Source: a virus. From it: a DNA stretch of 34,650 nucleotides. The position numbers were made by a program, and so were the translations under genes. The first letter of the stretch is position 1, and each line of letters starts with the position of its first letter. Shown piece by piece: positions 1 to 34,650 of the stretch. The DNA lies in the IMG/VR virus record IMGVR_UViG_3300019758_000278, positions 1-34,650 of that record; one strand, written 5' to 3'. Under the pieces are notes generated by a model. The model did no database searches, was not told the origin of the DNA, and saw only the letters and a list, made by a program, of their open reading frames with translations.

Positions 1-228
1 ATGAATCAAAATGAAATTGACCTTGTAAAAGGTCAAATAAAAAGCAAAATTAGAAAAGGAGATTATATCACTCTAGGAGAGATGATTAGTGAGAACCAAG
101 AAACGGCAAGAAGTAGATTTCGTAGGGGAAACTTCGAAGCGGTTATGGCTATGAAACAAATTGTTGAGTCAAGAGAAAAGCTGATAGAGGACTTCAATTC
201 TGAACAAAAAAAGGAAGATAATTCCTAA
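1..228 (+). CDS. small HTH-like early protein upstream of the transposase
   Basis: This 75-residue, charged, probably helical protein has no family I can name with certainty. The segment at about residues 22-45 (GDYITLGEM followed by ETARSRFRRG) has the spacing of a small helix-turn-helix with a basic recognition helix. In Mu-like phages a small DNA-binding protein (Ner in Mu) commonly precedes the transposase, so a regulatory or end-binding role is reasonable but inferred. The ATG falls on base 1, so the true start may lie upstream of the window and the protein could be longer. The transposase ATG follows 12 bases after the stop, which suggests one operon. Confidence 0.6.
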   Translation: MNQNEIDLVKGQIKSKIRKGDYITLGEMISENQETARSRFRRGNFEAVMAMKQIVESREKLIEDFNSEQKKEDNS

Positions 229-240
229 AACAAAATTACT

Positions 241-2337
241 ATGTCTGTAGAAACCCCATACGAATATCATAAAAGTAAACTAGGAGTAAAGCTAAAATAC
301 TTAGTTTCTGATGTGTTTAAATCGCATTTAGACGGTTTACGTCTTATTTCTTATAGAGCTTTAAAGAAGCGTATGGATAGTAATACGTGTTCTGAAAAAC
401 AATTGCGAAGAGGTTCACTAGGTTATGAGGCTTTAGTAGAGTTTAACTCATTAAGCCAAGAGTGGAGAGATAGGTTGTCAGTAAAATTTGGAGCGCCTAA
501 ACCTGAAGCAACAAAAAGTTGGTTTTCGCAACATTATGTAACAGACAAAGATGCTTTTGATTTTTACATAGCACATCGTTATGGTGCTGATAACGATAAA
601 AAGTTAACTCCTGACACTATTGAGCGATACGTTTATAACGCTTCTGTTTTGAATACAGTTATCAAGTTGAAAAATAACCGTAAAGCCTACGCAAAAGCTT
701 TAGGAGGTGTAAAGATTAATATTTGGGAAAGTTTAAGTAATGATGTTAATGCTTTTCAGGAAATAAAACACAATTTACCAACTACAGCAGGAAGTTTACG
801 ACACAAAGTTACACGTTACCAAAAAGAGGGTTATATCTCTTTAGTATCAGGAAAGTTAAAGCTTAAAAACGCTCAAAAAGTAAAAGACAAAGAGCAAAGA
901 GCCATACTTGATGAATTGGTAAATAAACACACCAATTTAGATAATAAGATGATAGCTGACTTATACAATATGATTGTTGGTAAGGTTGAAATGGATTGGG
1001 AAGAGATAACACCAACTACTGTTTTAAACTTTAAAAAGGAGCGTAACCTTGAAACGTTTGCTGGAAGAAATGGTAAAAAGGCTTTAAAAAATAGCTTAAC
1101 AATGCAACGTCGTAGGATTGCACCAACAGCTTCAATGTTGTATTGGACTTTAGACGGTTGGACAGTTGAGTTATTGTATCAAAAGAAAACAAAAAACAAG
1201 GAGGGACATTATGTTACTACATACCATCATAGATTAACTATGGTTGTTGTTTTAGATCCTTACAATAAGTATCCAATAGGATATTCAATAGGATATAATG
1301 AAACACCTGAGTTGATTAAAGCTGCTATGCAAAATGCAATCAATCACACTAAAGATTTGTTTGGTAGTTTTTTGAAGCCTCATCAATTACAATCGGATAA
1401 CTACTCTATAAAAAAATTAAAGCCTTTATACGAAGCATGTACTCCAAACTTTACGCCTGCTACTGTAGGTAATGCAAAAGCGAAAGTGATAGAGCCATAT
1501 TTTAAATACCTAAACACTAAACGATGCAAGTTGTTTGATAACTGGAGTGGACACAACGTAGATAGCGGCTCAAAGAATCAACCAAACGCTGAAGTAATGA
1601 ACTTAATAAAAAAGAACTTCCCTGATGAAGAGGGATGTCGTCAACAAATTAGGAGCATTATTGAAATGGAAAGGTCTGTTAAAAGAGAAGAGTATGTAAA
1701 AGGATGGTTGAAAACAAAGAATGAGTACAGGCATTTAATGAGCCAAGAAAGTTATTTGTTGGCTTTTGGAAATACAACAGAGAGTAACAAATTAAGAGGT
1801 GAGGGGTTACGTGTAACTATTAACGGATCATATCAATTCTATGAGTGTTTCGATATCAACTTTAGAAAACATGCACTAGAAGATTGGACGGTACACTATA
1901 ATCCTGAAAACTTAGAAGAGGCAATGGCGGTTTCATCTGACGGAACATTACGCTACATGCTAGAACCTGCACCATTTGAACACATGGCTTTAGCTGATAG
2001 AACTGAGGCAGACGATGAAACTGGTAACAGAATTCAAAGCTATAACAGAAAACTTATCAAGCATATATCAGAAGAGCGTCAAGATAATGCTGAAATAGTT
2101 GAGACTTTTTTTGGTAAACATCCTGAGTTGAATGATACGGTAGCTAAACACCTTTTAACAGATAGTAATGGTAACCATAAAATACACAAAAGAAGAGAAA
2201 GCGAAGCGGTTAAGTCGGCTCGTAAAATTGAAAAGAAACAAGAACTAAATGAAGTAAAAAAAGAGGAACAGAGTTTCCAAACTTCACAACAAGAGTACTA
2301 CAAGAGTAAAGTAGATGTAAATAAATATTTAGACTAA
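241..2337 (+). CDS. MuA-like DDE transposase
   Basis: This 698-residue protein is the strand-transfer enzyme that would integrate the phage and replicate it by transposition. The N-terminal ~100 residues look like a DNA-binding region (ISYRALKKRM, EKQLRRGSLGYEAL). The central part is a retroviral-integrase-like catalytic core. Candidate catalytic residues are D305 (in TLDGWT), D386 (in LQSDNYS) and E418 (in AKVIEPYFKYLN). The D-E spacing is 31 intervening residues, shorter than in Mu A itself and closer to D35E integrases. A charged C-terminal tail, residues ~650-698, could contact the ATPase partner as in MuA-MuB. Length is close to MuA (663 residues). The MuB-like ATPase two genes downstream supports the assignment. 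Confidence 0.92.
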   Translation: MSVETPYEYHKSKLGVKLKYLVSDVFKSHLDGLRLISYRALKKRMDSNTCSEKQLRRGSLGYEALVEFNSLSQEWRDRLSVKFGAPKPEATKSWFSQHYVTDKDAFDFYIAHRYGADNDKKLTPDTIERYVYNASVLNTVIKLKNNRKAYAKALGGVKINIWESLSNDVNAFQEIKHNLPTTAGSLRHKVTRYQKEGYISLVSGKLKLKNAQKVKDKEQRAILDELVNKHTNLDNKMIADLYNMIVGKVEMDWEEITPTTVLNFKKERNLETFAGRNGKKALKNSLTMQRRRIAPTASMLYWTLDGWTVELLYQKKTKNKEGHYVTTYHHRLTMVVVLDPYNKYPIGYSIGYNETPELIKAAMQNAINHTKDLFGSFLKPHQLQSDNYSIKKLKPLYEACTPNFTPATVGNAKAKVIEPYFKYLNTKRCKLFDNWSGHNVDSGSKNQPNAEVMNLIKKNFPDEEGCRQQIRSIIEMERSVKREEYVKGWLKTKNEYRHLMSQESYLLAFGNTTESNKLRGEGLRVTINGSYQFYECFDINFRKHALEDWTVHYNPENLEEAMAVSSDGTLRYMLEPAPFEHMALADRTEADDETGNRIQSYNRKLIKHISEERQDNAEIVETFFGKHPELNDTVAKHLLTDSNGNHKIHKRRESEAVKSARKIEKKQELNEVKKEEQSFQTSQQEYYKSKVDVNKYLD

Positions 2338-2347
2338 ACCCCATTAA

Positions 2348-2554
2348 ATGGAAGCAATTAAAACAAAACTAGAAAAGACAAGAGGACAATTAGTAAAACT
2401 AGCAAGCGAAAGAGATGAAAAGTTTATGAAACGTACAGAGAAATGGCAGAACTCTGATAAAGGAGCAGCTTATGAAGTAAACACCAGTTTAATAGTAGAT
2501 ATAGTTCAAAACATTGACGATGCTATTGAAAATGCAAAACTATTTTTAAAGTAA
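2348..2554 (+). CDS. small coiled-coil protein between transposase and MuB-like ATPase
   Basis: This 68-residue, highly charged protein is probably almost all helical (heptad-like spacing in residues 1-30, then a second helix at ~45-68). No catalytic motif or known family is recognised. It begins 10 bases after the transposase stop and ends 7 bases before the ATPase start, so it is co-transcribed with the transposition genes. A transposition accessory role is possible from position only. Confidence 0.7.
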   Translation: MEAIKTKLEKTRGQLVKLASERDEKFMKRTEKWQNSDKGAAYEVNTSLIVDIVQNIDDAIENAKLFLK

Positions 2555-2561
2555 ACCAACT

Positions 2562-3509
2562 ATGAAAAACACAGTAAAGCAAGCGATAGCTTCAGCAGTA
2601 CAAAATTACATTGATCTACATGAGATTAATCAAGCTATTGTATCAAGAAGGTCAAACGTACCAAAGGAACATTTAAGCAACATTTTAAAAGGTGTTTTTA
2701 CTTATAACGCAGGTAATGATAAAGTAGGAGATATTCCTGAAAAACACTTTAAATCATTAGCAGAGTTAGTTGAGTATGAAATTGAAAAAAAGTTGTGGAG
2801 AAATCAACCAACAGATCAATTAACACAAATGCTAGCAATTTTAGAGGAAGCAAAAGACGAAGCTTTTACACGTGTAATCATAGGAGCAACAGGTTCGGGT
2901 AAATCTCACGTAATAGATTTATACAAACGTAAAAACCCAGCTGATGTATTCTCTGTAAAAGTAGGACACACTGATACTTTAAAAGATTTGCTTTGGAAAG
3001 TAGCTGAAGCTCTCAGAGTGCCAAAGCGAACACAGAAGTCTCAACAAATACGTGATATTTCTTTAACACTTAAAGCTTTATGGCATAAAGGTAGAAAGCC
3101 TCAATTAATATTTGATGAGAGTGAGTATATGAAAACCTCGGCTTTATGCTCAATAAAAGAGTTTTACGATCACTTAGACAAATACTGCTCAATAGTTTTA
3201 ATTGGTACTGAGCAGTTAATTAAAGAGATTGATAAACTACGTAGAAGAGACGCTAAAGGAATACCTCAATTATACCGTAGAATTAAGTTTGGTATTCGTC
3301 GATTACCAACTATTGACAGAACTTTCTCTTTGTTTTTAAAAGATGTAAAGGATAAGAAGTTAGTAAGATGGTTGCAAGATAACTGTGCTAATTATGGAGA
3401 GTTACACGATGTGCTAGTTCCTTCTATGTTAGAAGCTGACAGACTAGGACAACCATTAACACTAGGATTGGTTAAACAAGTTTTAAACTTACCTGATTAT
3501 GCAGCCTAA
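2562..3509 (+). CDS. MuB-like AAA ATPase, transposition target selector
   Basis: This 315-residue protein matches the role and size of Mu B (312 residues), the ATP-dependent DNA-binding protein that captures target DNA and activates the transposase. The N-terminal ~75 residues contain a helix-turn-helix-like stretch (IVSRRSNVPKEHLSNILKG), as in MuB. A Walker A motif GATGSGKSH lies at residues 108-116, and Walker B LIFDESE centres on D185/E186. An arginine-rich stretch at ~225-245 (LRRRDAKGIPQLYRRIKFG) could supply sensor or finger residues. The C-terminal ~70 residues form a helical lid. Its stop codon overlaps the next ATPase gene by 11 bases, which implies translational coupling. Confidence 0.9.
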   Translation: MKNTVKQAIASAVQNYIDLHEINQAIVSRRSNVPKEHLSNILKGVFTYNAGNDKVGDIPEKHFKSLAELVEYEIEKKLWRNQPTDQLTQMLAILEEAKDEAFTRVIIGATGSGKSHVIDLYKRKNPADVFSVKVGHTDTLKDLLWKVAEALRVPKRTQKSQQIRDISLTLKALWHKGRKPQLIFDESEYMKTSALCSIKEFYDHLDKYCSIVLIGTEQLIKEIDKLRRRDAKGIPQLYRRIKFGIRRLPTIDRTFSLFLKDVKDKKLVRWLQDNCANYGELHDVLVPSMLEADRLGQPLTLGLVKQVLNLPDYAA

Positions 3510-4173
3510 AACTGAAGAACTAAAGTTAAAGCGAGTCTTAAATGTTGGTAATATCGTTACCCAAAAGATTGAAAGAATACCTTTTGAAGAGGAGAGTGAA
3601 TGGTATCAAGCCTATAAAAGACCGCAAAACAGAGGTGTTTGGTTTATGTGGGGAGGATCAGGAAGTGGTAAAAGTACGAAAGCTATGCTGACCGCTAAGA
3701 AGCTAGCAGAGTTTGATAAAACTCTTTATTCAACACAAGAGGAAGAGACGGATGATAGTGATTTTGTAGACAGAGTTAAAATGTTGAAAATGCAAGATGT
3801 GAAAAGAAACTTCTTTGCTCAAAGTTACACGCTTCAAGAAGTAGATGCATACTTAGAAAAACGCGGTAGTGCGCATACTGTTGTTTTAGATTCTGCACCT
3901 TATTTTTTTAAATCATGGGATGAGTATTACCAGTTTAAGGAAAAATGGGCTACCAAAAAACTCATCATAATTATTGGGCATGCAGAAGGTAAAAATCCTA
4001 GTACAGAGTTACAAAAACGAATAATGTATGATGCAAAAATGAAAATTTTTATAAGCGGCTATTTGGCAATGTGCAAGGGTAGAACAATCGGACCAAATGG
4101 TGGAAGGTTTATCATTTGGAAAGAAGGCTATGAAAAATTACACGGAGCAAATTCAACTAAAAAAGAAAACTAA
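3499..4173 (+). CDS. P-loop ATPase of the early region
   Basis: This 224-residue soluble protein has a clear Walker A motif, GGSGSGKST at residues 52-60, directly after the aromatic strand VWFMW, and a Walker B-like strand TVVLDSAPY with D131. The fold is likely RecA/AAA-like, but I cannot assign a subfamily. It is distinct in sequence from the MuB-like protein that it overlaps by 11 bases. Two consecutive P-loop ATPases after the transposase differ from Mu, which has only B. Possible roles are a replication or recombination accessory, or a second component of target selection. Both are inference. The next gene starts in the TAATG overlap at its stop. Confidence 0.8.
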   Translation: MQPKTEELKLKRVLNVGNIVTQKIERIPFEEESEWYQAYKRPQNRGVWFMWGGSGSGKSTKAMLTAKKLAEFDKTLYSTQEEETDDSDFVDRVKMLKMQDVKRNFFAQSYTLQEVDAYLEKRGSAHTVVLDSAPYFFKSWDEYYQFKEKWATKKLIIIIGHAEGKNPSTELQKRIMYDAKMKIFISGYLAMCKGRTIGPNGGRFIIWKEGYEKLHGANSTKKEN

Positions 4174-4511
4174 TGAAACCAGTACACACAATTTTAGAAG
4201 CAAGTAAACAAGAGTACGACCTAATGGTTTGGAATCTTTTTTTGAACTGGGCGGGCTTGTACGCAAAAGACAGGTTAACACTACAAAAAATGATAACATC
4301 TAAACAGATTGCTAACTGGTTTAACGCTGAATACTTGAAGCTTATTTGTGATTTTAAAAAAGTAGTAGAACCCTATGAGCGACTTGATGCAAAGTCAAAA
4401 AGAAAGCTCTATGTAGAAATTGTAACTAAAGTGTACGAACATTATCCAAAGCCTTTAATACAAGAATGTAAATCAACAAAAATTATTAACCAAAGCTATA
4501 ACCTTAACTAA
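4173..4511 (+). CDS. early-region protein of unknown function (112 aa)
   Basis: Not recognised. The 112-residue protein is mostly helical and moderately basic, with an aromatic N-terminal third (VWNLFLNWAGLYAKD). Its start overlaps the stop of the P-loop ATPase (TAATG), and its own stop overlaps the next start in the same way, so it belongs to a translationally coupled chain. Possible partner of the ATPase by position only. Confidence 0.65.
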   Translation: MKPVHTILEASKQEYDLMVWNLFLNWAGLYAKDRLTLQKMITSKQIANWFNAEYLKLICDFKKVVEPYERLDAKSKRKLYVEIVTKVYEHYPKPLIQECKSTKIINQSYNLN

Positions 4512-4681
4512 TGATAATAACTAAACCCGCTCTAGAAAGTAAAGTAGATAACCTTAACAGCTGGCTACAGCATCACCCTGAAACACATTACCTGTACAGG
4601 CATCAAACACAAAAGCGAGATTACTATGTAAACAAGCTTTGCGACATGGACGATTTAGGATTAAAAACAATTAAAATTTAA
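4511..4681 (+). CDS. small early protein (56 aa)
   Basis: This 56-codon frame starts at an ATG overlapping the previous stop (TAATG) and ends 5 bases before the DUF3164 gene, exactly filling the gap. The product begins MIITKPALESKV, is rich in His and Tyr in the middle (HHPETHYLYRHQ) and ends with an acidic segment. No family is recognised. Gene status rests on perfect packing and the coupled start. Confidence 0.6.
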   Translation: MIITKPALESKVDNLNSWLQHHPETHYLYRHQTQKRDYYVNKLCDMDDLGLKTIKI

Positions 4682-4686
4682 TAACG

Positions 4687-5340
4687 ATGAGTATAGATAT
4701 AACACAATTATCACCTGAAGAAAAAAGAAAGTTACAAGAACAATTTGCAGCTGAAGAAAAAGCTGAAAAGGAAAAAATAAAAGAAACCAAAGCTACTTAT
4801 AAAGAATTAGCAGAAGAGTTTGTGGTTGGGAATATTGACAATTTAGTTTTTCATAAAACACTTACAGAGAAGCTTGTTAAAAGTGTAATGAACGACTTTA
4901 ATACGGTTAAAGACTTGAAACAAGAAGCATTCGGTGTAAAAGAACAAGATAGTCATACAACTACGCTTAAGGATGGTTCTGCAAGTATAACCATTGGTCA
5001 TAATGTAATTATCAAATTTGATGGAACTGAAAGTGCAGGAATTGAAAAAATTAAAGACTACATGAAGTCATTGTCTTCAGATAGTGAAAAGGCACAAAAA
5101 CTAGGTAAGATAGTTGACAAGAAACTTAAAGTAAATCAAAAAACAGGCTTCTTAAATCCGTCGTCAATTATTGATTTAAACAGCTTACGAGATGAGTTTA
5201 ACGACGAACGCTTTTCAGAGGGTTTAGATATCATCATAGCAGCACAAATACGCACAGTAAATAGTATGTACGTAAGTGGTTGGAAATACATTAAGGAAGA
5301 TGGTGTACCTAAAAAACTAGACTTCCGATTTACAATATAG
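4687..5340 (+). CDS. DUF3164-like early protein
   Basis: This 217-residue protein resembles DUF3164, a family found in the early region of many Mu-like phages and of unknown biochemical role. The N-terminal third is a charged coiled coil (residues ~10-45). A middle beta-rich segment follows (TTTLKDGSASITIGHNVIIKF). The C-terminal part fits the family pattern: a linker of the kind KTGFLNPSSIIDL, then a D-E-R segment and helix (NDERFSEGLDIIIAAQIRTV), and a final strand around SGWKYIKE. The match is by overall architecture, so family membership is likely but not proven. It is the last gene before an unusual tRNA-like element. Confidence 0.7.
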   Translation: MSIDITQLSPEEKRKLQEQFAAEEKAEKEKIKETKATYKELAEEFVVGNIDNLVFHKTLTEKLVKSVMNDFNTVKDLKQEAFGVKEQDSHTTTLKDGSASITIGHNVIIKFDGTESAGIEKIKDYMKSLSSDSEKAQKLGKIVDKKLKVNQKTGFLNPSSIIDLNSLRDEFNDERFSEGLDIIIAAQIRTVNSMYVSGWKYIKEDGVPKKLDFRFTI

Positions 5341-5351
5341 CTTTTCCAAAA

Positions 5352-5402
5352 GGGGGATTTCCCGAGAGGCACACACCGAGGTTCGAGTCCTCGGCGGGAG
5401 CA
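5352..5402 (+). other. tRNA-like element (T-arm and acceptor-like stem)
   Basis: Between two early genes lies a GC-rich segment with tRNA features. Bases 5380-5390 match the tRNA B-box consensus GGTTCGANTCC. A 6-bp stem (5376-5381 with 5389-5394) closes a 7-base loop TTCGAGT, as in a T-arm. Directly 3' of it, CGGGA (5395-5399) can pair with TCCCG (5360-5364), plus a T-G wobble, giving a 12-bp coaxial T/acceptor-like helix. The segment TTTCCCGAGAGGC (5358-5370) resembles the D-arm A-box of type II (Ser/Leu) tRNAs. An anticodon arm is absent: only 11 bases lie between the two 5' strands. It may be a deleted tRNA relic or a tRNA-mimic RNA. The element stands out from its AT-rich surroundings. 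Confidence 0.5.
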
Positions 5403-5414
5403 AAAAACAAAACG

Positions 5415-5573
5415 ATGAATAAAGACAATACCACATTTTTAGAAACCAACCCAAGCGTTTATAAAGAGCAGGCAAAAAAGGCATTGCAAAAGGCTAAGGA
5501 GTTAGAAAAGCAACAGCTTGAACAAGGGAAAAAGACTGTAAGGCTAAATGATAAAACCATAGTATTACGATGA
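5415..5573 (+). CDS. small charged early protein (52 aa)
   Basis: This 52-codon frame begins 12 bases after the tRNA-like element and ends in an ATGA overlap with the next gene. The product is Lys/Glu/Gln-rich and mainly one helix (residues ~14-42), followed by a short strand-like C-terminus (VRLNDKTIVLR). No family is recognised. Support is its exact fit in the gap and the coupled stop/start. Confidence 0.6.
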   Translation: MNKDNTTFLETNPSVYKEQAKKALQKAKELEKQQLEQGKKTVRLNDKTIVLR

Positions 5574-6016
5574 CAGCCACTTTAGAACCACAACAGTTAA
5601 AAAAGATACAAGCAAACTTAACAAAGCAGTATCCTGATCGTGAAGAGCGTTTGTGTTTTGTTTCTCAATTCCTAGATCGTGAAATAGCAAGTACTAAGGA
5701 GCTAACAGTAACCGAAGCAAACGAGTTGTTGAACCATTTGTATAACAACAGCTACACTCGTGATAATTGGGGGTTGTTTGACAGGAAAAATGAAAAGCAC
5801 CGCAGTGAACGCAAACTATTATGGAGCTTATTGTATCAAGCACAATGGACAATAGTAAACGAACGCCACGGAGAAGTACCCGACACCCAACGCTTGAGTA
5901 ACTTTTTAAAGTCACTCAAAAGCCCAGTTAATAAACCACTAAAGCAATTTGAAAAGGAAGACTGGGAAAAGATACTAGTAGTATTTACCAACATAGTTAA
6001 AGGAACATTTAAGTAA
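5570..6016 (+). CDS. early-region protein of unknown function (148 aa)
   Basis: Not assigned to a named family. The 148-residue protein is helical. Its first half (REERLCFVSQFLDREIASTKELTVTEANELLNHL) has the spacing of the helical Lys/Glu-rich tails seen in phage recombination and GemA/gp16-like regulatory proteins, but the resemblance is too weak for a call. The second half contains SERKLLWSLLYQAQW and ends in another helical segment. It overlaps the preceding gene by 4 bases. GemA in Mu lies in a comparable place, so a regulator of host gene expression or supercoiling is one possibility. Confidence 0.6.
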   Translation: MTATLEPQQLKKIQANLTKQYPDREERLCFVSQFLDREIASTKELTVTEANELLNHLYNNSYTRDNWGLFDRKNEKHRSERKLLWSLLYQAQWTIVNERHGEVPDTQRLSNFLKSLKSPVNKPLKQFEKEDWEKILVVFTNIVKGTFK

Positions 6017-6022
6017 AGAAAT

Positions 6023-6184
6023 ATGAGTTACACATTTATACCAAAATCGTCCACAGAGTTTGTTGTAAAAGGACATCACATTTATAAAGATGGCAACGGA
6101 CAATGGGTAAGCAATCCACCAGTAGAAGATACAAGATTGCAAAAAGCAGTTAATAACTATATAAGTGCAATAGACAATGGATAA
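6023..6184 (+). CDS. small early protein (53 aa)
   Basis: This 53-codon frame runs from 6 bases after the previous stop into the first codons of the exonuclease gene (8-base overlap). The first half is probably beta (SYTFIPKSSTEFVVKGHHIYKDGNG as two short strands), followed by a turn and a short helix. Unknown family. The tight packing supports a real gene. Confidence 0.55.
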   Translation: MSYTFIPKSSTEFVVKGHHIYKDGNGQWVSNPPVEDTRLQKAVNNYISAIDNG

Positions 6185-6734
6185 TTTAATGATTGATATT
6201 GAAACTTTAGGAACAAAGCCTAGTTGTGTTATACTAAGTATATCGGCAGTTTCATTTGATTTAAAAACAGGAAGAATAGGCGATGTTTTTCATCAGAATA
6301 TAAGTGTTGAAGATTCAGTTAAACAAGGTTTAAAAATAGATGAAAAGACTTTTTTTTGGTGGTTAAATCAAAGTAAAGAAGCACAACAAAGAATTGTTGA
6401 TTTAAACCATCAGCATAAACTTAAAAACACACTGATTAGGTTTTATCAGTTTGTTTACAATTACACATCTAACGATGTAAAAGTTTGGGGAAATTCAGCA
6501 AGGTTTGATTTAGGAATTTTAGAGGCTGCATTTGATTTATTTGATGTTGAGTTGCCATGGAAACACTATAACGAAAGAGATGTAAGAACATTAGTTGCTT
6601 TTGCTCCTGAAATAAAGGAAGAACAAAAATTTGATGGAGTGCCTCACTATGGTATTGATGATTGTAAGCATCAAATAAAGTACTGTAGCAAGATATTTAA
6701 TAAACTAAATATTGCCAAAAACCCGAATACTTAA
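6177..6734 (+). CDS. DEDDh 3'-5' exonuclease
   Basis: This 185-residue protein is an RNase H-fold exonuclease of the DEDDh type, close to the Rv2179c/DUF5051-like group common in phages. Exo I is MIDIETLG with D7 and E9. Exo II is ARFDLGIL with D111. Exo III is HYGIDD with H157 and D162, giving the H-x4-D spacing of DEDDh enzymes. It would remove nucleotides from 3' ends in a Mg-dependent reaction, but whether the substrate is DNA or RNA cannot be told from sequence. It could act in phage DNA repair or in turnover of host nucleic acid. The start at 6177 overlaps the preceding small gene by 8 bases and places Exo I at the very N-terminus, as is usual. Confidence 0.87.
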   Translation: MDNLMIDIETLGTKPSCVILSISAVSFDLKTGRIGDVFHQNISVEDSVKQGLKIDEKTFFWWLNQSKEAQQRIVDLNHQHKLKNTLIRFYQFVYNYTSNDVKVWGNSARFDLGILEAAFDLFDVELPWKHYNERDVRTLVAFAPEIKEEQKFDGVPHYGIDDCKHQIKYCSKIFNKLNIAKNPNT

Positions 6735-6756
6735 CAATTCGTTTTTACACCCGAAC

Positions 6757-7296
6757 ATGACCCGACACTACACCGTAGAAATAACAGAAACAACCGCTAA
6801 GCTTAAACTTACCTATCGCAATGGTAAGTTTAAACGCTTAGAGCATTTATCAGGACAAATAAATAACCAAACTATTAAAGAGATTGGTCGCATTATACCG
6901 CCAAAAGAAACCGATTTAGAAGCTTTTAAGCAAAGCTTTGAAGGTAAAATAACATATACCGCAGAAGTAAAAGAAAAGTCTTTATATACTCATTTTTTAG
7001 AAACGTGGTATCAGTTTTACGAAAGAGCTACAGGAGTAGCACCAAAGTTTACTGGAGCAGACGGTAAAGCACTTAAACAAATCATTGCTTACCTAAAGCA
7101 AATTAATGGAGGTAACGAGCCAATAGCACTTCAAAATTGGCAACTGATCCTTTCTAAATGGGAAACCTTAAAAGAGTTTCATCAAGATAATACCGATTTA
7201 AAATACATCAATTCAAGATTAAATGTCATCATCAGAGAAATTATCAAAAACAACGGTTCCGACACTAGTGGAGCTAACAGCAACGTCTCAATATAA
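6757..7296 (+). CDS. early-region protein, possible DNA-binding or replication accessory
   Basis: The chosen start gives 179 residues and lies 22 bases after the exonuclease stop. An in-frame ATG at 6712 would add 15 residues and overlap that gene. Residues 1-75 are beta-rich (TRHYTVEITETTAKLKLTY). Residues ~80-170 are helical, with a segment (TGVAPKFTGADGKALKQII) and a closing stretch (DLKYINSRLNVIIREI). That helical layout is common in small phage replication or DNA-binding proteins of Bacteroidota, but I cannot name the family. The C-terminal ~74 bases overlap the next gene in another frame. Confidence 0.65.
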   Translation: MTRHYTVEITETTAKLKLTYRNGKFKRLEHLSGQINNQTIKEIGRIIPPKETDLEAFKQSFEGKITYTAEVKEKSLYTHFLETWYQFYERATGVAPKFTGADGKALKQIIAYLKQINGGNEPIALQNWQLILSKWETLKEFHQDNTDLKYINSRLNVIIREIIKNNGSDTSGANSNVSI

Positions 7297-7789
7297 CAAC
7301 AGGCTCGTTGTTAAGCACTACAATAACTTAACAATGCGTCAAGCTTTCCTATCAGCAAGTCCAAGCTTGGGCTTGCTGTCAAAGAAAGACGAAGTAAAAA
7401 CAATTACTTGCATCACCAACTTATTTAAAGCGGTGTCTATGTATTTTGATAATGTGCTTACCCAAGCTAAAGCCGAAGTGATTGCTGTTGAATTACTATC
7501 AAAATACGAGTACAGAAGTTTAAAACTTGAAGACCTAGTTGTGATATGTAAAGAATTAAAAGAAGGAGAAGTTTTTAAAATAACTCCTGCACGCATTTTA
7601 CGTCAAGTAAAAAAATACTCTGACGAACGAGAAAAGTTGGCAATAGCAATTAATAGAGAACTATCAGAGAGTTCAAAAGCAAACATTAATTATCAGTTAC
7701 AAGAACGATTAGACGAGCATTATAAAACTACTTCTAATTTAGATAAACTAGCGAGTAACAGAAGTAAGATTACAACTAGGTTTAAATAG
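7223..7789 (+). CDS. DUF6633-like phage protein
   Basis: This 188-residue protein fits the layout of a small family common in Bacteroidota phages and mobile elements (DUF6633-type; function unknown). After a variable N-terminus comes a segment of the form SASPSLGLL, then a helical domain with the signature KYEYRSLKLEDLVVICKELK and EGEVF, then ARILRQVKKYSDER. These match the usual order 'tPSL - Y..l.l.dl - G - ILxWlxxYxxxR'. The family normally has ~40 residues before the PSL segment, which supports the start at 7223 despite the 74-base overlap with the upstream gene. ATG 7334 is the alternative. The adjacent replication-like gene hints at a helicase-loader type role, but that is speculative. 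The coding sequence contains a near-perfect 26-bp palindrome. Confidence 0.7.
   Translation: MSSSEKLSKTTVPTLVELTATSQYNNRLVVKHYNNLTMRQAFLSASPSLGLLSKKDEVKTITCITNLFKAVSMYFDNVLTQAKAEVIAVELLSKYEYRSLKLEDLVVICKELKEGEVFKITPARILRQVKKYSDEREKLAIAINRELSESSKANINYQLQERLDEHYKTTSNLDKLASNRSKITTRFK
7353..7378. repeat. 26-bp near-perfect palindrome inside the DUF6633-like gene
   Basis: Two 13-base arms, CAGCAAGTCCAAG and CTTGGGCTTGCTG, abut with no spacer. The only non-complementary position is T7360 against G7371, which would be a G-U pair in RNA. It lies 19 bases after the in-frame ATG at 7334, the alternative start of the gene. It could form a cruciform, an mRNA hairpin affecting translation from that ATG, or a dimeric protein-binding site. 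Confidence 0.7.
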
Positions 7790-7850
7790 CTTTTAAAGGT
7801 TTTTTAAACCGATACTATAAAACTATTTCAAATAACTAAAAACAAGAACT

Positions 7851-7967
7851 ATGTTAAAAGGATATATTAAAGAATGTATATGTTTTCAAACAAAGGACAA
7901 CGTATTAATTGTGTTAGGAGTAACACAATGGATTGCCATCTTATTATTAGGGTATTCATTTTTTTAA
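7851..7967 (+). CDS. single-span membrane micropeptide (38 aa)
   Basis: A 38-codon frame in the 190-base gap after the DUF6633-like gene. The N-terminal 17 residues are polar and include two Cys (KECICF). Residues ~18-38 form one hydrophobic helix (VLIVLGVTQWIAILLLGYSFF) that runs to the C-terminus. The spacing of 12 bases to the next gene and the clear membrane segment support a real product. Function is unknown. Small membrane proteins in early phage operons can act on host division or superinfection, but nothing here shows that. Confidence 0.5.
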   Translation: MLKGYIKECICFQTKDNVLIVLGVTQWIAILLLGYSFF

Positions 7968-7979
7968 ATAGCAGGAATA

Positions 7980-8201
7980 ATGACTGAAAAAGATATAAGG
8001 CGAATCGGATTTGAATTTGTAAAAGAGTACGAACATGATGAGTGGTTTACTCGTAGATACAAAAAAGGGGTTATTGTAGCTGAATTTACATACCGTTCTG
8101 AAAACGCAGTTTTAGAAACTTTTGATATTACGATTGATGAAGTTGTAGGTAAGTCAGTTGATTTTTTGAAATTGAGAGAATTAGATAGAATTTTAAATTA
8201 A
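7980..8201 (+). CDS. small early protein (73 aa)
   Basis: The 73-residue protein is predicted as alternating strands and helix: a short N-terminal helix (EKDIRRIGFEFVKEY), a beta-hairpin (WFTRRYKKGVIVAEFTYR), a strand pair and a C-terminal helix. No known family is recognised. It sits in the run of closely spaced small early genes. Confidence 0.6.
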   Translation: MTEKDIRRIGFEFVKEYEHDEWFTRRYKKGVIVAEFTYRSENAVLETFDITIDEVVGKSVDFLKLRELDRILN

Positions 8202-8212
8202 GTGTAGAAATC

Positions 8213-8347
8213 ATGAATTTAAAAGAAGCTGAAAAATTCATCAAAAAAATAGCCAAGAGACAAAAGGGGTGCGCTCCTTCGGTTGGCTTAATGGATGAGA
8301 TTGTAGAAAAAGCTCGTGAAATTATTAACAAAAAAAACAGTAGATAA
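8213..8347 (+). CDS. small basic early protein (44 aa)
   Basis: A 44-codon frame starting 11 bases after the previous stop and ending in a TAATG overlap with the next gene. The product is Lys-rich with two helices separated by a short linker (KGCAPSVGL). Function is unknown. The coupled stop/start is the best evidence for translation. Confidence 0.55.
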   Translation: MNLKEAEKFIKKIAKRQKGCAPSVGLMDEIVEKAREIINKKNSR

Positions 8348-8550
8348 TGGGGGTACTTAAACATTATAAAGCAATTCGTTGTATTGAAAAAAGAATAGCC
8401 GATTTGCAAGAAGAAAAATTGATGGAGGAAAAAATAATGGATAATCCAGAATTACCTTCTTGTGAATACTATGCTTCAATTAATATTAAAAACTTCAATC
8501 AAGAAATTGATGAGTTGAGAGAAACCTTACAAGAACTAATTAAACAGTAA
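8347..8550 (+). CDS. small coiled-coil protein (67 aa)
   Basis: The 67-residue protein consists of two antiparallel-type charged helices (residues ~8-32 and ~45-66) separated by a loop with NPELPSCEYYAS. No family is recognised. The start overlaps the upstream stop and the ASCH-like gene follows after 3 bases. Confidence 0.6.
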   Translation: MGVLKHYKAIRCIEKRIADLQEEKLMEEKIMDNPELPSCEYYASINIKNFNQEIDELRETLQELIKQ

Positions 8551-8553
8551 TTA

Positions 8554-8835
8554 ATGAAGACACTACACCTAAATCTAAAAAAGAAGTGGTTTGATATGAT
8601 TGCTTCAGGAATAAAAAAAGAGGAGTACAGGACTATAAAACCTTATTGGGAAAAAAGACTCTATTCACAAAACTTCGACACGATAACTTTTTCAAATGGT
8701 TATGCTAAAGATAGAAGGCAGATGGTGGTAAAATGTTTGTATGTTTTTGAGGGAATAGGCTTACCTCGATGGGGTGCGCCTTTACAAAAAGTTTATGTCA
8801 TTCATTTAGGTGAAATATTAAGTAAGAATTTTTAA
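8554..8835 (+). CDS. ASCH (PUA-like) domain protein
   Basis: This 93-residue single-domain protein matches the short ASCH-type proteins of phages and Bacteroidota: an opening MKTLHLNLKKKWFDMI, the GxKKEEYR motif (residues ~19-26), KPYWEKRL, a strand FDTITFSNGY, and a closing strand pair ending KVYVIHLGEI. ASCH domains have a PUA-like beta-barrel with a cleft that binds nucleic acid or nucleosides, and some members are RNA or acetylcytidine hydrolases. A role in RNA binding or processing during infection is inferred from the family only. Confidence 0.8.
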   Translation: MKTLHLNLKKKWFDMIASGIKKEEYRTIKPYWEKRLYSQNFDTITFSNGYAKDRRQMVVKCLYVFEGIGLPRWGAPLQKVYVIHLGEILSKNF

Positions 8836-8852
8836 ACAGTAATAATTTAGAT

Positions 8853-9038
8853 ATGAGTAAAATCGAAAGAGTAATACTTTATGTAACTATCATCGTATTG
8901 ACAATATATAGCTTTTACCTACGCAAAAAAATAAAAATAACCGAAAAGCTAGCTATTGAATTGATTAATGATCTAGATGATAGAGAGAAAAAAATTGATA
9001 AGCTAATAACAGAATTAATACAACTAAAGAAACAGTAA
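8853..9038 (+). CDS. small membrane-anchored coiled-coil protein (61 aa)
   Basis: A membrane helix at residues ~6-23 (RVILYVTIIVLTIYSFYL) is followed by a positive stretch (RKKIK) and a charged coiled coil to residue 61, probably N-out or cytoplasmic depending on topology. The layout resembles inner-membrane spanin subunits, but the gene is far from the lysis genes and lies in the early region, so that reading is not favoured. Function is unknown. Confidence 0.6.
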   Translation: MSKIERVILYVTIIVLTIYSFYLRKKIKITEKLAIELINDLDDREKKIDKLITELIQLKKQ

Positions 9039-9048
9039 ATAAACGAAT

Positions 9049-9327
9049 ATGAAAGATTTATCAGAATTATTAGACGAGTTAGCACAGGAAGCAGGATTTG
9101 CTGACTGGATTAATATTACAAGCGGAGACTTGGAACAACACGAGACAGATGAAATTCAAAAGAATTTATATCAAATTGCTTGTCAAAGGTTATATGCAGA
9201 ATTGCAAAGCTTTAATGAGGCAGAAATTCTATTGAAGTTTATGACAAGGTTTTTAGCAACGTCAGAAGCAGTTGCTAAAGTTGATATAGCTAATTATTTA
9301 GCTTCTGATGAATATTTAGATAACTAA
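9049..9327 (+). CDS. acidic early protein of unknown function (92 aa)
   Basis: The 92-residue, strongly acidic and helical protein contains a short amphipathic opening (DLSELLDELAQEAGFADW) and a helical core around residues 40-75. No motif or family is recognised. Acidic small proteins in phage early operons are often nucleic-acid mimics or inhibitors, but there is no direct evidence here. Confidence 0.6.
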   Translation: MKDLSELLDELAQEAGFADWINITSGDLEQHETDEIQKNLYQIACQRLYAELQSFNEAEILLKFMTRFLATSEAVAKVDIANYLASDEYLDN

Positions 9328-9347
9328 AAACCTGTAGCTAAGTTAAT

Positions 9348-10076
9348 ATGCCTAATCCAATTAATAAAATAATTTTCACACCAAAACAACATCAGTTTTT
9401 ACGTAATAACTATGGTTCGATGACTAACCGACAATTAGCTGATGCTTTAGGTTTAAAATTAACACGTGTAAGAATGGAGTTGTATTCTTTAGGGCTTAAA
9501 AGAATGGAGTTGCAATACTGGACAAAAGAACAAGTGCAATTTCTTAAAGATAATTACAAGTTGTTTGGAGATACTGAATTGGCGGAAATATTCGAAGTGA
9601 AATGGCACAAACCAAAAGGTTGGACTAAAAAGCATATTGAAAAGAAGCGACGATACCTAAAGCTTAAAAGAACGATAGCACAAAAAAAGAACATTTTTAA
9701 GCGTAATAAAGCTATGGGCAGATGGAGTGAGTGTGCAAAGAAACGTTGGGGAACAACAGGACAAGCAAAAAAGGGAGACAAAAGAGTATGGTTTACTTCT
9801 GATAGCAACCTTCCTTTTGTAGTTATAAAAACGAAAACAGGGTTTGTACATTATAATCGATGGTTATGGAAAAAACATAAAGGAACTATTCCTCCAGGAA
9901 TGAATGTCGTTATCAATGGAAGTGATAGAATTAATTATACGATTAATGATTTAATACTTCTTACTAACGCAGAACTGTCCGCAAGAAATTCAAAAAACAG
10001 GGTGGCTTCAGAATTTAAAGAGACTCAAAACTTAATTAGAAAAATAAATAAATACACCATTAAAAATGAAAAATAA
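9348..10076 (+). CDS. two-HTH protein with degenerate HNH domain, candidate regulator
   Basis: This 242-residue basic protein begins with two tandem Myb/SANT-like or HTH repeats: residues ~10-50 (FTPKQHQFLRNNYG, NRQLADALGLK) and ~57-80 (WTKEQVQFLKDNYK, DTELAEIF). A Lys/Arg-rich linker follows (~95-140). The C-terminal third is laid out like an HNH endonuclease (RWLWKKHKGTIPPGMNVVI, NDLILLTNAEL). The normal catalytic His in the 'vHHxD' position is replaced (VVINGSD), so nuclease activity is doubtful. DNA binding looks certain. Its place near the end of the early operon, where Mu has Mor and C, makes a middle/late activator attractive but unproven. Alternatively it is a decayed homing-type endonuclease. 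Confidence 0.72.
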   Translation: MPNPINKIIFTPKQHQFLRNNYGSMTNRQLADALGLKLTRVRMELYSLGLKRMELQYWTKEQVQFLKDNYKLFGDTELAEIFEVKWHKPKGWTKKHIEKKRRYLKLKRTIAQKKNIFKRNKAMGRWSECAKKRWGTTGQAKKGDKRVWFTSDSNLPFVVIKTKTGFVHYNRWLWKKHKGTIPPGMNVVINGSDRINYTINDLILLTNAELSARNSKNRVASEFKETQNLIRKINKYTIKNEK

Positions 10077-10416
10077 TATAGAAGGACTTAACGATGTACT
10101 TTTTGATACTCTTAAAGGTTTAAACTCAGGAGATGTTTCAGTATCTAAAGCAAAAGCAATTGTAGATGTAAGCACAGCAATAACTAAAAACGCATCCTTA
10201 CAATTACAAGTATTTAAACTATCAAAAGGAAAAGTAGCTCCTCCGAGTTTATTAAGTGAGAAAAAATTTAGAGCTACTATAAATTCTACTGATAAACATG
10301 AGCAACTAACTGAATTTGCTGTTAGTATAGGTTATGATAATGTGACTGAAGCAATAGGCGATTTAGGAAAGTTTGAGTTTGAAACTAAGTTTAAAAAGGA
10401 GTTTTTAGAAAAGTAA
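10066..10416 (+). CDS. small conserved-type phage protein (116 aa)
   Basis: The 116-residue protein opens with a pattern (GLNDVLFDTLKGLN, then SKAKAIVDVSTAITKNASLQLQ) that I recognise from small phage and prophage proteins of the 'LNdxLFxqLxxLnd ... RAkAixdvaxxIixnA' type. These have unknown function and are usually near early/late regulators. Here the N-terminal ~55 residues match that pattern and the C-terminal half is different. It overlaps the two-HTH gene by 11 bases and is the last gene before a strong terminator. Confidence 0.65.
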   Translation: MKNNIEGLNDVLFDTLKGLNSGDVSVSKAKAIVDVSTAITKNASLQLQVFKLSKGKVAPPSLLSEKKFRATINSTDKHEQLTEFAVSIGYDNVTEAIGDLGKFEFETKFKKEFLEK

Positions 10417-10474
10417 AATACAGTTACGAGAATGGTATGAAACCAATTACAACCAAATAACCTAAATCCAAATG

Positions 10475-10503
10475 AAAGCCACTTTTAATCGAGTGGCTTT
10501 TTT
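10475..10503 (+). terminator. Rho-independent terminator of the early operon
   Basis: A 9-bp perfect stem AAAGCCACT/AGTGGCTTT (10475-10483 with 10492-10500) with an 8-base loop is followed by a T run (10498-10503). The outer bases CAAAT and ATTTG extend the pairing. It lies 58 bases after the last early gene stop and would end the early + strand transcript. An ATG at 10472 opens a reading frame through the hairpin, which argues that the next gene starts later, at 10532. Confidence 0.85.
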
Positions 10504-10531
10504 ATTTGTTATATTTGGAGAAAAATATAAT

Positions 10532-11023
10532 ATGAATAACCAAGAGGTACAAAACCTTCCTAAAAATCAAAAAGTTATTGCTGTTTTACTACTTGTAGTA
10601 GGAGTCTATATAATATTTAGTATTGTAGGTAATAATAAAGAGGCTGTTAATACTACTACATCAAAGGTAGTAGCTATTCCAGAAGTTACTACTGTTCAGA
10701 AAAAAACCACTGATTATCATACGCCTGATAATTATGTTTTAGATTACTACCACGCTATTAATAATAAAGATTGGAATACATTAAAGCAAAGGACAGTAAA
10801 TTCGTACAACGAAAATAGTTTAAAGGGCTTTTTTGAGTTTAAAAACTTTACAGGAATACAAATTGTTAACGTAGAGAAAATAAGTAAAGAAATAGCTATT
10901 GTAACGGTTAATGCTACTTATTTAGATGCTGCTAACGTTAAAAAAACAACTCAGTTAAAAGTGCGTTGTGAGTTGGCGCAAGATTATTTAACCTGGTTAA
11001 TAAATCCTCTTACAGTTTTTTAG
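10532..11023 (+). CDS. membrane-anchored NTF2-like protein, possible moron
   Basis: The start at 10532 was chosen because the longer frame begins inside the terminator hairpin. The 163-residue product has one N-terminal membrane helix (residues ~14-32, KVIAVLLLVVGVYIIFSIV), a Ser/Thr-rich linker, and a C-terminal domain of ~95 residues with a DUF4878/NTF2-like layout (YVLDYYHAINNKDWNTLKQ, then strands ending in TWLINPLTVF). It would be anchored in the inner membrane with the domain outside. A TATATTTG box at 10510-10517 resembles the Bacteroidota -7 element TAnnTTTG, but no good upstream TTG is seen. The terminator in front and this box suggest an independently expressed moron acting on the lysogen surface. 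Confidence 0.6.
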   Translation: MNNQEVQNLPKNQKVIAVLLLVVGVYIIFSIVGNNKEAVNTTTSKVVAIPEVTTVQKKTTDYHTPDNYVLDYYHAINNKDWNTLKQRTVNSYNENSLKGFFEFKNFTGIQIVNVEKISKEIAIVTVNATYLDAANVKKTTQLKVRCELAQDYLTWLINPLTVF

Positions 11024-11030
11024 TATTTCC

Positions 11031-11061
11031 TTGACTTGTATTGGGTTGAATATTATTTTTG
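11031..11061 (+). promoter_or_regulatory. Bacteroidota-type promoter candidate
   Basis: TTG at 11031-11033 is followed after 20 bases by TATTTTTG at 11054-11061, matching the -33 TTG / -7 TAnnTTTG layout of flavobacterial sigma factor promoters. It overlaps the first codons of a longer reading frame whose ATG coincides with the -33 region. The next in-frame ATG at 11067 is only 6 bases downstream, so the transcript would be leaderless or nearly so if this promoter drives it. Confidence 0.45.
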
Positions 11062-11066
11062 TTATA

Positions 11067-11258
11067 ATGGCAAGCAACCCCGACTTAATAAAACGCAAGA
11101 GAGAGGATATAAGAAACGAATTCCATAACAAATGGCAAACCAAAACTTATCAAGGTGTGCCAATTTACTCTTTAGCATATATTTATATGAAATTAGGCGA
11201 AAAGTATTACTTGTCGCCTAAAACCATCGAAAATATTTTATTTCACCGAGTTAATTAG
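11067..11258 (+). CDS. small HTH-like DNA-binding protein (63 aa)
   Basis: The start at MASNPDLIKRKRE (11067) was chosen over an upstream in-frame ATG at 11031, because the added residues are hydrophobic and the promoter-like site lies there. The 63-residue protein has a basic helix (KRKREDIRNEFHNKW), then a helix-turn-helix-like end: SLAYIYMKLGEKYYLSPKTIENILF, in which the segment YYLSPKTIENIL is typical of small recognition helices in Bacteroidota phage proteins. It may regulate the late modules. Its last 8 bases overlap the end of the convergent minus-strand tail-terminator gene. Confidence 0.6.
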   Translation: MASNPDLIKRKREDIRNEFHNKWQTKTYQGVPIYSLAYIYMKLGEKYYLSPKTIENILFHRVN

Positions 11259-11793
11259 GTATAATATATAGCGGTTCTTCATTCGCTATTGGTTTAGTTC
11301 CTTTGTCAACAATTACATCTCCAGGAGTAGCTTCATTGTAATTTATTTGTGCGCTATTATCTACCACACTACAAGCAAAGCTTTGTAAATAAAGATTACC
11401 GCTAGATCCTGTATCAACTGCTCCAAACCCCGTTCTTCGCATTTCAGCATAATGAGTACCTGAAGAGGCATGAAGTATAGCGTGAATATTAGATATTGTT
11501 TCTAAGTAAGTTAAAGCATCTGCTTCGTTATAAGCGCCCTGGTATGTATCTAAAAACGTTTCGTAAAAGTAAAAAATATCAACCTGTACATTTGCCCTTT
11601 GTACATGTTCGCTTAAATCTTCAGTATTTAAAATGCGAAAACGTAAAAATAATGCAGGAGTTGGGAATGGATGTTCTTCTACTAAAAAACCAACTTGATT
11701 ATGCCATAAATCTACCCAATTAATTTCGGGGATGTTGTCGGTTAATTTTTTTGCTAGTTCCTGGTATAATTTGTGCCAACCTTGTAATTCCAT
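11251..11793 (-). CDS. tail terminator / tail completion protein
   Basis: The start at 11793 (MELQGWHKLYQEL) gives 180 residues and follows the upstream stop by one base. An ATG at 11820 would add 9 residues and overlap. The central region (PALFLRFRILNTEDLSEHVQ, VDIFYFYETFLDT) is beta-rich and resembles head-tail joining or tail terminator proteins that cap the tube of contractile tails. The location directly after the gpG-like gene agrees with Mu order, where tail completion follows head genes. No enzymatic motif. It is the last gene of the minus-strand head module. Confidence 0.65.
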   Translation of the reverse strand: MELQGWHKLYQELAKKLTDNIPEINWVDLWHNQVGFLVEEHPFPTPALFLRFRILNTEDLSEHVQRANVQVDIFYFYETFLDTYQGAYNEADALTYLETISNIHAILHASSGTHYAEMRRTGFGAVDTGSSGNLYLQSFACSVVDNSAQINYNEATPGDVIVDKGTKPIANEEPLYIIPN

Positions 11794-11794
11794 T

Positions 11795-12313
11795 TTATAG
11801 TTGTTTAAATCGTTTTTCAATCTCGTTTAAAACCCAATTATCCAATTGGTTTAAAAGTGTGTTAGAGTGTCCTAAAAATTGCCTTTTAGGTATATTTATA
11901 CTTATGGTTTCCTTTTTTGTTAAGGCTAAAGCTTTCCACATGCTATTGCCTGTAACCTTTAGCATAAACCAAAAATAACGACGAGCTCTTGGGGTTAAAG
12001 TAATTTTTAAAGTACCGCCATTGTTGTGTATTTCTGCATGTTCAGCATCTGAACCAAAAACAATTCGCTTTTCATTTGCATCAAATACTTGAATAGAGTT
12101 CATTAAAAATGCTGATTTAATTAAAACCTTTCTTCCAGGATCTAAATCGTTTGCTCTTTGTTGCCATGGCTCAAAAGCATCATTTGTGAAACCTTGGTTT
12201 TGAAAGCTGTCTTTAAAAAAATTAACACCTGTAACACTTGCGTAACGAACTACGTTTTTCTTTAAATCGTTAGCTAATGATTTAAAATCGGGTGTTTGGT
12301 TTATTTTACTCAT
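11795..12313 (-). CDS. phage virion morphogenesis protein (Mu gpG-like)
   Basis: This 172-residue protein fits the Mu gpG / phage virion morphogenesis family, thought to act in tail completion or head-tail joining. Recognisable parts are an N-terminal helix (FKSLANDLKKNVVRYASVTGVNFFKDSF), the W residue in EPWQQR, a segment GRKVLIKSAFLMNSI (as in 'LxxtGxLrxSi' of the family), then a strand with HAEIHNNGG and ARRYFW. It lies downstream of the MuF gene and upstream of the tail terminator, the expected position. The 65 bases before it contain no clear promoter on this strand. Confidence 0.85.
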   Translation of the reverse strand: MSKINQTPDFKSLANDLKKNVVRYASVTGVNFFKDSFQNQGFTNDAFEPWQQRANDLDPGRKVLIKSAFLMNSIQVFDANEKRIVFGSDAEHAEIHNNGGTLKITLTPRARRYFWFMLKVTGNSMWKALALTKKETISINIPKRQFLGHSNTLLNQLDNWVLNEIEKRFKQL

Positions 12314-12378
12314 TTTTAGTATATTTGCATTATAACGCTTCTCGGCTTTGTCCTTGTAGTACGTTTAAGTAAAGGTTT

Positions 12379-13680
12379 TTAATCTTTACTTTTTTTTATG
12401 TCTTTTCTCAAGTAATGTTTTACCTCTTTTCGGTTTTTACTTATCAAAATAACCTCTTTTATACTTTTATAGTTTTCAGCATTTTTAAACCTACCTGCAA
12501 GCTCATTTAAAATACTTTTAAAATCTCTAGCACTGTTTTGTAAATCAATTACTAGGACTTCTACATTTTGTTCTTTTGCTTTAGTTAGTATTTTACGCAA
12601 ACGATTTCCTTCAGGTGATTTACGGTCGGCAATTTTGTTATTAATTAAATACTCGGCATTCTTTTTTTCTTTAAGAAAAACATGCGGTGTTAATTTGACT
12701 GTTTTACCTAGTTCATCTGCTATTTTAATAGCTACTTTGTAGTTTCCTATTAATTCTCTTGGATTTGCATCTGCAAAAGGATGTACATAAACTTTAGCTG
12801 CGTTGTTAGCTGTATAACGAGCTTTACCATACGGTGCGATCAGTTTAAAGTTTTCAAAAGCTTTTACAATGTCCTTTTCTTCATTTTTAGGAAAGGTAAA
12901 ATACGGATGCTCATTTTCATCAAATACCTGGTTAACTTTACCAACATTAAAACCAAAACCTTCGTCGGGTTGTGTGGTTGTTTTATAAGCTGTAACAGTT
13001 TCTGTTGTTGGTTTTACGTAACAACGACAACGCCAACCGTTAGGCGGATAGTGGGTGTTCCAAAACGGATCATTTACAGGTTTTACAACACCGTGAAGTT
13101 TATCGTGATCGTGGCGAACTCTAGCATCTTCTACGGTCATATATTTTAAGTTCGGAAATAAGTCCTGGTTTTCTTCATAACCTTTCCAGTCACGAGCTGC
13201 TTGAGCAGAACGTTTTGCAGTTTGGTATTCAGCTTGTAAATAGTTTTGGTTGTATTTTTTATGTACAACTTCTACCTTTCTTTTAAACTCGTTAAATGAT
13301 CTTATTTTACCTTTTTCATCAACTAACAAGTTATTCATTTCAGCCAACTGTTGATAGGTTTTAGCCCCTGAAAATTGATACAGATTTTGTTTAAGTTGCT
13401 GAACTGTTTTAGAGTTTACAGCATCCATAGTTAACCACTTTTTACCATAACCATTGGCAGCACCTTTTTCTAATTCGTTATAGGTTTTAGTAATTAACTC
13501 AGGGTGTAAATCGCTAGGTTTTAGTTTACCATTGTGTAATTTTTTGGCAATGTCATCAATTAATTTGGACCAGGTACTAAGGTCGATGGCTTCAATTGAA
13601 ATTTGAGTGTCATTACCACAAACATGCTGATTAGTATAATACGCATTGATGGCTTGGGTGTTAGTTATTGACTTTTTTTT
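12379..13680 (-). CDS. MuF (gpF-like) minor head protein with C-terminal nuclease-toxin-like extension, expressed by -1 frameshift
   Basis: The open frame codes 433 residues but its first ATG is codon 85 (13428). Codons 1-84 are clearly coding: they read in typical MuF N-terminal style (NAYYTNQHVCG, then IDLSTWSKLIDDIAKKLHNG). The MuF core is at residues ~181-224, with DARVRHDH, LHGV, PFWNTHYPPNGWRCRC. Mu gpF and SPP1 gp7 are minor head proteins injected or bound at the portal. Residues ~290-430 form an extension (ADELGKTVKLTPH, ADRKSPEG, AKEQNVEVLVIDL) like the CdiA-type tRNase/nuclease domains of MuF polymorphic toxins. No immunity gene is evident nearby. Because there is no start codon at its beginning and a ten-A run joins it to the portal frame, it is probably made as a portal fusion. 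Confidence 0.8.
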   Translation of the reverse strand, partial: KKKSITNTQAINAYYTNQHVCGNDTQISIEAIDLSTWSKLIDDIAKKLHNGKLKPSDLHPELITKTYNELEKGAANGYGKKWLTMDAVNSKTVQQLKQNLYQFSGAKTYQQLAEMNNLLVDEKGKIRSFNEFKRKVEVVHKKYNQNYLQAEYQTAKRSAQAARDWKGYEENQDLFPNLKYMTVEDARVRHDHDKLHGVVKPVNDPFWNTHYPPNGWRCRCYVKPTTETVTAYKTTTQPDEGFGFNVGKVNQVFDENEHPYFTFPKNEEKDIVKAFENFKLIAPYGKARYTANNAAKVYVHPFADANPRELIGNYKVAIKIADELGKTVKLTPHVFLKEKKNAEYLINNKIADRKSPEGNRLRKILTKAKEQNVEVLVIDLQNSARDFKSILNELAGRFKNAENYKSIKEVILISKNRKEVKHYLRKDIKKSKD

Positions 13681-14939
13681 TTATTGGTTTCTTCTCCCTC
13701 TTTGCTTACTCCAGTAGGAGCTTGAAATCCTGTAATTGGCATTCCTGTTTTACTAGCCAATACTTCAAAGTCAAGAGTAAAACCTGCATTTGTTAATGCT
13801 ACTGCCTTGTCAATTAACACGCCTTTTTCCATTTCTTCGGTATCGTCCCAATCAAAACGCACATTTTGTAACGGAGTGTAAAAGCTACTCAATTTAAGTA
13901 AACGAGGTAGTAAGTGTTTGTTAACGACAAATTGTAAAAATAACTTGTCGCTTTCGTGTCTATCATTGGCTACATCTTGCAGTACTTTAATACTTCCATA
14001 AGTTCCGCTTGCATCTTTGTTGTCTGAAGTACCGTCTTGCCCTAAAATTCGTTTTGAGATTTCAGAGTTTAAACGTTTAATCATTTCATCAAATACTTTG
14101 TGCGTATCGGTACGAGGTACATCGCCTATCTCAATTTTTTCACCACCTTTTAATACCGCAACGTGATTGTTTATCATCGCCAGCATCATTTCTAACAATT
14201 CATTAGAACGTTCTTCAGTCATGTTGTCGGTGGTAACAAACCTCGGCGGAATACCAAACTTTTCTATAAAGTCTAGCCATGCACCCATTGCTTGCTTTTT
14301 AGCTAAAATTAACGGAGCTACATCTGCTAAAATTCCCAAGTCTCTATCTTCTCCAATTTGTAAGTAATAATCAGCCAATACCCCGCTACGATAGTCCCAA
14401 CCTTTTTCATCTCCTGGTTCTTTTAAAATCAATCCTTTTTTGGGGTTGATATGCTCCAATGGTATGGCAGTTACTTTTTGCAGTTCTAATGTTTCATCAA
14501 CTTCAAAAAGTTCAATAACCTTTACTCCAGTAAACAAATACCAAAGCGTTTGTTTTGTAAATTCTTCAAACCATGGGCGTTCAAACATAGATTTTAACTC
14601 AGGTATTTCATCGCCTTTATCATTTACGAATACATAGTTAGATCGTAACACACGATAAATACGATTTTCAATAACAGAAACTACATGACTATCTAATAGT
14701 AATGTTCTGATCATTTCTGCCCAAGATGAAAAATCAGGGTTTTCTGCATCAGTGGCAATTGCAATGGCATTGTTCCAATCTTTAATGGTTTTTGGAGTAA
14801 AAAGATTTGAACTTCTTTTAATTTCGCCACTAGGAATTTTAGATCCTTTTTTTTCGCTACGAATAGCAGCTTCAGTACGTACCTTTCCGTCAGGAACATA
14901 CGTTAGAAGTTTGTCAATTAATTTATCTTTAAAGCCCAT
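13665..14939 (-). CDS. DUF935 portal protein (Mu gp29-like)
   Basis: This 424-residue protein is the portal, the dodecameric ring through which DNA is packaged. Family marks include SSWAEMIRTLLLDSHVVSVIENR near residue 75, an aromatic stretch LWYLFTGVKVIELFEV, the DUF935 hallmark AMGAWLDFIEKFGIPPRF (~residues 215-235), and a long C-terminal helical region (SEISKRILGQDGTSDNKDASG). It is slightly shorter than Mu gp29 (512). The last codons read AAT then ten A, giving NKKKSQ and a stop. A -1 slip on the A run leads into the MuF frame, so a second, longer product is likely. It lies between the gp36-like and MuF genes, matching Mu-type order. Confidence 0.9.
   Translation of the reverse strand: MGFKDKLIDKLLTYVPDGKVRTEAAIRSEKKGSKIPSGEIKRSSNLFTPKTIKDWNNAIAIATDAENPDFSSWAEMIRTLLLDSHVVSVIENRIYRVLRSNYVFVNDKGDEIPELKSMFERPWFEEFTKQTLWYLFTGVKVIELFEVDETLELQKVTAIPLEHINPKKGLILKEPGDEKGWDYRSGVLADYYLQIGEDRDLGILADVAPLILAKKQAMGAWLDFIEKFGIPPRFVTTDNMTEERSNELLEMMLAMINNHVAVLKGGEKIEIGDVPRTDTHKVFDEMIKRLNSEISKRILGQDGTSDNKDASGTYGSIKVLQDVANDRHESDKLFLQFVVNKHLLPRLLKLSSFYTPLQNVRFDWDDTEEMEKGVLIDKAVALTNAGFTLDFEVLASKTGMPITGFQAPTGVSKEGEETNKKKSQ
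13673..13682 (-). other. A10 slippery run, candidate -1 frameshift or slippage site
   Basis: On the minus strand ten A precede GTCAATAA, the end of the portal gene. The portal frame reads AAT AAA AAA AAA AGT CAA TAA. The -1 frame reads TAA AAA AAA AAG TCA ATA and continues 433 codons into MuF. The two frames are both open only between the TAA at 13683-13681 and the TAA at 13667-13665, so a shift can happen only here. Either ribosomal -1 slippage (A AAA AAG) or RNA polymerase slippage adding one A would give the fusion. A homopolymer sequencing error is the main alternative. Confidence 0.6.
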
Positions 14940-14940
14940 G

Positions 14941-15372
14941 TTATAAGTAGTAATCTGTGTTTTTGTTATTACCGTAAATCACTCTGTTTACAGTTTCTCC
15001 ATTTTCGTCTGTTGGTACAGGTAAGCCGTCAGGTACTTCTTTACCTGCCTTAATTTTTTCAAGTGTAGCCATTGCCCATTCCCATTCTTTTACATAATCT
15101 GTAGGAACTTTACGAGCTGCATTACGTCTAATAAAATCGTATAAAACCAATTTAACTAGGATACGAATTATTAGATAATGACGTTCGCTACCAGTGGCGT
15201 TAAAAATGGCATCTACATCAAACCTACCTTTAAGTTTGGTTTTTATAATCGCGATGTTTTGCAGTTCTAAATCCTCTAAAATTGCTGTTTGCGGTTCTGC
15301 ATTACGTTCAGTTAAAAACTGATCTATTATATGTGATTGCAGATCTGCTACTATTAAAAATTTATATGCCAT
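14941..15372 (-). CDS. gp36-like (DUF1320) head completion protein
   Basis: This 143-residue protein matches the Mu gp36 / DUF1320 type, a small head or head-tail connector component. The first part is helical (LQSHIIDQFLTERNAE). The diagnostic stretch is in the second half: a run of hydrophobics with LIIRILVKLVLYDFIRRNAARKVP and then EWEWAMATLEKIKAGK, as in the family pattern 'yDlxrrNaarkvp ... yewAlkxLekIkaG'. The spacing to the portal start (one base) suggests coupled translation. Confidence 0.82.
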   Translation of the reverse strand: MAYKFLIVADLQSHIIDQFLTERNAEPQTAILEDLELQNIAIIKTKLKGRFDVDAIFNATGSERHYLIIRILVKLVLYDFIRRNAARKVPTDYVKEWEWAMATLEKIKAGKEVPDGLPVPTDENGETVNRVIYGNNKNTDYYL

Positions 15373-15373
15373 T

Positions 15374-16891
15374 TTAAAAATGTTGTTTTCTTTGGTATTT
15401 ACCAGTTAAAGGCTTGCTAGCTGTTCGGCTTGAATACACGTATTTACTTAATTCAGTTATACATTGTTCGTCTGCATCGGGTGAGTCATCGTTCGTTTTG
15501 TAACCAGGTTCTAAACCAAACAATTGAGAAATACCAACCAATGTATCGTTGTGGCTTTTCTTTTTCTCATTGTAATAAATACGTCCGTTTTGATAGTATG
15601 GATGCATCGTTAACATTCGGTCGTACTTTTTTACTTTAGGAATAGTTACTTTAATGATGTTTAGTTTAATGCCATACATTGCCTCAACTTCGGCAATAGT
15701 ACGCTCTATTTCATCGTTCCAAAACTGTGCTTCAAATCGCCAATGAACAATAACGTTTTTAGGTAAAGCTAGTTGAAATTGACACATCCATTCGATAGGA
15801 GCACGCATTTTACTACGTTTTACAAAACAATCTATTTGCCAAAAGTCAGTATCTTTTAATCCCCATACTTTAACAGCATTAAAATCAGAAGTAGCTGAAC
15901 CTGCGAAAGCAACATCCCAATGACCTATAATAATTTTAAGATGATCAAGTCTTGGAAGTTTTCCCCATTGTATATGTTCTTCTTTAAATATTTCACCTTC
16001 AATATGGGGTTCGTTATTGTACTCTGCTAAAGCTGCTAACAATCCAATTTCATCACATAGCTCTTTATAGTAAGTGTCATGGTACTTTTCTTTCCAAGTA
16101 GGTAGATAGGTAACAGGATCAAACGCTTTTACATGTGTAACACGCCAATTAGGATGCCTGCCTTGTAAAATGGTTTGTATCATTACTGGAGCAAAGCGAT
16201 TATTTGCGTATTGAAAACGGCGGATATTACCGTCCATGGTTGGTATTAAATCACGTTCAATCCAATCGGCTAGTTTTTTTTGACGTTTAGGGTTTGCAAT
16301 AGTTTCTTTAGTTTCTAAGTCATCTACTACGATATAATCAGGACGTTGATTTTTTACACGTAAACCACGTACCGATTGTCCTGCTCCTAAAGCTTTACCA
16401 ATAAAACCACTTTTTGTAATAAAAAAACCTTTTTCCCATTGTCCTAAATTCTTTTGCTCGCCAAAGTCGTTTATAATACGCTCATTGGCTTCAAACTCTG
16501 CTTTTAAATCTTCGAGTAATTCCTCCGCACGGTCTTTACTGGTGGTAACAATTACCATGTAATGAGCTTGGTCGTTTATCCACAACCAAAAAGGTTTAAT
16601 AATATCATCCCAAACAGATTTCGCTAAACCACGACCCCATTCATCAAAGTTTTTATCTAAAGGATCTTTTAACGTTTTTTCAGCAGACTTAACTTGAAAA
16701 TCGGCACACTCAGAAGTAGCATAATGAGGAAAGTAATGTTTCACTAAAAAGCGCACGTCTTTTTTAGCACGAGCAATACGTGCTTTTTTATCGGCTATAC
16801 TTTCGTTTGGGTCAATAGTACCGCCAGAACTACGTATCAGTTTTAATTTTTCCTGATATCTAAGTAACGCTATTTTATCTTCTCTTTTCAA
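15374..16891 (-). CDS. terL: large terminase subunit (TerL)
   Basis: This 505-residue motor packages phage DNA into the procapsid by ATP hydrolysis and cuts it (in Mu, headful packaging into flanking host DNA). The ATPase has the deviant Walker A GRGLAKS at residues 86-92 (TerL enzymes of this type use a similar RGxAKS form) and Walker B DYIVVDDLE with D190/D191. The C-terminal RNase H-like nuclease starts with GHWDVAFAG (D326), followed by DFNAVKVWG and the final acidic segment near HNDTLVG. Size fits Mu gp28 (551). It starts 17 bases inside the preceding 110-aa gene, implying coupling, and its order in the module (TerS - unknown - TerL) is usual. Confidence 0.92.
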   Translation of the reverse strand: MKREDKIALLRYQEKLKLIRSSGGTIDPNESIADKKARIARAKKDVRFLVKHYFPHYATSECADFQVKSAEKTLKDPLDKNFDEWGRGLAKSVWDDIIKPFWLWINDQAHYMVIVTTSKDRAEELLEDLKAEFEANERIINDFGEQKNLGQWEKGFFITKSGFIGKALGAGQSVRGLRVKNQRPDYIVVDDLETKETIANPKRQKKLADWIERDLIPTMDGNIRRFQYANNRFAPVMIQTILQGRHPNWRVTHVKAFDPVTYLPTWKEKYHDTYYKELCDEIGLLAALAEYNNEPHIEGEIFKEEHIQWGKLPRLDHLKIIIGHWDVAFAGSATSDFNAVKVWGLKDTDFWQIDCFVKRSKMRAPIEWMCQFQLALPKNVIVHWRFEAQFWNDEIERTIAEVEAMYGIKLNIIKVTIPKVKKYDRMLTMHPYYQNGRIYYNEKKKSHNDTLVGISQLFGLEPGYKTNDDSPDADEQCITELSKYVYSSRTASKPLTGKYQRKQHF

Positions 16892-17207
16892 ATTGTTCTG
16901 ATAAACCTTTTATTGGGTAAATTGAAAAAAAGTGTTGTACTTTATTTTGACGATAATTGTAGGTAAGGTTTTTAATGTACTTAGTACGAATTATTCCTTT
17001 GTTATCTTTGTATTTTACTGGTTGTCCAACCTGTAAAACAGTGCCTTTTTTTAAATAGTACGCTCCTTTTTCTAAGTCTATTTGTCTTTTTGGAGCATCT
17101 GCCCACCATAATTGCAGTATTCTTTTTCTAAAACTCCACCAATTTTTTAAATTACTTACTGCTATTTTAAAGCGGGTTTTAATTCTATTTAAACGTTGTT
17201 TAATCAT
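16875..17207 (-). CDS. small basic protein between the terminase subunits (110 aa)
   Basis: Not recognised. The 110-residue protein is strongly basic, with a helical Trp-rich N-terminal half (NLKNWWSFRKRILQLWWADA) and a beta-rich second half (YYLKKGTVLQVGQPVKY, HFFSIYPIKG). The charge and position suggest a DNA-contacting packaging or assembly accessory. The stop-start relation with TerS (adjacent, TAATG-like) and the 17-base overlap with TerL support translation. Confidence 0.6.
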   Translation of the reverse strand: MIKQRLNRIKTRFKIAVSNLKNWWSFRKRILQLWWADAPKRQIDLEKGAYYLKKGTVLQVGQPVKYKDNKGIIRTKYIKNLTYNYRQNKVQHFFSIYPIKGLSEQFEKRR

Positions 17208-17701
17208 TATCCTAGTTTTAAACTAATCTCAGTTAAATGCTCCTCTTGAAAAGTTAGGCACTTCATGTAAAGTTTTACATCATGTTTTTGAAGTGCATTA
17301 AAAATACTCTGCATCACATCTATATAAATAGAAAGTGTTACACGGTTTTCTTTGTCAAGATTTTGTAATGTTTTGTTGTAATTGGCTACTTCAGCAGAAA
17401 TACGAGCTGATTCTTTCTGTAACCGCTCTTTTTCTTCAAGGTCATTGTTCTCTGTTGCCTTGTCCATCTCTCTTATGATGTCCATACGGCGTTGTGTAAG
17501 TTCAGATATTAGTTTCTTGGTATGTGTAATTTGGTTTTTTGTGGAGTTAAAACGAGCGTCACGCTCTTCTTTCCAACCAAATTTTTTTACCCAGTCACTA
17601 ATAGTCTTCTCTTGCACTTTTACAATAGACGCTATTTCTTTTTGAGTTAGCCCTTTTATATACAACTCTTTTGCGGTTCTTCTCTCTTCTATTTTTGCCA
17701 T
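17207..17701 (-). CDS. terS: small terminase subunit, HTH type
   Basis: This 164-residue protein opens with a helix-turn-helix (AKELYIKGLTQKEIASIVKVQEKTISDWVKKFGW, residues ~9-43), which would recognise the packaging site. A long charged coiled coil follows (residues ~50-110, TKNQITHTKKLISELTQ onward) as in oligomerising TerS rings, and a helical C-terminal segment that would contact TerL. It is the first gene of the minus-strand head module, next to the divergent intergenic region. Confidence 0.85.
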   Translation of the reverse strand: MAKIEERRTAKELYIKGLTQKEIASIVKVQEKTISDWVKKFGWKEERDARFNSTKNQITHTKKLISELTQRRMDIIREMDKATENNDLEEKERLQKESARISAEVANYNKTLQNLDKENRVTLSIYIDVMQSIFNALQKHDVKLYMKCLTFQEEHLTEISLKLG

Positions 17702-17848
17702 AATAATGGTACAAAATTGTAGTAATTCTTTGTGAGTTCTAAATGAAAGTACTACGGTGGTAGTTTGACTGTACTATGATGGTAATAAATAGTGATTATT
17801 GTGTTTTGCCAATTTTTATAAACACCTATAACCCTGCAATTTTGCGGT
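17702..17848. promoter_or_regulatory. divergent late control region with paired 13-bp repeats
   Basis: This 147-bp region separates the minus-strand packaging module from the plus-strand structural module. Two repeats, TACTACGGTGGTA (17750-17762) and TACTATGATGGTA (17772-17784), differ at two positions and start 22 bp apart, about two helical turns. The first lies within an inverted repeat, ACTAC-GGTG-GTAGT (17751-17764). No exact TAnnTTTG box with an upstream TTG was found on either strand, so transcription may depend on a phage activator, like the late promoters of Mu. The region also lies near the centre of the window and next to the protease gene, where Mu has its strong gyrase site, so a gyrase site could coexist here. 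Confidence 0.5.
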
Positions 17849-18994
17849 ATGAATATGAAACAACCACAGGGTTTTTACGCAGCATTTTCTACCATAGAAG
17901 CACTACAGGTGTTGGCAGAAACATATCCTTTAAAGCTTACAGTTGAAGCAAAAGGAGACACGGCTAATATTTCTATTGTAGGTGCTATATATAACTTCCA
18001 CAACAATTCTCAATGGTTTAGATCGGAGGTTGAAAAAGTGCAAAAACAAGGTTCTAAAAATGTACACCTTTATTTGAATACTCCTGGTGGAGATGTTTTT
18101 GAAGCGAATGAAATAGGAAATATTATAGATTCATTTGAGGGAGAAGTTACAGGAGAAGGAGGAGCTTTAGTAGCATCAGCAGGAACTTACATAGCCTCTA
18201 AATGTAAAACTTTTGAAATGCCTGCCAACGGTAAGTATATGTATCATAAACCTTTTGGTAGAATTGAAGGGAATGAGGATGAAGTGGCTTCTAAACTTGA
18301 ATTACTTAAAAGTTTAACATCTGATTACCGAAAAACGTATGCAGAACAAACAATTCATTCAGAAGATCAAATTGAAGAGAATTGGGTAAAAGGTGATGTT
18401 TGGCTATCTGCTGATCAAGCACAAAAACAAGGCTTTATTACTTCAGTTAAGAAAAAAGTAAAACTATCGGCAGCAGATGCTTCCTTAATTGCTGCCTGCG
18501 GAGCACCAAACCCGCCACAAATTACGAACAAAACAGAAATTAAGAATATGGAATTAAGTGTATTAGCTGTAAAGTTGGGTTTACCATCTACAGCAACCCA
18601 AGCCGAGGTTGATGCAAAACTAGATCAACTTCAAAAAGATGCAGCTACTGCTCAAGGTTTAGTACAAGCAAGTGCTGATAGAGAAAAAGCAGAAAAAGCT
18701 GCTAACATTAAAGCTTTGTTAGATACTGCTGAAAAAGATAAGCGTATTACAGCTGAACAAAGAACCTCATGGCAAACAATGGCAGAGGCTAATTATGATG
18801 CCGCTAAAGCTGCTATAGAATCATTAAAGCCTATTGATGCTATTTCAGCACAAATTACTCCTGGTTCACAAGGGGCAGAAAACCGTAATGCTTGGACTTT
18901 TGCAGATTATCAAGCTAAAGATGCAGCTGCATTTGAAAAGCTACCTGAAGAAACACAAAAAGCATTAATTGACGCTCATTACCAAGAAGACTAA
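17849..18994 (+). CDS. ClpP-like prohead protease with fused scaffold domain
   Basis: This 381-residue protein is a serine protease of the ClpP (S14) fold at residues ~25-215, with NTPGGDVFEA, the nucleophile region ALVASAGTYIA (S110) and MYHKPFG (H133). The C-terminal ~150 residues (from ~234) are Ala/Lys/Gln-rich and helical, typical of a scaffold. As in Mu gpI, the protease would mature the prohead and the scaffold part would shape it. Within the gene an ATG at 18548 (M234, MELSVLAVKL) is exactly at the scaffold boundary, so a separate scaffold (like Mu gpZ) could be made by internal initiation. First gene of the + strand late module. Confidence 0.88.
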   Translation: MNMKQPQGFYAAFSTIEALQVLAETYPLKLTVEAKGDTANISIVGAIYNFHNNSQWFRSEVEKVQKQGSKNVHLYLNTPGGDVFEANEIGNIIDSFEGEVTGEGGALVASAGTYIASKCKTFEMPANGKYMYHKPFGRIEGNEDEVASKLELLKSLTSDYRKTYAEQTIHSEDQIEENWVKGDVWLSADQAQKQGFITSVKKKVKLSAADASLIAACGAPNPPQITNKTEIKNMELSVLAVKLGLPSTATQAEVDAKLDQLQKDAATAQGLVQASADREKAEKAANIKALLDTAEKDKRITAEQRTSWQTMAEANYDAAKAAIESLKPIDAISAQITPGSQGAENRNAWTFADYQAKDAAAFEKLPEETQKALIDAHYQED

Positions 18995-19053
18995 GAGCTT
19001 TTTAATGTGTGTTTAAGCAATTTTTAAAAACGATTTAAAACCAAAAATAGAAC

Positions 19054-20073
19054 ATGAAACGATTATTAAAATTTTTACTAGTAGTAGTGACTTTTGGAGC
19101 AGCTTTTTCTGCTTTTTCATCAGGAACAGATGTTGGAACTGTAGCCACTACTTTAGACTTGGTTAAAACCAATTCGCCAACGATTGCATTTGCAGCAGTA
19201 GCCAAAAAAGAATTGGCAGAACGTGAGTTAATTAAACACTTTCGCCATAGTGGTACTTGGTTGGAACGTGTACCAAGCAAAAATCAATGGGTTGGTAACG
19301 ATGTTATTAAGTTAAACGATATTGGAGCAGATCCTGAAGTTTTAATTGATAACAATACATATCCTATTGCGGTATCACAACGTACTGATACTAGTACAGC
19401 AATTTCATTGTTTAAGTATGATACTACCAATACAAAAATTACAGATGACGAGCTGTATGGATTACCGTATGATAAACCAGGAAGTGTACAACAACAACAT
19501 CGTGAAACCTTAGAAGAGGAAACACAATCACATGCATTACACTCATTAGCTCCAATGGCTAATACAGCACAGACGCCAATTATTGAAACTACAGGAGCAG
19601 ATGACGGAACTGGTAGAAAGCGATTAATTTATAAAGACTTGGTAACTTTTAAAAACAAGTTAGACAAATTAAAGATACCTAAAAAGGGACGTGTATTAGT
19701 ATTGTCTGCTGATCATGTTGCTGACTTGTTATTAGAAGATAAAGCGTTAAACGTTCAATATCAAAACCATAAAGATGGTGCAATTACATCAAATTATTGT
19801 GGATTTGAATTGTATGAAGATATCTACTCTCCTGAATATGATGGGTCTTTAGATAAAATTCCTTTTGGCTCTGTAACCACAGGTAAGGCAGCATCTGTAT
19901 TCTTTTTAGCGCAACGCACAGCTAAGGCTCGTGGTACAGTAAAAAGATACATGAGTAAAGCTGAGGATAACCCTGAAAACAGAGAAACTGTAGTAGGTTT
20001 TAGATTATACTTCATTGCTATTCCTACAAGTTTAGTAGGTCAAGGTGCAATCGTGTCAGGAACTGTTGTCTAG
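19054..20073 (+). CDS. major capsid protein
   Basis: This 339-residue protein is the main shell subunit, called by position after the protease/scaffold gene and by its sequence type: loop-rich N-terminal half with WLERVPSKNQWVGNDVIKL, and a C-terminal part of strands (KGRVLVLSADHVADLLLED, SNYCGFELYEDIYSPEY, ASVFFLAQRTAKARGTVKRY, RETVVGFRLYFIAI) that fits a HK97-fold coat protein of the gp5/Mu T group. Odd: residues 1-23 (MKRLLKFLLVVVTFGAAFSA) look like a signal peptide, which coat proteins should not have. It may be a prodomain removed by the prohead protease; an in-frame start downstream cannot be excluded. A strong hairpin follows the stop. Confidence 0.85.
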   Translation: MKRLLKFLLVVVTFGAAFSAFSSGTDVGTVATTLDLVKTNSPTIAFAAVAKKELAERELIKHFRHSGTWLERVPSKNQWVGNDVIKLNDIGADPEVLIDNNTYPIAVSQRTDTSTAISLFKYDTTNTKITDDELYGLPYDKPGSVQQQHRETLEEETQSHALHSLAPMANTAQTPIIETTGADDGTGRKRLIYKDLVTFKNKLDKLKIPKKGRVLVLSADHVADLLLEDKALNVQYQNHKDGAITSNYCGFELYEDIYSPEYDGSLDKIPFGSVTTGKAASVFFLAQRTAKARGTVKRYMSKAEDNPENRETVVGFRLYFIAIPTSLVGQGAIVSGTVV

Positions 20074-20092
20074 TTATTTATTTGAATTATAA

Positions 20093-20136
20093 GAGGCTGC
20101 GCTACTTATTGCAAGTAGGCAGCTCCCTTACGGGGG
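20093..20136 (+). other. hairpin pair between capsid and endolysin genes
   Basis: After the capsid stop, GAG-CTGC-CTACTT (20093-20107, with two bulged G) pairs with AAGTAG-GCAG-CTC (20113-20125), giving a 13-bp stem with a 5-base loop. CCC-TTAC-GGG follows directly at 20125-20135 and then TTATTT, six bases before the amidase ATG. The arrangement would act as a partial terminator or an mRNA stability element, keeping capsid transcript high and the endolysin transcript lower. Not a perfect T run, so readthrough is expected. Confidence 0.55.
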
Positions 20137-20142
20137 TTATTT

Positions 20143-20592
20143 ATGAGAACAATAAAGCACATAGTAATTCATAGTACTGCAACCAAAGAAGGTGTTGATT
20201 TTGATGCTAATGATATTAATAACTGGCACTTGCAACGAGGTTGGTCAGGTATTGGTTATCACTATGTAGTTAAGTTAGACGGAACCATAGAAAAAGGTCG
20301 ACCAGACTGGAAAGTAGGAGCGCATGTAAAAGGCTTCAATCGTAATAGCATTGGTGTTGTTTATGTTGGAGGTCTTTCTGAAGAGTTAGCACCTAAAGAC
20401 ACTAGGACTGAGGAACAAAAAACCTCACTAAGCTGTTTACTATACGAGTTAAAAGAAAAGTACCCTAAAGCTGAAATTTTAGGACATAGAGATTTCTCAA
20501 CAGACTTAAATAACAATGGTGTTATAGAGCCATTTGAATTTATTAAACAGTGTCCTTGTTTTGACGCTAAAGAAGAGTACAAAGATGTTTAA
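20143..20592 (+). CDS. N-acetylmuramoyl-L-alanine amidase, endolysin
   Basis: This 149-residue protein is an amidase_2 / T7 lysozyme-type zinc amidase that cuts the amide bond between muramic acid and the stem peptide. Zinc ligands are visible: H10 (IVIHSTAT), H115 (LGHRDF) and C137 (KQCPCFDA), with K135 at the catalytic Lys position of T7 lysozyme. The family signature SGIGYHYVVKLDGTIEKGRP is present at ~32-54. There is no signal peptide or SAR anchor, so export needs a holin, which lies 8 kb downstream. The spanin-like gene overlaps its end by 8 bases. Length matches T7 lysozyme (151). Confidence 0.93.
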   Translation: MRTIKHIVIHSTATKEGVDFDANDINNWHLQRGWSGIGYHYVVKLDGTIEKGRPDWKVGAHVKGFNRNSIGVVYVGGLSEELAPKDTRTEEQKTSLSCLLYELKEKYPKAEILGHRDFSTDLNNNGVIEPFEFIKQCPCFDAKEEYKDV

Positions 20593-21052
20593 AAAGTTAT
20601 TGTTAATAGTGTTGGTGCTTTTACAGTCGTGTAAGCCAACAGAGATAGTTACAAAAGAAGTACAGGTTAAAGATAGTGTGAGTGTAAAAACTACGCTAAT
20701 GCCTAGAGATACCATTGTTACTATTTCTGCTGATAGCATTAGTATAAATATACCTATTAGTGATATTACTGAAAAGCCTATTGTAAAAAAGTCTAAACGA
20801 GTAAGAACCTCAATTAAACGTGTTGGAAATAGCATAGAAACAAAGTGCAACGCTGATGAGTTGGAAAAGCAGATAGCAATTAAAGACAAACTTATTGAAA
20901 CCTATCGTTCAAAAAAAACTCAAGAGCAAACCACAGTTACTATACCAGTAAGATATACACCAAAACATATTCAACTTCTTGCATGGGTTGGAGGTGTAGT
21001 AATTTTATTACTGGGTTTTGGAATTGTATTAAAAATTAAAAAAATCATTTAG
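20585..21052 (+). CDS. unimolecular spanin-like lipoprotein
   Basis: The start at 20585 (MFKKLLLIVLVLLQSC) is chosen over an ATG at 20534 because it exposes a clean lipoprotein signal with lipobox LLQSC (lipidated C16). The 155-residue protein has a beta-rich, then coiled-coil periplasmic region (residues ~17-128) and one C-terminal membrane helix (IQLLAWVGGVVILLLGFGIVL, ~129-150) with a positive tail KIKKII. A lipoprotein anchored in the outer membrane that also carries a C-terminal inner-membrane helix is the layout of u-spanins such as T1 gp11, which fuse the two membranes at the end of lysis. It overlaps the endolysin gene by 8 bases, which supports the lysis role. Confidence 0.75.
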   Translation: MFKKLLLIVLVLLQSCKPTEIVTKEVQVKDSVSVKTTLMPRDTIVTISADSISINIPISDITEKPIVKKSKRVRTSIKRVGNSIETKCNADELEKQIAIKDKLIETYRSKKTQEQTTVTIPVRYTPKHIQLLAWVGGVVILLLGFGIVLKIKKII

Positions 21053-21053
21053 C

Positions 21054-21410
21054 ATGGCAAAAAAAAGCCCAAAAGAAATAGCAGCTGAAGTTTTTGAAAA
21101 AAACCCAAAAGCAACCAAAGTATTTGTATGCGGTGGTTATGGTTTTTTAAGTGAAAACGCAGCGAATTTACACGCAAACACGAGTAAATCAAAAAAGAAG
21201 TTAGAAGTGGTTACCGTATTGAACCAAAACAATACTGTAACTAAAGACACATCAGAAGATCAAAAAGAAGAAAAATCTATTGGTCAGATGAATAAAGTTG
21301 AGTTGCAAGAGAAAGCAACAGAACTAGGAATTGAGTTTGTTGAAGAGGACACAAAAGCTGTTTTAAAAGACAAAATAAACGAAGTGTTAAGCGCTAAAGT
21401 ATCTGAATAA
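21054..21410 (+). CDS. small protein with SAP/HeH-like C-terminus (118 aa)
   Basis: A 118-residue protein with an N-terminal beta-type segment (NPKATKVFVCGGYGFLSENAA), a charged linker, and a C-terminal short helix-extended-helix motif (MNKVELQEKATELGIEFVEED). The C-terminal motif resembles the SAP or Rho-N/HeH type DNA-binding modules. The gene lies between the lysis gene and the sheath in a coupled stop/start arrangement, where Mu-like phages carry head or head-tail connector genes. Its own function is unknown; a connector or tail-initiation role is plausible. Confidence 0.65.
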   Translation: MAKKSPKEIAAEVFEKNPKATKVFVCGGYGFLSENAANLHANTSKSKKKLEVVTVLNQNNTVTKDTSEDQKEEKSIGQMNKVELQEKATELGIEFVEEDTKAVLKDKINEVLSAKVSE

Positions 21411-22627
21411 TGGGAAGAAACGGAGTAACTATTAATAAGTTAAACGGCGGTTTAGGTCGTAAAGCTGCATCAGATGACGGTGTATGTTTATTGGTTATTG
21501 GCTCTGCGGTAGCAGCTACTTCATTAGCTTTGAAAACAGCTAAAGAATTACTATCATTAGCAGATGCAGAAGCTTTAGGTATTACTCCTTCTTACGATGA
21601 TACCAATAGCATTTTAGCACATCATCATGTTGATGAGTTTTTTCGTGTTAACCCAAACGGTAATCTGTTTGTTATTTTAGATGACGGTAGTTTAACTGAT
21701 GCAGAACTTAAAACCGCTCTTAAAGCCAATCCAACAATTACAAATTTAGGAGTTGTTCGTAACGATGCTGTTGCGCCTGTTGATATGCAGGTACTAGCGT
21801 CTAAGTATCAAACAATCGTAGATGATTTAAGATTAGAATCTCGTGACATTTCATCGGTATTGATTGAAGGAGGTGTTTTTGATAATGCAACCTTACTATC
21901 TGCATATCCTGATACACGCACCTACAATTCTCCAAATGTATCTATTGTAATTGGGCAAGATCCAATTATAAGAAACTTAAAAGCAGCTTATACTAATTAT
22001 GCTGCTATTGGTACAGCACTAGGAGGTATATCAGTACGCAAGGTAAACGAAAACCTTGGGTCGCTAGATATAGAAAGGAAACCTAATACAGCAAGAGGTT
22101 TAACGGTGTATTCGTTAACTGATGCTGTTAGAAAGCGTTTTGTAACTGCCTTTTTACAAGATGGTAAAGATGCAGGAACACTTACCCAAACAGAGTATCA
22201 AACATTGGACGATAGGGGATATATCTACATTACCAATTACAATGGATATGCAGGGTATTTCTTTAGTGATTCGCACACTTGCGTTGAGCGTTCGTCTGAT
22301 TATTCTCGAATTGAAAACAATCGTGTGTGGGATAAAGCAGCATCATTAGCACGTATTGCTTTGTTGCCAAGAGTTAAGTCGAACCTTTTAAAAGATCCTG
22401 AAACTGGTTTTATCAGAGAAATTGAAGCGAAAGAGTTGGAGGTTTTAGCTGAAAACGCTTTAGATGTTATGGTTTCTTCGGAAGAAATTAGTGGTAAATC
22501 AATTTACATAAATCCTGAGCAGAATTTGTCAGATGGTACACCTTTAAACGTAAAAGGTCAAGTAGTGTTTAATGATATTATTCACGAAATGAGTTTCGAC
22601 TTAGGATTAACTAGTAAACTACAATAA
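21410..22627 (+). CDS. tail sheath protein (DUF2586-like)
   Basis: This 405-residue protein is the contractile-tail sheath subunit, of the DUF2586 type seen in Bacteroidota phages. Marks: start GRNGVTINKLNGGLGRKAAS, many short strands through the middle (PNVSIVIGQDPIIRNLKAAY, GTALGGISVRKVNENLGSL), and the C-terminal region common to sheath proteins (RGYIYITNYNGYAGYFFSD, EIEAKELEVLAENALDVMVS) ending in IHEMSFDLGLTSKLQ. It is followed directly by the tube gene, as in Mu (L then M). It overlaps the upstream stop by one base. Confidence 0.9.
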   Translation: MGRNGVTINKLNGGLGRKAASDDGVCLLVIGSAVAATSLALKTAKELLSLADAEALGITPSYDDTNSILAHHHVDEFFRVNPNGNLFVILDDGSLTDAELKTALKANPTITNLGVVRNDAVAPVDMQVLASKYQTIVDDLRLESRDISSVLIEGGVFDNATLLSAYPDTRTYNSPNVSIVIGQDPIIRNLKAAYTNYAAIGTALGGISVRKVNENLGSLDIERKPNTARGLTVYSLTDAVRKRFVTAFLQDGKDAGTLTQTEYQTLDDRGYIYITNYNGYAGYFFSDSHTCVERSSDYSRIENNRVWDKAASLARIALLPRVKSNLLKDPETGFIREIEAKELEVLAENALDVMVSSEEISGKSIYINPEQNLSDGTPLNVKGQVVFNDIIHEMSFDLGLTSKLQ

Positions 22628-22629
22628 CA

Positions 22630-23058
22630 ATGAATACAACAATAATTAACAAATTCGGAAAATTAGCAGGTTGGAACTCTGTTACCTGTCGTTTACTTGG
22701 TCGTGATGTAGTAGGCATTCGTAAAGTTGCTTACAACGATGAAGTTGAAATGGAGAATGAATATGGAGCAGGAAGTATGCCAATAGGTCATAGCGATGGT
22801 AATTACAAACCAAGTGCTTCTATTGAGTTAACCATTGAAGAGCGTTTAGCAATTCAAGCATCATTACCAAGAGGTAAGCGTATTCAAGATATTGATCCTT
22901 TTTCAATAATTGTTACCTATGATTATGAAGGTGCAATTTACAAAGATGTAATTCACAACTGCCGATTTAAAAACAACGGAGTTGATGTAAAGCAAGGTGA
23001 TAAGAGCATTGCAACCGATCATAATTTATTAACCTCACATATAGACTGGAACGTATAA
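22630..23058 (+). CDS. tail tube protein
   Basis: This 142-residue beta-rich protein sits between the sheath and the tail chaperone, the position of the tube (Mu gpM). Features are a hydrophobic N-terminal strand, the segment KVAYNDEVEMENEYGAGSMPIGHSDG, a long strand region (KPSASIELTIEERLA) and an end with YKDVIHNCRFKNNGVDVK. The overall pattern 'x-GxGxxPxGxxxGxxxxxxs(I/V)xl' is typical of phage tail tubes. Its stop overlaps the next start (TAATG). Confidence 0.85.
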   Translation: MNTTIINKFGKLAGWNSVTCRLLGRDVVGIRKVAYNDEVEMENEYGAGSMPIGHSDGNYKPSASIELTIEERLAIQASLPRGKRIQDIDPFSIIVTYDYEGAIYKDVIHNCRFKNNGVDVKQGDKSIATDHNLLTSHIDWNV

Positions 23059-23420
23059 TGAGTCAGAAATTTCAAACCATAGGGCAAATAACAAAAGAAG
23101 ATATCACTAAATGGAAGCAAACCAAAAGTGGTTTAAAACGTATTGAGATTCCTTTAGATGATGAAGATTTATCAGGACAAGGAGAAAAGGCTTGTTTTAT
23201 CATTTGCAAACCAACTCGTAATGTATTAAGTGCAATTACTTTATATGCAAAGGAACAAGATATAGAAAAAATCAACGATTTATTGGTGAAAAACTGTGTG
23301 TTAGGTGGTGATATGAAGTACCTGGACACAGAGGTAGGAGATACACAAGTGTACACTACTGTACTTGAAGAGTTGGGAAAGTTAATGGAGAAAAAGCGAG
23401 TGATCTCCAAAAACTTATAA
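23058..23420 (+). CDS. tail assembly chaperone, short form
   Basis: This 120-residue protein, between tube and tape measure, is in the position of the tail assembly chaperones (lambda gpG, P2 gpE) that coat the tape measure during assembly. The N-terminal half is beta-like (KSGLKRIEIPLDDEDLSG, KACFIICKPTRNVL) and the second half helical. In the last 50 bases a second frame opens in -1 with no start codon and continues for about 98 codons, so a longer form (gpGT-like) is very likely made by frameshifting. The shift candidates are G AAA AAG at 23390-23396 and C AAA AAC at 23408-23414. Confidence 0.82.
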   Translation: MSQKFQTIGQITKEDITKWKQTKSGLKRIEIPLDDEDLSGQGEKACFIICKPTRNVLSAITLYAKEQDIEKINDLLVKNCVLGGDMKYLDTEVGDTQVYTTVLEELGKLMEKKRVISKNL

Positions 23421-23665
23421 CACAAAATTCACTATCCCTTGAAGACCAAGTAAGTTGGATTCAACAAATCAATGCTGTGATACATAGAAATTACAGCATT
23501 GATCCCTTAGAGTTAACAGACCAAGAATGGACAAGGTTATACAATGAGTATTTGTTTACGAATGACCTGCGTTTAAAAAACCTTGAAACCGTATTTAAAA
23601 GCGCATTAAGAGTAGTCGCCTCCGAAGTAATGGAGGCAATTAATAGAGCACAAAGTAATGAGTAG
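23369..23665 (+). CDS. -1 frame extension of the tail assembly chaperone
   Basis: This frame (open from 23369 to the stop at 23665) has no ATG; its first possible start, GTG 23477, lies in the middle of the evidently coding stretch. Reading from the overlap, the residues run (S)DLQKLITQNSLSLEDQVSWIQQIN and then IDPLELTDQEWTRLYNEYLF, helical and tape-measure-binding in style. A -1 slip in the overlap (23369-23417) joins it to the short form, giving about 202 residues. This is the conserved frameshift layout of dsDNA phage tail genes. Its stop overlaps the tape measure start by 8 bases (ATGAGTAG). Confidence 0.75.
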   Translation, partial: RVGKVNGEKASDLQKLITQNSLSLEDQVSWIQQINAVIHRNYSIDPLELTDQEWTRLYNEYLFTNDLRLKNLETVFKSALRVVASEVMEAINRAQSNE

Positions 23666-25757
23666 TACAAAAACAGCGTGGATATTAGAGCTAATTGATA
23701 GAGTTTCTGCACCGTTGAAAAACATCGACAGGTTTGCAAAGCTTTCTCAACGTTCTGTTGCAGGTGTTGAAAGACTGTTAGATCGTGTTAATAAAAGAAG
23801 CGATGTTTTAACTGGTAGGCTTAAAAACATGAGTATTGCTGCGGTGGCTTTTGGTGCTTTAAGTATGGGGTCGGTTCAATTTGAGCAAGGTATGGCAAGA
23901 GCTAATACTATGGCAAAAGTTGGGCAGGTTGAATTAGCAGGATATTCTTCTCAAATACGAAAGATTGCAGAAGAGGTGCCTAAACTAAAAACAGAATTAG
24001 CAGATGGTTTATTCGAGTCTATTTCTGCAAGTGTACCTAAAGACAACTGGATAACATTTTTAAATGATAGTACTAAAGCAGCCTATGCAGGAACAGCAGA
24101 CGTTGGTTTAGTAGTTTCAACAACAGCATCATTAATTAAAGCGTATGGTGATGAGTGGGAACGTGCAGGAGTTATTCAGGATCAGTTTCAAAAAACCTTA
24201 GAACTAGGGCAAATACCAAGCTTAGAAGCTTTAGCCTCTGCATTACCTCGTGTTTCTGCTGTCTCAGCTGATTTAGGAGTTAAACAAAGTGAGTTACTAT
24301 CTGTTTTTGCAACCGCTTCGGGTGTAATGGGGAAACCTGCCGAAGTAGGTACGCAATTAAACGCAGTTTTAGCAGCAATTTCTAAACCAGGGGCGGAAGC
24401 TGTAAAAATGGCTAAACAATTAGGTGTAGCTTTTAATGCAGATGTAGTAAAAAAATCAGGAGGTTTAAAAAATTACATTGATGTGTTAATGCCACGTATT
24501 AAAGCTTTTTCAGAGAAAACAGGGCAAACACAGCAGGACATTATAGGAAAGCTATTCGGATCACAAGAAGCAATAAAGTTAGTTATTGGTTTAGGAGGTG
24601 AACTCTCTGAACAATGGGGTTCTAATACTCAAAGTATTAATAAAGCAACAGGATCTGTTCAGGCTGCTTTTAATGCAATGAGTAATACTACTCAGGCAAA
24701 ACTGCAATTGTTTAGAAACACCTTTAGCAATACAATGGATGCAACTTTTGTGTCTTTAGCTCCTTTGTTTAACGCCTTGGTTGTTGGTGCTACAAAAGTA
24801 TTACAATTTGTTAACTCATTTGCAGAATCGCATCCAGTACTAACGAGGTTTATTGTAATAACTGGGGCTTTAGTAGGAGGTTTATTATTTACAGCTACAG
24901 CAGTTTCTTTAGTGAGCTTGCGAATGAAAGCAATGTATTTAAACCTATTAAAGGCTTCGTTAAGTTCTAACGTGTTTACAGCTTCGATGGCAAAAGCAGG
25001 TTTGGCAACATTAGGCTTTTTAAAATCTCTTTGGAAAGTTTCAATGCAGTTGGCAGGTCAAGCGGTTGGTTATGCTTTAGTAGGAGCTCATTTATTAGGG
25101 TCGTTTTTAGTTGGTTTGGTAACTGCAACCGCAGCTCAATGGGGGTTAAATATTGCTTTAAATGCAAATCCAATAGGATTAATTGTTTTAGGTATTGCAG
25201 CAGCTGTTGGTGCTATTGCTTTGATGATTAAGTATTGGGATAAAATAAAAGCTGCTATATGGAACTTTACAAAGTTTGTTTGGAAAATATCACCGTTTAG
25301 ATTCATTCTCAATTTAGTAGATAAAATATTTCCAGGATTCAAAGCAAAGGTTGCTCAAATATTTGAGTATGTAAAAGGTTTGGTTTTAGGTTTTTGGGAA
25401 AAGATTAAAAAGGTGTTTGGTAAAATTAAGGAGTTTTTTGGTTTTGGTGATGATACAAAAGCCGAAGTAGATGTAAATGTAAAACCAACAGATCCAAACT
25501 CACCTGTTCCTGGTTTAACACCAAGTGGAAGTACAGACGGTTTGTTATTTAAACCAACAGGAGGAGGTATAGCAAACGCTCAAGCACAAGGAATTAGTGG
25601 AGGTGGTTCAGGTAAAACAATTACCATGAACTTAGATATTAAAAACAACTTTAACATGCAACCAGGTAACTGGCGAGAAAGTGTTGAAGAGGTGGTTGAT
25701 GTTGTTGTAGGAAAAATTAACGATCGTTTAAGAGACGCTGTAATTGCACTAGATTAA
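23658..25757 (+). CDS. tail tape measure protein
   Basis: This 699-residue protein sets tail length and is ejected with DNA. The N-terminal ~350 residues carry a TP901-type tape measure core: SVQFEQGMARANTMAKVG, a helix with SSQIRKIAEEVP, then DEWERAGVIQDQFQKTLELG, SALPRVSAVSADLG and KLFGSQEAIKLVIGLGG. Hydrophobic segments near residues 397-420 and 505-525 could span membranes during injection. A Gly/Pro-rich linker (~610-660) and a C-terminal helix end the protein. It begins in the 8-base overlap with the chaperone extension. Confidence 0.92.
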   Translation: MSSTKTAWILELIDRVSAPLKNIDRFAKLSQRSVAGVERLLDRVNKRSDVLTGRLKNMSIAAVAFGALSMGSVQFEQGMARANTMAKVGQVELAGYSSQIRKIAEEVPKLKTELADGLFESISASVPKDNWITFLNDSTKAAYAGTADVGLVVSTTASLIKAYGDEWERAGVIQDQFQKTLELGQIPSLEALASALPRVSAVSADLGVKQSELLSVFATASGVMGKPAEVGTQLNAVLAAISKPGAEAVKMAKQLGVAFNADVVKKSGGLKNYIDVLMPRIKAFSEKTGQTQQDIIGKLFGSQEAIKLVIGLGGELSEQWGSNTQSINKATGSVQAAFNAMSNTTQAKLQLFRNTFSNTMDATFVSLAPLFNALVVGATKVLQFVNSFAESHPVLTRFIVITGALVGGLLFTATAVSLVSLRMKAMYLNLLKASLSSNVFTASMAKAGLATLGFLKSLWKVSMQLAGQAVGYALVGAHLLGSFLVGLVTATAAQWGLNIALNANPIGLIVLGIAAAVGAIALMIKYWDKIKAAIWNFTKFVWKISPFRFILNLVDKIFPGFKAKVAQIFEYVKGLVLGFWEKIKKVFGKIKEFFGFGDDTKAEVDVNVKPTDPNSPVPGLTPSGSTDGLLFKPTGGGIANAQAQGISGGGSGKTITMNLDIKNNFNMQPGNWRESVEEVVDVVVGKINDRLRDAVIALD

Positions 25758-26389
25758 TGAAACAATACAATGTAGCACAATTATTTGATGTCGCTTTTGG
25801 TATAAAAAATATCGCAGCTTATAAAGTAGATGGTATTGATGAAAAACCAAAAGGATCAAACTTTAATTATACAGGTCTTGAATTGGTAGAAGATGTAGCT
25901 GAAGCTTCTCGAATGAGTTATTTAGGTACGCCAATAATTTACCCTGTTGTGTTTAAAGGGAAAAAGTACCAGGTGTTTGATAAGCAAGGAGATGTAATGC
26001 TTAAAAACTATGAAGATTTTGAGCTGCCTGCTGCCACTTTGTTAAGCTTTAGAAGACCTAAAGTTATTACCAAAACTTTAGCAAGAGCTTCACAAGGTAG
26101 TGTAAAAGAGATATTTGGTTTTAATGATTGGAATATTGATGTAAGAGGTTTGTGTTTAGCAGATCCAAGTCATGCAATCGCAAAGACAGCAGTAGATCAA
26201 AAAATTAAGTTAAAGGAATTTGATGAGATAGTTGATAGTATTCAGGTTGTAGGAGATTTGTTTAATGACCTAGATATTTCCAATATAGTTATAGAAGATA
26301 TTTCTTTTAGTCAATTAAAAGGTAAACCAGGTGTTATTCCTTTTCATTTAAGATGTACAAGTGACGAACCTTTAGAATTGAATTTGTAA
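25757..26389 (+). CDS. DUF6046-like tail/baseplate protein
   Basis: This 210-residue protein resembles DUF6046, a tail-associated family of Bacteroidota phages. The pattern includes TPIIYPVVFKGKKYQVF, then FRRPKVITKT, the segment GSVKEIFGFNDWNIDVRGLCL (family form 'GxVKExigxgdwxIxxxGxl'), DEIVDSIQVVGDLFNDLDISNIVI, and a C-terminal strand pair. It lies right after the tape measure and before the hub gene, which is the place of Mu gpN (DNA circularisation or tail initiation). Biochemical role not defined by sequence. Confidence 0.72.
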   Translation: MKQYNVAQLFDVAFGIKNIAAYKVDGIDEKPKGSNFNYTGLELVEDVAEASRMSYLGTPIIYPVVFKGKKYQVFDKQGDVMLKNYEDFELPAATLLSFRRPKVITKTLARASQGSVKEIFGFNDWNIDVRGLCLADPSHAIAKTAVDQKIKLKEFDEIVDSIQVVGDLFNDLDISNIVIEDISFSQLKGKPGVIPFHLRCTSDEPLELNL

Positions 26390-27381
26390 TGGTTTTAGCA
26401 ATTGTGGTAAAAATAACCTTTCCTGCAACAGACACACGTAGCGAATTGGTTTTAAAAAAAATAGAAAGTGTACACATTGAAAGTAGTTGGAAACGATTAA
26501 CCGATACAGCAGAAATTACATTACCACGTAAAGCCATTTATTTTGAAAGTGGTAAACGTAGAGTAACATTTTACGAGGTTAAGGAAACATTTAAAAAAGG
26601 AGATCCAGTACTAATTGAGTTAGGTTATAACGGTGTTTTTACCAAAGAGTTTTCAGGGTACATCACACATGTATCAGCAGATGTACCAATACGAATAAAG
26701 TGTGAAGATGAAATGTATCAATTAAAAAAGATACCAGTTAACCTCAGTATAAAAAAAACGAGTTTACAGGAATTACTCGAAAAAATTATTCCTGGTTATA
26801 AAGTAGATGCTTTAGAGGTTGAAATTGGCACACAACGTTTTGCCAAAACAACCGTAGCAAAGGTGTTAGAGTATTTAAAAGATGAGTATAGTTTGTACAG
26901 CTATATGAAAGGTGAAAAATTGGTGTGTGGTAAAGTATATTCTGATGATACAAACGAAGTGCCGATAAAGTTAAACCTTCAGAAGAATGTGGTAAACAAC
27001 GATTTGAATTACAAAAGTAAAGAGGATGTAATTATACGAATAAACGCAGTTTCAACATTGTCTAACGGTTCAAAAATAGAGGTTATTGTTGGAGATGAAA
27101 ACGGAGAAGAAAGACAGTTGTCTTATTACGGAATTGAACTAAAAGCAGAGTTGTTAAAGCTTGCTAAAGAAGATTTAAAAAAATACAAAGTTGATGGTTT
27201 TACAGGAGCTATAAAATGCTATGGAATACCAGTAATACATCACGGTAACAAAGTAGAGTTAACCAGTAACCAATATCCTGATCGTACAGGTTTGTACTAT
27301 GTTGAAGAAACGATAATTGATGTAGATAAAGACTCAGGATATAGGCGAAATGTAAAACTAGGAGATAAAGTAACAGCATAA
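26389..27381 (+). CDS. baseplate hub protein (Mu gpP / P2 gpD-like)
   Basis: This 330-residue protein has the layout of the hub proteins at the tail tip: strand-rich start (VVKITFPATDTRSELVLKKIESVHIES), WKRLTDTAEITLPRK, GDPVLIELGYNG, KEFSGYITHVSADVPIRIKCED, then the domain with SIKKTSLQELLEKIIPGYKV, LEYLKDEYSLYSYMKG, and a final strand GLYYVEETIIDVD. These match the phage late control D / gp44-like fold that forms the trimeric hub. It begins in a TAATG overlap with the preceding gene and is followed by the spike gene, the usual order. Confidence 0.88.
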   Translation: MVLAIVVKITFPATDTRSELVLKKIESVHIESSWKRLTDTAEITLPRKAIYFESGKRRVTFYEVKETFKKGDPVLIELGYNGVFTKEFSGYITHVSADVPIRIKCEDEMYQLKKIPVNLSIKKTSLQELLEKIIPGYKVDALEVEIGTQRFAKTTVAKVLEYLKDEYSLYSYMKGEKLVCGKVYSDDTNEVPIKLNLQKNVVNNDLNYKSKEDVIIRINAVSTLSNGSKIEVIVGDENGEERQLSYYGIELKAELLKLAKEDLKKYKVDGFTGAIKCYGIPVIHHGNKVELTSNQYPDRTGLYYVEETIIDVDKDSGYRRNVKLGDKVTA

Positions 27382-27857
27382 TGGGGAAAGAATTAGATGA
27401 GTTTGAAAGGCTGTTTAAAGGTCATTTAAAAAGTGGAGTTAAACCTAAAATGGTTTGGGCTACGGTAAAAGAAGTTGATTGGAATACCAAGACAATGACC
27501 GTTGTTTCATTGGTGGATGATTTAGAGTACTACGATGTGTTGTTGGGTATTGGCTCTGTGTATAAAAAACCGACACCAGGAACAAAATGCTTGTTAGGTG
27601 TTATTGGAAATAAAGACGTAGCCACCTTTTTAATAGAAGCTGAAGCTGTAGAAGAAATGGCTTATAAAAGCGACCAAAGCGAATTTATAATCAAAGAGGA
27701 TGGTTTTGTAGTTAAGAAAGGAACAGAAACTTTAATTGAGGTGCTAAATGATTTTATTGATGAGGTTAACAAGATCGTAGTGATACAAGGAAACACAATT
27801 AATAAGGTAGCGGTAACCGAAATTAAACAACGTTTAAATACCATTTTAAAAGCATAA
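27381..27857 (+). CDS. baseplate spike protein (gpV / Mu gp45-like)
   Basis: This 158-residue protein has an OB-like N-terminal domain (KPKMVWATVKEVDWNTKTMTVVSLVDDLEYYDVLLGI), a segment PGTKCLLGVIGNKDVATFLIE, and a C-terminal part SEFIIKEDGFVVKKGTETLIEV with a helical end. It is similar in layout to baseplate assembly protein V, whose trimer caps the tail tip and pierces the outer membrane. It is shorter than P2 gpV (211) and lacks an obvious beta-helix repeat. The next small gene could supply the tip. Coupled to the hub by a stop/start overlap. Confidence 0.78.
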   Translation: MGKELDEFERLFKGHLKSGVKPKMVWATVKEVDWNTKTMTVVSLVDDLEYYDVLLGIGSVYKKPTPGTKCLLGVIGNKDVATFLIEAEAVEEMAYKSDQSEFIIKEDGFVVKKGTETLIEVLNDFIDEVNKIVVIQGNTINKVAVTEIKQRLNTILKA

Positions 27858-27858
27858 C

Positions 27859-28074
27859 ATGAGTGCAATAACAGAAGAACAATTAGCAAATGGATTAGAG
27901 CAATTATACGATCAATATTCAAATAACCCTGATATTGATCCTGAATTAGCAAGAAAGGAATTTGCAAAAGGACAAGCTTCTCTCATTGCTCAATTTGTAC
28001 AAGGACGTGAAACTGATGTAACAGGAACAACTTCGGACGGTAAAACAGTAGAAGGAACAGGAACAATACAATAA
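27859..28074 (+). CDS. small tail-region protein (71 aa)
   Basis: This 71-residue protein is helical at the N-terminus (TEEQLANGLEQLYDQYSN) and has a Gly/Thr-rich beta end (TDVTGTTSDGKTVEGTGTIQ). It resembles no enzyme. The location between spike and gp46-like wedge suggests a baseplate part; the Gly/Thr-rich tail could be a small tip or adapter element. It overlaps the next start by one base (TAATG). Confidence 0.55.
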   Translation: MSAITEEQLANGLEQLYDQYSNNPDIDPELARKEFAKGQASLIAQFVQGRETDVTGTTSDGKTVEGTGTIQ

Positions 28075-28358
28075 TGGCAAAAGATATATTACTTGATGAG
28101 GATGGAGATTTACTAATTGTTAACGGCGATTTAGTAATAGGAGATAGCTTAACCCAAGAGGTAGCTATTTTACTACAATTAAACAAAGGCGATTTAAAAG
28201 AAGATCCAATATTGGGAACTGATTTAATGAAGAGATTGCATGGTAACATATCAAAAGCCGAATTACAACAACTATTAAAAATTCAGTTTGCTAGAGATAA
28301 TAAAGACTACAACGAACTGAAAGAAGAAATACAATTAAGAACAAATGAAAACTATTAA
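28074..28358 (+). CDS. baseplate wedge protein (gp46 / gpW / gp25-like)
   Basis: This 94-residue protein matches the gp25/gpW group that forms the baseplate wedge core: ILLDEDGDLLIVNGDLVIGDSLTQEVAILLQLNKGDLKEDPILGTDL is the strand-hairpin-helix layout shared with Mu gp46 (its early DLxxxxGDlxlv signature and later eDPxxGsdL). Followed by a C-terminal helix. Position between spike and J-like protein supports the call. Confidence 0.85.
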   Translation: MAKDILLDEDGDLLIVNGDLVIGDSLTQEVAILLQLNKGDLKEDPILGTDLMKRLHGNISKAELQQLLKIQFARDNKDYNELKEEIQLRTNENY

Positions 28359-28878
28359 TTATTACTTACAAGGATTTGGATTTATGAATGCTAAAGAATA
28401 CGTCGCTAGCACTTTCGGTTTTATGGCTTCAAAACAAGCTGTAACATGGTCGTCAATTATGGGGTTGATCAGTACATTTTTACAAAATCACTTGGGTGTG
28501 CCTTTAGTAGTCTTTTCAGCATTTATTGTGTTAAATATTTTTGAATTTTTTACAGGTGTTGAAGCGGCTAAGAAAAAGGGACAAAAAGTAGAAAGTAGAA
28601 AGATGGGACGCATGTTTTTAAAAGTAGGCACCTACATTACTATTATTTGGATGCTTCATTCTTTTTCTAATCATATTCAAATCCACGAGTTTTTTGGTTA
28701 CGATTTAAAGCCTTTTTCAATCCTTTATTGGGGGTTTTTAGCAGGTGTTATTTATCAGTTATACAAATCTTTAATGGAAAACATGGAGGCTTTAGGATGG
28801 AAGGAAGCAGGAGGTGCTTTGAGTTTTACAAAGAAGAAATTAAAAGGGTTTTTCAATGGCGATAGTAACAATACTTAA
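28345..28878 (+). CDS. holin family protein
   Basis: This 177-residue membrane protein matches the phage holin_4 type: membrane helices at ~residues 36-52 and 53-74 (PLVVFSAFIVLNIFEFFTGVEA), followed by KKKGQKVESRKMGRMFLKVGTYI (the conserved 'aaxkxgxxxSxkxxxGxxkKxgxyi'), a helix at ~91-108, and another at ~125-140. It would form the inner-membrane hole that releases the amidase. It lies 8 kb from the amidase, inside the baseplate genes, which is unusual but not unique. The start at 28345 overlaps the gp46-like gene by 14 bases; an ATG at 28384 (MNAKEYVAS) would also suit. Its 3' end overlaps the LysM gene by 23 bases. Confidence 0.82.
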   Translation: MKTINYYLQGFGFMNAKEYVASTFGFMASKQAVTWSSIMGLISTFLQNHLGVPLVVFSAFIVLNIFEFFTGVEAAKKKGQKVESRKMGRMFLKVGTYITIIWMLHSFSNHIQIHEFFGYDLKPFSILYWGFLAGVIYQLYKSLMENMEALGWKEAGGALSFTKKKLKGFFNGDSNNT

Positions 28879-29158
28879 TAACCAATCATTATTTGATATA
28901 GCTGTTCAGACTACTGGTAATGCAGTTAATGCTTTAGAAATAGCAAAGGCAAATAGTTTAACTCCTTCTGACGAGCTAGTAGCAGGTGCAGAACTAGAAA
29001 TACCAAGTAATCTAATAAGTGATGAAGATATTTTTCACTACTACAAAGCAAACGGAATACTGCCTGCATCTGCTTTAACAACAAACAACATTAACGACTT
29101 AGTAGGTTGCGAAGGTATCGGATGTTGGGCAATAGGAATAGATTTTAAAGTAAGTTAA
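28856..29158 (+). CDS. LysM-domain tail protein (gpX-like)
   Basis: This 100-residue protein has one LysM motif at residues ~5-50: ILNNQSLFDIAVQTTGNAVNALEIAKANSL then DELVAGAELEIP. LysM binds peptidoglycan, and small LysM proteins (P2 gpX) connect hub and baseplate. The C-terminal half (SDEDIFHYYKANGILPAS, GCEGIGCWAIGI) ends with a short strand typical of small tail proteins. Starts 23 bases inside the holin gene. Confidence 0.75.
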   Translation: MAIVTILNNQSLFDIAVQTTGNAVNALEIAKANSLTPSDELVAGAELEIPSNLISDEDIFHYYKANGILPASALTTNNINDLVGCEGIGCWAIGIDFKVS

Positions 29159-29995
29159 ATGAGCGATATACAAGACATAAAAAATCAAATGATAGCGGTT
29201 AAAGAGAACGAAACCGCATTACAAGACCTTACCAGTGTAAGCAAGGTGTCTATATGGTTGCACTTATTTTTTATCGTGGCATCTTGTATTATTGATTTAC
29301 GTAAATACTTTACAGCACATCGTGCTTATGTAGATGACCGACTTGCCAATCAAAAAGCGGGTACGTTGCCTTGGTATCGTGCAAAGGCGTTAGAATTTCA
29401 ATACGGATTTGACTTAATAACCGACAGAGACAAGTTCGATAACGGTACAGCAACCGAGCAAGAAATTGAAGACTCAAAAGTCATTAAATACGCTGCTGTT
29501 AACGAAGGTGATAAACCAGGAACAATAGTTATAAAAGTTGCCACAGAAGTTAACGAAAAATTAGCAACCTTACCCACCGAAGTAGAAGCTTCTTTAAAAG
29601 AATATTACAAAGAAATTGGTTTTGCAGGCGACAGAATCACCATCATCAACCACTTGGCAGACAAACTGTTCTTAAATCTTAAAATTTATGTAGACCCGCT
29701 AGTATTATATACTTCGGGAACTTCCAAATTATTTGGTGGAAAACCCGTAGAAGATGCCTTACAAGAATTTATGAAAGAACTGCCCTTTAATGGCGAATTA
29801 GTGTTACAAAGCTTGGTAGACAAATTACAGTTGGTTGAAGGTGTACGAATAGCACATATACAAGAGGTAAAGAGTAGTTCGTTAGATGCCAATTCGGGCA
29901 CTCACGGAACACCCCAAGTAATTAACGTAAAACAAATACCAGTAAGCGGGTATTTTGAAATTGAAAATTTTGATAACATAAGCTATGTGGTATAG
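29159..29995 (+). CDS. baseplate J-like protein (Mu gp47-like)
   Basis: This 278-residue protein is in the baseplate J position and shows the Bacteroidota variant of it: an N-terminal region with TSVSKVSIWLHLFFIVASCI and then HRAYVDDRLANQKAGTLPWYRAKALEFQYG, a core with strands (GDKPGTIVIKVATEV), the J-like element LPTEVEASLKEYYKEIGFAGD, LNLKIYVDPLVLYTSG and a C-terminal domain with EGVRIAHIQEVKSSSL. J-like proteins form the wedge that links hub to tail fibres. It is shorter than P2 gpJ (302). The next gene overlaps by 11 bases. Confidence 0.78.
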   Translation: MSDIQDIKNQMIAVKENETALQDLTSVSKVSIWLHLFFIVASCIIDLRKYFTAHRAYVDDRLANQKAGTLPWYRAKALEFQYGFDLITDRDKFDNGTATEQEIEDSKVIKYAAVNEGDKPGTIVIKVATEVNEKLATLPTEVEASLKEYYKEIGFAGDRITIINHLADKLFLNLKIYVDPLVLYTSGTSKLFGGKPVEDALQEFMKELPFNGELVLQSLVDKLQLVEGVRIAHIQEVKSSSLDANSGTHGTPQVINVKQIPVSGYFEIENFDNISYVV

Positions 29996-30446
29996 TATCG
30001 ATTTTTATAAATGGGCAATCTTATTGCTCGCCATGCAATTACGAAAACCTAAGATGATAGCTTTTGTAAAAAGCTTAGTAGCTCCAGTAGCGAATTTGCA
30101 CTATGAGTTTATGCAAAGAAAGCAGCTAGACGAGTTCATTTTAAATCATAACGGACAAGTATGTTATTTACGTAAAGCCCTAAATGACTTGTTCGATAGC
30201 GAAAACCGAAGAATCAGAATAGGCGATGGTAATCAATACAAACGAAAGTACATATATACAAATGCCGAACAAAAGCCTTACTACTTAGGTAGTATGTATT
30301 TACATGAACGAACCGATTATGCCGATACAGGAGTTGACTTTATTGTGTACGTGCCTAATGCTTTGTTGTCGAGTAAAATTGAATTAGAAAACTGGATAGG
30401 CAAATTTAAAAAAGGAGTAAAAAGATATAAAATTATAGGAGAATGA
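29985..30446 (+). CDS. baseplate-region protein in the Mu gp48 position (153 aa)
   Basis: This 153-residue protein begins with an aromatic hydrophobic stretch (WYSIDFYKWAILLLAMQL), then helices (MIAFVKSLVAPVANLHYEF, YLRKALNDLFDSENRRIRIG) and strands near the end (VDFIVYVPNALL). The place after the J-like gene and before the collar gene corresponds to Mu gp48 / P2 gpI, but sequence similarity is not evident to me. The likely role is as a baseplate wedge-fibre connector. Confidence 0.62.
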   Translation: MWYSIDFYKWAILLLAMQLRKPKMIAFVKSLVAPVANLHYEFMQRKQLDEFILNHNGQVCYLRKALNDLFDSENRRIRIGDGNQYKRKYIYTNAEQKPYYLGSMYLHERTDYADTGVDFIVYVPNALLSSKIELENWIGKFKKGVKRYKIIGE

Positions 30447-31315
30447 ATCGAGCAGATTTTCAACAAACAGGAGGTTTTCCCTTAGAGACAAACACGCTTG
30501 AATTTATGCAAGCTGCTTATGGTATTTTTAATGCTTTTGGAGCATTAGCAGGAAATAATACTATCATAAGCGGTTGTGAAACTGAAGGTACAAATATTAC
30601 CGATGGTCATGTATATGTTAACGGTGAGTTATTGCCTTTTAAAGGAGGAACTCAACAAGCTTCAGTAGTTATTGTTGAAACAAAACAAGAAGTAGAGTTT
30701 GAAAATGGTGAGATAAAAGAAGTGTATGCCGATAGGTACGCCACCTTCGGTATTTCAGGAAATTCCATTGCTTGGGCAGATTTTAAACGCTACTATCCTA
30801 ACCAACCAATTGTAAAAGAAATTAAATGGGTTGGTCGTAATGTTACTAACAACGATTTGCCAAGAGGTTGGTTTATCGCCGACGGTACTAACGGAACGGA
30901 CAATGTTTTAGGGCGAATGATAGTCGGTAAAGACACGAGTGCTGAATTTAACCAAGTTGGAAAAACTGGAGGAGAAAAAACGCATACGCTTACGGTTGAT
31001 GAAATGCCGTCGCATAAACACACAGGAAGCACTAGTAATTCAGGTCAGCACAGACATGGCTTTAGAGATGGTTATTTTGCCGAAGGAACTTCAACGAGCA
31101 AACCAGCAAGTGGTTCAGAATATCAAGGAAAAAAAGTACGAGGCTCTAACGACACTGATGCCGATAACGACTGGATAGACTACAAAGACCGAAACACAGA
31201 GCTTGAAGGAGGTCATTATCATAGTCTAAACTTAAACAATACAGGTGGTAATCAACCCCATAACAACCTACCACCATATATAGTAATGATACCAATTCAA
31301 TTTATAGGAGGATAA
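30443..31315 (+). CDS. tail collar / short fibre protein
   Basis: This 290-residue protein ends in a phage tail collar domain: NDLPRGWFIADGTNGTDNVLGRMIVGKD at ~residues 133-162, then VDEMPSHKHTGST, HRHGF, GGHYHSLNLNNTGGNQPHNNLPPYIVMIPIQFIGG. The His-rich pairs (HKH, HRH, HYH) resemble the metal-binding sites in T4 gp12 and related collar domains. The N-terminal ~125 residues are beta-rich and would bind the baseplate (FNAFGALAGNNTIISGCETEG). The tail fibre gene follows. Confidence 0.87.
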   Translation: MNRADFQQTGGFPLETNTLEFMQAAYGIFNAFGALAGNNTIISGCETEGTNITDGHVYVNGELLPFKGGTQQASVVIVETKQEVEFENGEIKEVYADRYATFGISGNSIAWADFKRYYPNQPIVKEIKWVGRNVTNNDLPRGWFIADGTNGTDNVLGRMIVGKDTSAEFNQVGKTGGEKTHTLTVDEMPSHKHTGSTSNSGQHRHGFRDGYFAEGTSTSKPASGSEYQGKKVRGSNDTDADNDWIDYKDRNTELEGGHYHSLNLNNTGGNQPHNNLPPYIVMIPIQFIGG

Positions 31316-31317
31316 TT

Positions 31318-32862
31318 ATGGCATTTATAGATACAGTAAAAGGATGGTTTAAAACCAAAGACAAGCCAACACAAACACAGTTTTATTCATTGTTTAACTG
31401 GTTACGTTGGAAAGATGAACAAATACCAATTAATGAGGTGGAAAACCTTAATAGTTTATTAACCGCAAAAGCAGAAAGGGCAACCGTTAACGCTCATATT
31501 GCCGATAATGTGAAGCACATTACAGCCGAAGAGCGTACCAAATGGAACGAAACCTATTCGTTATCGCCAATTTCTGGAACTAACACCGTTACATTGTTGA
31601 AAAACGGAAATCCAATAGGAGACCCTATTGATTTAACCCCGTATTTAGATGATAGTAATTTAGCTCGTTTAGTGTCGGGTTCTGTGGATGCAAACGGGTT
31701 AGCAACATTTACTCGTGATGATGATTCTACTTTTACTGTAGATTTAAGTAATTTAAAAGATAATTTAAGTTTAGCACATGTAACAGGTAATGGAGCAACT
31801 ACGAACGATGAATTAAAGGTTAATAGGCAATCGGGGCAGTTAGGAATGACCGTATTAGGAATTAATAATGGCGCGAAAGTTCAAGTAGGTACAGATTTTG
31901 TGAGAGTTACCCATACTCCGATTAATTCCATCAATGCTATTACTCCTTTAGGGGTAGAGAGTAGAAAAGCCAATAGTCCTAGTAATGGAATTGTTATTGA
32001 ATATCCATCAGCTAACTCAATGAATGATGGTTTTAAGCAACTTAAAGTACCATATAAATCGGGAACTATTGCTGCTTTGGATGATGTTCTTGTATCTGTA
32101 TTAGATCATAATGGTACTGAAAAATTTAAAACGAAAGAAGTACAGTTTGATGAAAATTTTGAATTTAACTCTGCTGAACATGAAATAAAATTTAAAGCTT
32201 CAAACTATAGTTATATTACTTCTAAACTTAGAAAAAGTTTAAATAGTGGTGTAAATGACACGAATAAAATTAATTCAAAAAACAGTTATATCTCTGGACA
32301 ACATAATTATGAACTAGGTAAAATATTTTATGCTAGTCATACTTATAATGATTCTGATTTGTTGTTAAATATAAAAAACAAACTAACAAAAAACTTTTCT
32401 ACTATTAATGCAGAAGGTACTGAGTACCCGAATCAAGTAGTTATGAAAGTATATTTAAAACCTAAAAATTGTAAACTGTTTTATGGTGTTCCATTTGAAA
32501 AGGTTTTATTATTTGAACAGACCTTAGATAATTCTTCAAATACTCATTTCGCTAATAAACCAATTGATTTGGATATTATTATTACTGGACACAGGAGTGT
32601 AAATGTTGGTGGAGTTGTATCTAATTATTTTAGGGTTTATAGCAAGGTATTGGGAGAAGATAACGAGTTATTAAGTGAATCTAATGGAACGTATTACCAA
32701 GTAAGAACTTTAGCAGATGAGCCAATGTTATTAGAAGATTGTGAGTTTGTTCTAGAGCATGAAGTAGAAGTTAAATATGCAGATTCAACAAATGCAAACG
32801 GAAACAATAAAAAATACACAGCAAGATTAATAAATGTTTACACGTTAATAGAATCTATTTAA
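31318..32862 (+). CDS. tail fibre protein
   Basis: This 514-residue protein has an N-terminal baseplate-binding segment (residues 1-60, WFKTKDKPTQTQFYSLFNWLRWKDEQIP), then the fibre-type repeat unit HIADNVKHITAEERTKWN, a strand-rich shaft (NTVTLLKNGNPIGDPIDLTPYLDD and following) and a C-terminal domain from ~residue 320 (HNYELGKIFYASHTYND onward) that would be the receptor-binding tip. Loss of similarity between phages is usual for such tips. No intramolecular chaperone motif was seen. Confidence 0.8.
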   Translation: MAFIDTVKGWFKTKDKPTQTQFYSLFNWLRWKDEQIPINEVENLNSLLTAKAERATVNAHIADNVKHITAEERTKWNETYSLSPISGTNTVTLLKNGNPIGDPIDLTPYLDDSNLARLVSGSVDANGLATFTRDDDSTFTVDLSNLKDNLSLAHVTGNGATTNDELKVNRQSGQLGMTVLGINNGAKVQVGTDFVRVTHTPINSINAITPLGVESRKANSPSNGIVIEYPSANSMNDGFKQLKVPYKSGTIAALDDVLVSVLDHNGTEKFKTKEVQFDENFEFNSAEHEIKFKASNYSYITSKLRKSLNSGVNDTNKINSKNSYISGQHNYELGKIFYASHTYNDSDLLLNIKNKLTKNFSTINAEGTEYPNQVVMKVYLKPKNCKLFYGVPFEKVLLFEQTLDNSSNTHFANKPIDLDIIITGHRSVNVGGVVSNYFRVYSKVLGEDNELLSESNGTYYQVRTLADEPMLLEDCEFVLEHEVEVKYADSTNANGNNKKYTARLINVYTLIESI

Positions 32863-32864
32863 TT

Positions 32865-33251
32865 ATGAAAAAAATACATACACAACAAAAAGTACGACAA
32901 GGTAAGGACGGTAATATGTATTATGTGTCTCGAGAAATTGTAAAGTTTAATCAAACTACAAGTGGTTTTGTTGCTATTTATAAAGAACAACTTTTTGATA
33001 TAATTGATAATGAAATTAAAATTATTGAAGAATATCCTCAAGTATCTTCAGAATTTAATCCAAACCAAGTTTCTGGATTATTTACAATGTTAAATGAGCC
33101 TATTTTAGCAACCGATAACTTTGTAGATAAGTTCAATGAGTTACAAGTAAAAGCAATGCTTATTGACACCAAAAACCAAACAGCTCTAGGTAGATACGGA
33201 ACTAAAGATTGGATAATTTATGATGAAGCTCAGTTACTTGCAACAACCTAA
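32865..33251 (+). CDS. fibre-associated protein of unknown function (128 aa)
   Basis: This 128-residue protein begins two bases after the fibre stop. It has an N-terminal strand region (MYYVSREIVKFNQTTSGFVAIYKEQL) and a helical middle. No family is recognised. Position suggests a fibre assembly chaperone or tip accessory. Its end overlaps the DUF1353 gene by 32 bases. Confidence 0.6.
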   Translation: MKKIHTQQKVRQGKDGNMYYVSREIVKFNQTTSGFVAIYKEQLFDIIDNEIKIIEEYPQVSSEFNPNQVSGLFTMLNEPILATDNFVDKFNELQVKAMLIDTKNQTALGRYGTKDWIIYDEAQLLATT

Positions 33252-33645
33252 AGAAATTCCTTTAGCTTATATAACATCAAGCCAAAGAGACTTTAAAACT
33301 ACTGTAGATATTGAGGTTACTTTGAGTGATGGTTATGTAGTTAAAATTCCTAAAGGATATATTACCGACTTGAGTAGTAAACCAAAATGGTTATGGAGCT
33401 TGCTACCGCCATTTGACAAAAGGTTAATTTCTGCTGTTATCCATGATTTTCTTTGGACTAACAAAATGGAAGAAATAAAGCGTCATGGTTCAATCCATAA
33501 AGCTTTTACATTTTCAAATGAAGAGTTCAATAAATGGAATAAAGCATTAGCGCCTGAAAGTAATTTTAAAAACTGGATAGAGTATAGCTACTTACAGAGG
33601 TTAAGCATGCCGTATTATACTGGTAAAAAATCAATTGGGGAGTAA
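33220..33645 (+). CDS. DUF1353 family protein
   Basis: This 141-residue protein carries the DUF1353 signature: VTLSDGYVVKIPKGYITDLSS and KPKWLWSLLPP, then AVIHDFLWTN, close to the family form 'vPkGfxTDlaSvPxxxwxllpp ... aaviHDxLy'. The domain is found late in phage genomes and in association with tails, but its role is not known; the conserved D and His-Asp pair look like a metal or substrate site. The first two residues are both Met; the second (33223) is an equally good start. The gene overlaps the preceding one by 32 bases. Confidence 0.85.
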   Translation: MMKLSYLQQPKEIPLAYITSSQRDFKTTVDIEVTLSDGYVVKIPKGYITDLSSKPKWLWSLLPPFDKRLISAVIHDFLWTNKMEEIKRHGSIHKAFTFSNEEFNKWNKALAPESNFKNWIEYSYLQRLSMPYYTGKKSIGE

Positions 33646-33672
33646 AAGAGTCCCCCAGCATTAAAAAAAGTT

Positions 33673-33767
33673 TCCTACGCTTATTTTTAAACAGAGAGCC
33701 ACACAGGCTACTGGAGGACATATTTCTTCAGTGAGCTTGTGTGGCTTTGTTGTTTGTAAGCGTAGGA
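33673..33767. repeat. large inverted repeat between the tail operon and the methylase
   Basis: Outer arms TCCTACGCTTA (33673-33683) and TAAGCGTAGGA (33757-33767) are perfect 11-base complements. Inside, AGCCACACA-G-GCT (33697-33709) pairs with AGC-T-TGTGTGGCT (33734-33746), and ACTGGAG (33710-33716) with CTTCAGT (33726-33732), one G-T, loop of 9 bases. In all ~30 bp of nested pairing. On the minus strand the stem is followed by a run of seven T (AAACTTTTTTT), so it may stop transcripts from the right; on the + strand no T run follows. The 162-base gap between DUF1353 and methylase (33646-33807) holds no other gene. Confidence 0.75.
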
Positions 33768-33807
33768 GAAGCAAAAATAAAAATAGTAAACAAAAAACAA
33801 ATAGTAA

Positions 33808-34650
33808 ATGAGTAAAAATTACGCAACAGCGCCTTTGCCGTTTCAAGGTCAAAAACGGAATTTTATTAAACAGTTTAAACAGGCTTTAAAGACGTATCCT
33901 ACGGATGCAATTTATGTAGATTTATTTGGTGGTAGTGGTTTATTGAGTCATACCGTAAAGCAAGAAAATCCAAAATCTAATGTGATTTACAACGATTATG
34001 ACAACTTTAAACAGCGTTTAAATGCGATTGAAAGCACAAATAAATTGCTTACTAGTTTGCGTCCATTAGTTGAGAGTGTGCCTAATAAAAAGGCTATACC
34101 TGACAATATCAGATATCAAATACTAGATATCATAACCCAAGCTGATAAGCAAGGTTATGTAGATTATATCTCCTTGTCTGCTAACCTATTGTTTAGCATG
34201 AATTATGTGCAGAGCTTAGAAGAGCTTAAAAAGCAACGCTTTTATAATAGATTACGCAAAAGTGACTATGATGCTACAAGCTACCTAAAAGGTGTTGAGT
34301 TTGTTTGCTATGATTATAAAGAGTTGTTTGATATGTATAAGGACGTTCCGAATGTTGTTTTCTTGGTTGATCCGCCATATTTATCAACGGATTGTTCTAC
34401 TTATAAGAACTACTGGAAGCTTTCAGACTACTTGGACGTGTTAAAGGTACTAATGGATACCAACTACTTTTATTTTACGTCAAATAAATCTAGTATTGTG
34501 GAGTTGTGTGAGTGGATTGAAACCAATACAGGAGGAGTAAATCCGTTTAATAAAGCAAAGGTTGTGTATCATTACAATAGTACGAGCCATAATACTGGAT
34601 ATACCGACATAATGTTACATAAGGGTTATACTACTGATACAACGTTTTAA
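33808..34650 (+). CDS. DNA adenine-N6 methyltransferase, Dam (D12) class
   Basis: This 280-residue protein methylates adenine in a short DNA target using S-adenosylmethionine. D12-class motifs are in order: PFQGQKRNF (residues 11-19, the FxGxK SAM site), DLFGGSGLLS (D38 to S47), and the catalytic DPPY at residues 188-191 in FLVDPPYLSTD. The target cannot be read from sequence; GATC is common for this class. A methylase at the right end of a Mu-like genome recalls Mu Mom in location (DNA modification that protects phage DNA from restriction), although the chemistry differs. The stop is the last base of the window. Confidence 0.92.
   Translation: MSKNYATAPLPFQGQKRNFIKQFKQALKTYPTDAIYVDLFGGSGLLSHTVKQENPKSNVIYNDYDNFKQRLNAIESTNKLLTSLRPLVESVPNKKAIPDNIRYQILDIITQADKQGYVDYISLSANLLFSMNYVQSLEELKKQRFYNRLRKSDYDATSYLKGVEFVCYDYKELFDMYKDVPNVVFLVDPPYLSTDCSTYKNYWKLSDYLDVLKVLMDTNYFYFTSNKSSIVELCEWIETNTGGVNPFNKAKVVYHYNSTSHNTGYTDIMLHKGYTTDTTF

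Follow-up and report, generated by a model that had tools for sequence, protein, structure and literature searches.

How might two sets of late genes that run away from each other be switched on from one short stretch of DNA? The question is raised by a virus record of 34,650 bases (the window, meaning the whole stretch analysed here), in which a divergent intergenic region of 147 bp (17702-17848) separates two operons. The gene order is that of a Mu-like phage of Bacteroidota: a transposase, a MuB-like ATPase (TniB/AAA in Pfam) and a rightward early region are followed by the two diverging operons. The large DDE-type transposase (MuA) was assigned by its position and a weak rve match, and since no repressor gene is found ahead of it (1-240), the record probably lacks the left phage end. 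The leftward operon begins with the small terminase subunit TerS (17207-17701, minus strand; Pfam Terminase_5, E 2e-8), which carries a helix-turn-helix (HTH) at its N-terminus according to the Pfam search of the window, and continues with a small ORF, TerL, adaptor, portal, MuF and neck genes. The rightward operon begins with a Clp-type head protease (17849-18994, plus strand; Pfam CLP_protease, E 8e-19), followed by capsid, amidase, sheath and tail genes. An earlier note on this DNA had described the region as bidirectional, which the gene directions on both sides bear out. Its packaging genes do run left as claimed there, but the accompanying statement that all structural genes run right was too loose, as portal, MuF and neck genes are leftward and lysis genes are also rightward.

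The window shares this layout with the Winogradskyella phage Peternella, whose TerL is 67% identical to its own. Clp protease, neck, capsid and sheath genes and Mu-type transposition, all traits of the Winoviridae type, are present, and the protease, capsid and neck homologues were aligned. Two public labels deserve comment. The TerS homologue of Peternella, gp38 (20408-20947 of locus L021), is annotated as 'DNA-binding transcriptional regulator', while its position and the Pfam assignment of the window homologue indicate a terminase subunit. A small protein of the window (10066-10416) matches PHROG 2044 with its first 63 residues ('RNA polymerase beta subunit', E 7.5e-11), a label that is probably an annotation error.

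Promoter boxes and repeats of the divergent region

Promoters of the Bacteroidota primary sigma factor consist of TTTG at -33 and TAnnTTTG at -7 (PMC7366714, PMC9723704). A scan of both strands of 17702-17848 found no strict TTG-Nx-TAnnTTTG, and the view that the region holds no host-type promoter is thus literally true; it nevertheless overlooks a -7 box with C for the first T and a T-rich -33 position on each side. Two exact copies of CAATTTTG, one at 17712-17719 (minus strand) ahead of the packaging/head operon and one at 17837-17844 (plus strand) ahead of the protease/capsid/tail operon, face outward as mirror images about position 17778, the centre of the second of two repeats discussed below. 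A T-rich stretch lies exactly where a -33 element is expected, some 20 bp ahead of each -7 box, reading TTTA on the left (17740-17743, minus strand; placed by anchored alignment) and TTTT, not TTTG, on the right (17813-17816, plus strand). Box layout and spacing resemble those of Bacteroidota primary-sigma promoters, from which the late versions differ in having C, A or G for the first T of the -7 box, and TTTT for TTTG. With the -7 box placed at -12 to -5, as in F. psychrophilum (PMC9723704), the leftward transcript is predicted to start at about 17707, leaving a 6-nt leader to the TerS ATG at 17701, and the rightward one at about 17849, which is the A of the protease ATG. The rightward late transcript (17844-17855) would then be either leaderless or translated from a second ATG after 6 nt.

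Between the boxes lie the two 13-bp repeats, 22 bp apart, to which the earlier note had drawn attention: TACTACGGTGGTA at 17750-17762 (centre 17756, at about -49 and 44 bp away from the left -7 box, measured to its G) and TACTATGATGGTA at 17772-17784 (centre 17778, halfway between the -7 boxes and at about -71 relative to either predicted start), neither assigned to a strand. They are present as described, but by themselves they are not significant, since 44 of 400 shuffled versions of the region, and likewise 26 of 235 equal-sized tiles from the window, contain two 13-mers that agree at 11 or more positions and lie no more than 60 nt apart; the 13-bp repeat taken alone was accordingly rejected as a chance signal. 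No further close match to it was found in a search of the whole window. Each repeat is, however, a dyad in its own right, TACYAYNRTRGTA, and being palindromic probably forms one dimer site. A third, degenerate site, GATTATTGTGTTT (17794-17806, centre 17800, no strand assigned), was placed by the 22-bp register of relatives; it is weak in the window and retains only the inner YAYNRTR.

A fixed geometry among relatives

Large-terminase scans yielded first 11 and later 80 viral loci, along with 6 loci in genomes; viral contigs scanned with the protease gave no match. From the terminase loci, 91 divergent TerS/protease regions were cut, of which 58 were distinct once near copies had been removed. 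From CAAA of the left box to the G of TTTG in the right box, 33 of the 58 measure exactly 132 bp; another 11 have 131 or 133 bp, and loci L002 and L038 have 154 bp, i.e., 132 + 22. When random insertions and deletions were placed mid-region as a control, at most 9 regions shared any one distance. The sequence between the boxes is poorly conserved (median ungapped identity 38% vs 28% for shuffles). Absence from close relatives had been set beforehand as the outcome that would count against the element; what we found is conservation, of geometry more than of sequence. Positions on which the alignment was not anchored are also kept in the 132-bp class: the A of nAnnTTTG is present in 33/33 right and 32/33 left boxes, and TTTT occupies -36 to -33 on the right side in 97-100% of the 33 relatives, with a weaker version on the left (T in 67-85% at positions -31 to -29, counted from the G of the -7 box). 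Given this near-invariant TTTT against the weaker T-rich stretch, the rightward late promoter may be the stronger of the two.

Repetition within the regions follows the same measure. Identity autocorrelation rises to 0.414 at lag 22 and 0.353 at lag 44, most other lags lying at about 0.285, and in 27 of 46 regions the best triple of dyads at 22-bp spacing is centred exactly on the midpoint, against an expectation of 1.6 (binomial 7e-28). The sites themselves differ from phage to phage, for instance CCCATNATGGG three times in L005, the TTACCGAATCGGTA type in L042 and L071, and TACGGAATCCGTA in L016. Outer sites are centred at about -49 and the middle one at about -71 of both predicted starts. 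Locus L030 has four sites at 21-bp spacing and 151 bp between the boxes, and still its outermost site centres lie 44 bp from the box on both sides; L002 and L038, with less clear sites, fit 88 + 3 x 22 = 154. Since the array varies in size and the 44 bp of the 132-bp class are kept in L030, the fixed quantity is the distance from site to promoter. Other loci depart further: L077 has a spacing of 111 bp and poor dyads, and the divergent regions of L107 and L096 are enlarged to 560 and 402 bp, that of L107 containing a run of tandem GAGTAAT repeats adjoining TerS.

A 63-residue protein as the probable binder of the array

As candidate regulators, two proteins had been put forward for the array. 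The two-HTH protein (9348-10076) does not hold up: it is rare in relatives, occurring in only 6 of the 39 covered loci that encode the other candidate, and PHROG places it with HNH endonucleases; it was rejected. The other, a 63-aa HTH protein here called p63 (11067-11258, plus strand), is our proposed late activator on the strength of its homologues, its AlphaFold2 model and the operator covariation described below. Its gene is the last to run rightward before the left late operon reaches its end from the opposite direction, and homologues lie at the corresponding position in 53 loci. The AlphaFold2 model (pLDDT 85.7, pTM 0.64) consists of a long helix, a small beta hairpin and an HTH. Searches of p63 against Pfam, PHROGs and the Mor profile gave no match, nor did NCBIfam above its cut-off or PDB sequences at a meaningful E; the NCBIfam family CD3324 gave a weak hit below cut-off (E 0.047), and Foldseek of the model returned nothing at E<=0.001. 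Fold matches to TnpE, the Ibeta domain of Mu transposase and DeoR (Z 5-6) were set aside as too weak, middling and unspecific.

Among non-redundant loci, the strict geometry is found in 34 of 40 with p63 and in 0 of 5 covered loci without it (Fisher 4e-4), the latter being a small set of more distant loci. Two of the six p63 loci that fail do so narrowly (L084 has 132 bp with a corrected TerS start, L105 has 132 bp with one mismatch), and the others have 130 bp (L050, L056), 134 bp (L060) or the 111 bp of L077. Three additional prophages with p63 (L116, L117, L118) also have 132 bp, though L116 is close to L048, which the set already included. The same divergent TerS/protease order occurs in hankyphage p00 and Flavobacterium phage fF4, and neither in them nor in MT835523 did we find a p63 homologue or the 132-bp geometry.

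Operator similarity follows p63 identity (r 0.62). Partial Mantel correlations between operator and p63 stay within 0.34-0.63 (p<=0.0045) whichever of ten control proteins is conditioned on, whereas each of the ten given p63 is near zero or negative and none is significant; the test used 22 operators picked by array quality, and its permutation removes phylogeny in part. It is thus likely, as far as comparison of sequences can tell, that p63 binds the array. The 63-aa protein is supported as the candidate regulator by this covariation together with the co-occurrence, and the suggestion of a bidirectional late control region with same-face sites for a dimeric phage activator fits the comparative geometry, the dyads and the co-occurrence alike.

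A host regulator or another phage protein could bind the array instead, and the comparison took in only genes within the fetched flanks. Yet p63 alone accounts for operator differences among the proteins tested, and the HNH/HTH protein is mostly absent; one conserved host factor is argued against by an operator sequence that varies between phages while the geometry stays fixed. We consider such a binder quite unlikely. Repeated sites are common in pac and cos regions, and with the terminase gene starting next to the array and TerS carrying an N-terminal HTH, the array might be a pac site bound by the small terminase. This is very improbable: operator similarity does not follow TerS once p63 is given (-0.05, p 0.64), the array keeps a fixed distance from promoter boxes on both sides, and the Mu-like ends and hybrid phage/host reads of the Mu-like relative Peternella (PMC8776804) would not be expected from a mid-genome pac site. 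The location near mid-genome (17.7-17.85 kb of 34.65 kb) also calls to mind a central topological element, as Mu has a strong gyrase site at its centre. A gyrase site would not be expected to have phage-specific dyad arrays that follow p63, however, and the corresponding region is not central in all phages (about 17.2 of 42.8 kb in hankyphage, about 19.3 of 32 kb in fF4), which leaves this reading barely credible.

Binding by p63 leaves the direction of its effect to be considered, and here the quality of the promoters is informative. The late -7 box begins with T in only 1 of 66 cases and with C, A or G in 65, the right box never having T. The p63 gene has a host-type promoter of its own, TTG-N20-TATTTTTG (11031-11061, plus strand; TTG at 11031-11033, TATTTTTG at 11054-11061, ATG at 11067), and a TAnnTTTG box precedes the gene in most relatives, in 28 of the 29 members of the same phage set that show a box near the start (Fisher 9e-22 vs late boxes). 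The idea that the organism uses the host motif elsewhere therefore holds for the p63 gene, but not window-wide, where TTTG-N17-22-TAnnTTTG is not enriched (2 found vs 3.15 expected). In L082, L086, L088, L094, L103 and L104, the p63 promoter is immediately preceded by a hairpin with a run of T's that resembles an intrinsic terminator; its presence in many relatives suggests that p63 is transcribed as a separate unit.

Since the host machinery accepts T at the p63 promoter, the late promoters can be said to avoid it, and off-consensus late boxes beside a consensus p63 box suggest that the late promoters stay weak for as long as p63 is not there to activate them. It is mainly this avoidance that argues for activation rather than repression. 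Covariation ties p63 to the sites and says nothing on the sign of the effect, so p63 could in principle repress the late genes or mainly silence them in lysogeny. A repressor is unlikely, given that the sites lie upstream of -33 and not over the promoter, that late boxes lack the consensus T, as would be expected of promoters needing help rather than blocking, and that the p63 gene is itself preceded by a consensus promoter.

A proposed late switch and its relation to known systems

The geometry, the dyads and their conservation, the co-occurrence, the covariation and the off-consensus boxes can be read directly from the genomes; from them we infer dimeric binding, activation, start sites and the timing of the late switch. 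We hold it highly probable that the region is a single mirror-symmetric switch, in which the array sits between two weak host-sigma promoters and p63 dimers turn on both operons. The two outward-pointing promoters, with their CAnnTTTG -7 boxes and T-rich -33 positions, would depend on the host sigma factor and each probably be weak alone. Each dyad of the array between them, usually of three sites 22 bp (about two helical turns) apart, would probably be bound by a p63 dimer, the middle dimer being common to both promoters. The outer dimers, about 49 bp upstream of the predicted starts and just behind -33, could contact RNA polymerase. Because it has its own consensus host-type promoter, p63 would appear first and would then switch on both operons, packaging and structural, together.

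The closest known arrangement is that of the P2 promoters PP and PO with their activator Ogr. In both, packaging and portal genes diverge from protease and capsid genes at one element, and a small phage protein activates (here, as we propose) both directions through a dyad; in Smp131, PP' and PO' share one TGT-N12-ACA site (PMC3931495). Ogr, however, is a zinc-finger protein acting through TGT-N12-ACA at four late promoters, whereas p63 is an HTH protein without a Cys motif: read from ATG 11067, the p63 of the window contains no cysteine, which leaves no place for the Ogr/Delta motif CX2CX22CX4C, and in place of TGT-N12-ACA its presumed sites show TACYAYNRTRGTA in the window and dyads that differ from phage to phage among relatives. 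In contrast to P2, one array was found in the window, of several sites at 22 bp and with mirror spacing, and the promoters are of Bacteroidota type.

In Mu, the late promoters are separate and co-directional. Mu and its activators Mor and C nevertheless offer a likeness in the Mu-like genome, in an activator gene (here that of the proposed activator) that ends an earlier rightward operon, and in a dyad just upstream of -35/-33, the Mor site lying at -43.5 (PMC4390567) and C binding upstream of -35 (PMC4461284). The inverted repeat just upstream of the promoter, a Mor-like trait, would correspond to the dyads found at that place here. At about half the length of Mor or C, p63 was rejected as a member of their family for want of a match to the PF08765 (Mor) profile, which picks up Mu Mor (E 1e-34) and C (2e-35), while the window and seven relatives give no hit at E<=10. 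Mor is also absent from the Pfam matches of 42 p63 relatives, and a peptide search for Mor relatives gave no match. By these tests, the arrangement belongs to neither the Ogr nor the Mor/C family. We found no account of late gene control in Mu-like Bacteroidota phages in the open-access literature searched, though an earlier description may exist elsewhere: the Peternella paper (PMC8776804) nowhere mentions promoters, and passages of the hankyphage paper (PMC12135933) treat a CI-like repressor and transcriptomics.

We think it fairly probable, with less assurance than for the switch itself, that p63 founds a new family of phage activators that serve the Bacteroidota primary sigma factor and are minimal in size (about 60 aa), with modular arrays, a specificity that co-evolves with the operators, a fixed distance of 44 bp, and off-consensus promoters that make both late operons dependent on p63. 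A proposed regulator, its sites and a strict geometric rule over dozens of genomes are thereby in hand, which makes the proposal testable at once. The phages offer a natural series of activator-operator pairs for learning the HTH recognition code, and p63 may provide a phage-derived on-switch for Bacteroidota promoters.
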